Shown here piece after piece: positions 1 to 64,000 of a stretch of DNA of 64,000 nucleotides. Position numbers and translations under genes: made by a program. This DNA is from Microbacterium murale (lineage in GTDB: Bacteria; Actinomycetota; Actinomycetes; Actinomycetales; Microbacteriaceae). Numbering within the stretch: position 1 is the stretch's first letter; each line of letters opens with the position of its first letter. The stretch is from the NCBI RefSeq assembly GCF_030815955.1, contig NZ_JAUSXK010000001.1, positions 2,356,001-2,420,000 on the forward strand, given 5' to 3'. Below the pieces are notes generated by a model. The model had not been told where the DNA came from. It did not search any database and saw only the letters and a list, made by a program, of their open reading frames with translations.

Positions 1-503
1 TCGCCGTCGCGATCGAGTGCCCAATCCACGACGATGCGGTCGGTTCCGGGCCGGTCGTAGTAGTCGACGGCGTAGCCGGTGCCCTCTGCCTGGAGTGTGG
101 CGAAGTTGAAATGAGCGTTGCGCGCCAGCAGCGGATCGAAGGTCCACCGCATCCGCTGCTGCCCCCAGCCGAGCGCGACCTGCCGCTGGCCCGCCTTGAG
201 CAGGCGGCCGACGCCGCGACCCTGGTACTCGGGATCCACGACCGCGGCCTGCGAATAGTGGAACTCTGCGGCGCTGCGGTCACGGCCGGCGAAACCGTAG
301 GCGAAACCGACCAACCGGCCCTCGTCGCGCACGCCGATCGCGGAGCCACCGTTACGGGCAAGGGCGCTGACCAGGTTGGGGTTCAGTGAGAACTCGTCAT
401 GCTCGTAGCGAAAGACGCGCGTGTACAGAGCAGCCGCTTCCCGAATGGCGGCGTCGCCGACGAGGGGCTCTGCGTGCAGCGGGACGATGGGCTGGTTTGG
501 CAT
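1..503 (-). CDS. GNAT-family N-acetyltransferase (C-terminus beyond window)
   Basis: The frame is open from an ATG at 503 to the window edge, giving about 167 residues, so the C-terminus is missing. The fold is recognised from the acetyl-CoA loop QGRGVG (residues 94-99), preceded by a hydrophobic strand and VDPEY, as in predicted GNAT acetyltransferases. The substrate is unknown. The gene is divergent from an M20 peptidase gene at 613, and the space between them carries a GATACGTATC palindrome that covers this gene's start region. A TAGGAT -10 box seven bases before the ATG suggests a leaderless mRNA. Its place beside peptidases and a peptide transporter suggests acetylation of an amine or peptide; that is inference. 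Confidence 0.8.
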   Translation of the reverse strand, partial: MPNQPIVPLHAEPLVGDAAIREAAALYTRVFRYEHDEFSLNPNLVSALARNGGSAIGVRDEGRLVGFAYGFAGRDRSAAEFHYSQAAVVDPEYQGRGVGRLLKAGQRQVALGWGQQRMRWTFDPLLARNAHFNFATLQAEGTGYAVDYYDRPGTDRIVVDWALDRDG

Positions 504-516
504 GATACGTATCCTA
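504..516. promoter_or_regulatory. Palindromic operator candidate GATACGTATC over the GNAT promoter
   Basis: GATACGTATC (504-513) is a perfect 10-base palindrome directly before the GNAT start codon. It overlaps the reverse-strand -10 candidate TAGGAT (516-511). A repressor bound here would cover the -10 box and start codon. The same half-sites, GATACG and CGTATC, recur downstream of the peptidase gene at 1733-1747, and related pieces lie at 589-595 (TCGTATG) and 1819-1824 (GATACG). The binding protein is not in the window. Confidence 0.5.
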
Positions 517-612
517 TGGTGGCGGTTGTCGAACGCCAACGGTTGATTTTGCAAGTATCCGTCGCCATAGGTGTGGACCGATATGTCTCGTATGATGACG
601 CGCGGAGGAGAT

Positions 613-1725
613 ATGAACGATACGGAGCAGGCGAAGGCCCTCGTCGAACGGCTCGCGCAGTTGACACTCATCGAGTCGCCGTCGCTCGACGTCGCTGCCA
701 GCGATAAGGTCGTCGACCTGCTGGCGCACTGGTGGCGCGCAGCCGGTGCGCAGGTGCGAACGGTCCCCACATCTGCCGGGATGAACCTCGTCGCGGACAT
801 CGCCGGAGACGGCGATCCGATCCTCTTGGTGGGGCATTCGGACACGGTCTGGCCCGTCGGCACTCTGCGCAGCGACGTCCCTTGGGTCGACGACGGCGAG
901 GTCGTTCGGGGTCCTGGCGTGTACGACATGAAAAGTGGCCTGCTGGTGATGCTCGCCGCAGCCGAGCGCTTGCGCGGACGATCGCACCGGGCGTTTCGAG
1001 TGGTCGTCGTCTGCGACGAGGAGATCGGCTCTCCCACGACTTCCGGGTTGCTGCGCGAGTGCGCCGCCGGCGTGCGTGCGGCGATCGGATTCGAGTCGCC
1101 GCATCCGGATGGCGCGCTGAAAGTCGGCCGACGTGGCAGCACTCGAGTGCGTCTCGCCGTCACCGGCCGCGCATCGCACGCTGCGCTGGACCCCGAAGGT
1201 GGCGTCTCGGCGATCGACGAGCTCGTCGATCAACTGCGGATGCTGCGCACCGTCGTCGCTGATCCGAACCTGGTTTCCGAGGTGCTGTGCAATGTGGGCA
1301 CGATTCGAGGCGGCGGCAGAGCGAACGTCGTGCCCGCGGATGCGGAGGCCGAGATCGGCCTGCGATTCGTCGACCCCGCTACCGAAGCTCAGGTGCTTTC
1401 CGCCATTCGATCGCTCCAGCCCATTCGGAACGGAGCGCGACTGCAGGTCGATCTGCTTAGCCATCGCCCGGCGTGGCGGGCATCCGACGCCGACGAGGAG
1501 CTGCTCTATGCCCTCTCGGCTGCGGCGACCGGAATCGGCCAGCACATCGAAGGGCGCCCCGCTGCCGGGGCGGGAGACACGAATCTGCTGGGATCTCTGG
1601 GGGTGCCGACCGTCGACGGGTTCGGCCCGAGGGGCGGCGGTGCGCATGCGGTCGACGAGCACATCCTGACCTCCTCGCTTCTGGAACGTGTCGCGTTGCT
1701 GGAGGCTTTCCTCTCAGGAAAGTAG
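613..1725 (+). CDS. M20-family metallopeptidase (carboxypeptidase G2 / ArgE-DapE type)
   Basis: This encodes a 370-residue zinc-dependent amidohydrolase of the M20 family, which cleaves C-terminal or N-acyl amino-acid amide bonds. The metal-site pattern is complete: GHSDT (H75, D77), the bridging aspartate in VYDMKSG (D105), the catalytic pair in CDEEIG (E136, E137) and a late histidine in GAHAVDEH. There is no signal peptide, so it should be cytosolic. I chose the ATG at 613 because GGAGGAG lies just upstream; the frame stays open back to 571, but that stretch has no ribosome site. It lies ahead of the peptide-import operon and probably trims imported peptides. The exact substrate is not predictable. 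Confidence 0.88.
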   Translation: MNDTEQAKALVERLAQLTLIESPSLDVAASDKVVDLLAHWWRAAGAQVRTVPTSAGMNLVADIAGDGDPILLVGHSDTVWPVGTLRSDVPWVDDGEVVRGPGVYDMKSGLLVMLAAAERLRGRSHRAFRVVVVCDEEIGSPTTSGLLRECAAGVRAAIGFESPHPDGALKVGRRGSTRVRLAVTGRASHAALDPEGGVSAIDELVDQLRMLRTVVADPNLVSEVLCNVGTIRGGGRANVVPADAEAEIGLRFVDPATEAQVLSAIRSLQPIRNGARLQVDLLSHRPAWRASDADEELLYALSAAATGIGQHIEGRPAAGAGDTNLLGSLGVPTVDGFGPRGGGAHAVDEHILTSSLLERVALLEAFLSGK

Positions 1726-1727
1726 AC

Positions 1728-1750
1728 CCGGGATACGATTCGTATCCCGG
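1728..1750. promoter_or_regulatory. Long inverted repeat after the M20 gene (operator or terminator)
   Basis: Two perfect 11-base arms, CCGGGATACGA and its complement, flank a single T two bases after the peptidase stop codon. There is no T-run behind it, and a one-base loop is poor for an RNA hairpin, so a DNA-binding site is the better reading. The half-sites match the palindrome in front of the GNAT gene. The next 195 bases (1751-1945) hold no gene that I can support, only scattered half-sites such as TGATACG at 1818-1824. Confidence 0.45.
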
Positions 1751-1945
1751 AAGATGTTAAGCAATGCCGCATGGGCCGACCGACGCGGAATGTGTATACA
1801 TCTACCGCCACGCGTGCATGATACGCCCGAATTTACGGCCTTTTCTGTGGTGGCGTGAATTTCGTCTTCATGCCGAAACGCTGAATTTGCGTGTTTCTGA
1901 CATGTTGCAATCGTGTGGAGTTCGCGAACATCCGACACGAATGTG

Positions 1946-1974
1946 TTGACCTCAGCGCAGTCTTGCGGTTCTAT
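1946..1974 (+). promoter_or_regulatory. Promoter candidate of the peptide-import operon
   Basis: TTGACC (1946-1951) and TTCTAT (1969-1974) are separated by 17 bases, a standard sigma-70 layout. The transcript would start near 1981, about 43 bases before the binding-protein start, leaving room for the GAAAGGA ribosome site at 2007-2013. Confidence 0.45.
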
Positions 1975-2023
1975 TGCTCCATCCCAGGGTTCACGCTATC
2001 CCTTGATGAAAGGAACCCCGCAC

Positions 2024-3874
2024 ATGCCCGTATCTCATCGGAAACGTCCGCTTCGCCGCGCTGCTTTCCTGTCGATCGCAGCGTTGCTGATCGTCGCGCC
2101 TGCCGGCGCAGCGCAGGCGGCCGACTCATCGGTCGCGGCGCTGCAGGCACCCACCGAGTCCACGAGCTCACCGGAGAGCGCGACGTTCCGCATCGCGACG
2201 TCGGGCTTCGTCGACTCGTTCAACCCGTTCGTGTCGATCTATCTGACCCCGACGAACATCCTCCGGTACGTGTACGAGTACCTCGTGCAGAACGATGCGG
2301 AGGATGGTTCGCCGACCAAGGGCCTGGCGGACTCATGGGAGACAGAGGACGGGACGACGTGGACCTACACGCTGCAGGACGATCTGAAGTGGTCTGACGA
2401 CGAACCGATCACCGCTGAAGACGTCGTGTACACGTACACGCAGATGATGGAAGTCCCCGAGCTCGCGGTGGCGAACGGGAACCTGGTGACCAACTTCGAG
2501 AGCGTCGAGGCTCCCGATGAGAAGACCGTGGTCATCACGCTCAAGGGCCCGCAGGCGACCAACCCCGGCCTCGAGATTCCCGTGGTGCCCAAGCACATCT
2601 GGGAAGCGATCGACAGCCCGTCCGAGTTCGTGAACGATGCCGACGTGGTCGGATCCGGTCCGTACCTGCTCGAGTCGTACGAGGCGAACCAGCAGATCAC
2701 GCTGAAGGCGAATCCGAACTTCTGGATGGGTGAGCCGGCGGTGAAACGCATCCAGTACGTCTACTACACCAACTCCGACGCACAGGTGCAGGCGCTTCGC
2801 TCGGGTGAGGTCGACTTCGTCAGCGGTCTCACTCCGACGCAGTACGACGCGCTCGAGGGCACCGACGGGGTCACGGTCCATTCGGGGGAGGGACGTCGAT
2901 ACCACTCCTTCAGCCTCAACGTGGGTCTGATCACGCGCGACGGCGTGCCATACGGCAGCGGCAATGAAGCGCTCAAGGACGTGGAGGTGCGTCAGGCTCT
3001 CCGGCTCGGGACAGACACGAAGACGCTGCTCGACAAGGTGCTCGACGGGCAGGGCGTGCAGGCGACCAGCTTCATTCCCACGTCATTCAGCAAGTGGACG
3101 CTGCCCGCCGACGACGACGTGATCGTCGAGTACGACCCAGAGGCGGCCAAGCAGAAGCTCGACGATGCCGGCTGGGTCGTCGGCGCCGACGGCGTGCGGG
3201 AGAAGGGCGGGGTCAAGCTCGAGTTGCGCCTGCTCGTGGATGCTGAAGATATTCAGGAGGTGTCCATCGCCGAGTACTTCGTGCCGTGGATGGAAGAGAT
3301 CGGCGTCAAGATCAACGTCGAGTCAACGGACTCCGACACGATCAGCGCGAAGGCGGTCTCGGGTGACTACGACATCTACTTCAGCGGATGGAGCGTCAAC
3401 CCCGACCCGGATTACCAGCTGGGCATCAACCTGTGCACGACCCTCCCGACCGGCACCGATGGCTCGGGTGGTACCTCGCAGGACGGCTATTGCAGCCCGG
3501 AGTTCGATGCGCTTTACGAGGAGCAGCGGGCGGAGCTCGATGAGAGCAAGCGACAGGAGATCGTGCACGAGATGCTCGCTCTGAACTACACCGACACCGC
3601 TCAGATCGGCACGTGGTACGCGAATTCCCTGGAGGCCTATCGCTCTGATCGGTTCACCGGTTTCACGCTGCAGCCGAAGGACGGCGGCATCATCGCGAGC
3701 CAGGCGGGATACTGGGGCTTCCTCACGATGGAGCCCGTCGACGCTGCCTCAGCGGACGGCGGTGACGGCGCTCCCGTCGGCATGATCGTCGTCGGTGTCG
3801 TCGCCGGCGTCTTGATCATTGGCATCGTGGTGTTCCTGTTGCTCCGACGCCGACGTAGCGCGGACATAGAGTGA
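2024..3874 (+). CDS. Peptide-type ABC substrate-binding protein with a C-terminal membrane anchor
   Basis: This is a 616-residue family-5 (DppA/OppA-like) solute-binding protein. The N-terminus has an arginine-rich, hydrophobic signal peptide with a signal peptidase I site after AQA (residues 30-32), and there is no lipobox cysteine. A hydrophobic segment (about 587-607) followed by RRRRSADIE forms a C-terminal anchor. The protein is therefore held at the membrane from its C-terminus instead of by a lipid, which is unusual for this family. GAAAGGA precedes the ATG at 2024; an in-frame ATG at 2006 is the alternative. It heads the operon, and its ligand is probably a peptide or peptide-like compound, judging from the hydrolases downstream. 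Confidence 0.9.
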   Translation: MPVSHRKRPLRRAAFLSIAALLIVAPAGAAQAADSSVAALQAPTESTSSPESATFRIATSGFVDSFNPFVSIYLTPTNILRYVYEYLVQNDAEDGSPTKGLADSWETEDGTTWTYTLQDDLKWSDDEPITAEDVVYTYTQMMEVPELAVANGNLVTNFESVEAPDEKTVVITLKGPQATNPGLEIPVVPKHIWEAIDSPSEFVNDADVVGSGPYLLESYEANQQITLKANPNFWMGEPAVKRIQYVYYTNSDAQVQALRSGEVDFVSGLTPTQYDALEGTDGVTVHSGEGRRYHSFSLNVGLITRDGVPYGSGNEALKDVEVRQALRLGTDTKTLLDKVLDGQGVQATSFIPTSFSKWTLPADDDVIVEYDPEAAKQKLDDAGWVVGADGVREKGGVKLELRLLVDAEDIQEVSIAEYFVPWMEEIGVKINVESTDSDTISAKAVSGDYDIYFSGWSVNPDPDYQLGINLCTTLPTGTDGSGGTSQDGYCSPEFDALYEEQRAELDESKRQEIVHEMLALNYTDTAQIGTWYANSLEAYRSDRFTGFTLQPKDGGIIASQAGYWGFLTMEPVDAASADGGDGAPVGMIVVGVVAGVLIIGIVVFLLLRRRRSADIE

Positions 3875-3879
3875 TTTTC

Positions 3880-3909
3880 GGGCCGCCGCGGCGCATGCCG
3901 CGGCGGCCC
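3880..3909 (+). terminator. GC-rich intercistronic hairpin (binding protein / permease)
   Basis: GGGCCGCCGCGGC, a GCAT loop and the exact complement form a perfect 13-bp stem six bases after the binding-protein stop. No T-run follows. It is better read as a transcript-stabilising or attenuating hairpin that keeps the binding protein in excess over the permeases. Confidence 0.6.
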
Positions 3910-3932
3910 CTTCTACGTGCAAGGAGGTACGG

Positions 3933-4976
3933 ATGAGCGCGATGATGCCGTCCACCGGGGCTGTGATCCTGGAAGAGGAGGGGCTGGACGAGCCGCCACG
4001 TCGGGTGTCGGGTGTGCGTTATCTGCTCGGCAAACTCGGCGGCGCCGCCGTGAGCATGGTGATGGTGATCCTGCTCGGCTTCTTCGCCTTCCGCATCCTT
4101 CCCGGTGACCCCGTCGCCTCGATCACGCGGGAGCGTCAACTCAATGCCGATCAGGTCGCGCAGCTGCGGCAGCAGATGGGGCTCGACAAACCGCTGTGGC
4201 AGCAGCTCGGCGACTATCTCGTCAACGTCGCGACCCTGAGCTTCGGCGAGAGCTATGTATACAAGACGTCGGTGGCATCGCTGATCGGCGACTACTTCTG
4301 GAACACGATCCTGCTCACCGGGACCTCAGCGATCCTCGCCATCGCCCTGGGACTCTGGCTCGGTCAGAGGGCGGGCTGGAATCACGGCTCGCTGTTCGAC
4401 AAGATCACATCCGGTACGTCGCTGGTGCTGTGGTCGGTGCCGACATTCTGGCTCGGCCTGATCCTTCTGATGGTCTTCGGCGGAACCCTGCACTGGTTCC
4501 CGACCGGTGGGATGCTTTCCCCCGACCCGCCGACAGACCCGATCGGCCTGGTCGGCGACGTGGTGGCGCATATGGTGCTGCCCGTCATCACGATGGTCGC
4601 CGTGGTCTACGCCCAGTACGTCATGGTGATGCGAGCGTCGGTCATGGAGGAGAAGAGCGCCGACTACCTCACCACTGCCCGGGCGAAGGGACTACGAGAA
4701 GACCTCGTCCGACGGCGTCATGCCGTGCCCAACGCCTTGTTGCCGGCGGTCACCCTGGTGTTCATGCACATCGGGGGATTGATCGCCGGTGCGGTCACCG
4801 TCGAGACGGTCTTCAGCTGGCCTGGGCTCGGCAAGCTCACATACGAGGCGATCACGGGCCCCGATCTGCCGCTGCTGCAGGGAACGTTCGTGGTCTTCTC
4901 GGCGATCATCATCGCGATGAACCTGATCGCCGATGTGGTCTACCGATTCCTCGACCCGAGAGTGAGGCAGGCATGA
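3933..4976 (+). CDS. Peptide-type ABC transporter permease (DppB-like)
   Basis: This is a 347-residue inner-membrane permease of the DppB/OppB family with about six membrane spans. The conserved start GDPVASITRERQ and the cytoplasmic coupling loop around TTARAKGLREDLVRRRHAVPNA (residues about 248-269) identify it. AAGGAGGT at 3921-3928 sets the start at 3933. The roughly 30-residue cytosolic N-terminus is longer than usual for the family. The gene overlaps the next permease by four bases (ATGA), so the two are translationally coupled. Together they form the channel for the solute delivered by the anchored binding protein. Confidence 0.92.
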   Translation: MSAMMPSTGAVILEEEGLDEPPRRVSGVRYLLGKLGGAAVSMVMVILLGFFAFRILPGDPVASITRERQLNADQVAQLRQQMGLDKPLWQQLGDYLVNVATLSFGESYVYKTSVASLIGDYFWNTILLTGTSAILAIALGLWLGQRAGWNHGSLFDKITSGTSLVLWSVPTFWLGLILLMVFGGTLHWFPTGGMLSPDPPTDPIGLVGDVVAHMVLPVITMVAVVYAQYVMVMRASVMEEKSADYLTTARAKGLREDLVRRRHAVPNALLPAVTLVFMHIGGLIAGAVTVETVFSWPGLGKLTYEAITGPDLPLLQGTFVVFSAIIIAMNLIADVVYRFLDPRVRQA

Positions 4977-5884
4977 GCGCTCAGGCACAACTACGCTCAC
5001 CACGCGCGATGGCGTGGGAACGGCGCCGCGGCGCCTTCGCAGCGTTCTGCCGTGAGTTCGCGCGCAACCGCGCGGGGATGATCGGTGTCATCTTCCTCAT
5101 CGTCATCGTCCTGCTCGCGGCCCTCGCACCCGTGCTCGCACCTGCATCGATGCTGGATGTCACCAAGCTCGTCGATGCGCCTCGCTTCGCACCGCCGTCA
5201 TGGGAGCATCCGCTCGGCACCGATCACCAGGGACGCGAGCTCTGGGTTCGGATGCTGTGGGGCGCCCAGGTGTCGCTGCTGGTCGGATTCGCGGCGACAG
5301 CCATGTCGATGGTCATCGGCACGATCGTGGGGATCGCCGCGGGGCACTTCAGCGGGTGGTGGGGCGCGCTGCTCATGCGCGGCATCGACTTCTTCCTCGT
5401 GCTGCCATCCTTGATCCTCGCCATCGTGCTGACTTCGGTGCTCTCGCGAGGCGTGTGGACGATCGTGATCGCCATCGGGTTGACCTCGTGGGCCGGGACC
5501 GCCCGCGTCGTCCGCTCCCAGACGCTGTCGGTGGAGAGCAGGGACTACGTCGAGCGTGCCCGCGTGCTCGGCGCCGGACACTGGCACATCATCGTCAAAC
5601 ATCTGCTGCCGGCCGTGATGCCGCTGGTGCTGGCGAACACGACGCTGACGGTCGGCTCCGCGATCATCGCGGAATCCACGCTCTCCTTCCTGGGCCTCGG
5701 TGACACGACCGTGCAGTCGTGGGGCGCGATCCTTCGGAATTCCATGGACGTCTCCGCCGCCACGAGCGGCTATTGGTGGTACGTGCTCGTCCCCGGACTT
5801 GCGATCGTGCTCGTCGTACTCGCTTTCACTCTCGTCGGCCGTGCCGTGGAGAACATCGTCAACCCGACCCTGAGGAATCGTTGA
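4973..5884 (+). CDS. Peptide-type ABC transporter permease (DppC-like)
   Basis: This encodes a 303-residue permease of the DppC/OppC family. It shows the N-terminal span (residues about 36-58), the family motif HPLGTDHQGRELWVRMLWG and the EAA-type loop SRDYVERARVLGAGHWHIIVKH (about 181-201). The start is the ATG that overlaps the preceding stop codon; the frame is open far upstream, but that stretch is antisense-like shadow sequence inside the first permease. It pairs with the DppB-like protein and is followed within three bases by the ATPase gene. Confidence 0.92.
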   Translation: MSAQAQLRSPRAMAWERRRGAFAAFCREFARNRAGMIGVIFLIVIVLLAALAPVLAPASMLDVTKLVDAPRFAPPSWEHPLGTDHQGRELWVRMLWGAQVSLLVGFAATAMSMVIGTIVGIAAGHFSGWWGALLMRGIDFFLVLPSLILAIVLTSVLSRGVWTIVIAIGLTSWAGTARVVRSQTLSVESRDYVERARVLGAGHWHIIVKHLLPAVMPLVLANTTLTVGSAIIAESTLSFLGLGDTTVQSWGAILRNSMDVSAATSGYWWYVLVPGLAIVLVVLAFTLVGRAVENIVNPTLRNR

Positions 5885-5887
5885 CCC

Positions 5888-7540
5888 ATGCCGGATCTGA
5901 CATTCGAGGACGTCTCGATCACCTACCGCACGTCCGGTCGCAACGGTCGCGGTGAAGTGCCTGCGGTCACGAATGTGTCGCTCAGCCTCCCATCGGGCGG
6001 GACTCTAGGCATCGCCGGAGAATCCGGTTCGGGGAAATCGACATTGGCGATGAGCGTGCTGCGCTTGCTGCCGCGCACCGCGAAGGTTACCGGTCGCATC
6101 CTCGTCGGCGACACCGACGTGCAGACGCTGAACTTCGGTCGGTTGCGGGCGCTGCGCTGGGCCGAGGCCTCCATCGTCTTCCAGGGCGCCATGCACTCGC
6201 TGAACCCTGTGCAGAAGGTCGGTGCCCAGATCCTCGAGGCGCTGCAGCTGCATGTCAGCGACCGATGGAAGACGGAGAAGGCACGATCGGCTCGTGTCCG
6301 CGAACTGCTCACGGCGGTGGACCTGCCGCTGCCCAAGGCGGAGTCGTTTCCGCATGAGCTCTCCGGGGGGCAGAAGCAGCGGGTCATGATCGCCATGGCG
6401 CTCGCCTGCGAGCCGGACATCATCATCGCCGATGAGCCGACCACCGCTCTGGATGTGATCGTGCAGAAGCAGATCCTCGACATGATCAGTCAGCTCGTGA
6501 CCGAGCACGGCATCTCATTGCTCATGATCAGTCACGACCTCTCCGTGCTCGCCGCGGCGTGCGAGCGCATCGCGATCATGCGTGATGGTGAGCTCGTGGA
6601 ACTCGGGGACGCGCAGCAGATCTGCACTCAGCCCGCGCATCCGTACACTCGGCAGCTCGCCGAAGCGTTCCCCACCATCGGTGATCCGGCGTCGCGACTC
6701 AATCCTGTGACCCGACGGGAGCGTGCGCAGGAATCAGACGCTCCTGCCAAGGGAAAGTCCGATGAAGTGCTCCTGCATGCGCGTGGTGTCAGCGTCACCT
6801 ACCGCTCCGGCGGCAACCTCATGCGAGCGGTCAAGTCGGTCGACCTCGACATCCACCGTGGTGAGATCGTCGCATTGGTCGGTCAGTCCGGATCGGGTAA
6901 GAGCACGTTGGCGCGCACCCTGATCGGCCTCCAGGCTCCGGATGAGGGATCTGTGCTGCAGTTCCGCGGCGCAGACCTTCCGCACTCGGGCAAAGCGCTG
7001 CGCGCCTTCCGCGGTGAGGTGCAGATGGTGCTGCAGGACCCTTCCGCCGCGCTCAATCCGAAGCTCAGCGTGTACGAGTCGGTAGCGGAGGGCCTAAGGG
7101 TGCAGCGCTACCGCGGCGACGAGCGCGAGCGGGTGGCGCAGAGCCTCACCGACGCCGAGCTCACCCCGCCTGAGAAGTACTTCGCCGCTATCCCGCAGGA
7201 GCTCTCCGGCGGTCAGCGTCAGCGTGCTGTCATCGCCGGCGCGCTCGCCGTCGGCCCGCAGGTCCTGATCGCGGACGAGCCGGTCGCTTCTCTGGATGCC
7301 TCGGTGCGCGGAGAGATCCTGGCACTGCTGCTGTCACTGCGAGAGCGGCTCGGCCTCAGCGCGCTGGTCATCACACATGACCTCGGGCTCGCCTGGAACA
7401 TTGCAGACACCGTCGCGGTGATGGTCGACGGCGAGATCATCGAGCGCGGACCCACCGAGCAGGTGCTGCTCGATCCGCAGCATCCCTACACGCGGACGCT
7501 CCTGGCGGCCGCACCGAGAATAGAACGAGTCAAGGCGTGA
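5888..7540 (+). CDS. Double-domain ABC transporter ATPase (DppD-DppF fusion)
   Basis: This 550-residue cytosolic protein carries two complete nucleotide-binding domains. The first has GESGSGKST (about 45-53), LSGGQKQR and ADEPTTALD. The second has GQSGSGKST (about 336-344), LSGGQRQR and ADEPVASLD. Each ends with the HPYTR oligopeptide-family signature. One polypeptide thus supplies both ATPase halves that are separate in E. coli Dpp/Opp, and it resembles YejF-type proteins. With 2024, 3933 and 4973 it makes a complete importer. Its stop overlaps the GTG start of the next gene. Confidence 0.93.
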   Translation: MPDLTFEDVSITYRTSGRNGRGEVPAVTNVSLSLPSGGTLGIAGESGSGKSTLAMSVLRLLPRTAKVTGRILVGDTDVQTLNFGRLRALRWAEASIVFQGAMHSLNPVQKVGAQILEALQLHVSDRWKTEKARSARVRELLTAVDLPLPKAESFPHELSGGQKQRVMIAMALACEPDIIIADEPTTALDVIVQKQILDMISQLVTEHGISLLMISHDLSVLAAACERIAIMRDGELVELGDAQQICTQPAHPYTRQLAEAFPTIGDPASRLNPVTRRERAQESDAPAKGKSDEVLLHARGVSVTYRSGGNLMRAVKSVDLDIHRGEIVALVGQSGSGKSTLARTLIGLQAPDEGSVLQFRGADLPHSGKALRAFRGEVQMVLQDPSAALNPKLSVYESVAEGLRVQRYRGDERERVAQSLTDAELTPPEKYFAAIPQELSGGQRQRAVIAGALAVGPQVLIADEPVASLDASVRGEILALLLSLRERLGLSALVITHDLGLAWNIADTVAVMVDGEIIERGPTEQVLLDPQHPYTRTLLAAAPRIERVKA

Positions 7541-8512
7541 GTGGGCGCGTGGCGCGGGATGCGTACCTCGGTACGGCCCCGTTGCAGCCGGGCGACACCG
7601 TGCGCTTCGTCTCGCCGTCCGGCCCGGGCAGACCGGACAGTCTCGCTCGTGCGGTGGCGTACTACGAGGCGTGGGGCCTCAACGTCGTCGTCGGTGATCA
7701 TGTGCTGCAACCGCACCCGCGTGCGACGTACCTGGCGGGTCCGGATGACCTACGCCGACAGGATCTCGTCGAGGCATGGTCCGATCCAGATGCCGACGCG
7801 GTGGTGTGCATACGCGGAGGCTACGGCGCGATGCGCCTTCTGGACGGGATCGACTGGGCGGCGATGCGTGAGACGGCTTCACGGCGCGACGGTCGCCCGA
7901 AGCTGCTCACCGGATCATCGGACATCACGGCGTTGCATGAGGCGTTCCGCGTGCACCTCGACGTGCCTACCCTGTTCTGCCCGATGGCGGGAAACGATGT
8001 GTTTCCGCGATTCAGAGCAGGTCCGCGATGACACGCAGCGCTGGCTGTTCGAGCCTTGGGGAGGGCGCCGCATCGTCGGACCGGCGACGGAGGCGCTTGC
8101 CGAGGGCACTGCCGCCGGACTGTTCACCGGTGGCAACCTGAGCCTGCTTGCGGGCGGTCTGGGCGCACCGGAGGCAGCGGAGTCGCCGGGCGGGATCCTG
8201 TTCCTCGAGGACATCAACGAGGACATCTACCGTTTGGACGGCTTCCTGCTGCAGCTGCGGCGCTCTGGCAGGCTCAGCGCAGCATCCGGCATCGTTCTCG
8301 GTTCGTGGCACGGGTGCGCCGATCTCGTCGGCGTGCGAGCGCTGATGCACGAATACCTCGCCGACCTCGGCGTCCCCGTGCTGTGGGAGCAGGGCTTCGG
8401 TCACGACCCGAACGCCCTGAGTGTGCCGTTGAACGTGACCGGCACGATGCGTGCATCGTTCGGCGGAAGCGACCACGGTGTCTCCCTCGTGGTCGATGAG
8501 GACCCAGCATGA
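7537..8512 (+). pseudogene. LD-carboxypeptidase (S66, LdcA/MccF type), frameshifted
   Basis: The first 165 codons, from a GTG at 7537, and the rest in the next frame together make one S66 serine peptidase of about 324 residues. Family features are in order: N-terminal SPSGPG, GGYGAMRLLDGIDW, nucleophile motif GSSDITAL, FLEDINEDIYRLD, and GHDPNALSVPLN with the likely catalytic histidine. The frame breaks at about 8003-8007 (GTTTCCGCGA): removing one C restores a continuous family-like sequence (VFRDSEQV). Family members remove the terminal D-amino acid from murein tetrapeptides (LdcA) or destroy microcin C-like Trojan-horse peptides (MccF). It is either a recent pseudogene or a sequencing error; the intact downstream part favours the latter or a very young mutation. 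Confidence 0.85.
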
Positions 8513-9345
8513 GCATCCCCGTTCCCGCCCTCGACCAGCGGGCGCGCTGGTCGATCCGGATCGTCGATGCCGTCACGGGCGAAGCTCTCACCGAGCACGA
8601 ACCGGATGCCGTGTGCGAGACGGCGAGCATCGGCAAAGTGTTCCTCCTGATCGAGATCGCCAGGCGGGTGGACGACGGTCGTCTTCGTGCCGATCAGCGC
8701 GTGGATATCCCGGCAGAGCATGTCGTCGCCGATTCGGGCCTGTTGTACCGGATGCTCGATCAGCGGCTCACCGTGCACGACGCCGCACTCCTCGTGGGCG
8801 CCGTTAGCGACAACCTCGCCACCAACGCGCTCATCTCGCTATGCGGCCTCGATGAGGTGCGCGCGGTGGCCGTCGAACTCGGATACCACGACACGTCGCT
8901 GCACGATTACATCCGCAACGAACGCACATCCGAGATGCCCTGGACGCCGTCGTTCGGCACCGCACGAGAGCTTTCTGACCTGATGCGCCGGCTCGGGGCG
9001 GGCGAGATCATCTCAGCGGCCGTCAGCGAGCAGGTCCTGGTATGGCTGGCCGCGAACACCGACACCTCGATGCTCGCTGATGCGTTCCTGCTCGATCCGC
9101 TCGCCCACCCGGACGCGGAGTACCAGGGCATGCTGCTGCGGCACAAGACGGGCAGCACGAGCTTCGCCAGGATCGACATCGGTTGGCTGCAGGGACCGGC
9201 CGCCACCGTCGCGTACGCGGTCGCCGCGAACTGGAAGGATCGGCGAGAGGACCTGCGCGCCCCGGTCATCGATGCGATGCGCGCCATCGGTGAAGGCATC
9301 CGCGCCCACGTCACCGGCCGGGCTCGTGACGCGGGTGACCGGTGA
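8509..9345 (+). CDS. Cytosolic serine hydrolase, class A beta-lactamase fold (copy 1)
   Basis: This 278-residue protein has the penicillin-recognising enzyme motifs SIGK (S40-K43), SDN (100-102) and KTG (213-215). There is no signal peptide or membrane span, so it should stay in the cytosol, unlike beta-lactamases and DD-peptidases. I find no ExxLN omega-loop signature that would supply a deacylating glutamate, so antibiotic hydrolysis is doubtful. It overlaps the previous stop by four bases (ATGA) and the next gene by four (GTGA). It resembles the gene at 10391, with shared spacing of all three motifs and a common DPLAH segment. Amidase, esterase or peptidase action on an imported compound is the likely role. 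Confidence 0.85.
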   Translation: MSIPVPALDQRARWSIRIVDAVTGEALTEHEPDAVCETASIGKVFLLIEIARRVDDGRLRADQRVDIPAEHVVADSGLLYRMLDQRLTVHDAALLVGAVSDNLATNALISLCGLDEVRAVAVELGYHDTSLHDYIRNERTSEMPWTPSFGTARELSDLMRRLGAGEIISAAVSEQVLVWLAANTDTSMLADAFLLDPLAHPDAEYQGMLLRHKTGSTSFARIDIGWLQGPAATVAYAVAANWKDRREDLRAPVIDAMRAIGEGIRAHVTGRARDAGDR

Positions 9346-10394
9346 CGCAGGTCACCCATCTCGAACCCGTCTCCGGGCTCGCGTGGAGCGTCTTCCGAGG
9401 GGAGCGCGCCGAGGTCATGCGCGCTCTCGGTCGGGAGCATGCCGACGCGATCCACGCGTTCCGCTCGCTGCCCGGTGGATCGTGGGAAGCGCAGGTGCGC
9501 CGGGCCGACGGCGTCGCGGCCGAGCGGCTGGACGCCGTCATCGCGTCGACACGAGAGCTGCTGCCCGTCGAATCCCAGGAGCTCGCCTGGATCGCGGAGG
9601 GCGCGGGCATCGCGGAACGAGACATGTGGGCGCGCAACCTTCGCGGAGACCTGGGGCGTGATGGCACAGGGTGCAGCGACATCGCGTTCACCACGGATGC
9701 CGGCGTCGTGATGGGCCACAACGAGGACGGCGACGGCGAACTGCGCGAGCAGATTCGGCTGGTCACGCTCGTCATCGAGGGCGACCCCGCAATGACATCG
9801 GCCTGGTACCCGGGAATGCTGCCATCCAACGCATTCGTGACGACGTCGGTCGGCCTCGCCTTCGGCATGGACCATGTCCCGGTGGTCACCGCGCAGACAG
9901 CCGGTGCCGGTCGGCACTTCGTCGCTCGGCATGCGCAGCGCCAGCCCACTGGGGAGGCGGCTCGCGGCGCGCTGTCCCGGGTTCCCTGCGCCGGCGGTTT
10001 CGCATTCGATGTCGCCGACGCCGCAGGGCGAGCCGACCTCATCGAGAATGCCGCGGGCCATGTCGCCGCGACGACGGGCCGCTACCAGCACACGAACCAC
10101 CTGCGTCTGCTCGACGGCACGAGTGATGGCCTCGCCGTGTGCGACGGCGACGAATGGCTCGGCGAGAGCATGCACCGACTGAGCGTGCTTCGCGGGTGCG
10201 GAACACCGACGAGCGCGCAGGATGTGCTCACCGCGCTGCGCACGCCCGGCGTGCTCGGTCGCTCGGACGATCTGTGGACGTTCGTGACCACTGTGGTCGA
10301 CACGGCGATCGATGAGGTCGTCCTGCAAGGGAGCGGCGCGCCGTGGCGCGGTAGATGGAGCGCGTTCGCGCGTGGAGAGCGAGTGCAACTGTGA
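9342..10394 (+). CDS. C45-family autoproteolytic acyltransferase/hydrolase
   Basis: This 350-residue protein resembles acyl-CoA:6-aminopenicillanate acyltransferase-type N-terminal-nucleophile hydrolases. GTGCSDIAF puts the predicted self-cleavage site at G110/C111, freeing Cys111 as nucleophile. GHNED (125-129) and the QHTNHL segment are further family landmarks. Known members form or cleave amide bonds between acyl groups and amino compounds. It starts at a GTG overlapping the stop of the first serine hydrolase and ends overlapping the GTG of the second, so the three hydrolases are translationally coupled. The substrate here is unknown; an N-acyl or peptide-like amide brought in by the transporter is the natural guess. 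Confidence 0.85.
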   Translation: MTQVTHLEPVSGLAWSVFRGERAEVMRALGREHADAIHAFRSLPGGSWEAQVRRADGVAAERLDAVIASTRELLPVESQELAWIAEGAGIAERDMWARNLRGDLGRDGTGCSDIAFTTDAGVVMGHNEDGDGELREQIRLVTLVIEGDPAMTSAWYPGMLPSNAFVTTSVGLAFGMDHVPVVTAQTAGAGRHFVARHAQRQPTGEAARGALSRVPCAGGFAFDVADAAGRADLIENAAGHVAATTGRYQHTNHLRLLDGTSDGLAVCDGDEWLGESMHRLSVLRGCGTPTSAQDVLTALRTPGVLGRSDDLWTFVTTVVDTAIDEVVLQGSGAPWRGRWSAFARGERVQL

Positions 10395-11206
10395 ACATCG
10401 GCTTCGCGGAACTGGAGCGAGACTTCCCCGGGCTGTCCCTCTCGGCGCTCGCGGTGGACATCGACTCGGGGCTGGAGGTCTTCCGGCACCATCCCGAACG
10501 GGTGCTCGACACGGCGAGCGTCGGCAAGATCTTTCTGCTGCATCGTCTGCTCACCGAGACAGACAGGGGTGAGCGCAGTCTCGAGGACAGGGTGACCCGT
10601 CGCCCCGTCGAACAGATCGACAACTCCGGGATCTGGTACCTGCTGCAGCAGGAATCGTTGACGCTCTACGACGTGGCGGCGCTCATCGGCGCGACGAGCG
10701 ACAACGCGGCGACCAACACGTTGTGCCGAGTCATCGGACTGGACGAGGTGCACGCGCACACCCGTGCGCTCGGCTACGCCCAGTCGGGCCTCGACGACAT
10801 CGTGCGATGGCCGCTGCCGCCCGGAGCTCCGCGGACACTCTCGCACGCCAACGCGGAGGAGCTGGTGCGGTTCGTGCGGCGCACTGCCGATGGGGACGAT
10901 CTCAGTGCCGCCTCGAGCGACACGATGCAGCGCTGGCTCGGTGCCGGGATGGACCTGTCGATGGTCGCCTCCGCTTTCGGTCTCGATCCACTCGCGCACT
11001 ATTATTTCGACCGCGATGTGTGGCTGTGGAACAAGACCGGCACGATCAGCACGGTGCGCGCCGACGTCGGATTGGTGATGTCGCCGGCGAGGAGGTTGGC
11101 GTACGCCGTGCTCATCAATTGGGAACGCGGTGCACCTGCGCGCGACCGTGCGCTCGATGTGATGCGGCAGGCGGGAGTCGCGCTCCGCGCCGAGTTGGAG
11201 CCGTGA
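10391..11206 (+). CDS. Cytosolic serine hydrolase, class A beta-lactamase fold (copy 2)
   Basis: This 271-residue protein is a paralogue of the gene at 8509. SVGK (S43-K46), SDN (103-105) and KTG (215-217) keep the same spacing, and both contain AF-LDPLAH. It also lacks a signal peptide and a recognisable omega-loop glutamate. I chose the GTG at 10391 because it overlaps the C45 stop codon; an ATG at 10355 would add 12 residues buried inside that gene. It closes the peptide operon. Two diverged copies in one operon suggest two related substrates or a heteromeric enzyme; neither can be decided from sequence. Confidence 0.85.
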   Translation: MNIGFAELERDFPGLSLSALAVDIDSGLEVFRHHPERVLDTASVGKIFLLHRLLTETDRGERSLEDRVTRRPVEQIDNSGIWYLLQQESLTLYDVAALIGATSDNAATNTLCRVIGLDEVHAHTRALGYAQSGLDDIVRWPLPPGAPRTLSHANAEELVRFVRRTADGDDLSAASSDTMQRWLGAGMDLSMVASAFGLDPLAHYYFDRDVWLWNKTGTISTVRADVGLVMSPARRLAYAVLINWERGAPARDRALDVMRQAGVALRAELEP

Positions 11207-11249
11207 AACGGTCGAGTCCCGTTCGGTGATGGTCCGTCGTCGGGTGAAA

Positions 11250-11274
11250 CCGGCGGAGCGACCGCCGGTAAACT
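11250..11274 (+). promoter_or_regulatory. Hairpin and -10 box in front of lysS
   Basis: CCGGCGG and CCGCCGG (11250-11268) can form a 7-bp stem with an AGCGA loop that may end the peptide operon transcript, although no T-run follows. TAAACT (11269-11274) directly after it is a good -10 box for lysS; I see no clear -35. Confidence 0.4.
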
Positions 11275-11299
11275 GGGCAGCGACTTTCAAGGAGCCTTC

Positions 11300-12820
11300 A
11301 TGACCGCCGCGTCCGCAGATCAGCCAGACGACCCGTCCGCCGAGGACATTCACGAGCAGAAGGCCGTCCGTCTCGCCAAGCGCGAGCGGCTCATCGCGCA
11401 GCGCACGGATGCCGCGGGCGGCGCATTCCCGGTCGCCGTTCCTGTGACACACACCATTCCGGCGCTGCGCGCCGAGTACGGCGAGCTCGAGGCCGGCGCG
11501 GAGACCGGCGTTGTGGTGGGCGTGGCCGGACGCGTGGTCTTCAGCCGCAACACCGGCAAGCTCTGCTTCGCAACCCTTCAGGCAGGCGACGGCTCTCGCA
11601 TCCAGGCGATGATCTCGCTCGCGGAGGTCGGCGAGGAGTCGCTGGCGCGTTGGAAGGAATTCGTCGATCTGGGCGACCATGTCTTCGTGCACGGGCAGGT
11701 CATCTCCAGCCGCCGAGGTGAGCTGTCGATCATGGCCGACGAATGGGCCATCGCGTCGAAGGCGATCCTGCCGCTGCCGAACGCCTACTCCGAGCTCAGT
11801 GAGGAAGGCCGGGTGCGCAGCCGCTATCTCGACCTCATCGTCCGTGAGCAGGCACGCACCACGGTGCGCGCCCGTGCCGCCGTGAACGCGAGCCTTCGCG
11901 CGACATTCGGCACACACGAGTATCTCGAGGTGGAGACCCCGATGCTGCAGGTGCAGCATGGCGGAGCATCCGCTCGTCCGTTCATCACGCACTCCAACGC
12001 GTTCGACACGGAGCTGTACCTGCGCATAGCGCCGGAGCTCTACCTCAAGCGCGCCGTCGTCGGCGGCATCGAGCGCGTGTTCGAGATCAACCGCAACTTC
12101 CGCAACGAGGGCGCCGATTCCACGCACAGCCCCGAGTTCGCGATGCTGGAGGCGTACCAGGCCTACGGCGACTACAACCAGATGGCCGAGCTCACCCAAG
12201 AGCTCGTGCAGCAGGCGGCGATCGCTGTCGCGGGCTCCACCACCGTCACCTGGGCGGATGGCACCGAGTACGACCTCGGTGGCGAGTGGGACCGGATCTC
12301 GATGTATGAATCGTTGTCCGAGGCCGCTGGCCGTACCTTCACTCCCGATGACGCGGTGGAGGACCTCATCGCCTTCGCCGAGGCGAACGGCGTGGACGTC
12401 CCATCGCATGCCATCCACGGCAAGCTCATCGAGGAACTGTGGGAGCACTTCGTGAAGGGCGACCTCGTGCGCCCCACGTTCGTGATGGACTTCCCCGTCG
12501 ACACCTCGCCCCTGGTGCGCGAGCACCGTTCGATCTCGGGCGTCGTGGAGAAGTGGGATCTGTACATCCGCGGGTTCGAGTTGGCCACGGGGTACTCCGA
12601 GCTCGTCGACCCAGTCATCCAGCGCGAGCGCTTCGTCGAACAGGCGAAACTCGCCGCGAGCGGTGATGTCGAGGCCATGCGTGTGGACGAGGAGTTCCTG
12701 CGTGCGCTGGAGCACGGCATGCCGCCTTCGGGTGGCATGGGGATGGGCATCGACCGCCTGCTCATGGCGATCACCGGGCTCGGCATCCGCGAGACGATCC
12801 TCTTCCCGCTGGTCAAGTAA
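11300..12820 (+). CDS. lysS: Lysyl-tRNA synthetase, class II
   Basis: This 506-residue enzyme charges tRNA-Lys. The order is an N-terminal helix, an OB-fold anticodon-binding domain (about 65-165, with [18 protein letters not shown]) and the class II catalytic core. Class II motifs are visible: RSRYLDLI near residue 175, [11 protein letters not shown] with SPEFAMLE near 258-285, and the C-terminal [11 protein letters not shown]. Length and composition match bacterial LysS. AAGGAG precedes the ATG at 11300. It is monocistronic and convergent with the DUF4192 gene. Confidence 0.96.
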
Positions 12821-12850
12821 CGCACTCCGGTTGCTGGCCGCGAACCATCT

Positions 12851-13982
12851 TCACTGATCGCGCGCCTCGTCACGGCGGAACGACCACTCCGGCAGCATCG
12901 CTGTGTTGATCATGTTGCTGATCAGACACGCGAGCGAGTATGCCGGATCGATCTGACTGACGAGCCGCAGGTAGTGAGCGGCGTGCGAGGAGCGGCCGAG
13001 CGCCCACGACAGCCAGGCTGCTGCGGTGAGCGGCGCGGGTCTGGAAGCGCGCGGCGCGCGGGCGGCGACATTGCGAGCGATCGTCAGTGCGACCTTGAGG
13101 CGGTCGACGTCGGGGCGCGGGCCGCGCCCGAGGAACACCTCGCCCAGATCGTCCGGCACCCTCGCGCCGCCTTCTGCGTAGGCGAGCTGCGCGGTCAATG
13201 CGCGCTCGCCGGTGGGCAGGTCGGTCGCCCACTGCAGCAGCGCCACATCGCGATACCGCGGTCGCGCCATGCACCAGAGCAGCGCGGCGGTCGCGAACGG
13301 CGGCAGATTCTCCGGCGAGTCGAGCAGGTCTTCGAAGAACAGCGGTAGGTCGTCGAGCATCATGGCGGCGGCGATCGCCTGCGGATTCGTGCGTGCCTGG
13401 TCGGTGGGACCGAGATGTTCTTCACGGGCGAGCAGGTCGGATAGTTCGAGCAGCGCGCGGCCGACTCGCTCCTTCTCGACGAGGTCGACGAGCGGCAGTG
13501 CGGTTGCCGGAATCCTGATCGCCCGATACATCGGCGATCCCCGGGACCGGTGCCGGCGCGGGGATCTCGTCCATCGCACGCAGCACCGGATCGTCATGCA
13601 GATAGCTCGCCCATCCTTCGGGCGTGACGCAGAGGGCATCCACGATACGCAGCCCGAGGTCGGTGGCGAGCCCGAGCAGCTCATCGACGACGACGCTCGA
13701 GGGCAGCACGATCCCGTCAGGGGTGTGCTGCGGCGTCTCGTCGGTGTAGACCACCACGGCGACGGCATCCGTTCCGCTGACCTGCGACAGCAACGCGATC
13801 GCCGTATCGACATAGTCGTCGAGGTCGACACCGTCGTGGGGCAGATCGATGCGCATCGCACCATGGGCGCGCGAGCGCTGGAACGGCAGCAGCACGATGC
13901 TCCGCCGAGGGGTGAACCCGGCGAGGGAGGGGACGAGGCCGAGGAACTCGGCGGAATCTGTGGCACGAAGGACTGTGGTCAT
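12851..13982 (-). pseudogene. DUF4192-family protein, frameshifted
   Basis: Two overlapping frames join into one actinobacterial DUF4192 protein of about 377 residues. The N-terminal half starts MTTVLRATDSAEFLGLVPSL at 13982, typical of the family, and runs to about 13530. The C-terminal half (RAIRIPATALPLVDLVEKE onward) lies one frame over and runs to the stop at 12851. The break falls between about 13525 and 13542; one extra base in the CCCC run at 13539-13542 would explain it. An upstream ATG at 14000 is possible. The family function is unknown. As with the LdcA-like gene, both halves look undecayed, so a sequencing indel or recent mutation is more likely than old decay. Confidence 0.75.
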
Positions 13983-14078
13983 GCCGTGAGTGTCGTCCAT
14001 CGACGAGCGCGAGAACGGTTGTGCACAGCAAGAATGCCGGCGTCGGGATGTGCAGGAATAGTGAGAGCAGCGGCGGCG

Positions 14079-14084
14079 TACGAT
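14079..14084 (+). promoter_or_regulatory. -10 box TACGAT (leaderless start)
   Basis: TACGAT is followed by exactly six bases and then the ATG at 14091. Transcription would therefore begin at or next to the start codon. Confidence 0.5.
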
Positions 14085-14090
14085 AGAGAT

Positions 14091-14267
14091 ATGGACAATT
14101 TCTGGGTCGCCGCGGCATGGTCGCTCCTGCCGACGCTCGGAGTGAGCCTGGTCTTCTTCATCGTGATGCGCGGCATCATCCGGTCCGATCGCACCGAGCG
14201 CAAGGCTCACGCGCAGATCGAGGCGGAGGAGCGCGCAGCGCGCGGCCTCCCGCCCCGCGCCTCCTGA
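14091..14267 (+). CDS. Small single-span membrane protein
   Basis: This encodes 58 residues: a short N-terminus, one hydrophobic span (about 5-28, WVAAAWSLLPTLGVSLVFFI) and a charged, basic then acidic tail ending RAARGLPPRAS. It is predicted to sit in the membrane with the tail in the cytosol. A TACGAT -10 box six bases upstream and no ribosome site suggest leaderless translation. I do not recognise a function. Similar short membrane proteins near lysS are common in related actinobacteria as far as I recall, but this is not verified here. Confidence 0.65.
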   Translation: MDNFWVAAAWSLLPTLGVSLVFFIVMRGIIRSDRTERKAHAQIEAEERAARGLPPRAS

Positions 14268-14326
14268 GCCGCGCGTTCCCAGGGCTTCATCTGACCGCGC
14301 CTGCGGGGTGTGTCGCCCGCACGGGC

Positions 14327-14332
14327 TACGCT
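14327..14332 (+). promoter_or_regulatory. -10 candidate TACGCT for the cardiolipin synthase gene
   Basis: TACGCT lies 55 bases before the cls start, giving a leader of about 50 bases with GGGGGTGAG as ribosome site. No convincing -35 is seen, so this is tentative. Confidence 0.3.
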
Positions 14333-14387
14333 GAGGCCTGACGCCGCATTCGGCGAAGGCGCGCGGTGGACGTCGGGGGTGAGTCGC

Positions 14388-15842
14388 ATGGAGCAATGGC
14401 CGTGGTGGGTTTTCGGCATCGCCATCGTCATCGACATCGCGATCCGCATCACCGCGATCATCGTCATCCCGCGCAACCGTCGTCCGACCGCCGCGATGGC
14501 GTGGCTGCTCGCCGTGTTCTTCATCCCCTACATCGGCGTGATCCTCTTCCTGGTGATCGGGAATCCGCGGCTGCCCCGTGCGCGACGCCGCAAGCAGGAT
14601 CAGATCAATGCGTACATCGCCGAGACCAGTGATCAGCTGCACTTCGGAACGCTGCGACCGAACCCGCCTGAATGGTTCCCGCCCCTGGTGGAGATGAACC
14701 AGAAGCTGGGCGCTCTGCCGATCTCGGGCGACAACGGCGCCCATCTGATCAGCGACTACCAGCGGTCGCTCGACGAGATGGCCGATGCCATCCGCACTGC
14801 CGATGACTATGTGCACGTCGAGTTCTACATTCTGCAGTCGGACGTCTCGACCGATAACTTCTTCCGTGCACTCGAAGAGGTCGCGGCTCGGGGCGTCACC
14901 GTGCGGGTGCTCCTCGACCATTGGGCGAACCGCTGGAAGCCCCGTTATCGCAAGACGATCAAGCGGCTCGATGCGATGGGCGCCGACTGGCACCTGATGC
15001 TGCCGATGCAGCCGCTCAAGGGGCGGATGCAGCGCCCCGACCTGCGCAATCACCGCAAGCTGCTCGTCGTCGACGGCACGCTCGCGTTCGTCGGGTCGCA
15101 GAACGTCACCGACTCCACCTACAACCTGCCGAAGAACATCAAGCGCGGGCTGCACTGGGTCGACCTGATGGTTCGGGTGGACGGGCCGATCGTGCTCGCG
15201 GTCAACGCCATCTTCCTCAGCGACTGGTACAGCGAGACCGACGAGGTGCTCGGTGAGATCGACATTACGCAGGCGGAGATCGGTACCGGAGACCTGGACT
15301 GTCAGATCGTGCCATCCGGCCCTGGCTACGAGGTCGAGAACAACCTCCGGCTCTTCCTCGCGCTGCTGTACGCCGCCCGCGAGAAGATCATGATCGTGAG
15401 CCCCTACTTCGTCCCGGACGAGGCACTGCTGCTCGCCGTCAGCGCTGCCAGCGACCGCGGTGTCGCCGTCGAGCTGTTCGTGTCGGAGGAGGGCGACCAG
15501 GCGGTCGTCTACCACGCGCAGCGCAGCTACTACGAGGCGCTGCTGCGTGCGGGCGTGCGCATCTGGATGTACCGCCGGCCGTACATCCTGCACACCAAGA
15601 GCCTCACGATCGATGACGAGGTCGCCGTCATCGGCTCGAGCAACATGGACATGCGCTCCTTCGGCCTGAACCTCGAGATCTCGATGCTGGTACGGGGCGA
15701 GGAATTCGTCGCCGAGATGCGCGCGGTAGAGGACGAGTACCGCGCGTTCAGCCGCGAACTCACCCTCGAGGAGTGGCTGCAGCAGCCGCTGCGCTCCACC
15801 GTGCTCGACAACCTCGCCCGGCTCACCTCCGCGCTGCAGTAA
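14388..15842 (+). CDS. cls: Cardiolipin synthase (phospholipase D superfamily)
   Basis: This is a 484-residue membrane enzyme that condenses two phosphatidylglycerol molecules to cardiolipin and glycerol. Two N-terminal spans (about 4-25 and 35-58) precede two HxKxxxxD motifs: HRKLLVVD (H222, K224, D229) and HTKSLTID (H402, K404, D409), each followed by a GSxN segment. Length and layout fit bacterial ClsA-type enzymes. GGGGGTGAG sits ahead of the ATG at 14388; a GTG at 14379 is an alternative start. Confidence 0.93.
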   Translation: MEQWPWWVFGIAIVIDIAIRITAIIVIPRNRRPTAAMAWLLAVFFIPYIGVILFLVIGNPRLPRARRRKQDQINAYIAETSDQLHFGTLRPNPPEWFPPLVEMNQKLGALPISGDNGAHLISDYQRSLDEMADAIRTADDYVHVEFYILQSDVSTDNFFRALEEVAARGVTVRVLLDHWANRWKPRYRKTIKRLDAMGADWHLMLPMQPLKGRMQRPDLRNHRKLLVVDGTLAFVGSQNVTDSTYNLPKNIKRGLHWVDLMVRVDGPIVLAVNAIFLSDWYSETDEVLGEIDITQAEIGTGDLDCQIVPSGPGYEVENNLRLFLALLYAAREKIMIVSPYFVPDEALLLAVSAASDRGVAVELFVSEEGDQAVVYHAQRSYYEALLRAGVRIWMYRRPYILHTKSLTIDDEVAVIGSSNMDMRSFGLNLEISMLVRGEEFVAEMRAVEDEYRAFSRELTLEEWLQQPLRSTVLDNLARLTSALQ

Positions 15843-15896
15843 TCCGATTCGCGGCAGACCCCCAGAACAAGGCGACAACGAAGGCCGAGGCCTCGC

Positions 15897-15902
15897 TATT
15901 GT
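15897..15902 (+). promoter_or_regulatory. -10 box TATTGT (leaderless start)
   Basis: TATTGT ends exactly six bases before the ATG at 15909, and no ribosome site fits in the gap. This points to a leaderless transcript for the lipoprotein gene. Confidence 0.5.
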
Positions 15903-15908
15903 GAGGGC

Positions 15909-16652
15909 ATGAGCTTCCCCACGCGCTTCGCCACGTCCGCCGCCGCGCTCTTCGCTGCGGCCATCCTCGTCGCAGGATGCACGGCGTCGCCCGGTGACTC
16001 GGTGCCGACGAGCACGAGCACGCCGGACGACAAGGGCTCATCGGCGAACAACGGCAACGATGACCTCGATGACATCGAGGCGGCGTGGCTCGATGGCGGC
16101 CGTCAACTCGCGGTGGTGACTTGGGGTTCATCGACGTGCGTCCCGGGTGTCTCCGAGATCAGTGCTGACGGACAGACCGTGAACGTCACACTGGACGACG
16201 GTGTGCACGATGCGTCGCCGTGCACCAAGGACATCGCCCCGCGTGCCAGCCTCGCCGCGCTCCCCGAGGGCGTCGACCCGACGAAGGACGTGAAGCTCGT
16301 CGTCACTTACGGAGATCTCACCGATGACGTCGATCTGGACGGGAACGCCGCGCTCACCGGCGTGCCCGGATCCACCACCGACTTCGCTCCGAGTGCCGGC
16401 TGGTTCGATGACGAGGGCGTCGTGCTGCTCACCTGGGGTTCGTCGAGCTGCGTTCCGATCGTCGAGAACGTCGAAGAGCAGCCGGGCGGTGCGACAGTCA
16501 CGCTCGCCGCCGGTGGCGAGGTGTGCACGATGGACATGGTGCCACGCCCGACGATGCTCGGCTTCAGCGACGACGGCGACGATGACGGCGAGTTCGTCCT
16601 GACTCTTGTCGGCGACAATCTCGACGGAACAGTTCCAGTACTCAGAGGCTGA
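15909..16652 (+). CDS. Lipoprotein with two tandem copies of a WGSSxC domain
   Basis: This 247-residue protein has a type II signal peptide with lipobox LVAGC (C24) and a low-complexity Ser/Thr linker to about residue 58. Two copies of one domain follow. Each begins with AW or GW plus an acidic turn, then has a WGSS(T/S)CVP strand, a second cysteine in PCTKDIAPR or VCTMDMVPR, and an acidic strand near the end (about 60-145 and 165-244). Cysteines pair by position as 77/105 and 181/206, suggesting one disulfide per domain outside the cell. I do not recognise the family. The intergenic gap to the lipid-kinase gene is 25 bases, convergent. Confidence 0.8.
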   Translation: MSFPTRFATSAAALFAAAILVAGCTASPGDSVPTSTSTPDDKGSSANNGNDDLDDIEAAWLDGGRQLAVVTWGSSTCVPGVSEISADGQTVNVTLDDGVHDASPCTKDIAPRASLAALPEGVDPTKDVKLVVTYGDLTDDVDLDGNAALTGVPGSTTDFAPSAGWFDDEGVVLLTWGSSSCVPIVENVEEQPGGATVTLAAGGEVCTMDMVPRPTMLGFSDDGDDDGEFVLTLVGDNLDGTVPVLRG

Positions 16653-16677
16653 CGCCGATTCGGTACCGGTCCGCCCG

Positions 16678-17673
16678 CTAGAGCGACTCCACCGGATGCC
16701 CCTCCGGCAGTGCAAGCAGTAGCGCACCTGGTGCGATGCGGCATCGGATGCGCACGGCCTCGCCGAACGCATCCCCGTCGAGCTCGATCGGGGTGGGCCC
16801 GGTCGCGGCGGCTTCAGCGGCTTCCCCCTGCAGGTAGCGCACGGATGCGTCCCTCCCTCGGCGCTGCAGCACGAGACGGCCGGCACGCGATCTGCGCAGC
16901 ACCGAGTTGTCCCACCAGATCTTGCGCCAGACACCGAGCCAGCCGAACGGGCCACTCGGCTGGATGATCGCCACATCCATCACGCCGTCGACGACCGACG
17001 CTGAGGGGATCAAGGCGATCCCAGCGGGAAGGGTGCCGCAGTTCGCGAACAGCACGCTGTGCACCTTGGTCGAATGCAGTCGCGAGTCGTCCATCTGATA
17101 GACGATGCGGAACGGCTTCGCGTTCGGGAGCGAGCGCGCGGCTCCATCGACATACGCCACCCAGCCGACCGACTTCTTCAGGTCGGGTCGCGTGTTCGCG
17201 ATCATGTCGGCGTCCAGACCGATGCCGGCGAGCACGACGAAAGCATGCTCGCTCGTCTCGCCGCTCTCTCGAGTGAGGGCAGCCCAGCCGATGTCGATCG
17301 GATGCCGGTACTCGCCGAGAGCGGCGCGGATCATCGCTTCGGGTGCGGCGAGGGGCAGGCCCAGGTTGCGAGCCAGCAGATTGCCGGTGCCGCTCGGGAC
17401 GATCGCCAGGGGAATGCCGGTGCCCGCCATCGTCTCTGCGACCGCGCGTACGGTGCCGTCCCCTCCCGCGACGAGGACCACATCGGCGCCATGAGCGATG
17501 GCCGCCCTCGCGGCTCCCTGCCCGGCATCCTCGATGGTGGTCTGGTGGAAGGACGGTGGCGACCACCCCGCATCCTTCGACAGCTCGCGCACAGCTGCTC
17601 GCAGACGCTTCTCGTCGACCTTGATGGGGTTGTAGACGAGGGCGGCCTCGCGTCGGGTGGCACGCGTCGTCAT
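16678..17673 (-). CDS. Diacylglycerol kinase-family lipid kinase (YegS/DgkB type)
   Basis: This is a 331-residue kinase. The DAGK catalytic domain shows the nucleotide loop GGDGT (70-74) and IVPSGTGNLLARNLGLPL (about 91-108), followed by the C-terminal beta-sandwich with IELDGDAFGEAVRI. Such enzymes phosphorylate diacylglycerol or related lipids with ATP and lie at the inner face of the membrane. A TAGAGT -10 box six bases before the ATG suggests a leaderless mRNA. The gene is single and divergent from the metQ transporter operon. Which lipid it uses cannot be told from sequence. Confidence 0.88.
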   Translation of the reverse strand: MTTRATRREAALVYNPIKVDEKRLRAAVRELSKDAGWSPPSFHQTTIEDAGQGAARAAIAHGADVVLVAGGDGTVRAVAETMAGTGIPLAIVPSGTGNLLARNLGLPLAAPEAMIRAALGEYRHPIDIGWAALTRESGETSEHAFVVLAGIGLDADMIANTRPDLKKSVGWVAYVDGAARSLPNAKPFRIVYQMDDSRLHSTKVHSVLFANCGTLPAGIALIPSASVVDGVMDVAIIQPSGPFGWLGVWRKIWWDNSVLRRSRAGRLVLQRRGRDASVRYLQGEAAEAAATGPTPIELDGDAFGEAVRIRCRIAPGALLLALPEGHPVESL

Positions 17674-17679
17674 GGCGCT

Positions 17680-17685
17680 ACTCTA
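17680..17685 (-). promoter_or_regulatory. -10 box TAGAGT (leaderless start)
   Basis: Read on the minus strand, TAGAGT is followed by AGCGCC and the ATG at 17673. This is the same six-base spacing seen before four other genes in the window. Confidence 0.5.
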
Positions 17686-17778
17686 ACCCCGCCATTCGCC
17701 GGTCGGACCTCCCGGTGGACGACAGGCCAGTATGTCGGCACGTTACCGTGCTGCTCGTGCGCCTGAGTGCTCCGTCGC

Positions 17779-17784
17779 TAACAT
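17779..17784 (+). promoter_or_regulatory. -10 candidate TAACAT for the metQNI operon
   Basis: TAACAT would start a transcript near 17791 with a leader of roughly 95 bases ahead of metQ. I looked in that leader for a SAM-riboswitch pattern and see none. No good -35 box is visible. Confidence 0.3.
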
Positions 17785-17884
17785 CGGAAGTCATCCCGCA
17801 GTCCTTCAGATATGCGACGCGCGCCGTCTCGCGGATGGACGCAGTGCCGACGATCCGCCCGCCTCGCCTTGCAGGAGCCCTCAC

Positions 17885-18838
17885 ATGTCAGAGCAGAGCC
17901 ACACCCAGAACGAGATCGACGCGCACCTCGCGCAGCAGAAGAAGCGCAAGCGGCTGTGGCTGGTCGGTGGCGCCGTCGCTGCGGTCGTCGTCGCAGCAGC
18001 GATCATCACGCCGATCGTCGTGCAGAACGCCGCGCCCGAGGCCGCGGGCGACGATGAGCTGATCCCGTTGACCATCGCCGACACCGCACAGAGCGACTTC
18101 CAGGATGCGATCGTCGAGGTCGGTCGTGAGAACGGTCTCGACCTCACCTTCGTGAACTTCGATGACCCTTACCTTCCGAACACCGCGCTCGTCGAGGGCG
18201 AGGTCGACGGCAACTCCTTCCAGCACGTCGCCTGGCTCAGCCAGTTCAACAAGGAGAACGACTCAGACATCACTCCGGTGTTCTCGACCGTGATCTCCGC
18301 ATGGGGGCTCTTCTCCGACGACCTCGACTCCGCCGACAGCATCCCCGATGGCGCGAAGGTCGCGGTGCCGGACGACCCGGCCAACTTCTCGCGCTCGCTG
18401 TTCATCCTGCAGACCGCAGGCGTCATCGAGGTCGACGAGAACGCCGGCGTTTTCCCCACCGAGGAGGACATCACGTCCAACCCGCGCGGGATCGAGCTCG
18501 TGCGCATCGCCCACGAGTCCGTGCAGACCAGCTACAGCGACCCGACCATCTCGGCTGTCGTGATCGCGACTGATGATTTCGACCCGGCGCTCGAGATCAC
18601 GAGTGAAGATGCTCTCGTGCTCGAGGATTCTTCGGCGACGACGTCGAGCCCCTACGTGATCGTGGTCGCGACCACCGCCGACCGTGCCGATGACCCGGCA
18701 TGGGAGCTCCTCGAGAAGACCTACCGCGACAAGCGCGTCGTCGCCGCCCTGGAAGAGGAGAAGCGCGGCGAGGCCACGATCGTCGAGCTGCCCGTCGACG
18801 ACCTGCGCGCGGCACTCGCCGAGCTCGTCGCGCAGTAG
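17885..18838 (+). CDS. metQ: MetQ/NlpA-family ABC substrate-binding protein, N-terminally anchored
   Basis: This is a 317-residue binding protein of the MetQ (NlpA) family, which delivers methionine, including D-methionine or methionine analogues, to MetNI. Core family segments include PLTIADTA, GEVDGNSFQHVAWLSQFNKEN and VAVPDDPANFSRSLFILQTAGVI. A charged N-terminus and one hydrophobic segment (about 24-46) have no lipobox cysteine or clear cleavage site. The protein is thus probably tethered by an uncleaved N-terminal span instead of a lipid. GCAGGAG precedes the ATG at 17885. It heads an operon with metN, metI, an oxidoreductase and an aminotransferase. Confidence 0.85.
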   Translation: MSEQSHTQNEIDAHLAQQKKRKRLWLVGGAVAAVVVAAAIITPIVVQNAAPEAAGDDELIPLTIADTAQSDFQDAIVEVGRENGLDLTFVNFDDPYLPNTALVEGEVDGNSFQHVAWLSQFNKENDSDITPVFSTVISAWGLFSDDLDSADSIPDGAKVAVPDDPANFSRSLFILQTAGVIEVDENAGVFPTEEDITSNPRGIELVRIAHESVQTSYSDPTISAVVIATDDFDPALEITSEDALVLEDSSATTSSPYVIVVATTADRADDPAWELLEKTYRDKRVVAALEEEKRGEATIVELPVDDLRAALAELVAQ

Positions 18839-18846
18839 CACCCGCA

Positions 18847-18863
18847 GTGCGGACAGCCCGCAC
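18847..18863 (+). terminator. Intercistronic hairpin between metQ and metN
   Basis: GTGCGG and CCGCAC (18847-18852 and 18858-18863) flank an ACAGC loop eight bases after the metQ stop, without a T-run. It is weaker than the other hairpins placed after binding-protein genes here, but it has the same position. Confidence 0.4.
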
Positions 18864-18881
18864 GGTCAGACCGAGGATCGT

Positions 18882-19907
18882 ATGACAGAGCGCATCCAAG
18901 TGTCCGGAGTGTCGAAGGACTACCCCGGGCGAGGAAAGGGCGAGCCCGTCCGCGTGCTCCGCGACATCGACATCTCGGTGCACGCCGGTGAGGTCTACGG
19001 GCTGATCGGTCGTTCGGGGGCGGGCAAGTCCACGCTGCTGCGCTTGATCAACGGGCTCGAGACACCGACCGAGGGACGCGTGCTGGTCGACGGTGTCGAC
19101 GTGCACGCGCTGCCCCCGGCAGAGCTGCGCACCCTGCGCCACAGCATCGGGATGGTCTTCCAGCAGTTCAACCTCTGGAACTCGCGCACGGTCTTCAGCA
19201 ACATCGCCACGCCGCTCAAGCTCGCGGGATGGAAGGACGACGATATCTCGCGTCGCGTGGCTGAACTGCTCGACTTCGTGGGACTCGACGGGAAGGCCTT
19301 CGCGCGCCCGCGGCAGCTCTCCGGCGGGCAGAAGCAGCGCGTCGGGATCGCACGCGCCATCGCCGCGAAGCCGTCGGTCCTGCTGGCCGACGAGGCGACG
19401 AGCGCGCTCGACCCGCAGACCACCACGGAGATCGTCGACCTGCTCCGCTCGGTGAATCAGGAGTTCGGCATCACCATCGTCGTGGTCACGCACGAGATGG
19501 ATGTGATGAGCCAGCTCGCCGACCGGGTCTCGATCCTCAGCGACGGTCGGGTCGTGGAGTCGGGCGACATCCACCAGATCCTCGCCCGACCGCAGCATCC
19601 GGTGACGGCGAACCTCGTCGGCTCATACACGCGCACCTTCCTGAGCGACAAGGATCGCGACGAGCTCTCCTCCCAGTTCGCAGGCAGGCGCATCTCGGTC
19701 GCGATGGACGGCGTGATCGCAGAGGGCCCGCTGCTCTCCTCGCTCGCTCGTGCCCACTCCGTAGACTTCTCGATCATCCAGGGCGGTGTCGCGCGCGTGA
19801 AGAACCTGCCATACGGACAGCTCAGCCTTGCGCTGCACGGAGAAGATGCCGCGATCGATCGCTTCCTCGCCGAGCTCTCCACCCGGACGACGGTCACGAC
19901 ATGGTGA
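18882..19907 (+). CDS. metN: Methionine-type ABC transporter ATPase with NIL domain
   Basis: This 341-residue ATPase powers MetQ-dependent uptake. The nucleotide-binding domain shows GRSGAGKST (43-51), the Q-loop FQQFNLW, LSGGQKQR and ADEATSALD. After residue about 245, the C-terminal part ending PYGQLSLALHGEDAAIDRFL is the NIL domain that senses cytosolic methionine in the E. coli transporter and shuts uptake down. GAGGATC precedes the ATG. It overlaps metI by seven bases. Confidence 0.92.
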   Translation: MTERIQVSGVSKDYPGRGKGEPVRVLRDIDISVHAGEVYGLIGRSGAGKSTLLRLINGLETPTEGRVLVDGVDVHALPPAELRTLRHSIGMVFQQFNLWNSRTVFSNIATPLKLAGWKDDDISRRVAELLDFVGLDGKAFARPRQLSGGQKQRVGIARAIAAKPSVLLADEATSALDPQTTTEIVDLLRSVNQEFGITIVVVTHEMDVMSQLADRVSILSDGRVVESGDIHQILARPQHPVTANLVGSYTRTFLSDKDRDELSSQFAGRRISVAMDGVIAEGPLLSSLARAHSVDFSIIQGGVARVKNLPYGQLSLALHGEDAAIDRFLAELSTRTTVTTW

Positions 19908-20575
19908 CCGTCGCGCTGCTCGACCTCGATGTCGTGATCCCGAAGGTCGCGCGTGCCCTCGGTGAGACGTTGTTCATGGTGACGGTCGCCTTCTTCCTGG
20001 CATCCATCATCGGACTGATCCTCGGCATCTTCCTGTATGCGACGCGACCCGGCCAGCTGCTGCACAGCCGAGTGGTGCACACGATCCTGAACATCGTCGT
20101 GAACACGCTGCGCCCGATCCCGTTCATCATCCTGCTCATCGCGCTGACACCGCTGACCCGGGCGCTGATCGGCACGAGCATCGGGCCGGCCGCCGCGATC
20201 CTGCCGCTGACGATCGCGGCATCCGTCGGCATCGCGCGCGTCGCCGAGTCGAATCTCGTGGCGGTCGACCCCGGTGTCGTCGAGGCGGCGAAGGCATTCG
20301 GAGCCTCGCCGCTGCACATCCTGTTCGGCTTCGTGGTGCGGGAAGCCTTCGGCCCGCTGCTGCTCTCGCTGACGTTCATCTTCGTCGCCCTGATCGATGC
20401 GACAGCCGTCGCCGGCGCGGTCGGCGGTGGCGGGCTCGGAAACCTGGCCCTGACCTACGGCTATCAGCGTTTCGACTATGCGGTGATGATCCTGATCATC
20501 ATCGTGCTGATCGCCCTGGTGCAGCTGGTGCAGTTCATCGGCAACCGCATCGCGCGACATTTCATCGACGGATGA
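19901..20575 (+). CDS. metI: Methionine-type ABC transporter permease
   Basis: This 224-residue permease has about five membrane spans and the MetI loop ARVAESNLVAVDPGVVEAAKAFGASPLHILFGF (split across residues 111-145). The motif AGAVGGGGLGNLALTYGYQRFD is characteristic of the family. It forms the channel with MetN. Its stop overlaps the ATG of the DAO-type oxidoreductase, so import and oxidation genes are translationally coupled. Confidence 0.92.
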   Translation: MVTVALLDLDVVIPKVARALGETLFMVTVAFFLASIIGLILGIFLYATRPGQLLHSRVVHTILNIVVNTLRPIPFIILLIALTPLTRALIGTSIGPAAAILPLTIAASVGIARVAESNLVAVDPGVVEAAKAFGASPLHILFGFVVREAFGPLLLSLTFIFVALIDATAVAGAVGGGGLGNLALTYGYQRFDYAVMILIIIVLIALVQLVQFIGNRIARHFIDG

Positions 20576-21516
20576 CGGCTGCGGTGATTCCATCTCCTCG
20601 CCGGATCGCGGTGGTCGGCGCTGGTGCTGTCGGGGCATCCGCCGCGGCGCGCATCGCCGAGCGCGGCATCGAGGTCGTGCTGATCTCGGCCGCCGCCGCA
20701 GGCAGCACACCGGTGTCGCGGGCGAGTTTCGCCTGGGTCAATGCGCACGGGAAACGGCCGGAGCAGTATCGAAGACTCAACGAGGACGGCCGCAGGGTGC
20801 ACGCCGAGCGTTCGGATGCGCACGATACCGAGTGGTTCGCGCGGACCGGCGCCGAGATCGACGGCGTCCAGTACCCCGACGACGGATGGGTCGACACCAG
20901 TGCGTTCCTCGCCGCGCAGCTCGCCGATCTCCGCGCGGCCGGAGGAATGCTGCGTGACGGCATCGCCGCGGATTCGCTCGACCACGTGCGCGAACTCCTC
21001 GGTCCGGTCGACCTGATCCTCGTCGCCGCGGGGGCCGGCACCGCCGCGCTGCTGCGCACGGTGACGCCCTGCCCGCGGCTCGCGACGTCGGCGGGTGACG
21101 ACGGCTTCCTCGCGAGGATCGACGTCGATGAGCACCCCCTCGACCGCATCCGCTCGCTCGCCGGTCTGCAGGTGCGCCCGGATGGTCCAGGGCGGATCGC
21201 GGTGCAGAGCCTCGGCATCGAGGCCGAACTGCGTCGCACCGGCGCCACGGCATCGGTCGGAACGGTCTGGCCAGCGTTGCGCGCCGAGATCGAGGGCGCA
21301 CTGGGGTGGCGCATCCCCGAAGACGCGGGCGTCCGCGTCGACCACGCGATCCGACCCCACGCCGCCGACGGTCTGCCCTGCATCGGCCGCGTCACGCAGG
21401 ATGTGTATGTCGCGCTCACGCACAGCGGCATCACCTTGGCGCCGCTGCTCGCCGAGCTGATCGCCCGAGATCTGCAGGGCGATCCCGACCCCCGCCTCGC
21501 CGCTTTCCGCCCCTGA
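20572..21516 (+). CDS. FAD-dependent oxidoreductase, D-amino-acid-oxidase (DAO) family
   Basis: This 314-residue flavoprotein has the dinucleotide-binding motif VVGAGAVGAS (14-23) and the C-terminal HSGITLAPLLAELIARDL that closes the FAD site in DAO-family enzymes. It is shorter than typical glycine or D-amino-acid oxidases (about 340-390), with a reduced middle. The family oxidises amino-acid amines to imines or keto acids. It is coupled to metI, which suggests that it acts on the imported amino acid. Whether the substrate is the D- or L-form, and whether oxygen is the acceptor, cannot be decided. Confidence 0.8.
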   Translation: MTAAVIPSPRRIAVVGAGAVGASAAARIAERGIEVVLISAAAAGSTPVSRASFAWVNAHGKRPEQYRRLNEDGRRVHAERSDAHDTEWFARTGAEIDGVQYPDDGWVDTSAFLAAQLADLRAAGGMLRDGIAADSLDHVRELLGPVDLILVAAGAGTAALLRTVTPCPRLATSAGDDGFLARIDVDEHPLDRIRSLAGLQVRPDGPGRIAVQSLGIEAELRRTGATASVGTVWPALRAEIEGALGWRIPEDAGVRVDHAIRPHAADGLPCIGRVTQDVYVALTHSGITLAPLLAELIARDLQGDPDPRLAAFRP

Positions 21517-21532
21517 CCCGATCGGACACCCC

Positions 21533-22726
21533 ATGACGGACACCGTCCTCACCTCGAGCGCCCTGCTGGCCGGACTCCCCGCGCGCCAGGGATTCGGCGA
21601 CGCGACGCTCATCCGACTCGCCGCCGGATCGATCGACCTCGGCGGTGGCAACCCCGCGACCGATCTGCTCCCGCTCGACGTCTACCGCGATGCATTCCGA
21701 GAGGTGACCGAGAGCGACGGCTTCGCCCCGTTGCTCAAGTACTCGCCTGCGTCCGGCCTGCCGTCGCTCCGCGCGTCGATCGCCGCCCGCGAGGGCGTCG
21801 CAGCGGATCGTGTGCTCATCACGAACGGCGGCGCTCACGGCCTCGCGCTCGCCGTGCTCAGCCTCCTCGATCCCGGAGATGTGGTCGTCGTCGACGACCC
21901 GGTGTATCCGCTCTTCCTGCGCGTGCTCGATCTGATCGGCGTCGACGTCACCCCGGTGCGGGTGGGCGCCGACGGCATAGACACCGACGAGCTCGAGCAC
22001 CGTCTCCGCGACGGCCTCCGTCCGAAGGCGCTGTTCACAGTGCCGACGTTCCAGAACCCGTCCGGCGTCACCCTGAGCGCTGAACGCGAGGCCGCCCTCG
22101 TCGCGCTCGCGGAGCAGTACGGCTTCGTGATCATCGCCGATGACCCCTACCGCGCCATCGCGTTCCCCTGGACCGAGGTTCCCGAGCGCAGCGCCTTCCG
22201 CGACTCCGACCGTGTGTTCGCCGTGAACACGTTCTCGAAGACGCTCGGCCCCGGCCTGCGCCTCGGATGGATCGTGCTCCCTGCCGCGATGTCGGAGCGC
22301 GTCACCTGGTTGCGCAATCGCCTCGACGGCCAGACCAGCGGCGTGCTGCAGGCCGTGGTCGATCGGATGCTGGCCGATGAGCGGTTCGACGCGTCGATCA
22401 TCGCGGCCGGTGCGGGCTACGCCCGCAAGGCGGAGGCGCTGACGACGGCGCTCCGCGAGGAGTTCGCCGACGGGGTCGAGATCGCCGAACCGCAGGGCGG
22501 GTTCTTCACCTGGGTGCGGCTCGCGGGCGACATCGACTTCGCGCAGCTGTTCGAGCGATCACAGGATCTGGGCGTCACCTATCAGCGAGGGGAGTGGTTC
22601 GCCACGACCGGCGACGCGTTCCGAGGGTTCGCCCGACTGTCGTACTCGGAGGTGGGCGAGCATGACCTCACCGAGGGCGTCGCACGTCTCGCTCGGGCTT
22701 GGCGGGAGCTGACGGGCCGGGAATGA
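21533..22726 (+). CDS. PLP-dependent class I aminotransferase (MocR/2-aminoadipate type)
   Basis: This 397-residue fold-type I transaminase has the pyridoxal phosphate lysine in NTFSKTLGPGLRLGW (lysine near 236), with FQNPSGVTLS (about 180-189) and DDPYRAIAF upstream. It resembles the stand-alone catalytic domain seen in MocR-like and 2-aminoadipate aminotransferases. It follows the oxidoreductase by 16 bases and closes the metQNI operon, so it probably interconverts amino and keto acids of the imported compound. The ribosome site is weak. Specificity is not assignable. Confidence 0.87.
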   Translation: MTDTVLTSSALLAGLPARQGFGDATLIRLAAGSIDLGGGNPATDLLPLDVYRDAFREVTESDGFAPLLKYSPASGLPSLRASIAAREGVAADRVLITNGGAHGLALAVLSLLDPGDVVVVDDPVYPLFLRVLDLIGVDVTPVRVGADGIDTDELEHRLRDGLRPKALFTVPTFQNPSGVTLSAEREAALVALAEQYGFVIIADDPYRAIAFPWTEVPERSAFRDSDRVFAVNTFSKTLGPGLRLGWIVLPAAMSERVTWLRNRLDGQTSGVLQAVVDRMLADERFDASIIAAGAGYARKAEALTTALREEFADGVEIAEPQGGFFTWVRLAGDIDFAQLFERSQDLGVTYQRGEWFATTGDAFRGFARLSYSEVGEHDLTEGVARLARAWRELTGRE

Positions 22727-22743
22727 CGTTCGAGCACGCGCTC

Positions 22744-22749
22744 TAGACT
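22744..22749 (+). promoter_or_regulatory. -10 box TAGACT (leaderless serS start)
   Basis: TAGACT is followed by six bases and the serS ATG at 22756, with no ribosome site between. This suggests that serS is expressed from its own leaderless promoter, independently of the upstream operon. Confidence 0.5.
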
Positions 22750-22755
22750 TGGGTC

Positions 22756-24090
22756 ATGATCGACCTCGCTCTTCTCCGCGACCAGCCCGACCTCGTCCGC
22801 CGCTCGCAGGTGGCGCGCGGCCACGATGCCGCCACCGTCGACCAGGCGATCGATGCCGATCGATCGCGTCGGGCCGCCCTGAGCACGTTCGAGGATCTGC
22901 GTGCGGAGCAGAACGCTTTCGGCAAGCAGGTCGCCAAGGCGCCCAAGGAGGAGAAGGCTGCTCTGGTCGCCCAGGTGAAGGAGCTCGCCGAACGCGTCAA
23001 GCAGGCGCAGCAGGCGGCGAACGAGGCGGCGGATGCTGCGGCATCCGCCCTCGCCCTCATCGAGAACGTCGTGATCGACGGCGTGCCGGCCGGCGGCGAG
23101 GCGGACTTCGTCGAGCTGCGCCGCGTCGGCGAAGCACCGACCTTCGACCCGGCCTCCTTCCCGAACGGACCGAGGGACCACCTCGAGATCGGCGAACTGC
23201 TCGGCGCGATCGACATGGAACGCGGCGTGAAGGTCTCCGGCTCGCGGTTCTACTTCCTCCGCGGCATCGGTGCGCGCCTCGAGATCGCGCTGATGAACAT
23301 GGCACTCGACAAGGCGTTGCAGAACGACTTCGTGCCGATGATCACCCCCACCCTCGTGCGCCCGGAGATCATGCAGGGCACCGGATTCCTCGGCGAGCAT
23401 GCGGATGAGGTCTACCACCTCGACAAGGACGACGACCTCTATCTGGTCGGCACCAGCGAGGTCGCGCTCGCCGGATATCACAAGGACGAGATCGTCGACC
23501 TGACCGGCGGCGCACTGCGCTATGCGGGCTGGTCGACCTGCTACCGCCGCGAGGCGGGCTCCTACGGCAAGGACACCCGCGGCATCATCCGCGTGCATCA
23601 GTTCAACAAGCTCGAGATGTTCGTCTACACGACCCCGGAGGATGCCGAGGCGGAGCACCTGCGCCTCGTCGCCCTGCAGGAGGAGATGCTCACCTCTCTC
23701 GGACTGTCGTACCGGGTGATCGACGTCGCCGCGGGCGACCTCGGATCGAGCGCCGCGCGCAAGTACGACATCGAGGCGTGGGTTCCGACGCAGGATGCGT
23801 TCCGGGAGCTCACCTCTACCTCGAACTGCACCACTTTCCAGGCGCGCCGCCTCGATGTGCGGCACCGTCCCGAGATGGAAGACGGCGCGACTGCGAAGAC
23901 GCAGCATGTCGCAACGCTGAACGGCACTCTCGCGACGACGCGTTGGATCGTGGCGTTGCTCGAGACTCACCAGCAGCCCGACGGCTCCGTGCTCGTTCCA
24001 GAGGCGCTGCGGCCCTACCTCGGCGGGCTGGAAGTGCTGGAGCCGACGCTGCGACAGGCCCAGGGCTCGGTTCGGCAGGCAGTGAAGTGA
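22756..24090 (+). CDS. serS: Seryl-tRNA synthetase
   Basis: This 444-residue class II synthetase charges tRNA-Ser. The N-terminal long coiled-coil arm (about 30-105, rich in charged heptads from [19 protein letters not shown] onward) grips the long variable arm of tRNA-Ser. The catalytic core follows with [10 protein letters not shown], the motif 2 loop [20 protein letters not shown] and the C-terminal [14 protein letters not shown]. Length fits the family. The gene is coupled to the HAD phosphatase (GTGA overlap), and a tRNA-Ser gene lies 870 bases downstream. Confidence 0.96.
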
Positions 24091-24941
24091 CGACTGCCTG
24101 GCTCGTCGGCCTCGACGTCGACGGCACGATCATCCTGCAGGACGAGACCATGAGCCCCGGCGTACCTAAGGCGGTCGCGCGCGTGCGCGACGCCGGTCAC
24201 TTCGTGACGATCGCCACCGGGCGCAGCTGGATGGCCACCGAGCGCTGGGTCGACGCACTCGAGATCACGCCGGAGTTCGTGGTGTGCTCCAATGGCGCTG
24301 TCACGATGCGTCGCGTGGGCGACGCGTGGGAACGCTGGCACGTCGAGACGTTCGATCCGACGGCGGTGCTCGCGCTGCTGACCGAGCGACTGCCGGAGGC
24401 GCACTACATGGTGGAACTCGCGACAGGGCAGCGCCTCTTCACTGGTGAGCTCGATGACTGGACGCTCAACGGCGGGCGCTTGGTCGAGCTCGACGAACTC
24501 GGCGCTGAGCCGGTGTCGCGCGTGGTCGTGGTGTCACCGGGCCACAGCGAGGACGACTTCCACCGGCTGGTGGCGGATGCCGGACTCAATGAGGTCTCGT
24601 ATGCCATCGGCTGGACCGCGTGGCTCGACATCGCGCCGCAGGGCGTTGACAAGGGGACGGCACTGGAGCGCGTCCATGCCGAACTCGGCATGGAAGGCGG
24701 CAACGTGTTCGTCGCCGGAGACGGTCGCAACGACCTGGGGATGTTCGGCTGGGCCCTCGGCGTCGGCGGCCGCGCGGTGGCGATGGGCCAAGCGGTCGAC
24801 GAGGTCAAGGAAGCTGCAGGCGAGGTGACCGGAGACGTCGCCGACGGCGGACTCGCGACCGCCCTGGAATCGCTGCTGGGGTCGTCCAGCGGTCCCTCAG
24901 GTGGGGACGAGAGAATGAAACCGGCTAGACTCGACCACTGA
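24087..24941 (+). CDS. HAD-superfamily phosphatase (Cof/YidA type)
   Basis: This 284-residue hydrolase has the nucleophile motif GLDVDGT (D10, D12), IATGRS as motif II and [10 protein letters not shown] as the metal-binding motif IV. The C2-type cap between them matches Cof-like sugar-phosphate phosphatases. The GTG start overlaps the serS stop codon; the frame runs further upstream only as a shadow of serS. The last residues are a Gly/Ser-rich tail. The in vivo substrate is unknown. The promoter-like TAGACT for the tRNA lies inside its 3-prime end. Confidence 0.87.
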
Positions 24942-24962
24942 TCGACGGATTCGTCCGTCGAT
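24941..24962 (+). other. TTCG-capped hairpin abutting tRNA-Ser
   Basis: ATCGACGGA, a TTCG tetraloop and the exact complement (9-bp stem) fill the space between the HAD stop codon and the first base of tRNA-Ser. It could end the HAD transcript or form the 5-prime leader removed by RNase P. A -10 candidate TAGACT lies at 24926-24931. Confidence 0.55.
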
Positions 24963-25047
24963 GGAGGGTTGTCCGAGTGGCCGATGGAGCTGGTCTTGAA
25001 AACCAGTGGGCAGAGATGTCTCGTGGGTTCGAATCCCACACCCTCCG
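24963..25047 (+). tRNA. tRNA-Ser (anticodon UGA)
   Basis: The 85-base cloverleaf starts GGAGGGT and ends ACCCTCC plus discriminator G; CCA is not encoded. The anticodon stem CTGGT/ACCAG holds CTTGAAA with UGA at its centre. A long variable arm, typical of serine tRNAs, precedes the T arm GTGGGTTCGAATCCCAC. It reads UCA and, by wobble, other UCN codons. Its place just downstream of serS is notable. Confidence 0.95.
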
Positions 25048-25099
25048 CAGATACCTGACTGCGGTACCCGAGCACCGCTTCAGATTCGAAAGGCATTGA

Positions 25100-26341
25100 G
25101 TGAGCGAGAAGATCCGTCGCCGCAGGACTGTGGCCCGCCACGGTCAGCTGCGGTCCCCGGGCCCGATCAGCCAGCTCCTCAAGATCATCGGCGTCGCGCT
25201 CGCCGTCGTGCTGGTGAGCGGCGTGAGCGTCAGCGCCTTCGTCGTGAGCGACCTGTACGGCACTGCCACCGCGGATGCGGTGGAACTCGAGGACCAGAAG
25301 CCGATCCCGCCGGACATCAGCGAGTTCGAGGGCGGCTTCGACATGCTGCTCGTCGGCACCGACACCTGTGAAGAGGCATACGCTCAGCTGTTCGGCGACC
25401 GGTGCTCCGGCGATGACGCCGAAGGCAACCTCAACGACGTGAACATCCTGCTGCACGTCTCGGAAGAGCCTCGTCGCATCACCGCGGTGAGCTTCCCCCG
25501 CGACCTGATGCTCGAGATCCCCGAATGCACGCGTGCCGATGGCAGCACGACCTCGGCGATGAGCAAGCAGCCCCTCAACAGCGCATACATGGACGGTGGC
25601 CTGAACTGCGTCGCCAAGACGATCTCGAACGTGACCGGCCAGGACATCGAGTTCGCGGCATCCGTCACCTTCGGCGGCGTGATCGAGATCACCAACTCCA
25701 TCGGCGGCGTCGACGTCTGCCTCGCGACGCCGATCAAGGACCGCTACACCGGCCTCGACATGGCGGCCGGCACTCACAACATCATGGGCCTTGAAGCACT
25801 GCAGTTCCTGCGGACGCGACACGGCGTCGGCGACGGCAGCGACCTCGGACGGATCGGCAACCAGCAGCAGTACATGTCGAGTCTGTCCCGCAAGCTCATC
25901 AGCGGCGAGGTTCTCGGCAACGTGCCGACCATGCTCCGGCTGGCGAACACCGCGCTCAGCAACCTCGAGGCCAGCACTTCGCTGACCAACCCGATGACGA
26001 TCGTGCAGATCGCCCTCGCGGTGAAGGACGTGCCGTTCGAAGACATCGTGTTCCTGCAGTATCCGACCTACGAGGACCCGGACGACCCCAACAAGGTCGT
26101 CGCTGACACGACCTCTGCCCAGCTGATGTGGGACGCGATCAACGCGAACCAGCAGCTGCAGATCACCCACGAGAACACCGAGAACGACGGTGTGGTGGTG
26201 CAGGAGCCCGTGGCCCCCGCTCCCGATGGGACAGCGACGGAAGCGCCGGCGCCGACGGATACGGCAGTGGCACTGCCCGACTCGATCAAGGGCAACTCGG
26301 CCGCACAGCAGACCTGCTCGAACGGCAACGTCCGCGAGTAG
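25100..26341 (+). CDS. LytR-CpsA-Psr (LCP) family cell-wall ligase
   Basis: This 413-residue protein has a basic cytosolic N-terminus, one membrane span (about 28-50) and an extracellular LCP domain. Family landmarks are MLLVGTDT, the DVNILLHVSEEPRRITAVSFPRD segment (split over residues 114-136), LNSAYMDGG and FLRTRHGVGDGSDLGRIGNQQQ. LCP enzymes transfer undecaprenyl-linked glycopolymers such as teichoic acid or arabinogalactan to peptidoglycan. The C-terminal tail (from about 360) is Pro/Thr-rich. The GTG start at 25100 follows AAAGG. It is convergent with the glycosidase operon, 10 bases away. Confidence 0.9.
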   Translation: MSEKIRRRRTVARHGQLRSPGPISQLLKIIGVALAVVLVSGVSVSAFVVSDLYGTATADAVELEDQKPIPPDISEFEGGFDMLLVGTDTCEEAYAQLFGDRCSGDDAEGNLNDVNILLHVSEEPRRITAVSFPRDLMLEIPECTRADGSTTSAMSKQPLNSAYMDGGLNCVAKTISNVTGQDIEFAASVTFGGVIEITNSIGGVDVCLATPIKDRYTGLDMAAGTHNIMGLEALQFLRTRHGVGDGSDLGRIGNQQQYMSSLSRKLISGEVLGNVPTMLRLANTALSNLEASTSLTNPMTIVQIALAVKDVPFEDIVFLQYPTYEDPDDPNKVVADTTSAQLMWDAINANQQLQITHENTENDGVVVQEPVAPAPDGTATEAPAPTDTAVALPDSIKGNSAAQQTCSNGNVRE

Positions 26342-26351
26342 GGCGCCGCGC

Positions 26352-28115
26352 CTAGCGTGCGTCGTCGACGTGGGTCGCCCGAACGGCCATGAACTGCCGA
26401 CCGGGCAGCTCCACGCGCACGGACCCGGCGGGGTGCCTACCGGGAACCTGCTCGATCGTCATGTTCCAGGTATCGATCACCTCGACCCTCCACTGTCCCT
26501 CAGGCAGCACGAGATTGCGGAACCGTGGACGGTTGAAGCCGAAGTAGCCCACGCGAACACGGTCGGAACCACCCCACGGCACATCCCAGTCACTGGGAAG
26601 CGGGTCCCATACTCCGGCCGGTGCCTCGGCGATGAGCCGTTCGAGGAAGCCGATGCGCTCAGGTGAGCTCCCATGCAGCTCGCCACCCTTGGACCACCAC
26701 AAGACGTCGTCGTCGAGCCCGAGCGCGTCCGGCAGGTATGTCTCGCCGTGTCCGACGTATCCGCCGCGGACAGCGCCCTCCCAGAATCGGCGCACCATCT
26801 CCTCGCCGGTGATGTTGCCCCAGCCCTGATCGATGTCGCCCTCATAGGCGCACTCGTCGATGACGACGGGCTTTCCCCAGCGTTCGCGCCACTCATCGGT
26901 GTTCTCGGCCGTGCGGTACACATCGACGCGCTGCACGCTGACATGCGTGATCCAAGGAGCGTTGTAGTCGTAGAACGGGCGGCAGTTGTGGATCGAGTTC
27001 AGATGTCCGAAAGCATCCTCTTCCCCGACGATGGCGGCCAGGCGCTCCCAGTCGGGGGTGTCCTTCGACCACAGCAGGTCGTACTCGTTCGCCATCGACC
27101 ACCACACGTTCGCGAAGCCGGACAACCGTCGCACGACGTAGCGCAGATAGCGTTCGTCGACCGCCGGGCCGAGGTCGGCGAAACCCCAGCGGTCGTAGGC
27201 GTGGAACAGGATGAGGTCGGCCTCGATGCCGAGAGCTCCCAACTGGGCGATGCGCTTCTCGAGCCGACGGAAGTGCGCGGGGTCGAATCGTTCGAGATCG
27301 AAGCCGTCGGCGAGCGAGCCGGCGAACGGGAAGTCGTCCGGCTCGTTCGCGTTGTACAGATACGACTTGGGGAACACGCACATGCGGATCTTCGTGAAAG
27401 GTGCATCGGCCAGTGTCGCGAGAGTCTGCTCCTGGAGTGCTTCCGGCTGATGCGTCCAGGCGTACGCGGTGGTTCCGAGCGGGCGGTGAGGTGTGCCATC
27501 GGCATGCCGGAAATGGAAGCCGGCGACGCGAACAGGCCCGTGCGACCCATCGCGCGCGGGCCCGACCGTCGCGGTGCCGGTGATCCCATCCAGCGATCTG
27601 GCGGTCGATCGCGTCTCGAACGTCCACTCTCCTTCGTGATCCGCGAGCGCACGGATGACGTATACGCCATCGCCGTCGTAGAAGCCGCCCGCCCGCACCT
27701 GCTCGCCGCCGCGCGTGAAAACGGCATCCAGCTCGACGTCGACGAACGGATTGCCGTGCGACGGGCCGACGATCCGGATCTCCAGTGGATCCCACAGCGC
27801 GACGGATGCGGGCGGCGTGAGGGCAGCGGAGCCCCGGGCGACCGCGTCGCCTTCGTACGCGGCATCTGCGGTGATCGCCGGAGCGTACGGCGCTCGCTCC
27901 TCGCCGTCGCCTACTTCTGCCAGTGCTGTCCACAGTCGCTCGCGCGCGGCGGGATCCTCCAATTCCGGCACGAGCGCGATGAGCTGGCCCAGGCGCACAC
28001 CGCGGTACTGCTGCGCCATCGGCGACGCGGCGATGCCGGGAAGGTGGCGCTCGATGACGGCACGGCCGACGGGGCTGTCGAGTGTGTCGCCGAGAGTGGA
28101 GGCGCGATCGAACAT
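26352..28115 (-). CDS. DUF5060/DUF5605 glycoside hydrolase (apiosidase-like)
   Basis: This encodes 587 residues without a signal peptide. After an N-terminal helical part, a beta-sandwich DUF5060-like domain (about 105-190, WDPLEIRIVGPSHGNPFVDVEL onward) precedes a TIM-barrel domain with FHFRHADGTPHRPLGTTAYAW, WWSMANEYDLLW (candidate acid/base E) and VVIDECAYEGDI (candidate nucleophile E). A C-terminal sandwich (DUF5605-type) ends the protein. The layout is that of GH140-type and related plant-glycan hydrolases; substrate is inferred only from the neighbours. AGAGGA precedes the ATG at 28115. It is the last gene of the glycan operon, 13 bases after the GH78 gene. Confidence 0.82.
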   Translation of the reverse strand: MFDRASTLGDTLDSPVGRAVIERHLPGIAASPMAQQYRGVRLGQLIALVPELEDPAARERLWTALAEVGDGEERAPYAPAITADAAYEGDAVARGSAALTPPASVALWDPLEIRIVGPSHGNPFVDVELDAVFTRGGEQVRAGGFYDGDGVYVIRALADHEGEWTFETRSTARSLDGITGTATVGPARDGSHGPVRVAGFHFRHADGTPHRPLGTTAYAWTHQPEALQEQTLATLADAPFTKIRMCVFPKSYLYNANEPDDFPFAGSLADGFDLERFDPAHFRRLEKRIAQLGALGIEADLILFHAYDRWGFADLGPAVDERYLRYVVRRLSGFANVWWSMANEYDLLWSKDTPDWERLAAIVGEEDAFGHLNSIHNCRPFYDYNAPWITHVSVQRVDVYRTAENTDEWRERWGKPVVIDECAYEGDIDQGWGNITGEEMVRRFWEGAVRGGYVGHGETYLPDALGLDDDVLWWSKGGELHGSSPERIGFLERLIAEAPAGVWDPLPSDWDVPWGGSDRVRVGYFGFNRPRFRNLVLPEGQWRVEVIDTWNMTIEQVPGRHPAGSVRVELPGRQFMAVRATHVDDAR

Positions 28116-28128
28116 GAGAATCCTCTGG

Positions 28129-30921
28129 TCAGGCGGTGGCGGTGCGCACGGCGGCGTCGACGCGCGCGAGCACGTCCGGTGGGGTGAACATGAGGGCGCC
28201 GGCCAAGGTGCGTCCGGCGCCCCAGACCGTGTCGACGCGCACGGCTTCGGCCCGCGTCGGGTCGACCTCGGCGAGGGTGTCGAGCAGGGCGCGGTACGCC
28301 CGCTCATCGTCGATGACTTCCGACAGCGGCGCATCGAGTCCGGGCAATGAAGGGCGTAAGGGCGCACGCTCCGCCCGATAGCGCCACTCATGCGTTCCCG
28401 CGCCGACCTCGTCCGGGGCGCCAGGCACCGACACCTCGGCTGTCGTGTTGGCGGGGACGACGGCGGTCACGACGATCTCGCCCGAGTCGCCGGCCCCTCG
28501 ACGCCAGGAGACGGATGCTGTTCCATACGGTGTCCGGTGACGTGCGGTTGCATGCGTCAGCGCGGCGAGTGGTCGTGGGGCGATCCGCAGGCGACGGTAC
28601 CCCGGTTCGGCGGGGGCGAGCCCCGCCACGGTGCGATGCAGCCAGTCGGCGACAGCACCCAGCGCGTAGTGGTTGAACGAGGTCATCTCGCCCGGATTGA
28701 CCGTACCGTCCGGCAGCAGCGAATCCCAACGTTCCCACACCGTCGTCGCGCCCTGCGTCACGGGATACAGCCACGACGGGCATTCGGTCTGCAGCAGAAG
28801 ACGTTCTGCGGCGGCGAGATGCCCGCTCCCGGTGAGGGCGTCCGTCACGAGGGGGGTCCCGACGAAACCCGTGTCGATGCGGTAGCCGCCCTCGCGGACG
28901 CGTGTCGTGAGACGCTCGCCGAGCGCGTGGCGCAAGTCGGGATCTGTCACCAGATCGAACTCCAGCGCCAGCGCGTAGGCGGTGACGGCGTCGCTCATCA
29001 TACGACCGCCCGGGGTGACGTACTCGGCCACGAATGCCGAACGGCTGCGCTCGGCGAGGGCGTCGTAGATGGTTGCGTCCTCATCGAATCCGAGCAGCGC
29101 CGCCGCGTCGGCGACCTGGCGGAGAGATCGGGCGAGATACGCGGTCGCGACGATGTCGGAATCGGTCTTCGCCTGGCCCGGCTTGTCCGGAGGAGCTGCA
29201 GGGTCGAGCCAGTCGCCCAGCTGCATCCTTCCTGCCCAGAGCCCGCTGTCTCCGGCATCCCGGAGGACGGCATCGACCCAGTCGCGCATGCTCGCATACT
29301 GGCCGGCGACCACGTCACGGTCTCCGAAACGCTCGAACAGCACCGTCGGCACGACGGTGGCGGCATCTCCCCAGGCGGCAGGAGTGGCGCTGTCGGCGCT
29401 TCCGAAACCCGGCAGTGCGGCCGGCACAACGAGGGGCACCGATCCATGGTGATGCTTCTGCTCGTGGGAGAGGTCGCGCAGCCAAGAGGTGAGAAACCCG
29501 TTGCAGTCGTACAGGAAGCTCGCAGTGGGCGAGAAGACCTGGATGTCGCCCGTCCAGCCGAGGCGCTCGTCGCGCTGAGGACAGTCAGTGGGGATCGAGA
29601 GGAAATTTCCGCGCATGCCCCAGACGACGTTCTCGTGCAGGCGGTTCAGCAGCGGATCGGATGTCTCGAACCATCCCGTACGCGTCATGTCGGTGTGCAG
29701 GACGACGGCTTCGACGTCGGCTGGATCCACGTCGACACCGCTCAGCTGCGCGTACCGGAAGCCGTAGAAGGAGAACCGCGATTCGAGTACGTCGTCCGAA
29801 CCGGAGAGATCGAACGTCGCCGTCGCTGCGGCGTTTCGCAACGGCCGAAGCGACAACTCGCCGTCCTCGAGAACCTCGGCATGGCGGACGATCAGGCGAT
29901 CCCCGGCTTCGCCGCGCACGCGGATGCGCAGACGGCCGACAAGGTTCTGACCGAAGTCGAGGATGCGCCTGCCGGATGGGGTGGTGATGACGTCGGCAAC
30001 GGCGATGGACTCGATGCGTCGCACCGGAGGAGCGATCCTCGACTCCGGGACCGGTACGTTCTCGTAGCCGGGCAGCGCTGCGGCGCCGACCCTGACGGGC
30101 GCCCAGCGCGAGGCGATTCGTCGCAGGTCCTGATGCTCGCCGGCATAGATCCCGCTGTCGATGACGGGGCCGTCGCCGGCCGCCTGCCAGTCTTCACCGG
30201 TCGCCGCCATCGTCGCGGTGGTGCCATCGGCATAGGTCACTCGGAGCTGGGCCAGGAAGGAAGGCTGAGTGCCGTACAACCGGTTGGTGAAGACGTAGAA
30301 ACCGTACTTCTCGGTGTACCAGGCGCCCGCGATGGTGGCAGCGAGGTGGTTCTCACCCTCGCGGACGAGGGCTGTGACGTCGACCGTCTCGTGCACGAGG
30401 CGGTCGCGATATGAGGTCCAACCCGGCGAGAGGACGTCTTCGGAGACCGCTGTGCCGTTGATCTCGGGTTCGGCGACGCCGAGTGCCGTCCAGAACAGCA
30501 GAGCCCGATCGATCGGTCGATCGATTCGGAACGACGTGCGCACGACTGCGGGCTGTGCTTCTCGTTCCGGCGCGGCCAGCCCGATGGGCCGCGCCACCCA
30601 CTCTCCGTCGTCGAGGAATCCGGACTCGACTCGCAACGGGTCGCTCCAGTCGGTCTCTGCACCGGATGCGGCGCGAGCGCGCACCCGCACCGTGCGGACC
30701 TCGCCGGCAGACAACGGCATGAACGGCCACGCGATCAGCGCACTGTCCCGTCCCTCGAGCGTGATGGTCTCTCGGCCGTCGCTCAGTTCTGCCCCCGCCT
30801 GCAGCCAGCCGTCCGCATCGTCCGTCACCGTCCAGGTGAGACGAGGCGTGCGGGTCGCGACGAAGGCGGTGTCGTCACGGAGCTCCGCACGCAGCCCCGA
30901 GATGTGTGCGGCAGCGGTCAT
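28129..30921 (-). CDS. Alpha-L-rhamnosidase, GH78
   Basis: This 930-residue enzyme hydrolyses terminal alpha-L-rhamnosyl residues from pectic rhamnogalacturonan fragments, flavonoid rutinosides or similar glycosides. N-terminal beta-sandwich domains (to about 370) lead into the (alpha/alpha)6 barrel. The family motif CPQRDERLGWTGDIQVF lies near residue 450 and contains the candidate general acid glutamate. A C-terminal sandwich ends the protein. No signal peptide is present, so imported oligosaccharides are the substrate. It overlaps GH43 by four bases. The rhamnose released can enter the catabolic pathway encoded about 26 kb away in the same window. Confidence 0.93.
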   Translation of the reverse strand: MTAAAHISGLRAELRDDTAFVATRTPRLTWTVTDDADGWLQAGAELSDGRETITLEGRDSALIAWPFMPLSAGEVRTVRVRARAASGAETDWSDPLRVESGFLDDGEWVARPIGLAAPEREAQPAVVRTSFRIDRPIDRALLFWTALGVAEPEINGTAVSEDVLSPGWTSYRDRLVHETVDVTALVREGENHLAATIAGAWYTEKYGFYVFTNRLYGTQPSFLAQLRVTYADGTTATMAATGEDWQAAGDGPVIDSGIYAGEHQDLRRIASRWAPVRVGAAALPGYENVPVPESRIAPPVRRIESIAVADVITTPSGRRILDFGQNLVGRLRIRVRGEAGDRLIVRHAEVLEDGELSLRPLRNAAATATFDLSGSDDVLESRFSFYGFRYAQLSGVDVDPADVEAVVLHTDMTRTGWFETSDPLLNRLHENVVWGMRGNFLSIPTDCPQRDERLGWTGDIQVFSPTASFLYDCNGFLTSWLRDLSHEQKHHHGSVPLVVPAALPGFGSADSATPAAWGDAATVVPTVLFERFGDRDVVAGQYASMRDWVDAVLRDAGDSGLWAGRMQLGDWLDPAAPPDKPGQAKTDSDIVATAYLARSLRQVADAAALLGFDEDATIYDALAERSRSAFVAEYVTPGGRMMSDAVTAYALALEFDLVTDPDLRHALGERLTTRVREGGYRIDTGFVGTPLVTDALTGSGHLAAAERLLLQTECPSWLYPVTQGATTVWERWDSLLPDGTVNPGEMTSFNHYALGAVADWLHRTVAGLAPAEPGYRRLRIAPRPLAALTHATARHRTPYGTASVSWRRGAGDSGEIVVTAVVPANTTAEVSVPGAPDEVGAGTHEWRYRAERAPLRPSLPGLDAPLSEVIDDERAYRALLDTLAEVDPTRAEAVRVDTVWGAGRTLAGALMFTPPDVLARVDAAVRTATA

Positions 30922-32444
30922 TCGTCGTTTCCTTCAACAGTCCAGTGCTCCACCGCGACGTCTCCCGAGACCGCGTAGACGCCGATGACTCGTCCGGTGA
31001 AGGACTCGCACGTCTCGGAGGAGAGGAAGCGTCCGTCGATCTGCGCGAGTTCGATGCGCTCACCGTCGATTGTCGCACCGAGGTGGAACACGTCACTGGT
31101 GCGCGGGAATCCCGTTGCGGCCTCCGGCTTTCGTGAATCGATGTGCAGGTCGAGTGCTGTCGTCGTCAGCGGCACTGTCCACTCCTGGACGAGGCCGGCG
31201 ACGACGGCGCGGGCTGTCAGTGTCCCATCGCCTGCCTCGACCTCGACATGGAAACGCTCGTCGTAACGCACAGCCACGCCGCCGACGCCCGCACTCACAT
31301 CAACGCGCACGGTGGCGGCGTTCGTGAGGTGCTCCTGGCGGCGGCCGAGGAAGACCGGGTGAGAGTCATCGAGGGTCCGGCCAGTGCCGTGGAGGACGAG
31401 GTTGCCGGGGCGGGAATCGAGATCGGCGATGGATGCCGGTGTCGCGCGCACAGCGATCCATTCGCCGTCGAGGGGCTGCTCAGACCCGAAGTCCACGTCC
31501 ACACGTGTGCCGGGACGGGCGTTCAGATGCACAGGATCGATCGCCGGCCAACCGTTGTCTTCCCAGCGCACCGTCGTCACGAAGGACTCGCGACCCAACG
31601 CCGAGAATGCGCGGGTCATGCTGCGCGGTCGCACGCCCAACAGCACGCACAACCAATCGCCGTCCGGTCCGACGACGAGGTCGCCGTGCCCGGTGTTCTG
31701 CACGGGGCGGATCGTCGAACGTGCAGAGACGAGCGGGTTCTGCGGTGCGGTCTCGAAGGGGCCGGCGGGGGAGTCTCCACGCGCGATCGAGATGCCGTGT
31801 CCGCGTTCCGTGCCGCCCTCGGCGATCATGAGGTACCAGAGTCCGTTGACCTCGTAGAGGTGCGGAGCTTCGGGGAACTGCCCGCCGGTGCCGGACCAGA
31901 CGGATCGAGGCTCTTCCAGCGCGACGTGTCGATCGAGGTCGACCGTCACCTGCTGGATGCCGAGGTGCTGTCCGGAGTTCTCACCACCGAGGATCAGCCC
32001 GGAGTACGTGATGTAGACGGTGCCGTCCGCATCCCAGGCGATATCAGGGTCGATGCCGTCGATCGATCCTGACCCGTCCTGCTTCAGGATGAGGTCGCCG
32101 TCGCTCCACGGGCCGGCGGCGTCGGCAGCCGTGAAGTGCAGCATGCCTCGGCCCATGGCGTCCGTGATGACGAGATGGAAGATTCCGTTTCGGTGCCTGA
32201 TGGTCGGCGCCCACGCGCCTCCCGCCGTCGGCACGTCCTCGACGGCCAATTGACCGGGGGCAGTGGCGACATGGCCGATGAGTTCCCATGTCTCGAAGTC
32301 GCGGGACCGATGGATCGGGATGCCCGGCAGGTATTCGAACGTCGAGGTCGCGAGGTACCACTCGTCGCCATCGTCAGCGGAGACCCGCACGACGGAGGGG
32401 TCGGGATGGAAGCCGTTCACGAGCGGGTTGTAGAGCGTGGTCAT
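30918..32444 (-). CDS. GH43 glycosidase (beta-xylosidase / alpha-L-arabinofuranosidase type)
   Basis: This 508-residue enzyme has a five-bladed propeller with the GH43 triad in expected places: the base in HPDPS (D15), the pKa modulator in IDPD (about 132-134) and the acid in FPEAPHLY (E192). A C-terminal sandwich (about 320-508) is the type seen in beta-xylosidases of subfamily 12 and relatives. No signal peptide is seen. The ATG at 32444 overlaps the GH3 stop codon. It probably removes xylosyl or arabinosyl side groups from imported oligosaccharides; which one is not resolvable here. Confidence 0.92.
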   Translation of the reverse strand: MTTLYNPLVNGFHPDPSVVRVSADDGDEWYLATSTFEYLPGIPIHRSRDFETWELIGHVATAPGQLAVEDVPTAGGAWAPTIRHRNGIFHLVITDAMGRGMLHFTAADAAGPWSDGDLILKQDGSGSIDGIDPDIAWDADGTVYITYSGLILGGENSGQHLGIQQVTVDLDRHVALEEPRSVWSGTGGQFPEAPHLYEVNGLWYLMIAEGGTERGHGISIARGDSPAGPFETAPQNPLVSARSTIRPVQNTGHGDLVVGPDGDWLCVLLGVRPRSMTRAFSALGRESFVTTVRWEDNGWPAIDPVHLNARPGTRVDVDFGSEQPLDGEWIAVRATPASIADLDSRPGNLVLHGTGRTLDDSHPVFLGRRQEHLTNAATVRVDVSAGVGGVAVRYDERFHVEVEAGDGTLTARAVVAGLVQEWTVPLTTTALDLHIDSRKPEAATGFPRTSDVFHLGATIDGERIELAQIDGRFLSSETCESFTGRVIGVYAVSGDVAVEHWTVEGNDE

Positions 32445-34855
32445 GCGGCATTCCAGTCGATCCTGATCGGGAGCTCGGCGACGGAGGAGCCGACTCGCAG
32501 CGTGTAGAGCCCCGGCTCGACCACCCATTCTCCCGCCCAATGGGCAAGACGGCGAGAGGGCACGGGCACAGTGGCCGTCACCGTCTGCCCCGGTGAGGCG
32601 TGGACGACCGCGAAGCCGACGAGCCAGCGCGCGGGGCGTTCCACAGCGGAATCGGGTGCTTCGGCATAGACCTGGACGACCTGCTTGCCGGGCCGCTGCC
32701 CGGTGTTGGACAGCGTCACCTCGACTGTGTCGCCCTGACGTTGCGCCGCTCCCCATGCCCACGAGGTGTACCCGAGTCCATGGCCGAACGGGAAAGCGGG
32801 TTCGACAGCATCCTTGAGCCATGCCCGGTAACCGATATGAAGTCCTTCGCGGTACACCAATCGCCCATCGGTCGGGGTGACCTCTGACACCGGGACGTCG
32901 GCGAGCGAAGCCGGCCAAGTCGTGGGAAGACGGCCGCCGGGCTCGGCCGCACCGCTCAGGACGTCGGCGATCGCGTGACCGAACTCCTGCCCGCCGAAGT
33001 ATCCCTGCACGATCGCCGCGACCTCGCTCGCCCAGGGCAGGACGACGGGGGAGCCGGCGTTGACGACGACGACCGTCGGTGTTCCGGTCGCCGCGACGGC
33101 GCGCACCAGATCGTCCTGGCGACCGGGAAGATCGAGGTCGACGCGGTCGTACCCCTCGGACTCGACCTTCGAGTTCGTTCCCACGACGACGATCGCGACT
33201 TCGGCGGACTCCGCCGTCTTGACTGCGCGTGCGATGAGTTCATCGGGGTTGGTGCGTTCGGGGGCGATACCGAGCGTCACGCTCAGCGCGCCGTCGAGTG
33301 CGCCCCGCGACGCGCGGGTGAACTCCGCGCGGATGTCGATCGTGCGGTTCGCCTGCACTTGAACCGGCGTGGTCAGCGACGGCGGGTTCAGGAACGCTGC
33401 GCCGAGATCCGTGCCCTCGAGGACCGGTGAATCATCGAGGACCAACGCGCCATCGACGAACAGCCGCCCAGGGTTGGCGCCGGCGAACCCGAGTTGGATC
33501 TCTCCGGTCTCCGCGGGCGTGTATCTCGTCTCCAGCACGACAGTGCGACTTGCTCCGATCGGAGCATCGCCGCCGAACCAGACCAGCGCCGTTGCGCGGC
33601 GATCCTCCGCGAACAGCGCATCGCCGTTCGCGTCGCGGAAGGTCACGCGCAGACCAGGTTCACCCGTGATCGGATTGACGATCGCGGTCAGCGGGATCTC
33701 GGAGACACCCTCCTGCACGACGGCGCCGAGTTCGTAGTGCACGTCGGCACCGGCGAAGGCATCACGGATCGCATCGAGCGGCGAGACGACTTCTTCGGGA
33801 ACCACTGTCGCCGAGCCGCCACCCTGCGTACGCGCCTCGCGGGCGTTGTGGCCGATCACGGCGATGGAACGAGCACCGGTCTGCAGAGGAAGGATGCCGT
33901 CATTCTGCAGCAGTACCGATCCCTCAGCCGACGCTGCGCGCACGAATGCCGGACCGTCAACGGGTGCGGGGTCGATCTTCCGGCCGCCCTCGAGCGCGCC
34001 GACGCGCTCGGCGAGAAGCAGGATGCGCAGCACCTTCCGGTCGATATCCGCCTCCTGGACGCGACCGTCGCGAACGGCTGCGACCAGGTCGGCCCACGCC
34101 GGCGCAGGGCCGGGCATCGCGAGATCCTGAGCCGCGGCCACGGCATCGAGCGACCGCACCGCGGTCCAGTCGCTCACCACGACCCCGTCGAAGCCCCATT
34201 CACTGTTCAGCGGCGACTCCAACAGATCGTTCTCGGTCATCGTCACCCCGTCGACCGCGTTGTACGAGCTCATGATCGACCACGCTCCGGCCTCGACGGC
34301 ACGCTCGAAGGGGGCGAGGTAGAGCTCACGCAGTGCGCGTTCGTCGATCTCCACGTCGACCGTGAACCGGTCCGTCTCGGAGTCGTTCCCGATGTAGTGC
34401 TTGGGAGTCGCGGCGACGCCATTGTCCTGGAGACCCCGAACATAGGCGGCGGCGAGTTCCGCGGTCAGCTCAGGATCTTCACTGAAGCACTCGAAATGCC
34501 TGCCACCGAGGGGGGATCGGTGGAGGTTGATCGTCGGACCCAGCACGACATCGACTCCTTTGCGGCGAGCTTCGGCAGCGGCGGCCGCGCCGTAGCGATA
34601 AGCCAGTTCGACATCCCAGGAGGCGGCCAGAGCCGATCCCGATGGCATGTTGAGAGAAGGCTCGCGCTCGTCCCATCGTGGCCCGCGTACACCGGCGGGG
34701 CCGTCGGAGAGAGTGAGGGAACGGAGCCCGATCTCCGGCACGGGGACGGTCGTCCAGAAGTCGGCCCCCTGCACGAGGGCGGCCTTCTGCTCCAGGGTGA
34801 GACGCTCGAGCAGCGGCACGAGGTGAGCGGCTGTCTCCGGGTGTGCGGCGGTCAT
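32441..34855 (-). CDS. GH3 beta-glycosidase with PA14 insert
   Basis: This 804-residue GH3 enzyme comprises a TIM barrel with the nucleophile in VVVSDWTAV (D about 229), an alpha/beta sandwich (about 310-600) interrupted by a PA14 domain (about 400-478, RVTFRDANGDALF onward) and a fibronectin-like C-terminal domain. This layout is that of beta-glucosidases and beta-xylosidases with broad specificity. No signal peptide is seen, so it is cytosolic. It overlaps the upstream ATPase gene and the downstream GH43 gene by four bases each. Confidence 0.93.
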   Translation of the reverse strand: MTAAHPETAAHLVPLLERLTLEQKAALVQGADFWTTVPVPEIGLRSLTLSDGPAGVRGPRWDEREPSLNMPSGSALAASWDVELAYRYGAAAAAEARRKGVDVVLGPTINLHRSPLGGRHFECFSEDPELTAELAAAYVRGLQDNGVAATPKHYIGNDSETDRFTVDVEIDERALRELYLAPFERAVEAGAWSIMSSYNAVDGVTMTENDLLESPLNSEWGFDGVVVSDWTAVRSLDAVAAAQDLAMPGPAPAWADLVAAVRDGRVQEADIDRKVLRILLLAERVGALEGGRKIDPAPVDGPAFVRAASAEGSVLLQNDGILPLQTGARSIAVIGHNAREARTQGGGSATVVPEEVVSPLDAIRDAFAGADVHYELGAVVQEGVSEIPLTAIVNPITGEPGLRVTFRDANGDALFAEDRRATALVWFGGDAPIGASRTVVLETRYTPAETGEIQLGFAGANPGRLFVDGALVLDDSPVLEGTDLGAAFLNPPSLTTPVQVQANRTIDIRAEFTRASRGALDGALSVTLGIAPERTNPDELIARAVKTAESAEVAIVVVGTNSKVESEGYDRVDLDLPGRQDDLVRAVAATGTPTVVVVNAGSPVVLPWASEVAAIVQGYFGGQEFGHAIADVLSGAAEPGGRLPTTWPASLADVPVSEVTPTDGRLVYREGLHIGYRAWLKDAVEPAFPFGHGLGYTSWAWGAAQRQGDTVEVTLSNTGQRPGKQVVQVYAEAPDSAVERPARWLVGFAVVHASPGQTVTATVPVPSRRLAHWAGEWVVEPGLYTLRVGSSVAELPIRIDWNAA

Positions 34856-35703
34856 GCGGCTGATCCTTCTGAGTTCTTCTGCGCGTCGATGAGCGCGCGG
34901 CGGTCGACACGACGCTTCTGCTGGGCATCCGGGTCGGGGACGGGAGCGGCAAGGAACAGCCGTTGCGTGTAGGGGTGCTGGGGACGCGCGGTGACCTGAT
35001 CGCCGTCGCCGGTCTCGACGAGTTCACCCTGGTACATCACTGCCACTCGGTGGCTGATGTGACGGACGACCGCGAGGTCGTGAGAGATGAAGAGGTATGC
35101 GACACCGGTGCGCTCCTGGATCTCGATGAACAGGTCGAGAACACGCGCCTGTGTGGACAGATCCAAGGCAGATACCGGCTCATCGCAGACGATGAGCTTG
35201 GGATCCAGCGCCAGCGCGCGGGCGATCGCCACGCGCTGGCGCTGCCCACCCGAGAACTCGCGAGGCAGCCGACGGGCAGCATCCGCCGGAAGGCCGACGC
35301 GATCGAGCAGGTCTGCGACGCGCATGTTCGCCTGCTTGGCCGGGACGCCGCGCGCGGTGAGCGGCTCAGCGAGGATCTGAGCGATCGTCATAGAAGGATT
35401 CAGCGACGAGTACGGATCCTGGAACACGACCTGGATCTCGCTGGCGAGCGCGCGACGCTCTCTGCGTCCCAGATGTCCGATCTCCTGCCCGTCGTACCGC
35501 ACGGAACCCTGCTTGATCGGAGCGAGACCCAGCACGGCGCGACCGAGGGTGGTCTTGCCTGAGCCGGACTCACCGACCAGGCCGACGGTCTCCCCAGGGC
35601 GGATGTCGAGCGAGACGCCCTTGAGGGCGTGGAAGGGCTGGGCGCGGAAGCCTTTTCCCGGATAACTGACGTGGAGGTCTTCGACCTCGAGGAGCGTGGT
35701 CAT
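34852..35703 (-). CDS. Peptide-type ABC transporter ATPase (OppF/DppF-like)
   Basis: This 283-residue ATPase has GESGSGKTT (about 44-52), FQDPYSSLNP, FSGGQRQR, CDEPVSALD and the HPYTQRLFLAAP signature of the oligopeptide branch. It supplies the second nucleotide-binding domain of the importer whose first one is fused to a permease. The embedded position between transporter and glycosidase genes implies that the transported solute is an oligosaccharide and not a peptide, as known for several family-5 systems. Confidence 0.92.
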   Translation of the reverse strand: MTTLLEVEDLHVSYPGKGFRAQPFHALKGVSLDIRPGETVGLVGESGSGKTTLGRAVLGLAPIKQGSVRYDGQEIGHLGRRERRALASEIQVVFQDPYSSLNPSMTIAQILAEPLTARGVPAKQANMRVADLLDRVGLPADAARRLPREFSGGQRQRVAIARALALDPKLIVCDEPVSALDLSTQARVLDLFIEIQERTGVAYLFISHDLAVVRHISHRVAVMYQGELVETGDGDQVTARPQHPYTQRLFLAAPVPDPDAQQKRRVDRRALIDAQKNSEGSAA

Positions 35704-37574
35704 GATCGTCCTCCTGCTGTGCTGGTGAGCGAGCCGCGGGCCGGACCCTCATCGAGGATCGAGTCCAGCAGACTCTGCGTGTATGCGTGCGCCGGAGCGC
35801 CCAGAATGGTGCGCACGGGACCCTGTTCAACGAACAGGCCCTGCTGCATGACGGTCACCCGGTCGCACAGGTCGGCCACGACACCGAAGTTGTGCGTGAC
35901 GAGCAGCATCGCCATCTGGCGCTCGCGCTGCAGGTCGCGCAGCAGGTCGAGAACCTCGGCCTGCACTGTCACATCGAGCGCCGTCGTCGGCTCGTCAGCG
36001 ATGATGAGATCGGGATCCGTCGAGACGGCGCCCGCGATGAGGACACGCTGAGCCATCCCGCCTGACACCTCGAACGGGTAGGCGTCGAAGGTTCGCTTCG
36101 GGTTCGGGATGCCGACACGGTCGAGCAGCCCGAGCGCCCGGTCGGTGGCGTCCTTCTTCGACAACCCCAGGTGCTTGCGCAACGGTTCGACCAGCTGATA
36201 CCCGATCGTGAACGACGGGTCGAGGTTGCTCATCGGCTCCTGCGGGATATAGCCGACGCGCTTGCCTCGGATGGCCGAGTAGACGCGCTCCGAGGCATCT
36301 GCCAGTTGCGTTCCCTCGTACTCGATCGACCCCGCCGTGACGCGGCCGCCCCGTGGCAGCAGGCCCAGCACGGCGAACGCGGTCTGCGTCTTGCCTGACC
36401 CCGACTCGCCGATCAGACCGTGGACCTCACCCTTGCGGATCTGCAGGGACACGCCGTGCACGACCTCGATGTCCGGGCCGTCGGTCTGCTCGTAGCCCAC
36501 GCGCAGGTCGGAGACGGACAGCACGGTTGCGGAGGGAAGCTGCGCAGTGCGCTCGTCATCCGGGTGCACGATCGTCTCGCCGATCACGGGTATCGGTGCC
36601 GAATCCTCGAGCGCATCGATGTCGCCTCCGGAAAGGCTCATCGATGTGGTCACCGCGGCGATGGATCCCGTCGCAGTCGTCACTGCACGACGGCGGCGAC
36701 GGCGGGGTGCCACGGTGCGCTCCAGGACATCCCTCATCCCGTTGGCCAGCAGAGTCAGGGCCACCGACGTGAGAGCGATCGCGAGAGACGGCCACAGCAT
36801 GAGAAGGGGCTGCTTGTAGATGTTCGCGAAGCCGTCGTTGAGCATTCCGCCCCAGGTAGGGACGCTCATGTCACCGAGGCCGAGGAACTCCAGTCCGGAT
36901 TGGATGGCGATCGCTATGCCGGCGATGATCGCCGACTGGATGATGATCGGTGCGCGGACGACCGACAGGATATGGCGGCCGATGATGCGCATGTCTGAAA
37001 GGCCGGAGACGCGGGCGGCGTCGACGTAGAGCTCGCCGCGTACGCCGGACACGGCCGCGTACACGAGGCGGTAGTAGGCGGGGGCGAGCAGGATGCCGAA
37101 GATGAGCATCGCCAGCCATACGCTCGGGCCGAGCACGGCACGCGCCGCGAGCAGCACGACGATCCCGGGTAGCGCCATGACCAGTGAGGTGATCCAGGAC
37201 GCGACGGAGTCGAACCACCCGCGGTAGTAGCCGGCGATGAGGCCGGAGACGACGCCGAGCAGCAGCGCGGTCAGGACAGCGACGAGCGCGGCGGCGAGGG
37301 TGATCTGCGTCGCGGCGAGGAGACGCGACAGCACGTCTCGACCCGCGCTGTCCGCACCCAGTGGGTGGTCTGCACTCGGCGGAGCGAGCACCAGTTGCAA
37401 CGACGCCGCGCTCGGATCGAACGGTGCGATCCACTGGCCGATGATCGCGATGATCGTGACGAGCACCAGGAACATCAGGGAGACGAGCGACACCGGCCGT
37501 CTCATCAGGCGACGAAGCAGCGAAGTCTTCGCCGCAGGTGTCGGAATGACGGAGGGAACCTCGATAGCGGTCAT
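35700..37574 (-). CDS. Fused ABC permease-ATPase (DppC-DppD type)
   Basis: One 624-residue chain joins a DppC-like permease and a DppD-like ATPase. The permease part (about 1-285) has the motif HPLGADSAGRDVLSRLLAATQ and the EAA-type loop VDAARVSGLSDMRIIGRHIL. A basic and acidic linker (about 290-350) follows. The ATPase part shows GESGSGKT (about 386-393), VSGGMAQR, ADEPTTALD and HAYTQSLLDSI. Such fusions occur in actinobacterial peptide-type transporters. It overlaps both neighbours by four bases. The fusion fixes the stoichiometry of channel and engine. Confidence 0.93.
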   Translation of the reverse strand: MTAIEVPSVIPTPAAKTSLLRRLMRRPVSLVSLMFLVLVTIIAIIGQWIAPFDPSAASLQLVLAPPSADHPLGADSAGRDVLSRLLAATQITLAAALVAVLTALLLGVVSGLIAGYYRGWFDSVASWITSLVMALPGIVVLLAARAVLGPSVWLAMLIFGILLAPAYYRLVYAAVSGVRGELYVDAARVSGLSDMRIIGRHILSVVRAPIIIQSAIIAGIAIAIQSGLEFLGLGDMSVPTWGGMLNDGFANIYKQPLLMLWPSLAIALTSVALTLLANGMRDVLERTVAPRRRRRRAVTTATGSIAAVTTSMSLSGGDIDALEDSAPIPVIGETIVHPDDERTAQLPSATVLSVSDLRVGYEQTDGPDIEVVHGVSLQIRKGEVHGLIGESGSGKTQTAFAVLGLLPRGGRVTAGSIEYEGTQLADASERVYSAIRGKRVGYIPQEPMSNLDPSFTIGYQLVEPLRKHLGLSKKDATDRALGLLDRVGIPNPKRTFDAYPFEVSGGMAQRVLIAGAVSTDPDLIIADEPTTALDVTVQAEVLDLLRDLQRERQMAMLLVTHNFGVVADLCDRVTVMQQGLFVEQGPVRTILGAPAHAYTQSLLDSILDEGPARGSLTSTAGGRS

Positions 37575-38512
37575 GAGAGTCGCACCTTCGGGTTGAGCGC
37601 GGCTTGCGCGAGATCGATGACGAGGTTCACGATGATGACGATCACCGCGAACGCGATCACAACTCCCATGACGACGGGGATGTCGCCCTGCGTGGTCGCG
37701 GAGACCGTGAGCTGGCCCATCCCTGGCAGGGCGAAGACCTGCTCGACGATGACCGCTCCGCCGAGGAGTCCGATGAACTGCACGGCGAGCACAGCGAGTG
37801 CTGGGCCGCCGGCGTTGCGGAGGACGTGCTTGTAGACGACGCTGTTGCTGGACAGGCCACGGGCGCGAAGCGTGCGAACGTAATCGCGCGACATCGCGTC
37901 GACGACGGATCCGCGCACCTGCTGTGCCACCGCAGCGATCGCGCCGAATGAGAGCGCCGCGATCGGCAGGGTCACCGAGGTCAACCAGCCGCTGAAAGAG
38001 TCGGTGATCGGGATGTACCCGGTCGCCTTGAACCAGTGCAGATTGATCGCGAACAACAGCACGAGGTAGAGCGCGATGAGGAAGCCGGGGATCGCGAAGC
38101 CGAGGACCGAGACGAACTGGACGAGCGCGTCGATCCAGCCACCGCGGCGCGCCGCGAGGACGCCGAGGACGATCGCCAGGACGGCGGAGATCACCGTCGC
38201 GCCGATGACCAAGGACAGACTGACGCTAAGTCTTCCCCCGAGGCTCACCGACACGAGCTGGCCGTTGAACCAGGAGCGACCGAGATCGCCGGTCAGTGCG
38301 GAGGTCAGCCAGTCCCAGTACTGCACCGCGAGCGGACGGTCAAGGCCCAGCTCGGCGGACTTCTGCGCGACGAGTTCCTCCGTCGCGTTCTGGCCGAGGA
38401 TCCGACGCGCGATGTTCGCGCTGTCGAGGAAGAGAAGCCCGAACGTCACGACGGAGATGACGAAGAGCAAGACGACGCCGGCGAGGATCCGGCGCGCGAT
38501 GAACATGAGCAT
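37571..38512 (-). CDS. Peptide-type ABC transporter permease (DppB-like)
   Basis: This 313-residue membrane protein has about six spans. It shows the DppB features: an N-terminal span, the GLDRPLAVQYWDWLTSALTGDLGRS segment (split over residues 56-81) and the coupling loop YVRTLRARGLSSNSVVYKHVLRN. It pairs with the permease half of the fusion protein downstream. The gap of about 70 bases to the binding-protein gene contains a GC-rich hairpin. Confidence 0.92.
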   Translation of the reverse strand: MLMFIARRILAGVVLLFVISVVTFGLLFLDSANIARRILGQNATEELVAQKSAELGLDRPLAVQYWDWLTSALTGDLGRSWFNGQLVSVSLGGRLSVSLSLVIGATVISAVLAIVLGVLAARRGGWIDALVQFVSVLGFAIPGFLIALYLVLLFAINLHWFKATGYIPITDSFSGWLTSVTLPIAALSFGAIAAVAQQVRGSVVDAMSRDYVRTLRARGLSSNSVVYKHVLRNAGGPALAVLAVQFIGLLGGAVIVEQVFALPGMGQLTVSATTQGDIPVVMGVVIAFAVIVIIVNLVIDLAQAALNPKVRLS

Positions 38513-38543
38513 GCTGCGCTCCTGTGATGAGAGGTATGGGGAT

Positions 38544-38573
38544 CCGGCCCGCCCGCCGAAGCAGACGGGCCGG
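38544..38573 (-). terminator. GC-rich intercistronic hairpin (binding protein / permease)
   Basis: CCGGCCCG and CGGGCCGG (8 bp) enclose a 14-base loop between the binding-protein stop and the permease start. It has no T-run and matches the position of the hairpin in the peptide operon at 3880-3909. Confidence 0.5.
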
Positions 38574-38581
38574 CAACGGGC

Positions 38582-40108
38582 CTACTGCTTCGGCTGGAAG
38601 TCGTAGATGGCGGGGTAGGCATTCGTAGGGAGCGGCTCGACCGTCGTGTTCGCGTCGGTGGCGAAGCTGCCTTGGACGCGGTAGAACGGGGCGAACCACG
38701 CCTGCTCCACGAGGTACGTGTTCAGTTCCTTCGCCACCGAGGCTTGGGTCGCCTCGTCGCCGAACTGGATCTGCTCGATGTACTCGTTCACCTTCGGGTC
38801 CTCGGAGTGGAACGGGTTGAATATCGCGGTCGGCGCGACCATGAACTGGATCAACTGCCAGTCGGGGTTCTGCTCGAGCGCCATGAAGGCCGCTGGGAAC
38901 TTCGGCGCGAGCATGTCCGCGATGAAGTTGTTGCCAGGATCGGTGTACTCGGCGGTCACGCCGATGTCGGCCAGCTGCTGCTCGATGAGCGTGTAGGTGG
39001 TGGCGCCCAGCACCGTCGACGAAGGCATCGACAGTGTGAAGCCGTCGGCGTAACCGGCTTCGGCCAGCAACTCCTTCGCTTTCTCGGGGTCGTAGCTGTA
39101 GTAGTCGTCGAGGTCGGCATCGTATGCCGCGGAGCCCGCGGGGAACACCTGGGTCGTCACGGTGCCGTTGCCCAGCTGCAGTGCTTCCAGGAGTCCCTCG
39201 CGATCGAACGCGTAGTTGAGTGCCTGGCGCACTCGCACATCGGCGAGGGCGGGGTTCATGGTCCCCGCACGGTCGAGCAGGAGGAGACCCTGGAAGTCGA
39301 GCTCGTTCGCGTTGACCGTCCATCCGGCGCCCTCGACTTCGGTGAGGTTGTCGTTGTTCGCGAGCTTCACACCGTTGGCCTCACCGGCCTTGATCGCGTT
39401 CAGGGAAGCCGTGGCGTCCTGCAGCACGTTGATGACGAGCTTGTCGTAGTGCTGGACGTCTGGATTCCAGTAGTCCGGGTTCTTCGTGTACGTGTAGCTC
39501 GTGCCGGTCACCGTGGCTGCGGCGTCGAGGACATACGGACCGGATCCGATCGGGTCTGTGGCGAGGTCGTCGTTGCTGAGCGATTCACCGCTCGCGACGA
39601 GGCCGGGATCGCGCGTGAGGTAGTTCAGCATGGCCGGGTCCGGCGCGCCGAGTGTGATCACGACGGTCGTGTCATCCGGTGCTGCGAAGCTCGTCACCCC
39701 AGCGAAGTAGCTCGCGTCGGGCGAGGTGCCCTCCTTGAACCGCTGCAGGTTGTCGACGACGACCTGGCCGGTGAGGCTCGACCCATCGCTGAAAGTGACG
39801 TCGTCGCGCAGCGTGAGAGTGAGCTCGGTGTTGTCGTCGTTGTACGACCACTCCGTCGCCAGCCAGGGCTCGATGGTTCCCTCTGGAGTGGCGAGAAGAA
39901 GCGTGTCGAACACCGCCTGGTAGAAGGGGGAGCGGTTTCCCCATTCGGATCCCGCCGGGTCGAACGTGGTGGGCGGTGTGATCGCACCGAGTGTGAGCGT
40001 GCCTCCGCTCGTGCCGCCCCCGCTCCCGTCCTCTGATCCCCCGGCGCAGCCGGTGAGAGCGAGAGCGGCGATGGCGATGGTGGCTGCTGTGGCCTTCCAA
40101 CGGAACAT
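38582..40108 (-). CDS. Family-5 ABC substrate-binding lipoprotein (oligosaccharide candidate)
   Basis: This 508-residue binding protein has a short basic N-terminus and lipobox ALTGC (C21), followed by a Gly/Ser-rich linker. The mature part is DppA/OppA-like, with PTTFDPAGSEWGN near the start and GQVVVDNLQRFKEG further on. I start it at 40108, where AAGGGA is six bases upstream; ATGs at 40123 and 40147 are alternatives. It heads the glycan operon. Although the family is named for peptides, its position beside four glycosidases suggests a plant-derived oligosaccharide ligand. Confidence 0.9.
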   Translation of the reverse strand: MFRWKATAATIAIAALALTGCAGGSEDGSGGGTSGGTLTLGAITPPTTFDPAGSEWGNRSPFYQAVFDTLLLATPEGTIEPWLATEWSYNDDNTELTLTLRDDVTFSDGSSLTGQVVVDNLQRFKEGTSPDASYFAGVTSFAAPDDTTVVITLGAPDPAMLNYLTRDPGLVASGESLSNDDLATDPIGSGPYVLDAAATVTGTSYTYTKNPDYWNPDVQHYDKLVINVLQDATASLNAIKAGEANGVKLANNDNLTEVEGAGWTVNANELDFQGLLLLDRAGTMNPALADVRVRQALNYAFDREGLLEALQLGNGTVTTQVFPAGSAAYDADLDDYYSYDPEKAKELLAEAGYADGFTLSMPSSTVLGATTYTLIEQQLADIGVTAEYTDPGNNFIADMLAPKFPAAFMALEQNPDWQLIQFMVAPTAIFNPFHSEDPKVNEYIEQIQFGDEATQASVAKELNTYLVEQAWFAPFYRVQGSFATDANTTVEPLPTNAYPAIYDFQPKQ

Positions 40109-40182
40109 CCTTGGTCCCTTCATTGCGGTGATGCCCCTGCGGATCACCTCTGCGGAGCGAAGTTAGCATCAAAATCGAACGG

Positions 40183-40211
40183 TTACTAGGTTTTTACGCC
40201 AAATAACTAGG
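40183..40211. promoter_or_regulatory. Direct-repeat operator candidate in the glycan divergent promoter
   Basis: TTACTAGG (40183-40190) and TAACTAGG (40204-40211) are 21 bases apart, two helical turns, in an unusually AT-rich gap between the binding-protein gene and the TetR gene. On the minus strand, a TTGGCG -35 candidate lies between the two copies. This makes it the best place for the TetR protein to control both directions. The start points themselves are uncertain. Confidence 0.45.
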
Positions 40212-40297
40212 AATCACTCGGTATTCGTTATAGAACTGAGGTGAAAGGTCCTCGGCTCTTGACCAACGGGGACGTGAGCTGGGATACGGTGACACCG

Positions 40298-40957
40298 ATG
40301 ACGAACACCACGGAGCCCCTGCACAGCCCGCGCCGGGCGCGCGGTGAGTACGCCAAGACGCGCGAGAGGCGGCAGACGATCCTCGACGCCGCGCTCGAGG
40401 TGTTCGCCGAAGCCGGCTACCGGTCAGGGTCGCTGCGCGAGGTCGCGCAGCGAGTCGGGATGAGCGAGGCAGGGCTGCTGCATCACTTCCGCAACAAGGT
40501 GGTTCTTCTGGAGGCGGTGCTGGAGCACCGCGACGACAAAGCTCGTGAGTTGGTTCCGATCGAGTCGGAAGACGGCGCGGCGGTACTTCGCGGCCTCGTG
40601 CGGCTCGCTGCTCATAACGCGTCGATCCCAGGCGTCGTCGAACTCTTCTGCACGCTGTCCGCCGAGGCCACCTCCCCCGATCACCCGGCGCACGCCTACT
40701 TCGTACGCCGATACGAGTACACCCGGACCCATGTCGAGGAAGCGTTCGCCGCGCTCGAAGCCGAGGGCCGGTTGAAAGCAGGCATGACGCCGAACCGCGG
40801 TGCCGTGACTCTCATCGCGATGATGGACGGACTGCAGGTCCAGTGGTTGCTCGACCGCAGCGTGGTGGACATGGCCGAAGAGCTTCGGCGTCTGTTCTCC
40901 GTGTTCGTCGACATCGACTGGAGTGTTGTCGACTCCGTCGAGGAGACGTCCGCATGA
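40298..40957 (+). CDS. TetR-family regulator of the glycan locus
   Basis: This 219-residue protein has an N-terminal helix-turn-helix domain (about 17-65, with RRQTILDAALEVFAEAGYRSGSL and VAQRVGMSEAGLLHHFRNK) and a C-terminal ligand domain of the TetR_C type. An in-frame GTG at 40241 is an alternative start; I prefer the ATG at 40298 because a TACGGT -10 box lies seven bases upstream, although no -35 fits well. It is divergent from the glycan operon and overlaps the GH2 gene, so it probably represses both until an oligosaccharide product binds. Confidence 0.85.
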   Translation: MTNTTEPLHSPRRARGEYAKTRERRQTILDAALEVFAEAGYRSGSLREVAQRVGMSEAGLLHHFRNKVVLLEAVLEHRDDKARELVPIESEDGAAVLRGLVRLAAHNASIPGVVELFCTLSAEATSPDHPAHAYFVRRYEYTRTHVEEAFAALEAEGRLKAGMTPNRGAVTLIAMMDGLQVQWLLDRSVVDMAEELRRLFSVFVDIDWSVVDSVEETSA

Positions 40958-43383
40958 TCCGCGTCCCGTTCGTCGACGGCTGGAGCGTCGGGCCGAAACT
41001 GGGCGCGTTCGAAGCTCGGGACGCTTCGACCGCGGCCGTGCCTGTGGTCATTCCGCATGACGCGTTGCGCGATCTGCCGAGATCGGCGGACAGCGTCCAG
41101 GGCGTGCACAGCGGATACGTTCCCGGCGGCGTCTTCGAGTACACGAAGACGTTCGAAGTTCCGGCCCGTTGGCAGGACAAGACTGTGCGGATCGAGTTCG
41201 AGGGTGTCTACCGCGACGCGACCGTCTATCTGAACGGCGACTTCGTCGCACACGAGGCGAACGGCTACGCAGCATTCACCATCGAGGCCGACCCGTTCCT
41301 CCGCTTCGGCGAGACGAACACCATCACCGTGGAAGCGCGCGTGCACAGGGACAGCCGCTGGTACACCGGCGGCGGCATCTACCGTCCGGTGCACCTCAGC
41401 GTCAGCGACCCCGTGCACATCGCTCTCGATGGTTCGGTCGCCACGACTCCGGACATCGATGAGGAGCGCGCCCTCGTCGAGATCGCGACACGCGTCGAGA
41501 ACCAGACCAGGCACACAGCCGTGCGTCGGCTCACCTGGACCGTGTGCGACGGCGATGGGTCGGTGGTGGCGTCGGGAACGTCTCCGATCACGGTGCTGCC
41601 CGGCACGAGCAGCGTCGCACGAGCGCGGTTGCCCGTGGCGCATCCGCGCCTGTGGGGTCCGGAGGAGCCGCACCTCTACCGCGTGCACACCGTGCTGACC
41701 GGCGCGGAGAGCTCGGGGGAGAACGGCGTCCTGGACGAGGAAGAGATGCGTTTCGGCATCCGTCGTCTGCAGCTCGACACGACGCACGGCCTACGGGTCA
41801 ACGGTGCTTCCATCGACCTGCGCGGTGCGTGCATCCATCATGACAACGGACCCCTCGGAGCCGTATCGATCGCCGCGGCGGAGGATCGCCGCATCCGCCT
41901 GCTCAAGGCTGCCGGGTTCAACGCGATCCGCAGTTCTCACAACCCCGCCAGTCGCGCGCTGCTCGATGCCTGCGACGTGCACGGGATGATCGTGATGGAC
42001 GAACTCACCGACGTCTGGACGAAGTCGAAGACCGCTTTCGACGCCTCCATCGGCTTCGACGAGCGGTGGCAGAGCGACGTCGGAGCGCTAGTCCGGAAGG
42101 ACATCAACCATCCCAGCGTGGTGCTCTACTCGATCGGGAACGAGATCCTCGAGCTGGCGACCCCGCATGGCGCAACCTGGAGTCGGCGTCTCGCCGAGGA
42201 GTTCCGCAGGCTCGATCCGACGCGATTCGTGACGAACGGCATCAACGGCATCATTGCGAACCTGGGGCGGATGGGCGACGCGATGGCGGAGGCCGAGTCA
42301 GCGGATCCCAACACGATGATGGCCGGCATGGGAGAGAAGATGGCGCTCATGAATGCGTCGTCATTGGTGACGGAATCGACCGAGGAATCGGCGGCCGTGC
42401 TGGATGTCGTCGGGTTCAACTACGCCGATTCACGCTACGAACTCGATGCTGAGCTCTTCCCGAACCGCATCATCGTCGGTTCGGAGACCTTCCCGGATCG
42501 CATCGCGTCGTTGTGGGCGGATGTGCGTCGGCTTCCGCATCTGATCGGTGACTTCACCTGGACGGGCTGGGATTACATCGGCGAAGCGGGTATCGGTCGC
42601 GTCGACTACACCGATGTCGAGGACTATGAGCCCACGGGCACCGCAGGTCCTTTCCCGTACCTGCTCGCGGGATGCGGGGATATCGACATCACCGGATATC
42701 GCCTGCCTGCGTCGCACTACCGCGAGATCGCCTACGGCTTGCGGGTCGAGCCTGCGATCGCCGTGCACCGCCCGCAGCACCACGGCCGTCCCACGGCGAA
42801 GACGCCGTGGTCGTGGGACGACGTGGTGACGAGCTGGACATGGGGTGTCGCGGAGGGCTCGCCCGTGACGGTCGACGTCTATGCGGATGCCGACGAGGTC
42901 GCTCTGTACCTGAACGGCGCTTTGCTCGCCCGCACGGTCGTCGGCGATCCGCTGCCGCTGATCGCGCGTTTCGAGACCGAGTACCGGCCGGGCGAGCTCA
43001 TCGCCGTGTCGTACTCCGACGGAGTGGAGATCGCGCGTGCGTCGCTGCGCACCGCGGGTGAGCCGCGCCTCGTCGCCCAGGCGGAAAGCAACGAGGTCGA
43101 CGCCCGAGAAGGACTCGCCTACGTCGTGATCTCTATCGAGGATGCCGAGGGCACGCTCGTCTGCGATGCAGATCGCCCGGTGACCGTTGAAGTCACCGGA
43201 GGAGAACTTGCAGGGATCGGCTCGGCGCGAGCTCGCACCGAGGAGTCGTTCTCAGGGCCGTCGTACACGACCTGCGATGGGCGCGTGCTCGCGATCGTGC
43301 GGCCGAACGGACCCGGCGAACTCCGGGTGACGGCGACGGCGCCGGAATCCGCGCCGTCCACGGTCACGATCACAGCGCGTTGA
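40954..43383 (+). CDS. GH2 beta-glycosidase (beta-galactosidase-like) with C-terminal DUF4982
   Basis: This 809-residue enzyme begins with a jelly-roll sugar-binding domain (about 1-165), an immunoglobulin-like domain and a TIM barrel that contains LRGACIHHDNGPLGA, the acid/base in YSIGNEI and a candidate nucleophile in IVGSETFPD. DUF4982-like and Ig-like domains (about 620-809) follow. This arrangement is common in GH2 enzymes of plant-polysaccharide loci. No signal peptide is seen. Its ATG overlaps the TetR stop codon, which is unusual for a regulator and an enzyme and implies co-expression. Galactosidase, xylosidase or arabinosidase activity cannot be separated here. Confidence 0.9.
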   Translation: MIRVPFVDGWSVGPKLGAFEARDASTAAVPVVIPHDALRDLPRSADSVQGVHSGYVPGGVFEYTKTFEVPARWQDKTVRIEFEGVYRDATVYLNGDFVAHEANGYAAFTIEADPFLRFGETNTITVEARVHRDSRWYTGGGIYRPVHLSVSDPVHIALDGSVATTPDIDEERALVEIATRVENQTRHTAVRRLTWTVCDGDGSVVASGTSPITVLPGTSSVARARLPVAHPRLWGPEEPHLYRVHTVLTGAESSGENGVLDEEEMRFGIRRLQLDTTHGLRVNGASIDLRGACIHHDNGPLGAVSIAAAEDRRIRLLKAAGFNAIRSSHNPASRALLDACDVHGMIVMDELTDVWTKSKTAFDASIGFDERWQSDVGALVRKDINHPSVVLYSIGNEILELATPHGATWSRRLAEEFRRLDPTRFVTNGINGIIANLGRMGDAMAEAESADPNTMMAGMGEKMALMNASSLVTESTEESAAVLDVVGFNYADSRYELDAELFPNRIIVGSETFPDRIASLWADVRRLPHLIGDFTWTGWDYIGEAGIGRVDYTDVEDYEPTGTAGPFPYLLAGCGDIDITGYRLPASHYREIAYGLRVEPAIAVHRPQHHGRPTAKTPWSWDDVVTSWTWGVAEGSPVTVDVYADADEVALYLNGALLARTVVGDPLPLIARFETEYRPGELIAVSYSDGVEIARASLRTAGEPRLVAQAESNEVDAREGLAYVVISIEDAEGTLVCDADRPVTVEVTGGELAGIGSARARTEESFSGPSYTTCDGRVLAIVRPNGPGELRVTATAPESAPSTVTITAR

Positions 43384-43390
43384 ACAGTGG

Positions 43391-44608
43391 TCAGCCGTCG
43401 ACGCCGAGACGGATACCGCCACGCAGCGCCATTCGCTCGGCGCTGGCGCGTGAGTCGCGGCGGATGCTCCGCCAGCCGTAGATGCTCAGTGCGACCAGAA
43501 CAACCGACGCGATAAGGCCGAACGGCCACCCGGCCCGGAACTCATCGTCGAACAGAGCACCGATTGTGATTCCGATTGCGATGACGCCCGCGATCGACGC
43601 CGCATAGGCCAGGATCGTGAACCCTCGTCTGGCGCCGCTCGCGTCGGCGATCAGGTACTCGTTCGGAAGGCCGAGTCGACGATCGGCGGGAGGCGCGGCA
43701 TCCCACCACGCGTCGCCGAGCCTGCGCACTCGGCGAACGCAGACATCGGCGATGATCGCCCAGGCGACGGCACCACCCGCGGCGAGAACAGTCGCGGGGA
43801 TGGCGATGGCAGGGACCAGACGGTTCTGCGGTGACCAGTCGGGGATGTCCGAACCCTCGTCGATCACGAATGAGATCAGCAGGATCACGAGTGCCACTGC
43901 GCCGAGAATGCTGATCCATCCGAGGACGCGCCGCGACCTGACGAGCGTGCCCGTCTTGCGCTGGATGAGTGCCCCGGCGTCGGCGTCCGCCGTGCGCATG
44001 CGGGCGACGTCGGCCTGGAGAAGAGGGCTCGCATCGGGCGCAACGGGTGCACCTCGCAGATCTTCGGTGTCTCGAAGGATCGCGTTTCGACCGACAGGGG
44101 TGGCTCGGTGGTTCTGCTGCAGGTTGGAGCTGACCCGCTGCTGCTCGGCGGTGAACCCATCCGGATCGGTGAGTCGCGATCCCTCGACGAGTGTCCTCAG
44201 GCGCGCCAGCCCGTCGGGACCGAGTCCGTGGAACGGCCGTCCGGCGACGAGTACACGGAAGCGGCGACCGTCATCGAGGGTGAACCGATAGGTCAGATAC
44301 GCCGCCGTGGCGTTCGCACTGACGCTTCGTGTCGCCGAGACGAGAGCGGATGCGGGGTACTCCCGTCCGCGCACGCGCAGTTTCGCGGCGGCCCTATCGA
44401 CCAGCACTCGAGGGAAGAGGGCTGCGCTCACGGCCCAGAGTGCGGCCAGCCACACCAGGGCACTCAAGAGGAATGCCCAGAGCCAGGAGAGGGCGACAGG
44501 TGGGAGAAGCGATTGCGCAGCCCCCGTCGTCAACAGCCCGAGCAGCCCCGAGAACGCCGCAGCGGTGAGGGGAGAGTCGACGATCAACGAGCGGTTGAGC
44601 GGGCGCAT
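43391..44608 (-). CDS. Multi-span membrane protein of unknown function
   Basis: This 405-residue protein has two N-terminal membrane spans (about 14-65), a soluble stretch with a small beta-rich domain (PH-like: KLRVRGREYPASALVSATRS to FRVLVAGRPFHGLG, about 77-128), then four more spans (about 230-255, 270-292, 335-358, 365-382). A basic tail ends the chain. I do not recognise the family. It lies between the glycan and glucoside loci, convergent with GH2 by seven bases and divergent from the LacI gene, and has no visible link to either. Codon use looks like that of its neighbours. Confidence 0.7.
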   Translation of the reverse strand: MRPLNRSLIVDSPLTAAAFSGLLGLLTTGAAQSLLPPVALSWLWAFLLSALVWLAALWAVSAALFPRVLVDRAAAKLRVRGREYPASALVSATRSVSANATAAYLTYRFTLDDGRRFRVLVAGRPFHGLGPDGLARLRTLVEGSRLTDPDGFTAEQQRVSSNLQQNHRATPVGRNAILRDTEDLRGAPVAPDASPLLQADVARMRTADADAGALIQRKTGTLVRSRRVLGWISILGAVALVILLISFVIDEGSDIPDWSPQNRLVPAIAIPATVLAAGGAVAWAIIADVCVRRVRRLGDAWWDAAPPADRRLGLPNEYLIADASGARRGFTILAYAASIAGVIAIGITIGALFDDEFRAGWPFGLIASVVLVALSIYGWRSIRRDSRASAERMALRGGIRLGVDG

Positions 44609-44657
44609 CCAGCCATCCTGGCAGGGTGGGCGCGCATCGGCCGATCTTGTCAGGTGG

Positions 44658-44673
44658 TTGCGTGATCACGCAA
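44658..44673. promoter_or_regulatory. Perfect palindrome TTGCGTGATCACGCAA (LacI autoregulatory operator)
   Basis: A 16-base perfect palindrome sits just upstream of the LacI gene's -10 box, in the -35 area. A second TTGCGT half-site follows at 44678-44683, 20 bases on. Operators of LacI regulators of glucosides often carry TTGC/GCAA half-sites, so negative autoregulation is likely. Confidence 0.6.
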
Positions 44674-44682
44674 GTTCTTGCG

Positions 44683-44688
44683 TACACT
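44683..44688 (+). promoter_or_regulatory. -10 box TACACT (leaderless LacI start)
   Basis: TACACT is followed by GACCCC and the ATG at 44695, the same six-base gap found at four other genes. No ribosome site precedes the ATG. Confidence 0.55.
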
Positions 44689-44694
44689 GACCCC

Positions 44695-45699
44695 ATGTCG
44701 AAGCGTCTGGCGGAGGTTGCCCAAAAGGTCGGCGTGAGCGAGGCCACCGTGAGCCGCGTACTCAACGACAAGCCCGGGGTGTCGGATGGCACCCGTCAGG
44801 CCGTGCTCACTGCGCTGGATGTGCTCGGCTATGAGCGTCCGACGAAACTGCGGGGGGAGCGCGCAAGGCTGGTCGGCCTTGTGCTGCCCGAGCTTCAGAA
44901 CCCGATCTTCCCCGCGCTCGCCGAGATCATCGGCGGTGGTCTCACGCAGAACGGGTACACACCGCTGCTGTGCACGCAGAACGCCGGTGGGGTGACGGAG
45001 TCGGACTACGTCGACCTTCTGCTTGCGCAACAGGTCTCCGGTGTGATCTTCCTCGGCGGCAACTACACCCAAGCGGATGCGCCGCACGAACACTATGAGC
45101 GCCTGCGCCAGGTGAACCTGCCGACCGTGCTGGTGAACGCGCGGATCCCCGAGCTCGCTTTTCCGACCGTCTCGACCGACGATGCAGCAGCGGCGGAGCA
45201 GGCTCTGCTGCACGTGCACCAGCTGGGACACCGGAAGATCGGGATGCTCCTCGGCCCGACCGACCACATCCCGTCTCAGCGCAAGCTCGCGGCAGGTCGT
45301 CTCCTGTTGGAGAAACTCGGTGCACCGCTCAGTGATGACATGATCGTGCGCGGACTGTACTCGCTGGAGTCCGGCCAGGCCGGCGCCACCCGCTTGATCG
45401 CCGCCGGTGCGACCGCGATTGTCTGTGCGAGCGATCCGATCGCGCTCGGCGCCGTGCGTGCCGCCCGTCGCGCTGGATTCCGCGTGCCGCAGGACATCAG
45501 CGTGGTCGGCTTCGACGACTCTGCGTTGATGAGCTGTACCGAGCCGCCGCTGACGACTGTGCGGCAGCCGATCGAGTCGATGGGCCGTACCGTGATCGAA
45601 CTTCTGCTGTCGCAGATCGCCGGTACGAGGCAGACGGGCGACGAGCTGCTGTTCGAGCCCGAGCTCGTGCTGCGTTCCTCCACTGCGCCCGTCGCCTGA
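44695..45699 (+). CDS. LacI-family regulator of the alpha-glucoside locus
   Basis: This 334-residue repressor starts MSKRLAEVAQKVGVSEATVSRVLNDKPGVS (helix-turn-helix and hinge helix, about 1-55) and continues into a periplasmic-binding-protein-like ligand domain ending near the conserved SVVGFDDSAL and PPLTTVRQP segments. It is followed by a GH13 alpha-glucosidase and its transporter in the same direction. TTGC-type sites lie both at its own promoter and before the GH13 gene, so it probably represses itself and the operon until a glucoside or maltooligosaccharide binds. Confidence 0.92.
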   Translation: MSKRLAEVAQKVGVSEATVSRVLNDKPGVSDGTRQAVLTALDVLGYERPTKLRGERARLVGLVLPELQNPIFPALAEIIGGGLTQNGYTPLLCTQNAGGVTESDYVDLLLAQQVSGVIFLGGNYTQADAPHEHYERLRQVNLPTVLVNARIPELAFPTVSTDDAAAAEQALLHVHQLGHRKIGMLLGPTDHIPSQRKLAAGRLLLEKLGAPLSDDMIVRGLYSLESGQAGATRLIAAGATAIVCASDPIALGAVRAARRAGFRVPQDISVVGFDDSALMSCTEPPLTTVRQPIESMGRTVIELLLSQIAGTRQTGDELLFEPELVLRSSTAPVA

Positions 45700-45759
45700 G
45701 TTCGATCTCACGCCGCCCGCCCCGGGCGTGATTCAGCGCGAGGGCATGGAATCGTAAAA

Positions 45760-45809
45760 TTGCAATGATTCATCATGTTCTTGCAAATTCTTATCGATGA
45801 AGCTACATT
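45760..45809 (+). promoter_or_regulatory. Promoter with two TTGCAA boxes for the alpha-glucoside operon
   Basis: TTGCAA occurs at 45760-45765 and 45781-45786, 21 bases apart. The second copy doubles as a -35 box with exactly 17 bases to the -10 candidate TACATT (45804-45809). Repressor binding to the boxes would block polymerase. The transcript would begin near 45816. Confidence 0.6.
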
Positions 45810-45842
45810 TCAAACATCCAACCCCCGATGTCGAGGAGCGAA

Positions 45843-47555
45843 GTGGACACCGAAGTCCTGACGAGCGCAAGCACCAGCACGCGTACCAGCACTGGTATCA
45901 GCACGGTGACGCCGCCGACTGACGCGGGCTGGTGGCGCGATGCCGTGATCTATCAGGTGTACGTGCGCAGCTTCGCCGATGGGAACGGCGATGGCATCGG
46001 CGATCTCGCCGGTGTCAGGGCGCACCTCGGCTACCTCAAGGCGCTCGGCATCGACGCGATCTGGTTCAACCCCTGGTACCCCAGCCCGCTCGCAGACGGT
46101 GGCTACGACGTGCAGGACTACCGCGACATCGATCCGCGATTCGGAACGCTGGACGAGGCGGAGCAACTCATCGCAGAGGCGCTCGAGCTCGGCATCCGCA
46201 CCATCATCGACATCGTCCCCAACCACATCTCCGACCAGCATGAGTGGTTCCGGCAGGCGCTCGCCGCAGGTCCTGGCAGCGCAGCGCGTGAGCGGTTCTG
46301 GTTCCACCCGGGCCGCGGTGAGAACGGCGATGAGATGCCCACTGACTGGGTCTCGAGCTTCCAGGGCGACACGTGGACTCGCACGACGAACCCCGATGGC
46401 ACACCGGGTGACTGGTATCTGCACCTGTTCACTCCGGAGCAGCCGGACCTCAATTGGAACCACCCCGATGTCCGCCGGGAGCACGAGGACATCCTGCGGT
46501 TCTGGTTCGACCGGGGCGTTGCCGGGGTCCGCATCGACTCTGCGGCGCTCCCCGTGAAGGATCCGGCGTTTCCGTCGCTGCCGGTCGGGACCATCGCTCC
46601 GGGCACCCATCCGCACCTCGACCGTGACGAACTTCACGACATCTACCGGAGTTGGCGCGCCGTCGCCGATGAGTACGAGGGAGAACGGGTGCTCGTCGGC
46701 GAGGTCTGGCTCGACGACGCCGAGCGCTTCGCCCGCTACCTCCGCCCCGACGAGATGCACACCGCGTTCAACTTCGACTTCATGACCCGGCCGTGGAGCG
46801 CCCAGGCCATGCGGGCATCCATCACACGCACCCTCGCAGAGCACGCACCTGTCGGCGCCCCGGCGACGTGGGTGCTTTCCAACCACGACATCACGCGTCC
46901 CGCGACGCGGTACGGGCGCGCCGATTCGTCGTTCGCCTTCGACCGCAAGCGATTCGGAACGCCGACGGATGCCGAGCGAGGACAACGCCGGGCGCGGGCA
47001 GCGGCCCTGCTCACGGCGGCGCTCCCCGGAAGTCTGTACATCTACCAGGGCGACGAGCTCGGGCTGCCAGAGGTCGAACTGCCGCGCGAGGTCATCCAGG
47101 ACCCGATGCACTATCGCTCAGGCGGCGTCGACCCAGGGCGGGACGGATGCCGGGTGCCGCTGCCGTGGGCAGGATCGACTACTCCGTATGGGTTCGGCGG
47201 TGAGCCATGGCTTCCGCAGCCGGACGGCTGGGCGCCATTCACCGTCGAGGCGGAAGACGCAGATGCCGCGTCCACGCTGAACCTCTATCGCAGGGCGATC
47301 GCGCTGCGCCGCAGCGCCCAGGACCTCACTGCGGGTGCACTGGAATGGCTCGAGCTCGGCGCAGACGTGATCGCATTCCGCCGCGGTGACGACTTCGTCA
47401 GCATCACCAATCTCGGCGCGACTCCCGTCCCGCTCCCCGCACACCACGAGGTGCTCCTCTCCAGCGCGCCGCTCGACGCCGCGCTGCCCCCCGACTCCAC
47501 GGCCTGGCTCGCTCTGCGTGCCGCGCCGGAGCACTCCGCCGGAGTGAAGCAGTAA
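45843..47555 (+). CDS. GH13 alpha-glucosidase (oligo-1,6-glucosidase/maltase type)
   Basis: This 570-residue intracellular enzyme cleaves terminal alpha-glucosyl residues. The (beta/alpha)8 barrel begins with WWRDAVIYQVYVRSFADGNG. Catalytic residues are in place: nucleophile D232 (VRIDSAA), acid/base E287 (VGEVW) and transition-state stabiliser D349 (SNHD). I choose the GTG at 45843 because GAGGAG lies just before it; an ATG at 45828 lacks a site. A Thr/Ser-rich N-terminal stretch of about 25 residues precedes the domain. It is the first gene of the operon with a glucoside-type ABC importer. Confidence 0.93.
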   Translation: MDTEVLTSASTSTRTSTGISTVTPPTDAGWWRDAVIYQVYVRSFADGNGDGIGDLAGVRAHLGYLKALGIDAIWFNPWYPSPLADGGYDVQDYRDIDPRFGTLDEAEQLIAEALELGIRTIIDIVPNHISDQHEWFRQALAAGPGSAARERFWFHPGRGENGDEMPTDWVSSFQGDTWTRTTNPDGTPGDWYLHLFTPEQPDLNWNHPDVRREHEDILRFWFDRGVAGVRIDSAALPVKDPAFPSLPVGTIAPGTHPHLDRDELHDIYRSWRAVADEYEGERVLVGEVWLDDAERFARYLRPDEMHTAFNFDFMTRPWSAQAMRASITRTLAEHAPVGAPATWVLSNHDITRPATRYGRADSSFAFDRKRFGTPTDAERGQRRARAAALLTAALPGSLYIYQGDELGLPEVELPREVIQDPMHYRSGGVDPGRDGCRVPLPWAGSTTPYGFGGEPWLPQPDGWAPFTVEAEDADAASTLNLYRRAIALRRSAQDLTAGALEWLELGADVIAFRRGDDFVSITNLGATPVPLPAHHEVLLSSAPLDAALPPDSTAWLALRAAPEHSAGVKQ

Positions 47556-47601
47556 CCCGCACCGATCACCTGACTGCAACACAGGAATGGAAGGACAGAC
47601 A

Positions 47602-48972
47602 ATGACGTCACGCATCAAGCGGATCGCCCTCTCCGGCGCCGCCGTGCTCTCCACCGCAGCACTGCTCGCCGGCTGCGCCGGTGGCACCGGCGACGATGGC
47701 GCAGCCGACGGGCCGGTGACCATCCAGGTCGCCATCGATGCCGGCCTCGAGCCGGAGGCTCGCGAGACCTTCGACGCGCGGGCCGCCGAGTTCGAGGAGG
47801 AGAACCCCGACATCACGATCGAGGCGCAGGAGTACACCTGGACCGGCACCACCTTCTCCGCCGAACTCGCCGGAGGCACCCTGCCGGACGTCTTCCCCAT
47901 CCCGTTCACCGACGGTCGCGGCCTCATCGAACGCAAGCAGATCGCCGATATCAGCGGTCTCGTCGCAGATCTGCCGTACGCCGACAAGTTCAACCCGAAT
48001 GTCGCTCAGGCCGGGCAGGACGCGGACGGCAACATGTGGGCAGTGCCCATCTCGGCGTACGGTCAGGGGCTGCACTACAACCGCACGCTGTTCGAGGCAG
48101 CAGGGCTCGACCCGGACAAGCCTCCGACGACGTGGGATGAAGTCCGTGAGTACGCCAAGCAGATCGCGGATGCCACCGGCGAGGCCGGCTACGCCACGAT
48201 GACTTCGGCGAACACAGGCGGGTGGATCCTCGCCACTGCAGTGAACGCGTTCGGCGGGCGCACCGAGAACGACGACAGCACTGCTCCCACCATCGATTCC
48301 GATGCAGTCGTCGAGGCGCTGGAATATCTGCACGAGCTCCGCTGGGACGACAACTCGATGGGGGCGAATTTCCTCTACGACTGGGGCACCATCAACCAGG
48401 ATTTCGCCGCAGGGCGGATCGGCATGTACATCTCGGGTGGTGGGAACTACCCGAACCTGGTCACGCAGAACGCGCTGAACCCGGATGACTATGGCCTCAC
48501 CGTCCTGCCGCTGCAGGGTGATGACCCCGGAGTGCTCGGCGGCGGAACACTCGCGGCAGTGAACCCGAAGGCGACTGCGGCCGAGCAGGCGGCGTCGGTG
48601 AAGTGGATCGACTTCTACTACATGGGCAAGATCACGAATGAAGATGCCGCGAAGGCGTCCGCGAAACTCTCGGCGTCCCTCGATCAGCCGGTCGGCGCAC
48701 CGGAACTACCGGTGTTCGATCAGGAGCTGTTCGATCAGAACCGTGAGTGGATCTCGGAGTACATCAACGTCCCAGTCGAGCAGATGACTCCGTACACGGA
48801 TCAGATCGGCGAGCAGCAGATCCTCCCAGAGCCTCGGGTCTCCACGCAGGAGGTGTACGCGCTGCTCGACACGGTCGTCCAGGCAGTACTCACCGATGAG
48901 AACGCCGACATCAAGGCGCTTCTCGCCGATGTGCAGGCACAGGCCGACGCCATCTACCAAGCGGCGGAGTGA
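47602..48972 (+). CDS. Sugar ABC substrate-binding lipoprotein (alpha-glucoside type)
   Basis: This 456-residue family-1 (MalE/AglE-like) binding protein has a type II signal peptide and lipobox LLAGC (C25). Mature segments such as EENPDITIEAQEYTW, GGTLPDVFPIPFTDGRG and GLDPDKPPTTWDEVREYAKQ (split by position) are typical for the cluster. GAAGGA sits six bases before the ATG at 47602; an ATG at 47587 is an alternative. The neighbours point to an alpha-glucoside ligand. A strong hairpin follows its stop codon. Confidence 0.92.
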   Translation: MTSRIKRIALSGAAVLSTAALLAGCAGGTGDDGAADGPVTIQVAIDAGLEPEARETFDARAAEFEEENPDITIEAQEYTWTGTTFSAELAGGTLPDVFPIPFTDGRGLIERKQIADISGLVADLPYADKFNPNVAQAGQDADGNMWAVPISAYGQGLHYNRTLFEAAGLDPDKPPTTWDEVREYAKQIADATGEAGYATMTSANTGGWILATAVNAFGGRTENDDSTAPTIDSDAVVEALEYLHELRWDDNSMGANFLYDWGTINQDFAAGRIGMYISGGGNYPNLVTQNALNPDDYGLTVLPLQGDDPGVLGGGTLAAVNPKATAAEQAASVKWIDFYYMGKITNEDAAKASAKLSASLDQPVGAPELPVFDQELFDQNREWISEYINVPVEQMTPYTDQIGEQQILPEPRVSTQEVYALLDTVVQAVLTDENADIKALLADVQAQADAIYQAAE

Positions 48973-48979
48973 TCCGGAG

Positions 48980-49007
48980 ATCCGGGGGCGATCTGTCGTC
49001 CCCGGAT
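48980..49007 (+). terminator. Intercistronic 12-bp hairpin (binding protein / permease)
   Basis: Arms ATCCGGGGGCGA and TCGTCCCCGGAT, with one G-U pair, enclose a TCTG loop eight bases after the binding-protein stop. No T-run follows. This matches the hairpins at 3880 and 38544 in position. Confidence 0.6.
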
Positions 49008-49035
49008 CCTCACCCGAGCAACTGAAGGAATCGCG

Positions 49036-50025
49036 ATGACGCAGATCTCTCCCGTGACTGCACCACCCCACACACCCGAGGCGGCGCCGAGCATCGTCCG
49101 TACCGTGGACAGTCGCCGCACCGGCCCGCTCCGGCGGGTCGGAGAGTGGTTCCGCGGCGGAGGGGTGAGCACCTTCGTCTTCCTGCTGCCTCTGCTGTTC
49201 AGTTTCATCTTCTTCTCGTGGAAGCCGATCGTCGACTCCGCGATCATGGCGTTCCAGACGACGAACCTGATCAGCGCTCCCGAATTCGTCTGGTTCGACA
49301 ACTTCAGTCGAGTGCTGCAGGACCCACTGCTCGGAACTGCGGTGGTCAACACCCTCTACTTCGCCGTCTTAGCGCTGCTGCTCGGCTATCCCATCCCGCT
49401 CGTCGTCGCCGTACTGATGAGTGAGGTGCGGCGTCGTCGCGGTCTCTACAGCGCACTGGCCTACCTGCCGGTCGTCGTGCCCCCGGTCGTGTCGGCACTG
49501 CTGTGGAAGTTCTTCTACGACGCATCGCCCACCGGGGTGTTCAACACGATCCTCAGTTGGTTCGGGGGCGGGCCGCTGCCGTGGCTGCAGGATCAGGCCA
49601 GTGCGATGCCGTCCCTCGTGCTGTTCGCCACGTGGTCCGCTGCGGGAGGAACGATCATCATCTACCTCGCCGCGATCGTCGGCGTGGCCCCCGAGCTGTA
49701 CGACGCGGCCGAGGTCGACGGCGCCGGCGTCTGGCGGAAGGTGTGGCACGTGACGATGCCGCAGTTGCGCGGTGTGCTGCTCGTGACCTTCATCCTGCAG
49801 ATCATCGGTACGGCGCAGGTCTTCCTCGAACCCTTCCTGTTCACGGGTGGCGGACCGGCGAACTCGACGATGACCGTGCTGCTGCTCATCTACAAGTACG
49901 CCTTCCAGAACAGCCTCGGCGGCGACTACGGTGCAGCGACAGCACTGAGTCTCATGCTCGCGATCGTCCTCGCCGTCTTCTCGATGATCTACTTCCGTCT
50001 CACACGCAGTTGGAGCACCTCATGA
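49036..50025 (+). CDS. Sugar ABC transporter permease (MalF-like)
   Basis: This 329-residue permease has six spans after a cytosolic N-terminus of about 45 residues. The coupling loop ELYDAAEVDGAGVWRKVWHVTMPQL (split over residues 218-242) carries the EAA-type motif of the carbohydrate-uptake family. GAAGGA precedes the ATG. It overlaps the second permease by four bases. No ATPase gene is present in the operon, so a shared MsiK-like ATPase encoded elsewhere probably drives transport, as known for actinobacterial sugar importers. Confidence 0.92.
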   Translation: MTQISPVTAPPHTPEAAPSIVRTVDSRRTGPLRRVGEWFRGGGVSTFVFLLPLLFSFIFFSWKPIVDSAIMAFQTTNLISAPEFVWFDNFSRVLQDPLLGTAVVNTLYFAVLALLLGYPIPLVVAVLMSEVRRRRGLYSALAYLPVVVPPVVSALLWKFFYDASPTGVFNTILSWFGGGPLPWLQDQASAMPSLVLFATWSAAGGTIIIYLAAIVGVAPELYDAAEVDGAGVWRKVWHVTMPQLRGVLLVTFILQIIGTAQVFLEPFLFTGGGPANSTMTVLLLIYKYAFQNSLGGDYGAATALSLMLAIVLAVFSMIYFRLTRSWSTS

Positions 50026-50903
50026 GCGCCGACCGTGGCATCCTCTCGCCCGCCGACTGGCGGCGTCCACGCGTCCGCATCGCAACCCGCGCTACGCACG
50101 TCATCCTGCTGGTGTCGCTCTTCGTCGTGGGCCTCGGCCCCATCCTGTGGCTGGCCAAGTCGGCGATCACGCCGACGCAGGACACGCTGCGCACTCCTCT
50201 CTCGCTGTGGCCGAACGGCATGGACTGGGAGAACCTCATCACGGCGTGGACCCGCGTGGAGATCGACAAGTTCTTTCTGAATACCGTGCTCATCGCGGCC
50301 GGTGTCTGGGCCGTGCAGGTGCTCGTCGCCACGACCGCGGGGTACGCGCTGTCGGTGCTGCGTCCTCGTTACGGGAAGGTCGTCGTCGCCCTCGTGCTCG
50401 CCACGCTCTTCGTGCCCAGCATCGTGCTGCTCGTGCCGCTGTACCTCACCATCGTCGACCCGCCGTTGCTCGGGCAGTCCCTGATCAACACGTTCTGGGC
50501 GGTGTGGCTGCCGGCGGGGGCGAACGCCTTCAACGTGCTGCTCGTGATGAGGTTCTTCGACTCGCTCCCGCGAGAGGTGTTCGAAGCGGCGCGCATGGAT
50601 GGCGCAGGCAACTACCGGCTGTTCTGGTCCGTCGTGCTGCCGATGTCGAAGCCGATCATCGGTGTGGTGTCCGTGTTCGCGGTGATCGGCGCGTGGAAGG
50701 ACTTCCTCTGGCCGATGCTGGTGCTGCCCGACCCCGCGATCCAGCCGCTGTCCGTCCGCTTACCCGCGCTCCAGCAGTTCATCGAACTGGACGTCTTCCT
50801 CGCCGCTCTCGCGATCTCGACCATCATCCCGATCGCGCTCTTCCTCGTCTTCCAACGCCTGTTCCTGAACGGTGTCGGCATGGGGGGCGCGGTGAAGGGG
50901 TGA
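50022..50903 (+). CDS. Sugar ABC transporter permease (MalG-like)
   Basis: This 293-residue permease with six spans is the MalG-type partner. Its coupling loop reads PREVFEAARMDGAGNYRLFWSVVLPM (split over residues 184-209), and the C-terminus ends GMGGAVKG, a typical tail. The start is the ATG overlapping the preceding stop; longer open sequence upstream is a shadow of the first permease. The gene is convergent with the LacI gene of the rhamnose regulon, with one base between the stop codons. Confidence 0.92.
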   Translation: MSADRGILSPADWRRPRVRIATRATHVILLVSLFVVGLGPILWLAKSAITPTQDTLRTPLSLWPNGMDWENLITAWTRVEIDKFFLNTVLIAAGVWAVQVLVATTAGYALSVLRPRYGKVVVALVLATLFVPSIVLLVPLYLTIVDPPLLGQSLINTFWAVWLPAGANAFNVLLVMRFFDSLPREVFEAARMDGAGNYRLFWSVVLPMSKPIIGVVSVFAVIGAWKDFLWPMLVLPDPAIQPLSVRLPALQQFIELDVFLAALAISTIIPIALFLVFQRLFLNGVGMGGAVKG

Positions 50904-50904
50904 G

Positions 50905-51912
50905 TCAGCCGGTCGTCGAGCGACGGATCACGAGTTCCGGCGGGAACACCGTCTGACGGGGGATGCTGGCGACATCGGCCGCCTCTTCCAGCACGATCCG
51001 CAGCGCTGTGCGTCCGATCATCCGGCTGGGCTGACGGATCGACGACAGCGGCACTGCGGCTGCGGCGGCGAAGGGGATGTCGTCGAATCCGATGATCGCG
51101 ATCTCGTTCGGCACCAGCATCCGCCCTCCCGAGACGAGCGACTGCAGCAGCCCGAGGGCGAGCAGATCATTCGAGGCGAACAGGGCATCCGGCCATTCAC
51201 GGCGTGGTCGCGCGAGGATGCGATTGCCCGCCGCCGCACCCTCCTCGACCGTCATCGCTGCGGTGGCGATCACTTCGAGGTCGACGCGGGTGGCCGCATT
51301 CTCGGCGGCTGCTCTGGCGCCGGCGAGTCGGTCGGTGACCTGCCGCATGTCGAAAGGGCCGCCGACGAAGGCGATGCGCCGCCGGCCGGTCTCGATCAGG
51401 TGTTCGACCGCTAGGCGACCTCCGGCGACACTGTCGACGGACACCGACGAGAAGTCGCTGTCGGCGCTGAAACGGTCGACGAGCACGGTGGCGATGCCCG
51501 AGGAGCGGAAGCTGCGCAGCTGCGTCATCACGTCGCCGTAGGGCGCGATGAGCAGTCCACGAACCTGCTGCTCCCGGAACAGATCGAGGTAGATCTTCTC
51601 GCGTGAGGGGTCTTCATCGGTGTTGCCGTACAGGATCGCGATGCCGTGGCGGGTGGCCTCGTCCTCTGCACCGCGAACCACGTCGTTGTAGAACGGGTTC
51701 TGTCCGTCGAGGACGACGAATCCCACTGTCGTGCTGATGCCGGCGCGCAGTTTGCGGGCGGCATCGTTGCGTACGTACCCGAGCTCTTCGATCGCCTGAC
51801 TCACCCGCTGCACCGAATCGGCGGAGACCTCTTCGGGACGGTTGAGGACGTTGGAGACCGTGCCGACGGAGACGCCGGCGCGCAGCGCGACATCACGGAT
51901 GCTCACGGGCAC
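50905..51912 (-). CDS. LacI-family regulator of the L-rhamnose regulon
   Basis: This 335-residue repressor has a helix-turn-helix (VSIRDVALRAGVSVGTVSNVL, about 3-23) with the LacI hinge, and a ligand domain containing DALFASNDLLALGLLQ and IAIIGFDDIPFAAA. I start at the GTG at 51912 because AGAGGAG lies six bases ahead; a TTG at 51942 without a site is possible. It is divergent from the rhamnose importer operon. TGAATCGATTCA and TGAAACGATTCA palindromes at both rhamnose promoters fit a LacI-family operator, so this is the natural repressor with rhamnose or a pathway intermediate as inducer. Confidence 0.9.
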   Translation of the reverse strand: MPVSIRDVALRAGVSVGTVSNVLNRPEEVSADSVQRVSQAIEELGYVRNDAARKLRAGISTTVGFVVLDGQNPFYNDVVRGAEDEATRHGIAILYGNTDEDPSREKIYLDLFREQQVRGLLIAPYGDVMTQLRSFRSSGIATVLVDRFSADSDFSSVSVDSVAGGRLAVEHLIETGRRRIAFVGGPFDMRQVTDRLAGARAAAENAATRVDLEVIATAAMTVEEGAAAGNRILARPRREWPDALFASNDLLALGLLQSLVSGGRMLVPNEIAIIGFDDIPFAAAAAVPLSSIRQPSRMIGRTALRIVLEEAADVASIPRQTVFPPELVIRRSTTG

Positions 51913-51975
51913 TGGCTTCTCCTCTCGACACTGGGTGGACAACGACCGGGCGGATCACGATTGAGTCACTCGCTG

Positions 51976-52003
51976 TTGACCTCTGATCGTTCTCACATAC
52001 ACT
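51976..52003 (+). promoter_or_regulatory. Promoter of the rhamnose importer operon
   Basis: TTGACC (51976-51981) and TACACT (51998-52003) are separated by 16 bases. Transcription would start near 52010, immediately ahead of the palindromic operator, leaving a leader of about 75 bases. Confidence 0.6.
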
Positions 52004-52007
52004 AGCC

Positions 52008-52040
52008 TGAACCAACCTGAATCGATTCATGCATGGTTCA
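52008..52040. promoter_or_regulatory. Nested palindromic operator with TGAATCGATTCA core
   Basis: TGAATCGATTCA (52018-52029) is a perfect 12-base palindrome. It is framed by TGAACCA (52008-52014) and its complement TGGTTCA (52034-52040), centred within half a base of the core. It lies at and just after the expected transcription start, so a bound LacI protein would act as a block. Confidence 0.65.
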
Positions 52041-52083
52041 TATCGAACCGAAACCGTCCGACCTCGAAGGAGAGGGTGCGCCT

Positions 52084-53613
52084 GTGGCCGCTGAAGCCCC
52101 GACACGCAGCTCGCCGAACACGGCACTGGAACTGCATCGTGTCGTCAAGTCCTTCGGACCTGTCGTCGCTCTGCGCTCGGCCAATCTCACTCTGCGATCC
52201 CACTCGATCCACGCGTTGATCGGTGAGAACGGCGCGGGCAAATCGACGATGGTGAAGATCATGGCCGGGCTGTACCGGCGCGACTCCGGTGAGTTCCGCC
52301 TCCACGGGGAGTCCGTCGACTTCACCAGCACCGCTCAGTCGAAGGCCGCCGGCGTCGCGGTCATCTACCAGGAGCCCACGCTCTTCCCCGATCTCTCCGT
52401 CACGGAGAACATCTTCATGGGGCGCCAGCCGACGGGGAGGTTCGGACGCATCGATCGCAAGGCGATGCGTACCGAGGTCGAGGCGATCTTCCAGCGACTC
52501 GGCGTCGGTCTCGACCCCGAGCGGATCACGGAGGGGCTCTCGATCGCCGATCAGCAGATCATCGAGATCGCCAAGGCGATCTCCCTGGATGCGAGCGTGC
52601 TCATCATGGACGAGCCGACCGCGGCGCTCAGCGGCGTCGAGGTCGAGCGGCTGTTCGCCGTGGCCAGGAGCCTTCGCGACGAGGGACGGGCCGTACTGTT
52701 CATCTCCCATCGCTTCAACGAGGTCTTCGATCTCTGCGACACCGTCACCGTCATGCGCGATGGTGCATACGTCGACACGACGGCGATCGCCGACACGACC
52801 GTTGAAGAACTCGTCCATCAGATGGTCGGACGCGACGTCACCGAACTCTTCCCCAAACAGGAAGCCGAGATCGGCGACGCGCTGCTCGAGGTCGAGCACC
52901 TGACGAGCCCCGGCATCTTCCACGACATCTCCTTCACGGTCCGAGCGGGTGAGATCGTCGCCCTTGCGGGGCTCGTCGGCGCCGGCCGCAGCGAGGTCGC
53001 GCGCGCCGTGTTCGGCGTCGACATCTATCGTGAGGGCGAAGTGCGGATGCTGGGAGCAGCTGTTCCGCGCCACAATCCCACCGGGGCCATGCGGGCGGGG
53101 CTCGCGCTGGTGCCGGAGGATCGTCGCAAGCAGGGACTCGTCGTCGATGCCGGCGTCGGTGGAAACATCACTCTCGCGATCCGCAGCCAGCTCGCGAAGT
53201 TCGGCCTCATCACCACTGGCATCGAGAATCGGGCCGCCCGTGAGTGGGCATCGCGGTTGGAGGTGAAGACCCACGCCCTCGACACCGTCGCTGCGACCCT
53301 CTCCGGCGGAAACCAGCAGAAGGTCGTCCTGGCGAAGTGGCTCGCCACGAACCCGCGGGTGCTGATCATCGACGAGCCGACCCGTGGCATCGATGTCGGC
53401 ACGAAGTCCGAGGTGCATCGCCTCCTCTCCCAACTCGCCGGGGAAGGAATGGGCATCCTCATGATCTCCTCCGAGCTGCCAGAAGTCCTCGGAATGGCCG
53501 ACCGCGTCCTGGTCATGCGCGAGGGCCGCATCACTGCGGAGATCTCGCGCGCGGAGGCGACCAGCGAGAACGTCATGTTCGCCGCGACACACGCAACGGA
53601 GCTGCACTCGTGA
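52084..53613 (+). CDS. rhaT: Rhamnose ABC transporter ATPase (double domain)
   Basis: This 509-residue sugar ATPase of the RbsA/AraG class has two nucleotide-binding domains. The first has GENGAGKST (about 44-52), LSIADQQIIEIAKAIS and MDEPTAALS. The second has the degenerate loop GLVGAGRSE usual in this class, then LSGGNQQK and IDEPTRGID. The start is the GTG at 52084, with GAAGGAGAGG ahead of it; an upstream ATG at 52033 lies within the operator region. The order ATPase-permease-permease-binding protein resembles rhizobial rha importers, and the rhamnose enzymes nearby support the substrate. Confidence 0.9.
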   Translation: MAAEAPTRSSPNTALELHRVVKSFGPVVALRSANLTLRSHSIHALIGENGAGKSTMVKIMAGLYRRDSGEFRLHGESVDFTSTAQSKAAGVAVIYQEPTLFPDLSVTENIFMGRQPTGRFGRIDRKAMRTEVEAIFQRLGVGLDPERITEGLSIADQQIIEIAKAISLDASVLIMDEPTAALSGVEVERLFAVARSLRDEGRAVLFISHRFNEVFDLCDTVTVMRDGAYVDTTAIADTTVEELVHQMVGRDVTELFPKQEAEIGDALLEVEHLTSPGIFHDISFTVRAGEIVALAGLVGAGRSEVARAVFGVDIYREGEVRMLGAAVPRHNPTGAMRAGLALVPEDRRKQGLVVDAGVGGNITLAIRSQLAKFGLITTGIENRAAREWASRLEVKTHALDTVAATLSGGNQQKVVLAKWLATNPRVLIIDEPTRGIDVGTKSEVHRLLSQLAGEGMGILMISSELPEVLGMADRVLVMREGRITAEISRAEATSENVMFAATHATELHS

Positions 53614-54635
53614 CCACCACCGCACAGGCACCGGCATCCGGTCTTCGTCACGCACTCGGCGGCGTCGGCCGCGCTCGTGAGTTCGGCATCCTCGCCGCCC
53701 TCGTCGTCGTCGTCATCGCCGCGACGGTGAAGAACCCGAACTTCCTGTTCAGCGCTGATGGGTGGCGCGACCTGCTGCTCACGCCTTCGATCCTCATGCT
53801 CGTCGCGGTCGGCCAGGCGATCGTCATCATCACGCGGAACGTCGACCTCTCTGTCGGATCGGTGATGGGACTCACCGCCTACCTCACCGGTCGGCTGTTC
53901 ATCGACGTGCCGGGCATCCCGATCGTCCTCGTCGTCATCGCCGCAGTGGTCTTCGGTGCGCTCCTCGGGCTCATCAACGGCGCGCTCGTCGCCTTCGCGA
54001 AGGTCCCGGCGATGGTGATCACGCTGGGCACGCTGTATGCCTATCGAGGCATCAATGTGCTGTGGACCGGCAGCGACCGGATCAACGCCTCCGACATGCC
54101 CAAGGAGTTCCTCGGCCTCGGCACCCAGCAGGTGCTCACGATTCCAGTACTGACGATCATCGCGGTGATCGTGCTCGCCCTCGCCGCCTGGTACATGCGC
54201 AACACGAGGGGTGGCCGGGAGTACTACGCCATCGGTTCGGATCCGGCTGCTGCGGAGCTTTACGGTCTGCAGGTCACCCGCCGGGTACTCAGCGCCTTCG
54301 TCCTCTCCGGTGCACTCGCCGGTCTCGCCGGCGTCTTCTATGCCGCCCGCTACGGCTCGATCAGTTCGCAGGCGGGCTCCGGCTGGGAGTTGGATGCGGT
54401 CGGCGCAGCCGTCATCGGCGGCATCGCCATCACCGGCGGCGTCGGCACGGTGTGGGGTGCCGCGATCGGAGCGATGCTCCTGATGACCATCAACCGGGCT
54501 CTGCCGATCCTCGGCATCCCCGACTTCTGGCAGCGCGCCGTCGTCGGCGTGCTCATCATCGGCGCGATCGTGCTCGACCGCGTGCTCGCGGTCCGGCAGA
54601 AACGGCGGCTCATCGAGGCGAGGGACGAATCATGA
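53610..54635 (+). CDS. rhaP: Rhamnose ABC transporter permease 1
   Basis: This 341-residue RbsC-type permease has about eight to ten spans. GQAIVIITRNVDLSVGS (about 70-86) and the late AIGSDPAAAELYGL are family signatures. The GTG start overlaps the ATPase stop codon by four bases. It forms a heteromeric channel with the next gene product, as in two-permease rhamnose systems. Assignment of P versus Q is by order only. Confidence 0.88.
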   Translation: MTTTAQAPASGLRHALGGVGRAREFGILAALVVVVIAATVKNPNFLFSADGWRDLLLTPSILMLVAVGQAIVIITRNVDLSVGSVMGLTAYLTGRLFIDVPGIPIVLVVIAAVVFGALLGLINGALVAFAKVPAMVITLGTLYAYRGINVLWTGSDRINASDMPKEFLGLGTQQVLTIPVLTIIAVIVLALAAWYMRNTRGGREYYAIGSDPAAAELYGLQVTRRVLSAFVLSGALAGLAGVFYAARYGSISSQAGSGWELDAVGAAVIGGIAITGGVGTVWGAAIGAMLLMTINRALPILGIPDFWQRAVVGVLIIGAIVLDRVLAVRQKRRLIEARDES

Positions 54636-55687
54636 CCGCGACAGCATCCACGGCCACCGCCCGCGTCATCCGTGACTACGACAGGCCGCTCTGGCGGCGC
54701 ATCCTGATCACCCGTGAGATGGCGATCATCGCCCTGCTGGTACTCGTCGTGCTCGTCGCATCCGTCACGCTGAAGGGCTTCGCGCAGCCGGTCACGGTGA
54801 ACTACCTCTTCCTGGACATCGCTCCGATCCTGCTCATCGCACTGCCGATGACGCTCATCATGGTGACCGGCGAGATCGACCTGTCGGTCGGCAGCATGGT
54901 CGGCCTCGCGAGCGTCGTCACCGGCGTGCTCACCCAGTCGGGAGCACCGTTCGAGATCGCGGCCCTCGCAGCCCTCGCCGTCGGAGTCATCGGCGGCGCG
55001 GTCAACGGCTTCCTCGTCACGGTCGTCGGATTGCCGTCACTCGCCGTGACGATCGGCACGCTCGCACTGTTCCGCGGTCTCGCGGTCGGTCTCCTCGGCA
55101 CGACAGCCGTGACGGACTTCCCCGAGGTCTGGAAGGACCTGGCCAAGGCGAAGATCGCCGGCACGACGATCCCCTACATCGTCATCCCGTTCCTCGTGCT
55201 GCTGGCGATCTTCATCATCCTGCTGCACTTCACGCCATTCGGTCGTGGAGTGTACGCGATCGGACTCTCGAAGGACGCCGCCCGGTTCTCGGGCGTGCAC
55301 GTCGAGCGGACGAAGTTCATCCTCTTCGTGCTCGCCGGTGCCGTGGCCGCCTTCGCCGGCATCTTCTATACGCTGCGGTTCGGCAGCGCCAGAGGCGACA
55401 ACGCCACCGGGCTCGAACTGCAGGTGATCGCAGCCGTCGTGCTCGGCGGGGTGTCGGTGTTCGGCGGGCGAGGGCAGCTGCACGGCGTCGTCGCCGCTGT
55501 CCTGCTGATCGGCGTGCTCTCCAGCGCATTGCGCCTGGCCGGCGTCACGTCCGACGTCATCAACATCATCACCGGTGGCCTGCTGGTGTTCTCCGTCGTG
55601 GCAGCCAGCCTGCTCGCCTGGGCGCACCGGTTGCGCTCGAAGGCCGGGCCTCCACGACCACGCGTTGCAGCCTCTTCCGCACCATGA
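54632..55687 (+). CDS. rhaQ: Rhamnose ABC transporter permease 2
   Basis: This 351-residue RbsC-type permease carries PMTLIMVTGEIDLSVGSMVGL (split near residues 70-90) and AIGLSKDAARFSGV, the counterparts of the signatures in permease 1. Its ATG overlaps the preceding stop. The C-terminal tail is basic and Pro/Ala-rich. A gap of 55 bases, containing GAAAGGAAG, leads to the binding-protein gene. Confidence 0.88.
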   Translation: MTATASTATARVIRDYDRPLWRRILITREMAIIALLVLVVLVASVTLKGFAQPVTVNYLFLDIAPILLIALPMTLIMVTGEIDLSVGSMVGLASVVTGVLTQSGAPFEIAALAALAVGVIGGAVNGFLVTVVGLPSLAVTIGTLALFRGLAVGLLGTTAVTDFPEVWKDLAKAKIAGTTIPYIVIPFLVLLAIFIILLHFTPFGRGVYAIGLSKDAARFSGVHVERTKFILFVLAGAVAAFAGIFYTLRFGSARGDNATGLELQVIAAVVLGGVSVFGGRGQLHGVVAAVLLIGVLSSALRLAGVTSDVINIITGGLLVFSVVAASLLAWAHRLRSKAGPPRPRVAASSAP

Positions 55688-55742
55688 GGCAGCCTCTTGC
55701 CGCAGGCATCCGTCTGCGGTGAATTCCACGAAAGGAAGAACA

Positions 55743-56789
55743 ATGAAGTTTTCACGCAAGCGTGTCACTGCATTCGCTGCTGTGGCTGTCGCCGCGGCAC
55801 TCGTGTTGACCGGCTGCGCCGACACCGGAGGCGGCACGGGCGGCGGCGATGGCGGCGGGTCAGAGGGCGGTTCGGACAACCTGACGATCACATTCCTGCC
55901 GAAGAACCTCGGCAACCCGTACTTCGACACCTCGAGCAAGGGCGGCAAGACTGCGGTCGAGGAGATCGGCGGCACCTTCGCCGAGGTCGGGCCTGCGGAG
56001 GCGACCCCTGACGGCCAGGTGAGTTACATCAACACCGCTACTCAGCAGGGAGTCGGGGCGCTCGTCGTCTCGGCGAACGACCCTCAGGCCATCTGCGACG
56101 CACTGAATGAGGCACGCGACGCCGGTGTGAAGGTCGTCACGTTCGACTCCGACACGAACCCCGACTGCCGCGACCTGTTCATCAACCAGGCCGATGCCGA
56201 GGGCATCGCCAAGGTCCAGGTCGACCTGATCGCCGATCAGATCGGCGGAGCAGGCGAGGTCGCGGTGCTCTCCGCATCGGCGAACGCGACGAACCAGAAC
56301 GCCTGGATCGACCTGATGACGGAGTATGTCGCCAGTGAGTACCCTGACATCACGCTCGTCGAGACCGTCTACGGCGACGACGACGATCAGACCTCGTTCG
56401 ACAAGACGGCGGCACTGCTGCAGACGCACCCGAACCTGAAGGGCATCATCTCGCCCACGACGGTCGGCATCGCAGCTGCTGCACGTTACCTCTCCACCTC
56501 GGACTACAAGGGCACGGTGGCGCTGACGGGCCTCGGCACGCCGAACCAGATGCGCGAATACGTCGAGGACGGCACCGTCACCGCGTTCGCGCTGTGGAAC
56601 CCGGAGGAGCTCGGCTACCTGTCCGCCTACGCGGCTGCCGCACTCATCCAGGGCGACATCACCGGCGCCGAGGGCGACACCTTCGAAGCGGGTGACCTCG
56701 GTGAGTACACCGTCGGCGCGGACGGCACCGTTCTGCTCGGCGACCCGTTCGAGTTCAACGCGGACAACATCGGCGACTTCGACTTCTGA
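55743..56789 (+). CDS. rhaS: Rhamnose ABC substrate-binding lipoprotein
   Basis: This 348-residue RbsB-like binding protein has a type II signal peptide and lipobox VLTGC (C25), followed by a Gly/Ser linker. Segments such as ITFLPKNLGNPYFDTSSKGG (split near residues 48-67), GALVVSANDPQAICDALNEA and VTFDSDTNPDCRDLFINQA are typical of RhaS. It is the last gene of the importer operon, unlike the other transporters here where the binding protein is first. A strong terminator follows. Confidence 0.92.
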   Translation: MKFSRKRVTAFAAVAVAAALVLTGCADTGGGTGGGDGGGSEGGSDNLTITFLPKNLGNPYFDTSSKGGKTAVEEIGGTFAEVGPAEATPDGQVSYINTATQQGVGALVVSANDPQAICDALNEARDAGVKVVTFDSDTNPDCRDLFINQADAEGIAKVQVDLIADQIGGAGEVAVLSASANATNQNAWIDLMTEYVASEYPDITLVETVYGDDDDQTSFDKTAALLQTHPNLKGIISPTTVGIAAAARYLSTSDYKGTVALTGLGTPNQMREYVEDGTVTAFALWNPEELGYLSAYAAAALIQGDITGAEGDTFEAGDLGEYTVGADGTVLLGDPFEFNADNIGDFDF

Positions 56790-56814
56790 GTCGGCTCTCA
56801 CTGAGTTCAGTATC

Positions 56815-56847
56815 GGGCGCCCTGGGCTTCGGCTCCGGGCGCCCTTT
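56815..56847 (+). terminator. Intrinsic terminator with TTCG loop after rhaS
   Basis: GGGCGCCC and its complement frame a TTCG-capped extension, giving about 13 bp of stem with one mismatch, followed by TTT. It ends the rhamnose importer transcript. Confidence 0.75.
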
Positions 56848-56852
56848 CCGTG

Positions 56853-56957
56853 TACGGATGGCCGTCGAAAATACGGATGGCGGTCGAGAATACGGTTTCT
56901 CGCCCGCCATCCGTGCATCTCGCCCGCCATCCGTGCATCTCGCCCGCCATCCGTGCA
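56853..56957. repeat. Mirror-image tandem repeat array between converging rha operons
   Basis: Two 19-base units starting TACGGATGGC (56853-56871, 56872-56890) are followed after seven bases by three identical 20-base units ending CCGCCATCCGTGCA (56898-56917, 56918-56937, 56938-56957). The right units are close to the reverse complement of the left ones. The inner pair can fold into a 16-bp stem (56874-56889 with 56898-56913, one mismatch) around an 8-base loop. No gene is supported here. It probably works as a two-way terminator whose arms have multiplied. Confidence 0.8.
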
Positions 56958-56988
56958 TTTCGACTGACGGGTCTGGCAGAGGGACGAG

Positions 56989-58401
56989 TCAGCGCGGATC
57001 GAAGCGTTCGGGTTCGTGTGTCCGTGCGACGAGCCCGCGGAGTTCCTCGAGCGTCGCGGGCGCGGCACCGAGGGCGCGAGCCTGAACGAGCACGTTGCCC
57101 AGCGCGGTCGCCTCGACGGGGCCGGCCAGAACGGGAAGACCCGAGCGGTCCGCGGTCGCCTGGCAGAGCAACCGGTTGAGCGACCCGCCGCCGACGAGAT
57201 GGATGCTGTCAAGCTCGCGCTCTGAGAGATCGGCCGCCGTCTGAACCGCTGCGGCGAAGGCGGCGGCGATCGACTCGACGATCGTGCGGGCGAATGCTGC
57301 TCGGCTCTCCGGTACGTCCGAGCCCTGAGCGCGCAGCAACGCGGCGATGCGCGCAGGCATGTCGCCGGGAGCACTCAACGACGAGTCGTTGGCGTCGAAA
57401 AGGGCGATCGCGCCGGTCACTGCGGACGCGGAGCTCAGCAGTTCGGACAGATCGATCGCCGCGCCGTCCTCCGCCTCCCATGCCCGGACCGTCTCGCTGA
57501 GCAGCCAGAGCCCGGTGACATTGTGGAGGAAGCGGTAGCGTCCGTCGACGCCGAGTTCGTGCGTGAAGTTCGCCTCGCGCGCAGCATCCGTCAGAACCGG
57601 TTCGGCGAGCTCCACGCCGACGAGACCCCACGTACCGCAGGAGATGTACGCCGCGTTCGGCGAGACCATCGGCACGGCGACGACGGCGGATGCCGTGTCA
57701 TGCGAGCCGACCGTGATGACGGGGAGATCCTTGCCGATGCGTGCAGCGAGTTCAGGGCTCAGCCTCCCGATCGCCGAACCGGGGTCGACCAGTGCCGGGA
57801 GCGCTGCGGTCGGGATGCCGAGGCGATGTGCCAGCTCGGCATCCCACTCGCCGGAGCGCACACCGAGCAGGCCGGTCGTCGAGGCGTTCGTGCGCTCGGC
57901 GACACGAGCACCGGTCAGAAGGTATGCGATCAGATCCGGGATGAGCAGAGCAGCGTCCGCGTCCGCGAGACGTGCATCGACGCGGTACTGGTACAGCGTG
58001 TTGAACGGCAGGAACTGCAGTCCGTTCCGCTGGTACAGCTCGCTGAACGGGACGATCTCGTGCACCTCGGTGACGCCCTGTTCAGAGCGCGGATCACGAT
58101 AGTGGAACGGCTGCGCGAGCAGCTCGCCGTCGCGCAGCAGGCCGTAGTCCACGGCCCAGGAATCGATGCCGATGCTCTCGATCGCGGGTTCGCGGCTCAC
58201 CGCCGCAGTCAGGCCCTCCAAGATGTGGCCGTAGAGCGCGTCGAAATCCCAGTGCAGGCCGTCTTCGCGCTCGACGGGCCCGTTCGGGAATCGGGTGACG
58301 AGCTCGAGATCGAGCGCGTCGTCGCCGACGCGCCCGATCATGACGCGTCCGCTGGTCGCGCCCAGGTCGACTGCCGCGACCGCGCGGACGCTCCCTGTCA
58401 T
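56989..58401 (-). CDS. rhaB: L-rhamnulokinase (FGGY family)
   Basis: This 470-residue kinase phosphorylates L-rhamnulose to L-rhamnulose 1-phosphate. The FGGY fold shows DLGATSGRVM (12-21) for phosphate binding, SIGIDSWAVDYGLL (about 77-90) and the ATP-site segment HLVGGGSLNRLLCQATA (near 405-420). Length is close to E. coli RhaB. It overlaps rhaD by four bases and ends the catabolic operon. Its 3-prime end faces the repeat array shared with the importer operon. Confidence 0.94.
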   Translation of the reverse strand: MTGSVRAVAAVDLGATSGRVMIGRVGDDALDLELVTRFPNGPVEREDGLHWDFDALYGHILEGLTAAVSREPAIESIGIDSWAVDYGLLRDGELLAQPFHYRDPRSEQGVTEVHEIVPFSELYQRNGLQFLPFNTLYQYRVDARLADADAALLIPDLIAYLLTGARVAERTNASTTGLLGVRSGEWDAELAHRLGIPTAALPALVDPGSAIGRLSPELAARIGKDLPVITVGSHDTASAVVAVPMVSPNAAYISCGTWGLVGVELAEPVLTDAAREANFTHELGVDGRYRFLHNVTGLWLLSETVRAWEAEDGAAIDLSELLSSASAVTGAIALFDANDSSLSAPGDMPARIAALLRAQGSDVPESRAAFARTIVESIAAAFAAAVQTAADLSERELDSIHLVGGGSLNRLLCQATADRSGLPVLAGPVEATALGNVLVQARALGAAPATLEELRGLVARTHEPERFDPR

Positions 58402-60434
58402 CGCAGGAACGCTGCCGCGACGCCGGAGTCGACCGGGATGTGCAGGCCGGTGGTACGACTGAGCTCCGGGCCGGTGAGCACATACACGGCATCCGCGACG
58501 TTCTCCGGCACGACCTCGCGCTTGAGGATCGTGCGGTTCGCGTAGAACTGGCCGAGGTCCTTCTCTTCGACGCCGTAGGTCGCGGCGCGGTTCGCGCCCC
58601 AGCCGGAGGCGAAGATGCCTGAGCCGCGCACGACGCCGTCCGGATTGATGCCATTGACGCGGATGCCGAACTCGCCGAGCTCAACAGCCAGCAGACGCAC
58701 CTGATGGGCCTGGTCGGCCTTGGTCGCCGAGTAGGCGATGTTGTTCGGCCCGGCGAAGACGGAGTTCTTCGAGGAGATGTAGATGATGTCGCCGCCGAGC
58801 TTCTGGTCGATGAGCACCTTGGCAGCGGCCTTCGACACGAGGAAGGAGCCCTTCGCCATGACGTCGTGCTGCAGGTCCCAGTCCTTCTCGGTGGTCTCCA
58901 GCAGCGGCTTCGACAGCGAGAGCCCGGCGTTGTTGACGACGAGGTCCACGCCGCCGAAGGCGAGCACGGCATCGTTCAGCGCTGCCTGCACGGCGTCAGC
59001 ATCCGCGACGTTGGCGGCGACGCCGATCGCGACGTCTGTGCCCCCGAGTTCGGCGGCGGCGGCCTGCGCCTTCTCGAGGTCGAGGTCGGCGACGACGACG
59101 CACGCGCCCTCCGCGGCGAGACGGGTGGCGATGGCCTTGCCGATGCCGGATGCCGCGCCCGTGACGAACGCGATGCGGCCCTGGTGCGACTTCGGCTTCG
59201 GCATCCGCTGCAGCTTCGCCTCCTCCAGCGCCCAGTACTCGATGTTGAACTTCTCGGCATCCGAGATGGGCGAGTACGTGGAGAGCGCCTCCGCACCGCG
59301 CATGACGTTGATGGCATTGACGTAGAACTCGCCGGCCACGCGTGCGGTCTGCTTGTTCGCACCGTACGAGAACATGCCGACGCCGGGGATGAGGACGATC
59401 AACGGGTCGGCGCCACGGATCGCCGGGCTCTCGGCCGTCGCGTGCGCGTCGTAGTACGCCTGGTAGCCGGCCCGGTACTCGGTGTGCAGTTCGTGCAGGC
59501 GCGCGATCTGCTCGTCGACGGACGCCGTGCGGGGAAGGTCGAGGATGAGCGGCTTGACCTTCGTGCGAAGGAAGTGGTCGGGGCAGCTGGTGCCCAGCGC
59601 GGCCAGGGTCGGCGCGTTCTCGGATGCCAGGAAGTCGAGCACGACGTCCGAATCGGTGAAGTGACCGACCATCGGCTTGTCCGTCGACGCGATGCCGCGG
59701 ATCGTACCGGCGAGCGCGGCCGCGCGCTCGCGCCGCTCCTCCGCCGGCAACGCTTCGAATCCCGCCCGCACGCCGCCGAACGGGTCGGTCTTCCCGTTCG
59801 CGTCGATGTAGGCGGCGGCGGTGTCGATGATCCACAGCGAGTTGGCTTCCGCCTCCTCGGAAGTGTCGCCCCATGCAGTGATGCCGTGGCCGCCGAGGAT
59901 CGTTCCGATCGCGTGCGGGTTCGCCTTCTTGATCTCCGCGATGTCGAGGCCGAGCTGGAAGCCGGGGCGGCGCCACGGGACCCAGACGACCTTGTCGCCG
60001 AAGATCTTCGCGGTCAGTTCCTCACCGTCGGCGGCCGTGGCGATAGCGATGCCGGAGTCGGGATGCAGGTGATCGACGTGTGCAGCATCCACAAGTCCGT
60101 GCATGGCGGTGTCGATGGACGGTGCGGCGCCGCCCTTGCCGTGCAGGCAGTAGTCGAACGCGGCGACCATCTCGTCTTCGCGGTCGATTCCGGGGTAGAC
60201 GTCGACGAGGGCGCGGAAGCGGTCGAGTCGCAGGACTGCGAGGCCCTGCTCCTTCAGCGTGCCGAGGTCTCCGCCGGAGCCCTTGACCCACAGCAGCTCG
60301 ACGGGCTGGCCGGTGACAGGGTCGGTCTCGGTGCCCTTGGCTGAGGTGTTGCCGCCGGCGTAGTTCGTGTTCTTCGGATCTGCGCCGAGGCGGTTGCTGC
60401 GCGCGATGAGGGCGGCTGCGGTGGATTCAGGCAT
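58398..60434 (-). CDS. rhaD: Bifunctional rhamnulose-1-phosphate aldolase / L-lactaldehyde dehydrogenase
   Basis: This 678-residue fusion has two domains. The N-terminal class II aldolase domain has the metal-site cluster HVDHLHPDS (about 119-127) and splits L-rhamnulose 1-phosphate into DHAP and L-lactaldehyde. The C-terminal short-chain dehydrogenase domain shows VTGAASGIGKAIA (near 430), the YISSKNS serine and YSATKADQ (Tyr-Lys pair), and oxidises lactaldehyde to lactate. This fused enzyme replaces the separate E. coli RhaD plus AldA. AAGGACC precedes the ATG at 60434; open sequence further upstream is non-coding. Confidence 0.93.
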   Translation of the reverse strand: MPESTAAALIARSNRLGADPKNTNYAGGNTSAKGTETDPVTGQPVELLWVKGSGGDLGTLKEQGLAVLRLDRFRALVDVYPGIDREDEMVAAFDYCLHGKGGAAPSIDTAMHGLVDAAHVDHLHPDSGIAIATAADGEELTAKIFGDKVVWVPWRRPGFQLGLDIAEIKKANPHAIGTILGGHGITAWGDTSEEAEANSLWIIDTAAAYIDANGKTDPFGGVRAGFEALPAEERRERAAALAGTIRGIASTDKPMVGHFTDSDVVLDFLASENAPTLAALGTSCPDHFLRTKVKPLILDLPRTASVDEQIARLHELHTEYRAGYQAYYDAHATAESPAIRGADPLIVLIPGVGMFSYGANKQTARVAGEFYVNAINVMRGAEALSTYSPISDAEKFNIEYWALEEAKLQRMPKPKSHQGRIAFVTGAASGIGKAIATRLAAEGACVVVADLDLEKAQAAAAELGGTDVAIGVAANVADADAVQAALNDAVLAFGGVDLVVNNAGLSLSKPLLETTEKDWDLQHDVMAKGSFLVSKAAAKVLIDQKLGGDIIYISSKNSVFAGPNNIAYSATKADQAHQVRLLAVELGEFGIRVNGINPDGVVRGSGIFASGWGANRAATYGVEEKDLGQFYANRTILKREVVPENVADAVYVLTGPELSRTTGLHIPVDSGVAAAFLR

Positions 60435-60453
60435 GCGTGGTCCTTGGGTCGAT

Positions 60454-61350
60454 TCAATGAGCGAGGGTCTCGTCATCCGCAGGCGCGGTGACGGGGCTGT
60501 GGGGAAGGCGACGGATGCGGTCGGCGAACCGATCGATGGATGCCGTGGCCGACGCCAGCTCGGGACGGTTGAGGTGCCCGTGGGTCGTGCCCGGTTCGGT
60601 GGAGACATCGACCTCGACACCGGCGGCGTCGAGCGCACGGGCGAAGGCCTCGCCGGACACGCGGAGCTCGTCGGTCTCGTCGTTGATCATGATCGTCGCC
60701 GGGAACCCGGTCAGCTCGGAGGTGGAAGCGGTGCCGGGGATCGCGTACACGTCAGCACCCTGAGCGGGTCCGCCGAGGTAGTTCTCGTACATACCGAGCA
60801 CCGCGTCAGGTCCGAAGCGGTCCGACTCCGGATCGGCATCGAGCAGTGCCCGCATCACGGCATCCGGGGCATCCTGCACCGCGTGGAGGGTCGGATAGGC
60901 GAGCACCGCGAGAGCAGGCGCCGGGCCGCCGGCATGCGTCAGGCGCAGCGCGGCGCCCGCGGCCAGGTTCCCGCCCGCGCTCGCGCCGCCGAGCGCCCAC
61001 GCGCCGTCGGCGAGACCGGAGCCGAGCGCCCACCGGAACGCGAAGACGATCTCATCGTGCGCCACCGGGTAGTGCACGCCGCCGCGGCCCGGTAGGCCGA
61101 GCAGGTCGTTCCGCACGGCCGACGTCGGAGCGAGGTGGTAGTCCACGCTCACGACGGCGATCCCGCGCTCGGCGAACGAGCGGCTCACCCAGTCGCCCTC
61201 CGGCATGTCGAGCTCGCCACCGGCGAACCCCCCGCCGTGCACCCAGACCAGGCCGGGCCCGGTGGCTGCGGACGGTGCGTACGTGCGGACCCGGAGTGAA
61301 CCGTGCGGGCCATCCAGCTCGCGTTCGGCGACCTCGATGTGTGCGCTCAT
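60454..61350 (-). CDS. Alpha/beta hydrolase of the HSL/acetylesterase family in the rhamnose operon
   Basis: This 298-residue esterase has the oxyanion motif HGGG (38-41), nucleophile GASAG (S124) and a late histidine in TTHGHLNRPE. No signal peptide is present. The start at 61350 lies four bases after the rhaI stop codon, so it belongs to the operon rhaM-rhaI-esterase-rhaD-rhaB. It is not part of the standard pathway. A plausible role is removal of acyl groups from esterified rhamnose taken up from plant material; that is inference. Confidence 0.87.
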   Translation of the reverse strand: MSAHIEVAERELDGPHGSLRVRTYAPSAATGPGLVWVHGGGFAGGELDMPEGDWVSRSFAERGIAVVSVDYHLAPTSAVRNDLLGLPGRGGVHYPVAHDEIVFAFRWALGSGLADGAWALGGASAGGNLAAGAALRLTHAGGPAPALAVLAYPTLHAVQDAPDAVMRALLDADPESDRFGPDAVLGMYENYLGGPAQGADVYAIPGTASTSELTGFPATIMINDETDELRVSGEAFARALDAAGVEVDVSTEPGTTHGHLNRPELASATASIDRFADRIRRLPHSPVTAPADDETLAH

Positions 61351-61354
61351 CGGG

Positions 61355-62521
61355 TCAGGCGCCCCAGCCGGCCTGAACGCCACCGACGCGGTCGGCCGCG
61401 ATCTTCGCCTGGTACCCGGAAGCGGCGTATGCGGCCATCGGATCGCCGGCGAGGCCGCGGGACTCGCGCCATGCGGCGAGCTCCGGACGGACGTCGGTGT
61501 AGAACGCGTCCATGAACACGGCATTGGCGGCGAGCACGTCGCCCGACTTCTGAGCTGCGGTCAGAGCATCCTTGTCGACGAGCAGTGCTCGGGCGGTCAT
61601 CTCCTGCACATTCAGCACTGAGCGGATCTGGCCGGGGATCTTGTCCTCGACGTTGTGGCACTGGTCGAGCATGAACGCCACGTCGGGGTTGTTCAGGCCG
61701 CCGCCGCGGATGACCTCGAACAGGATGCGGAACAGCTGGAACGGGTCGGCAGCGCCCACGATCAGATCATCGTCCGCGTAGAAGCGGGAGTTGAAGTCGA
61801 ATGAACCCAGCTTGCCGAGGCGCAGCAGCTGCATGACGATGAACTCGATGTTCGTGCCTGGAGCGTGGTGGCCGGTGTCGAGGCACACCATCGCCTTGTC
61901 GCCGAGCGTGCTCACCTGGGCGTATGACGTTCCCCAGTCGGGAACGTCGGTGTGGTAGAAAGCGGGCTCGAAGAACTTGTACTCCAGCACCAGGCGCTGG
62001 TCGTCGCCGAGGCGCGCGTAGATCTTCTGGAGCGACTCGTTCAGGCGGTCCTGACGGCCGCGGAGATCGGCCTGGCCCGGGTAGTTCGAGCCTTCGGCGA
62101 GCCAGATCTTCAGGTCGCGGGAACCGGTCGCATCCATGACGTCGATGCACGCGAGGTGATGATCGATCGCCTTCTGGCGGACCGCGGCGTCCTCATGCGT
62201 GAGCGCTCCGAACTTGTACTCGTCGTCCTGGAACGTGTTGGAGTTCACGGTGCCGAGTGCGACGCCCAGATCCTCCGCGTGCTTGCGGAGGTCGTCGTAG
62301 GAGTCGACGAGGTCCCATGGGATGTGCAGAGCGACGGCCGGTGCGAGCGCGGTGTACTTGTTCACCTGCGCGGCATCCGCGATCTTCTCCCAGGGGTCGC
62401 GCGGGGTGCCGGGTGTGCCGAACACCTTGAAGCGGGTGCCCGAGTTGCCGAAGGCCCACGAGGGGAGTTCGATGGACTGCTTCTCGAGTTCCGAGAGGAT
62501 GGCGGGGGTGAGGGTGGTCAC
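61355..62521 (-). CDS. rhaI: L-rhamnose isomerase
   Basis: This 388-residue xylose-isomerase-like barrel converts L-rhamnose to L-rhamnulose. It resembles the RhaI type of Pseudomonas and actinobacteria and not the longer E. coli RhaA. Metal-site segments include VLEYKFFEPAFY, VCLDTGHHAPG and SFDFNSRFYADDD. The GTG start at 62521 overlaps rhaM by four bases. GAAGGA lies somewhat far upstream, inside rhaM. It is the second gene of the catabolic operon. Confidence 0.94.
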   Translation of the reverse strand: MTTLTPAILSELEKQSIELPSWAFGNSGTRFKVFGTPGTPRDPWEKIADAAQVNKYTALAPAVALHIPWDLVDSYDDLRKHAEDLGVALGTVNSNTFQDDEYKFGALTHEDAAVRQKAIDHHLACIDVMDATGSRDLKIWLAEGSNYPGQADLRGRQDRLNESLQKIYARLGDDQRLVLEYKFFEPAFYHTDVPDWGTSYAQVSTLGDKAMVCLDTGHHAPGTNIEFIVMQLLRLGKLGSFDFNSRFYADDDLIVGAADPFQLFRILFEVIRGGGLNNPDVAFMLDQCHNVEDKIPGQIRSVLNVQEMTARALLVDKDALTAAQKSGDVLAANAVFMDAFYTDVRPELAAWRESRGLAGDPMAAYAASGYQAKIAADRVGGVQAGWGA

Positions 62522-62913
62522 GATGCACTGCTTCCTTCGTCGAACGCGGTCGCTGCGGCGACCTCGGTGGTGGTGGCGGACAGTTGATCCGCGAGGTTGA
62601 AGACTTCGGTGAGTGGGGATGCCGCCTGATCGGGCCGGCCTTCGAGATCGACGAAGAACTGTGCCATCTCCGCCTCCCAGCGGGTGGCGATCTCGGACCG
62701 TGCGAGGTAGTCCTGTGCGGCCGCGTCGTCATCCGTCTCGTAATAGCCGACCAGGGTGCCGCCGTCGCCGAGGAACAGCGAATAGTTGCGGCGACCGGAT
62801 ACGGCGATCTCGGCGAGCATCTCGGGCCAGACGGGGGAATGGCGCGCAAGGTACTCGTCGAGCAGTTCTGGGCGGACCCTCAGCTGAAAGCACACGCGGG
62901 TGGCGGCTGTCAT
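62518..62913 (-). CDS. rhaM: L-rhamnose mutarotase
   Basis: This 131-residue protein of the RhaM (DUF718) family interconverts the anomers of L-rhamnose and so feeds the isomerase. VCFQLRVRPELLDEYLARHSPVWPEM carries the conserved histidine (split over residues 7-32), and YSLFLGDGGTLVGYYETDD the second core strand. The C-terminus has an Ala/Thr-rich extension of about 20 residues beyond the usual length. It is the first gene of the catabolic operon, directly behind the palindromic operator and promoter. Confidence 0.93.
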   Translation of the reverse strand: MTAATRVCFQLRVRPELLDEYLARHSPVWPEMLAEIAVSGRRNYSLFLGDGGTLVGYYETDDDAAAQDYLARSEIATRWEAEMAQFFVDLEGRPDQAASPLTEVFNLADQLSATTTEVAAATAFDEGSSAS

Positions 62914-62946
62914 CGGTGACGTGCTCCTTGGTCCGAATGGGTTGCG

Positions 62947-62987
62947 TGAATCGTTTCAACAATAGATCGATGAGGCGTCGTGCGCAA
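62947..62987 (-). promoter_or_regulatory. Promoter and TGAAACGATTCA operator of the rhamnose catabolic operon
   Basis: On the minus strand, TTGCGC (62987-62982) and TATTGT (62964-62959) are spaced by exactly 17 bases. TGAAACGATTCA (62958-62947) follows immediately and covers the transcription start. It differs by one base from the operator of the importer operon at 52018-52029, showing a common repressor. Confidence 0.7.
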
Positions 62988-63065
62988 CATTGACGACGGT
63001 CGCGGTACGGTTTCACTCCGACGGGCGGAATCTTTTCGTCTTCGAGCCGACGCGAAGGAGCGGGT

Positions 63066-63848
63066 GTGCAACATCAGGAGCGGGCGCTGGCCGCATACGT
63101 GGAGCAGGTCGCCGAAGACCCGGAGACACTCGGTGTCGTTCTGATCGGCTCGCTCGCCCGCGGGGTCGAACGCGAGGACTCCGATGTCGATGTCTACCTC
63201 GTGGTGACGGCTGAGGCGTTCGCATGCTCGACGGCCGTCGACCGATGGGCATGGATCGATCGTCAGGGTCTCGACTACCCGGGCTCGTACATCGACGTGA
63301 AGCTCTGCGATCTCGACTACCTCCGCACTGCTGTCCTCAGAGCTGACGATCCGACGCGCGCCTCGTTCGCGGGCGCCAGGGTCGCATACAGTCGTGCCGA
63401 CGAGATCCCGGATCTCGTTGCCGCGATCAGCGTGCTCGACGACGCGGCCTGGGCCGGGCGCATCCGCTCCCACCTCGCGCAGGCGCACCTGCACGGCGGC
63501 TACTTCCTCCGGCAGGCGGACGAGCACGGTGACCTGTTCCTGCTCCAGCACGCCTCGCTGCATCTCCTGCTCGCCGCTGCGCGCGCCGCGCTGGCGTCGG
63601 CGCACCGGCTGATGCCGGGGCCGAAGTACATCCACAAGCTGGTCCGCGAAGTGCCGAGCCCCGCGGAATTCGTCGTCGCGTGGGACGAGGCCTTGGAGAA
63701 GCCGGGCATCGCGACCGCGAACGCGCTCCTCGCCGTCCTCGACGAGTGGCTCGGCCGAGGACAGTCCCGCGACGAATCCCTCTCGATCTTCATCCGCGAC
63801 AATGAGCTGGCGTGGCTGCGCGGGACAGTCCCGGCCGAGTACTTCTGA
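63066..63848 (+). CDS. Nucleotidyltransferase-domain protein (pol-beta fold)
   Basis: This 260-residue protein has an N-terminal minimal nucleotidyltransferase domain with GSLARG (28-33) and the metal aspartates in SDVDVYLVV (about 39-47). A helical C-terminal half contains LFLLQHASLHLLLAAARAALA and resembles the HEPN/KNTase-C type substrate domains. Such proteins transfer a nucleotide to small molecules, such as aminoglycosides, or to macromolecules; the target here is unknown. AAGGAG lies five bases before the GTG at 63066. It is divergent from the rhamnose operon and has no clear functional partner. Confidence 0.83.
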   Translation: MQHQERALAAYVEQVAEDPETLGVVLIGSLARGVEREDSDVDVYLVVTAEAFACSTAVDRWAWIDRQGLDYPGSYIDVKLCDLDYLRTAVLRADDPTRASFAGARVAYSRADEIPDLVAAISVLDDAAWAGRIRSHLAQAHLHGGYFLRQADEHGDLFLLQHASLHLLLAAARAALASAHRLMPGPKYIHKLVREVPSPAEFVVAWDEALEKPGIATANALLAVLDEWLGRGQSRDESLSIFIRDNELAWLRGTVPAEYF

Positions 63849-63854
63849 CACCAC

Positions 63855-64000
63855 TCAGCCCTTGACTGCTCCGCTGGTCATGCCCGCGACGATCTGCCTG
63901 TTAAAGAAGATGTACATCACCAGCGGCGGGATCGTGATGAGCAGGATGTTCATGAACAGCAGATTCCACTGGCTCAGGCTCTGGCTCTGGAAGTTGTAGA
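63855..64000 (-). CDS. Carbohydrate ABC permease (MalG-like), C-terminal end only
   Basis: The last 47 codons of a minus-strand gene enter from the right edge. They contain a Trp/Gln-rich loop (QSQSLSQWNLLF), the final membrane span (LLITIPPLVMYIFF) and the tail NRQIVAGMTSGAVKG, which is characteristic of MalG-type sugar permeases. The stop codon is at 63857-63855, close to and convergent with the nucleotidyltransferase gene. The rest of the transporter lies outside the window. Confidence 0.8.
   Translation of the reverse strand, partial: YNFQSQSLSQWNLLFMNILLITIPPLVMYIFFNRQIVAGMTSGAVKG

Follow-up and report, generated by a model that had tools for sequence, protein, structure and literature searches.

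The left end of the window (the whole 64,000-nucleotide stretch of Microbacterium murale DNA analyzed here) carries part of what is probably one co-regulated two-operon locus, the sequence of which suggests import of peptides containing D-residues, peptidoglycan stem peptides being the likeliest substrate, for cytosolic hydrolysis and salvage of the D-amino acids as L forms. The sequence-only reading had proposed scavenging of D-amino-acid peptides or muropeptides as one of its options, and that proposal is strengthened by the neighboring N-succinylamino-acid-racemase-type enolase (NSAR), the M19 dipeptidase (closest solved relative 3id7), the GNAT and the M20. The parts are of known kinds; their combination appears to be undescribed.

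Organization of the locus

The gene order described earlier was recovered (Table 1), with M20 through BLA2 all on the plus strand; the exception is the S66 gene, which is split. Start and stop codons overlap at the ATPase/S66, S66/BLA1, BLA1/C45 and C45/BLA2 junctions, as had been reported for the passage from importer into hydrolases, and also at PermB/PermC, while gaps of 3, 58 and 298 bases separate PermC from the ATPase, SBP from PermB and M20 from SBP. The flanking lysS gene, named by inspection of its sequence, was found in 12 of 41 loci in the stretches fetched, all 12 from Microbacterium.

The GNAT gene, which runs off the left edge on the minus strand, had been correctly placed upstream and divergent; what was missed is the conserved divergent operon behind it, which lies mostly outside the window and runs GNAT-SIS-NSAR-aminotransferase IV-M19/GATase-S12. 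The whole GNAT gene, the first of this operon, occupies L003 9733-10503, and the second gene encodes a SIS-domain protein.

Table 1. Features at the left end of the window, with their occurrence in the loci and genomes compared
Feature	Position	Strand	Occurrence and remarks
GNAT N-acyltransferase, N-terminal part	1..503	-	39/41 loci; continues past left window edge
Repeat copy 1, GATACGTATCCTA	504..516	+	abuts GNAT start codon; candidate operator/promoter element
Repeat copy 2, GATATGTCTCGTA	580..592	+	20 bp upstream of M20 start codon
M20 metallohydrolase, candidate N-acyl-L-amino-acid deacylase	613..1725	+	39/41 loci
Family-5 solute-binding protein (SBP)	2024..3874	+	38/41 loci
ABC permease, OppB/DppB type (PermB)	3933..4976	+	
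ABC permease, OppC/DppC type (PermC)	4973..5884	+	
Fused double ATPase of peptide importer	5888..7540	+	40/41 loci
S66 LD-carboxypeptidase, LdcA-like	7537..8512	+	two frames here; 40/41 loci
BLA1, class-A-beta-lactamase-like serine hydrolase, PF13354	8509..9345	+	40/41 loci
C45 autoproteolytic acyltransferase/hydrolase	9342..10394	+	optional member; 8/295 same-genus genomes
BLA2, second PF13354 serine hydrolase	10355..11206	+	34/41 loci
lysS	11300..12820	+	flanking, outside locus

Conservation across genomes

A set of 41 loci was assembled, to 16 of which C45 had led and to 25 NSAR; because the loci were selected by these two genes, their counts within the set are not prevalences. In 40 of the 41 the importer ATPase is joined by S66 and BLA1, which is more than chance, and the two operons were seen linked in 36. 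GNAT, NSAR and M20 cluster in 39, 40 and 39 of the 41 loci, respectively, the NSAR figure being one in which 25 loci were chosen by that gene. An NSAR ortholog is present in all 15 C45-carrying genomes tested (M. murale included) and, in 13 of the 14 relatives, has an M20 next to it in divergent orientation; among the 25 same-genus NSAR loci that lack C45, 24 show GNAT-SIS-NSAR-M19 facing M20 through BLA1. The set is not confined to close relatives, an outcome that had been named as refuting: Galactobacter, Pseudoclavibacter, Acidipropionibacterium and Gordonia carry it too.

The description of four coupled hydrolases was overstated: BLA2 is present in 34 of 41 loci and C45 in 8 of 33 same-genus NSAR loci (absent in 25). 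C45 was found in 8/295 same-genus, 5/398 same-family and 1/394 same-class genomes, each count including M. murale itself, which is the single same-class instance. NSAR at 63% identity or more occurs in 33/295 same-genus genomes, and some NSAR relative at an E-value of 1e-70 or better in 206/295. The two halves are separated in A. thoenii, where NSAR-SIS-GNAT-M20 is found away from the importer genes; S66 and the two PF13354 genes are missing from G225. Split frames were flagged in three genes of G206, seven of G278 (S66 included), the M20 of A. thoenii and the BLA1 of G149.

The importer

The SBP has an N-terminal signal region and a C-terminal membrane anchor, by inspection only, and its structure model is poor (pLDDT 57.7). 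Together with the two permeases and the fused ATPase it would import the peptide, a role assigned by family, with the substrate presumed. Nik/Cnt models likewise give matches to the SBP and permeases, and the cutoffs for NikD and NikE are passed by the ATPase, which would fit an importer of nickel, opine or other metal chelates whose neighbors are unrelated. However, none of the Nik/Cnt cutoffs in the NCBIfam scan is reached by the SBP or the permeases, the ATPase matches 200 families, and the importer is steadily linked to S66 and BLA1; we regard this as the least probable of the readings considered.

The S66 LD-carboxypeptidase

The N-terminal (PF02016) and C-terminal (PF17676) domains of S66 lie in different frames, with the switch between approximately positions 8000 and 8020, and what had been taken as one gene thus consists of two frames; as assembled, the M. 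murale gene is not intact. The gene is a single open frame in 14 of 14 C45-carrying relatives, and the break in M. murale may be either natural or due to an error in the assembly. Another S66 gene is located at 3.107 Mb in the genome. With the two domains aligned apart, the motifs GSSD, LED and GH, which we take to be the conserved Ser, Glu and His motifs with catalytic roles, are invariant in 15 rows. From the presence of both domains and of these motifs, the protein is assigned to the LdcA type.

Immunity to microcin C involves an S66 enzyme (MccF) and a GNAT enzyme (MccE), and both families are present in the M. murale locus together with an Opp/Yej-like importer. The locus had been suggested as a sink for imported Trojan-horse peptide antibiotics; in immunity against peptide-nucleotides of the microcin C type, S66 would take the role of MccF and GNAT that of MccE. 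The scores speak against it: the intact S66 of the close relative G115 gives 98 bits to murein tetrapeptide carboxypeptidase but 56 to the best MccF-like entry, and none of the six PDB matches of GNAT is named MccE, of which structures are deposited in the PDB. By sequence score, then, an MccF-clade S66 with an MccE-like GNAT was not found. Furthermore, GNAT pairs with a racemase here and in second loci, an importer sharing an operon with an immunity gene makes little sense, and NSAR, M19 and other conserved genes would be left unexplained. This function is extremely unlikely.

The BLA1, BLA2 and C45 proteins

BLA1 has no signal sequence, as judged by inspection. The SxxK, SDN and KTG motifs are invariant in BLA1 and BLA2 (15 and 14 rows, respectively; the alignments of BLA2 and C45 do not include G206). 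A Glu is absent from the omega-loop region of BLA2, and BLA1 has an invariant E138, the correspondence of which to Glu166 is ambiguous. C45 is a member of its family: it passes NF040521 (134.3, cutoff 85), its Gly-Cys with the catalytic Cys is invariant in 14 and 19 rows of two alignments, and its model has the isopenicillin N acyltransferase fold (Foldseek best 2x1c, TM 0.77). A plasmid search with C45 returned 48 records, every one of which had less than 60% identity and fell short of 80% query coverage.

Two class-A-like proteins, one of the PF00144 beta-lactamase family, a C45 with this fold and an M19 of the renal dipeptidase type could together be taken for beta-lactam catabolism. In such a pathway the class A/C-like enzymes would open the ring of the imported compound, C45 would deacylate it and M19 would cleave it. 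Against this, BLA1 and BLA2 score 56.5 and 43.7 bits with the class A model NF033103, below its cutoff of 200, the omega-loop Glu is lacking in BLA2, C45 is missing from most same-genus NSAR loci, and D-to-L racemization has no obvious role. We consider beta-lactam catabolism very unlikely.

The racemase, its partners and the dipeptidase

NSAR passes TIGR01928 (284 bits, cutoff 200.65), and its closest solved relatives in a PDB comparison are N-acylamino acid racemases. The motifs KLK, DAN, EQP, DES and KVSR, presumably the catalytic Lys pair, three metal-binding acidic residues and the Arg linked to NSAR activity, are invariant in 15/15 aligned rows; by model and motif residues the protein is classed in the NSAR/OSBS enolase subfamily. 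Because the genome has a separate MenC above cutoff (PRK02901, 470.6 bits), NSAR is not needed for menaquinone, and a role in its synthesis was rejected. A split across two frames is likewise seen in the second NSAR of M. murale.

GNAT shows a GNAT family match only, with no NCBIfam match. A GNAT lies near NSAR in three of four second loci: in that of G025 directly before a 45% NSAR, and in that of G000, which also has a peptide importer, beside a two-piece NSAR (30% and 49%); the second NSAR of G071 has no GNAT nearby. M20 stayed below every one of 25 listed NCBIfam cutoffs (of 36 families), and among solved structures it is closest to carboxypeptidase G2, not to a desuccinylase. M20, PF13354 and S12 are broad families.

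As Sakai and colleagues are said to have described in 2006, the NSAR route is an irreversible conversion of D- to L-amino acids, with a Geobacillus operon that reportedly holds GNAT, NSAR and M20. GNAT, NSAR and M20 of the present locus resemble this route, the GNAT, NSAR/OSBS enolase and M20 being encoded together in both; the M. murale set differs in that it is embedded in a peptide importer/hydrolase locus and that its M20 belongs to the opposite operon. In the DgcN-DgcA pathway, D-Glu is converted to L-Glu in two steps (PMC10845958). DgcA is, by its NCBIfam name, an N-acetyl-D-Glu racemase, and the M. murale NSAR differs from it, its score of 88.5 lying below the cutoff of 400 set for DgcA.

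The M19 dipeptidase carries an amidotransferase (GATase) domain with similarity to Peptidase_C26. Among PDB entries, the dipeptidase 3id7 matches it best (346 bits), which we take to be the Sco3058 enzyme; renal dipeptidase-type enzymes prefer L,D-dipeptides. The best model for the aminotransferase IV is aminodeoxychorismate lyase, but it falls just below cutoff (266.9 against 273), a second similar copy (259.4 bits) is present in the genome, and the gene occurs in 29 of 41 loci; it was left without an assigned role.

Paired repeats between the operons

Two direct repeats, 76 bp apart from start to start, lie between GNAT and M20. By a consensus built from the same sequences in which it was counted, the pair occurs in 32 of 39 loci, with a spacing of 76-77 bp in 29 of the 32 and of 87 bp in the other three; the 39 remain after twelve second stretches of already counted genomes were dropped, and Galactobacter and G389 end short of the region. 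At two mismatches, seven loci, including that of G115, are without the second repeat. A slightly widened motif has only two perfect matches in the M. murale genome, both at this locus. Conservation of the pair in the shared intergenic region suggests that it switches both operons together.

Proposed pathway and comparison with known systems

Once inside the cell, the peptide would lose its terminal D-residues to S66, to judge from its LdcA similarity an LD-carboxypeptidase, and to the PF13354 and S12 serine hydrolases. M19 would split L,D-dipeptides such as L-Ala-D-Glu, and its GATase domain may strip the amide from D-isoglutamine or open a gamma-glutamyl bond; C45, where present, would remove or transfer an N-acyl group. 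On the model of the Geobacillus pathway, freed D-amino acids would be N-acylated by GNAT, racemized by NSAR and deacylated by M20, yielding L-amino acids irreversibly.

The dppB-E/ykfA-D stem-peptide locus of Bacillus subtilis likewise couples a peptide ABC importer to an adjoining S66 LD-carboxypeptidase (YkfA) and cytosolic processing (PMC2954226); where that locus has YkfB and YkfC, the M. murale locus has the M19 dipeptidase and the NSAR route, and it has the PF13354 and C45 enzymes in addition. In Agrobacterium, the peptide ABC importer YejBEF also takes up peptidoglycan fragments, with the difference that the gene for YepA, which binds peptidoglycan, does not lie with those of the transporter, and the portion of that source consulted mentions no NSAR-type locus (PMC9790009). 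No equivalog of the L-Ala-D/L-Glu epimerase YkfB reached its cutoff in the M. murale locus (NF041118, 64.5 of 500; PRK15129, 48 of 343), and the locus proteins scanned included neither a YkfC-type NlpC/P60 nor an MpaA-type gamma-D-glutamyl endopeptidase.

The lack of known stem-peptide endopeptidase types in the locus would also fit D-residue peptides from outside the cell wall, such as nonribosomal peptide antibiotics, poly-gamma-glutamate fragments or N-acyl peptides, handled by the same import-and-salvage logic as food or for detoxification. C45 and M20 belong to N-acyl/amide hydrolase families, the GATase domain is similar to Peptidase_C26, and an optional C45 is expected if substrates differ among strains. 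However, S66, closest to murein tetrapeptide carboxypeptidase, belongs to the core of the locus, and M19 is a relative of the L,D-dipeptide-preferring renal type; we therefore consider such substrates unlikely and favor stem peptides.

Biological significance

In E. coli and B. subtilis, L-Ala-D-Glu is epimerized during the recycling of peptidoglycan peptides. The locus may represent a third way, which we put forward tentatively, at slightly less than even chances: full cytosolic hydrolysis of the stem peptide without L-Ala-D-Glu epimerization, enzymes resembling class A beta-lactamases put to use as hydrolases of D-peptides inside the cell, and every freed D-amino acid rescued as its L form through N-acylation, racemization and deacylation, all under one switch on a paired operator. 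A compact layout, a distinctive pair of repeats and an occurrence in five or more genera make the hypothesis directly testable. If true, it would place NSAR enzymes, which are familiar chiefly through biochemical and biocatalytic work, in a concrete physiological context, add a route of peptidoglycan-peptide recycling in actinobacteria, and provide a job for cytosolic beta-lactamase-fold proteins, which are easily mis-annotated as resistance genes.

The two divergent operons

The gene calls of the sequence-only reading, from M20 to the second PF13354 (class-A-beta-lactamase-like) gene, are borne out by Pfam and NCBIfam. The importer is complete and consists of a binding protein, a pair of permeases and a single fused double ATPase. 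From PermB onward the genes are tightly packed, and start and stop codons overlap at most junctions. By inspection, no hydrolase of this operon carries a signal sequence. The binding protein (SBP) has an apparent C-terminal transmembrane helix and an Arg-rich tail and possesses no lipobox, again by inspection. S66 had been taken as a single gene frame, which is wrong for this genome, where its two domains lie in different frames; it is one open frame in 14/14 C45-carrying relatives, and a split also occurs in G278, a C45-less relative with many split genes.

The window spans G000:C1:2356001-2420000 of the 4.11 Mb genome, and the minus-strand operon was read on L003, the stretch that adjoins it upstream. 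It runs GNAT, SIS-domain protein, N-succinylamino-acid-racemase-type (NSAR) enolase, aminotransferase class IV, a fusion of M19 with an amidotransferase, and an S12-type hydrolase. The SIS-domain protein resembles the sugar-binding half of RpiR/MurR-type regulators. The NSAR-type enolase scores above the cutoff of TIGR01928, and the solved structures nearest to it are of N-acylamino acid racemases; since a separate MenC, over cutoff, is encoded elsewhere in the genome, a menaquinone role for it is unnecessary. For the M19 part, the closest solved structure is a dipeptidase, 3id7, which we take to be Sco3058. The latter prefers L,D-dipeptides. Human renal dipeptidase reportedly has its closest homologue among bacteria in this enzyme.

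In Pseudoclavibacter, Gordonia and one same-genus group (L058-L061, L101-L114), M19 and the class-I glutamine amidotransferase (GATase) are each encoded by a gene of their own, whereas they are fused in this genome (L003) and its nearer relatives. In 13 of the 14 C45-less loci L101-L114, S12 is followed by a second family-5 binding protein (26-31% identical).

Features of the locus and their occurrence among 41 loci (16 selected through C45, 25 through NSAR)
Feature	Position	Strand	Loci (of 41)	Remarks
M20		+	39	
Binding protein (SBP)	2024-3874	+	38	
Permeases		+	38	
Fused ATPase		+	40	
S66 N-terminal domain	7537-8031	+	40 (S66)	own frame
S66 C-terminal domain	ends 8512	+		frame differs from that of the N-terminal domain
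BLA1 (first PF13354 gene)	8509-9345	+	40	
C45		+	16	
BLA2 (second PF13354 gene)	10355-11206	+	34	
GNAT	L003 into window	-	39	first gene of operon
SIS-domain protein	L003 9056-9736	-	40	no DNA-binding domain (Pfam)
NSAR-type enolase		-	40	
Aminotransferase class IV		-	29	
M19 dipeptidase		-	39	fused to class-I GATase domain (Pfam/NCBIfam)
GATase		-	37	
S12-type hydrolase		-	36	PF00144, beta-lactamase family (Pfam/NCBIfam)
Peptidase_C39_2 gene	L016 854-2380	- (opposite strand)	14	optional, between M20 and SBP; domain from Pfam on the L016 copy, with 13 further genomes matching

Active sites of the hydrolases

Alignment reveals that the SxxK, SDN and KTG motifs are invariant in BLA1 and BLA2. BLA1 has an invariant E138 in the omega-loop region, the match of which to Glu166 is ambiguous; the same region of BLA2 contains no glutamate. 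The S66 motifs GSSD, LED and GH are invariant in 15 rows, each of the two domains having been aligned separately, and the best-scoring match of an intact S66 (the copy of relative G115) is murein tetrapeptide carboxypeptidase. C45 retains the Gly-Cys of the autoproteolytic nucleophile; its model is confident (pLDDT 94.1), with isopenicillin N acyltransferase as closest structure.

Conservation of the locus

Scanning the contigs of 84,980 species with the C45 alignment yielded 31 loci, 12 of which (L021-L032) share at least 55% identity with the C45 of the window and come from Microbacterium, Galactobacter, Pseudoclavibacter, Acidipropionibacterium and Gordonia. As far as these 12 stretches extend, they contain the importer genes, S66 and the two PF13354 genes in unchanged order. 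An NSAR ortholog is found in 15/15 C45-carrying genomes, own genome counted, and adjoins a divergent M20 in 13 of the 14 relatives; the Galactobacter stretch stops within the SIS gene. Among 295 same-genus genomes, NSAR (at least 63% identity) occurs in 33 and C45 in eight, each of which is NSAR-positive. These numbers, with its presence in 16/41 loci, place C45 outside the core, as an optional insert between BLA1 and BLA2. GNAT-SIS-NSAR-M19 faces M20 through BLA1 in 24 of the 25 NSAR loci that lack C45; the other, G225, is a diverged variant with neither S66 nor PF13354 genes.

Both operon halves share one contig in 36/41 loci. Contig ends account for G185, Galactobacter and G389, and G225 is a fourth case. 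The fifth, A. thoenii, genuinely departs from the arrangement: here the NSAR-SIS-GNAT-M20 half sits within a different contig, and no binding protein was found in the 3.7 kb beyond M20.

In three same-genus genomes (L016 9981-10682, L020, L021) a Rossmann-like/DUF2520 gene, assigned by Pfam on the L016 copy, lies between BLA1 and C45. L021, a MAG, also carries a GH20 beta-N-acetylhexosaminidase and a LacI-family regulator between BLA2 and lysS (5086-8910), perhaps linked to cell-wall sugar use.

The association of GNAT with NSAR extends beyond this locus, being supported by three of four second loci. One is in the own genome (L078; G000:C1:1640000-1653000), where a GNAT (35% identity) precedes an NSAR that is split across two frames and aligns as two segments (30% and 49%). 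This locus also has its own peptide importer and binding protein, a PF00144-type match and a weak match to part of BLA1 (41 bits), and two further genes there were named by inspection as an S9-type peptidase and an amidohydrolase. In G025 a GNAT (38%) lies immediately before a 45% NSAR, and in G199 a GNAT lies about 2.6 kb before an NSAR, also of 45%; none was found near the second NSAR of G071.

A paired repeat in the shared intergenic region

Between GNAT and M20, GATAYGTWTCSTA occurs twice as a direct repeat. On the same strand and with at most two mismatches, two copies are present in 32/39 loci and at least one in 38/39, compared with 0 and 0.8% of mononucleotide shuffles of these sequences, counts that are partly circular because the consensus was drawn from the same sequences, and not independent because the loci are related by descent. 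Spacing, which is less affected by the circularity, is 76-77 bp in 29 of the 32; the remaining three have 87 bp, longer by roughly one helical turn. G115, among the closest relatives, is one of the seven loci without a second copy at this threshold. With one position widened for the second copy of the window, the pattern matches the genome exactly twice, both times in this intergenic region; the reversed control gave no match genome-wide. In the window the first copy directly adjoins the GNAT start codon, so its conservation may partly reflect promoter sequence. We infer that the pair is a candidate single switch for both operons.

Proposed function

Among the matches listed in openly licensed literature, going by titles and the starts of abstracts, no account of this locus was found, which is weak evidence of novelty. 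What is seen directly (co-conservation, protein families, active-site residues that are conserved, and an intergenic region that both operons share and that is likewise conserved) is consistent with import of a peptide that would contain D-residues and would be dismantled by the S66, PF13354, S12 and M19 enzymes. Peptidoglycan stem peptides appear to be the best single substrate, since their breakdown requires these bond types to be cut. A gamma-D-glutamyl endopeptidase of known kinds was not found within the locus; candidates for this step are the GATase domain, M20 or the optional C39-like peptidase. Irreversible conversion of D- to L-amino acids through NSAR was reportedly described by Sakai et al. 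in 2006, and by a comparable route the freed D-amino acids would be turned irreversibly into their L forms via GNAT, NSAR and M20.
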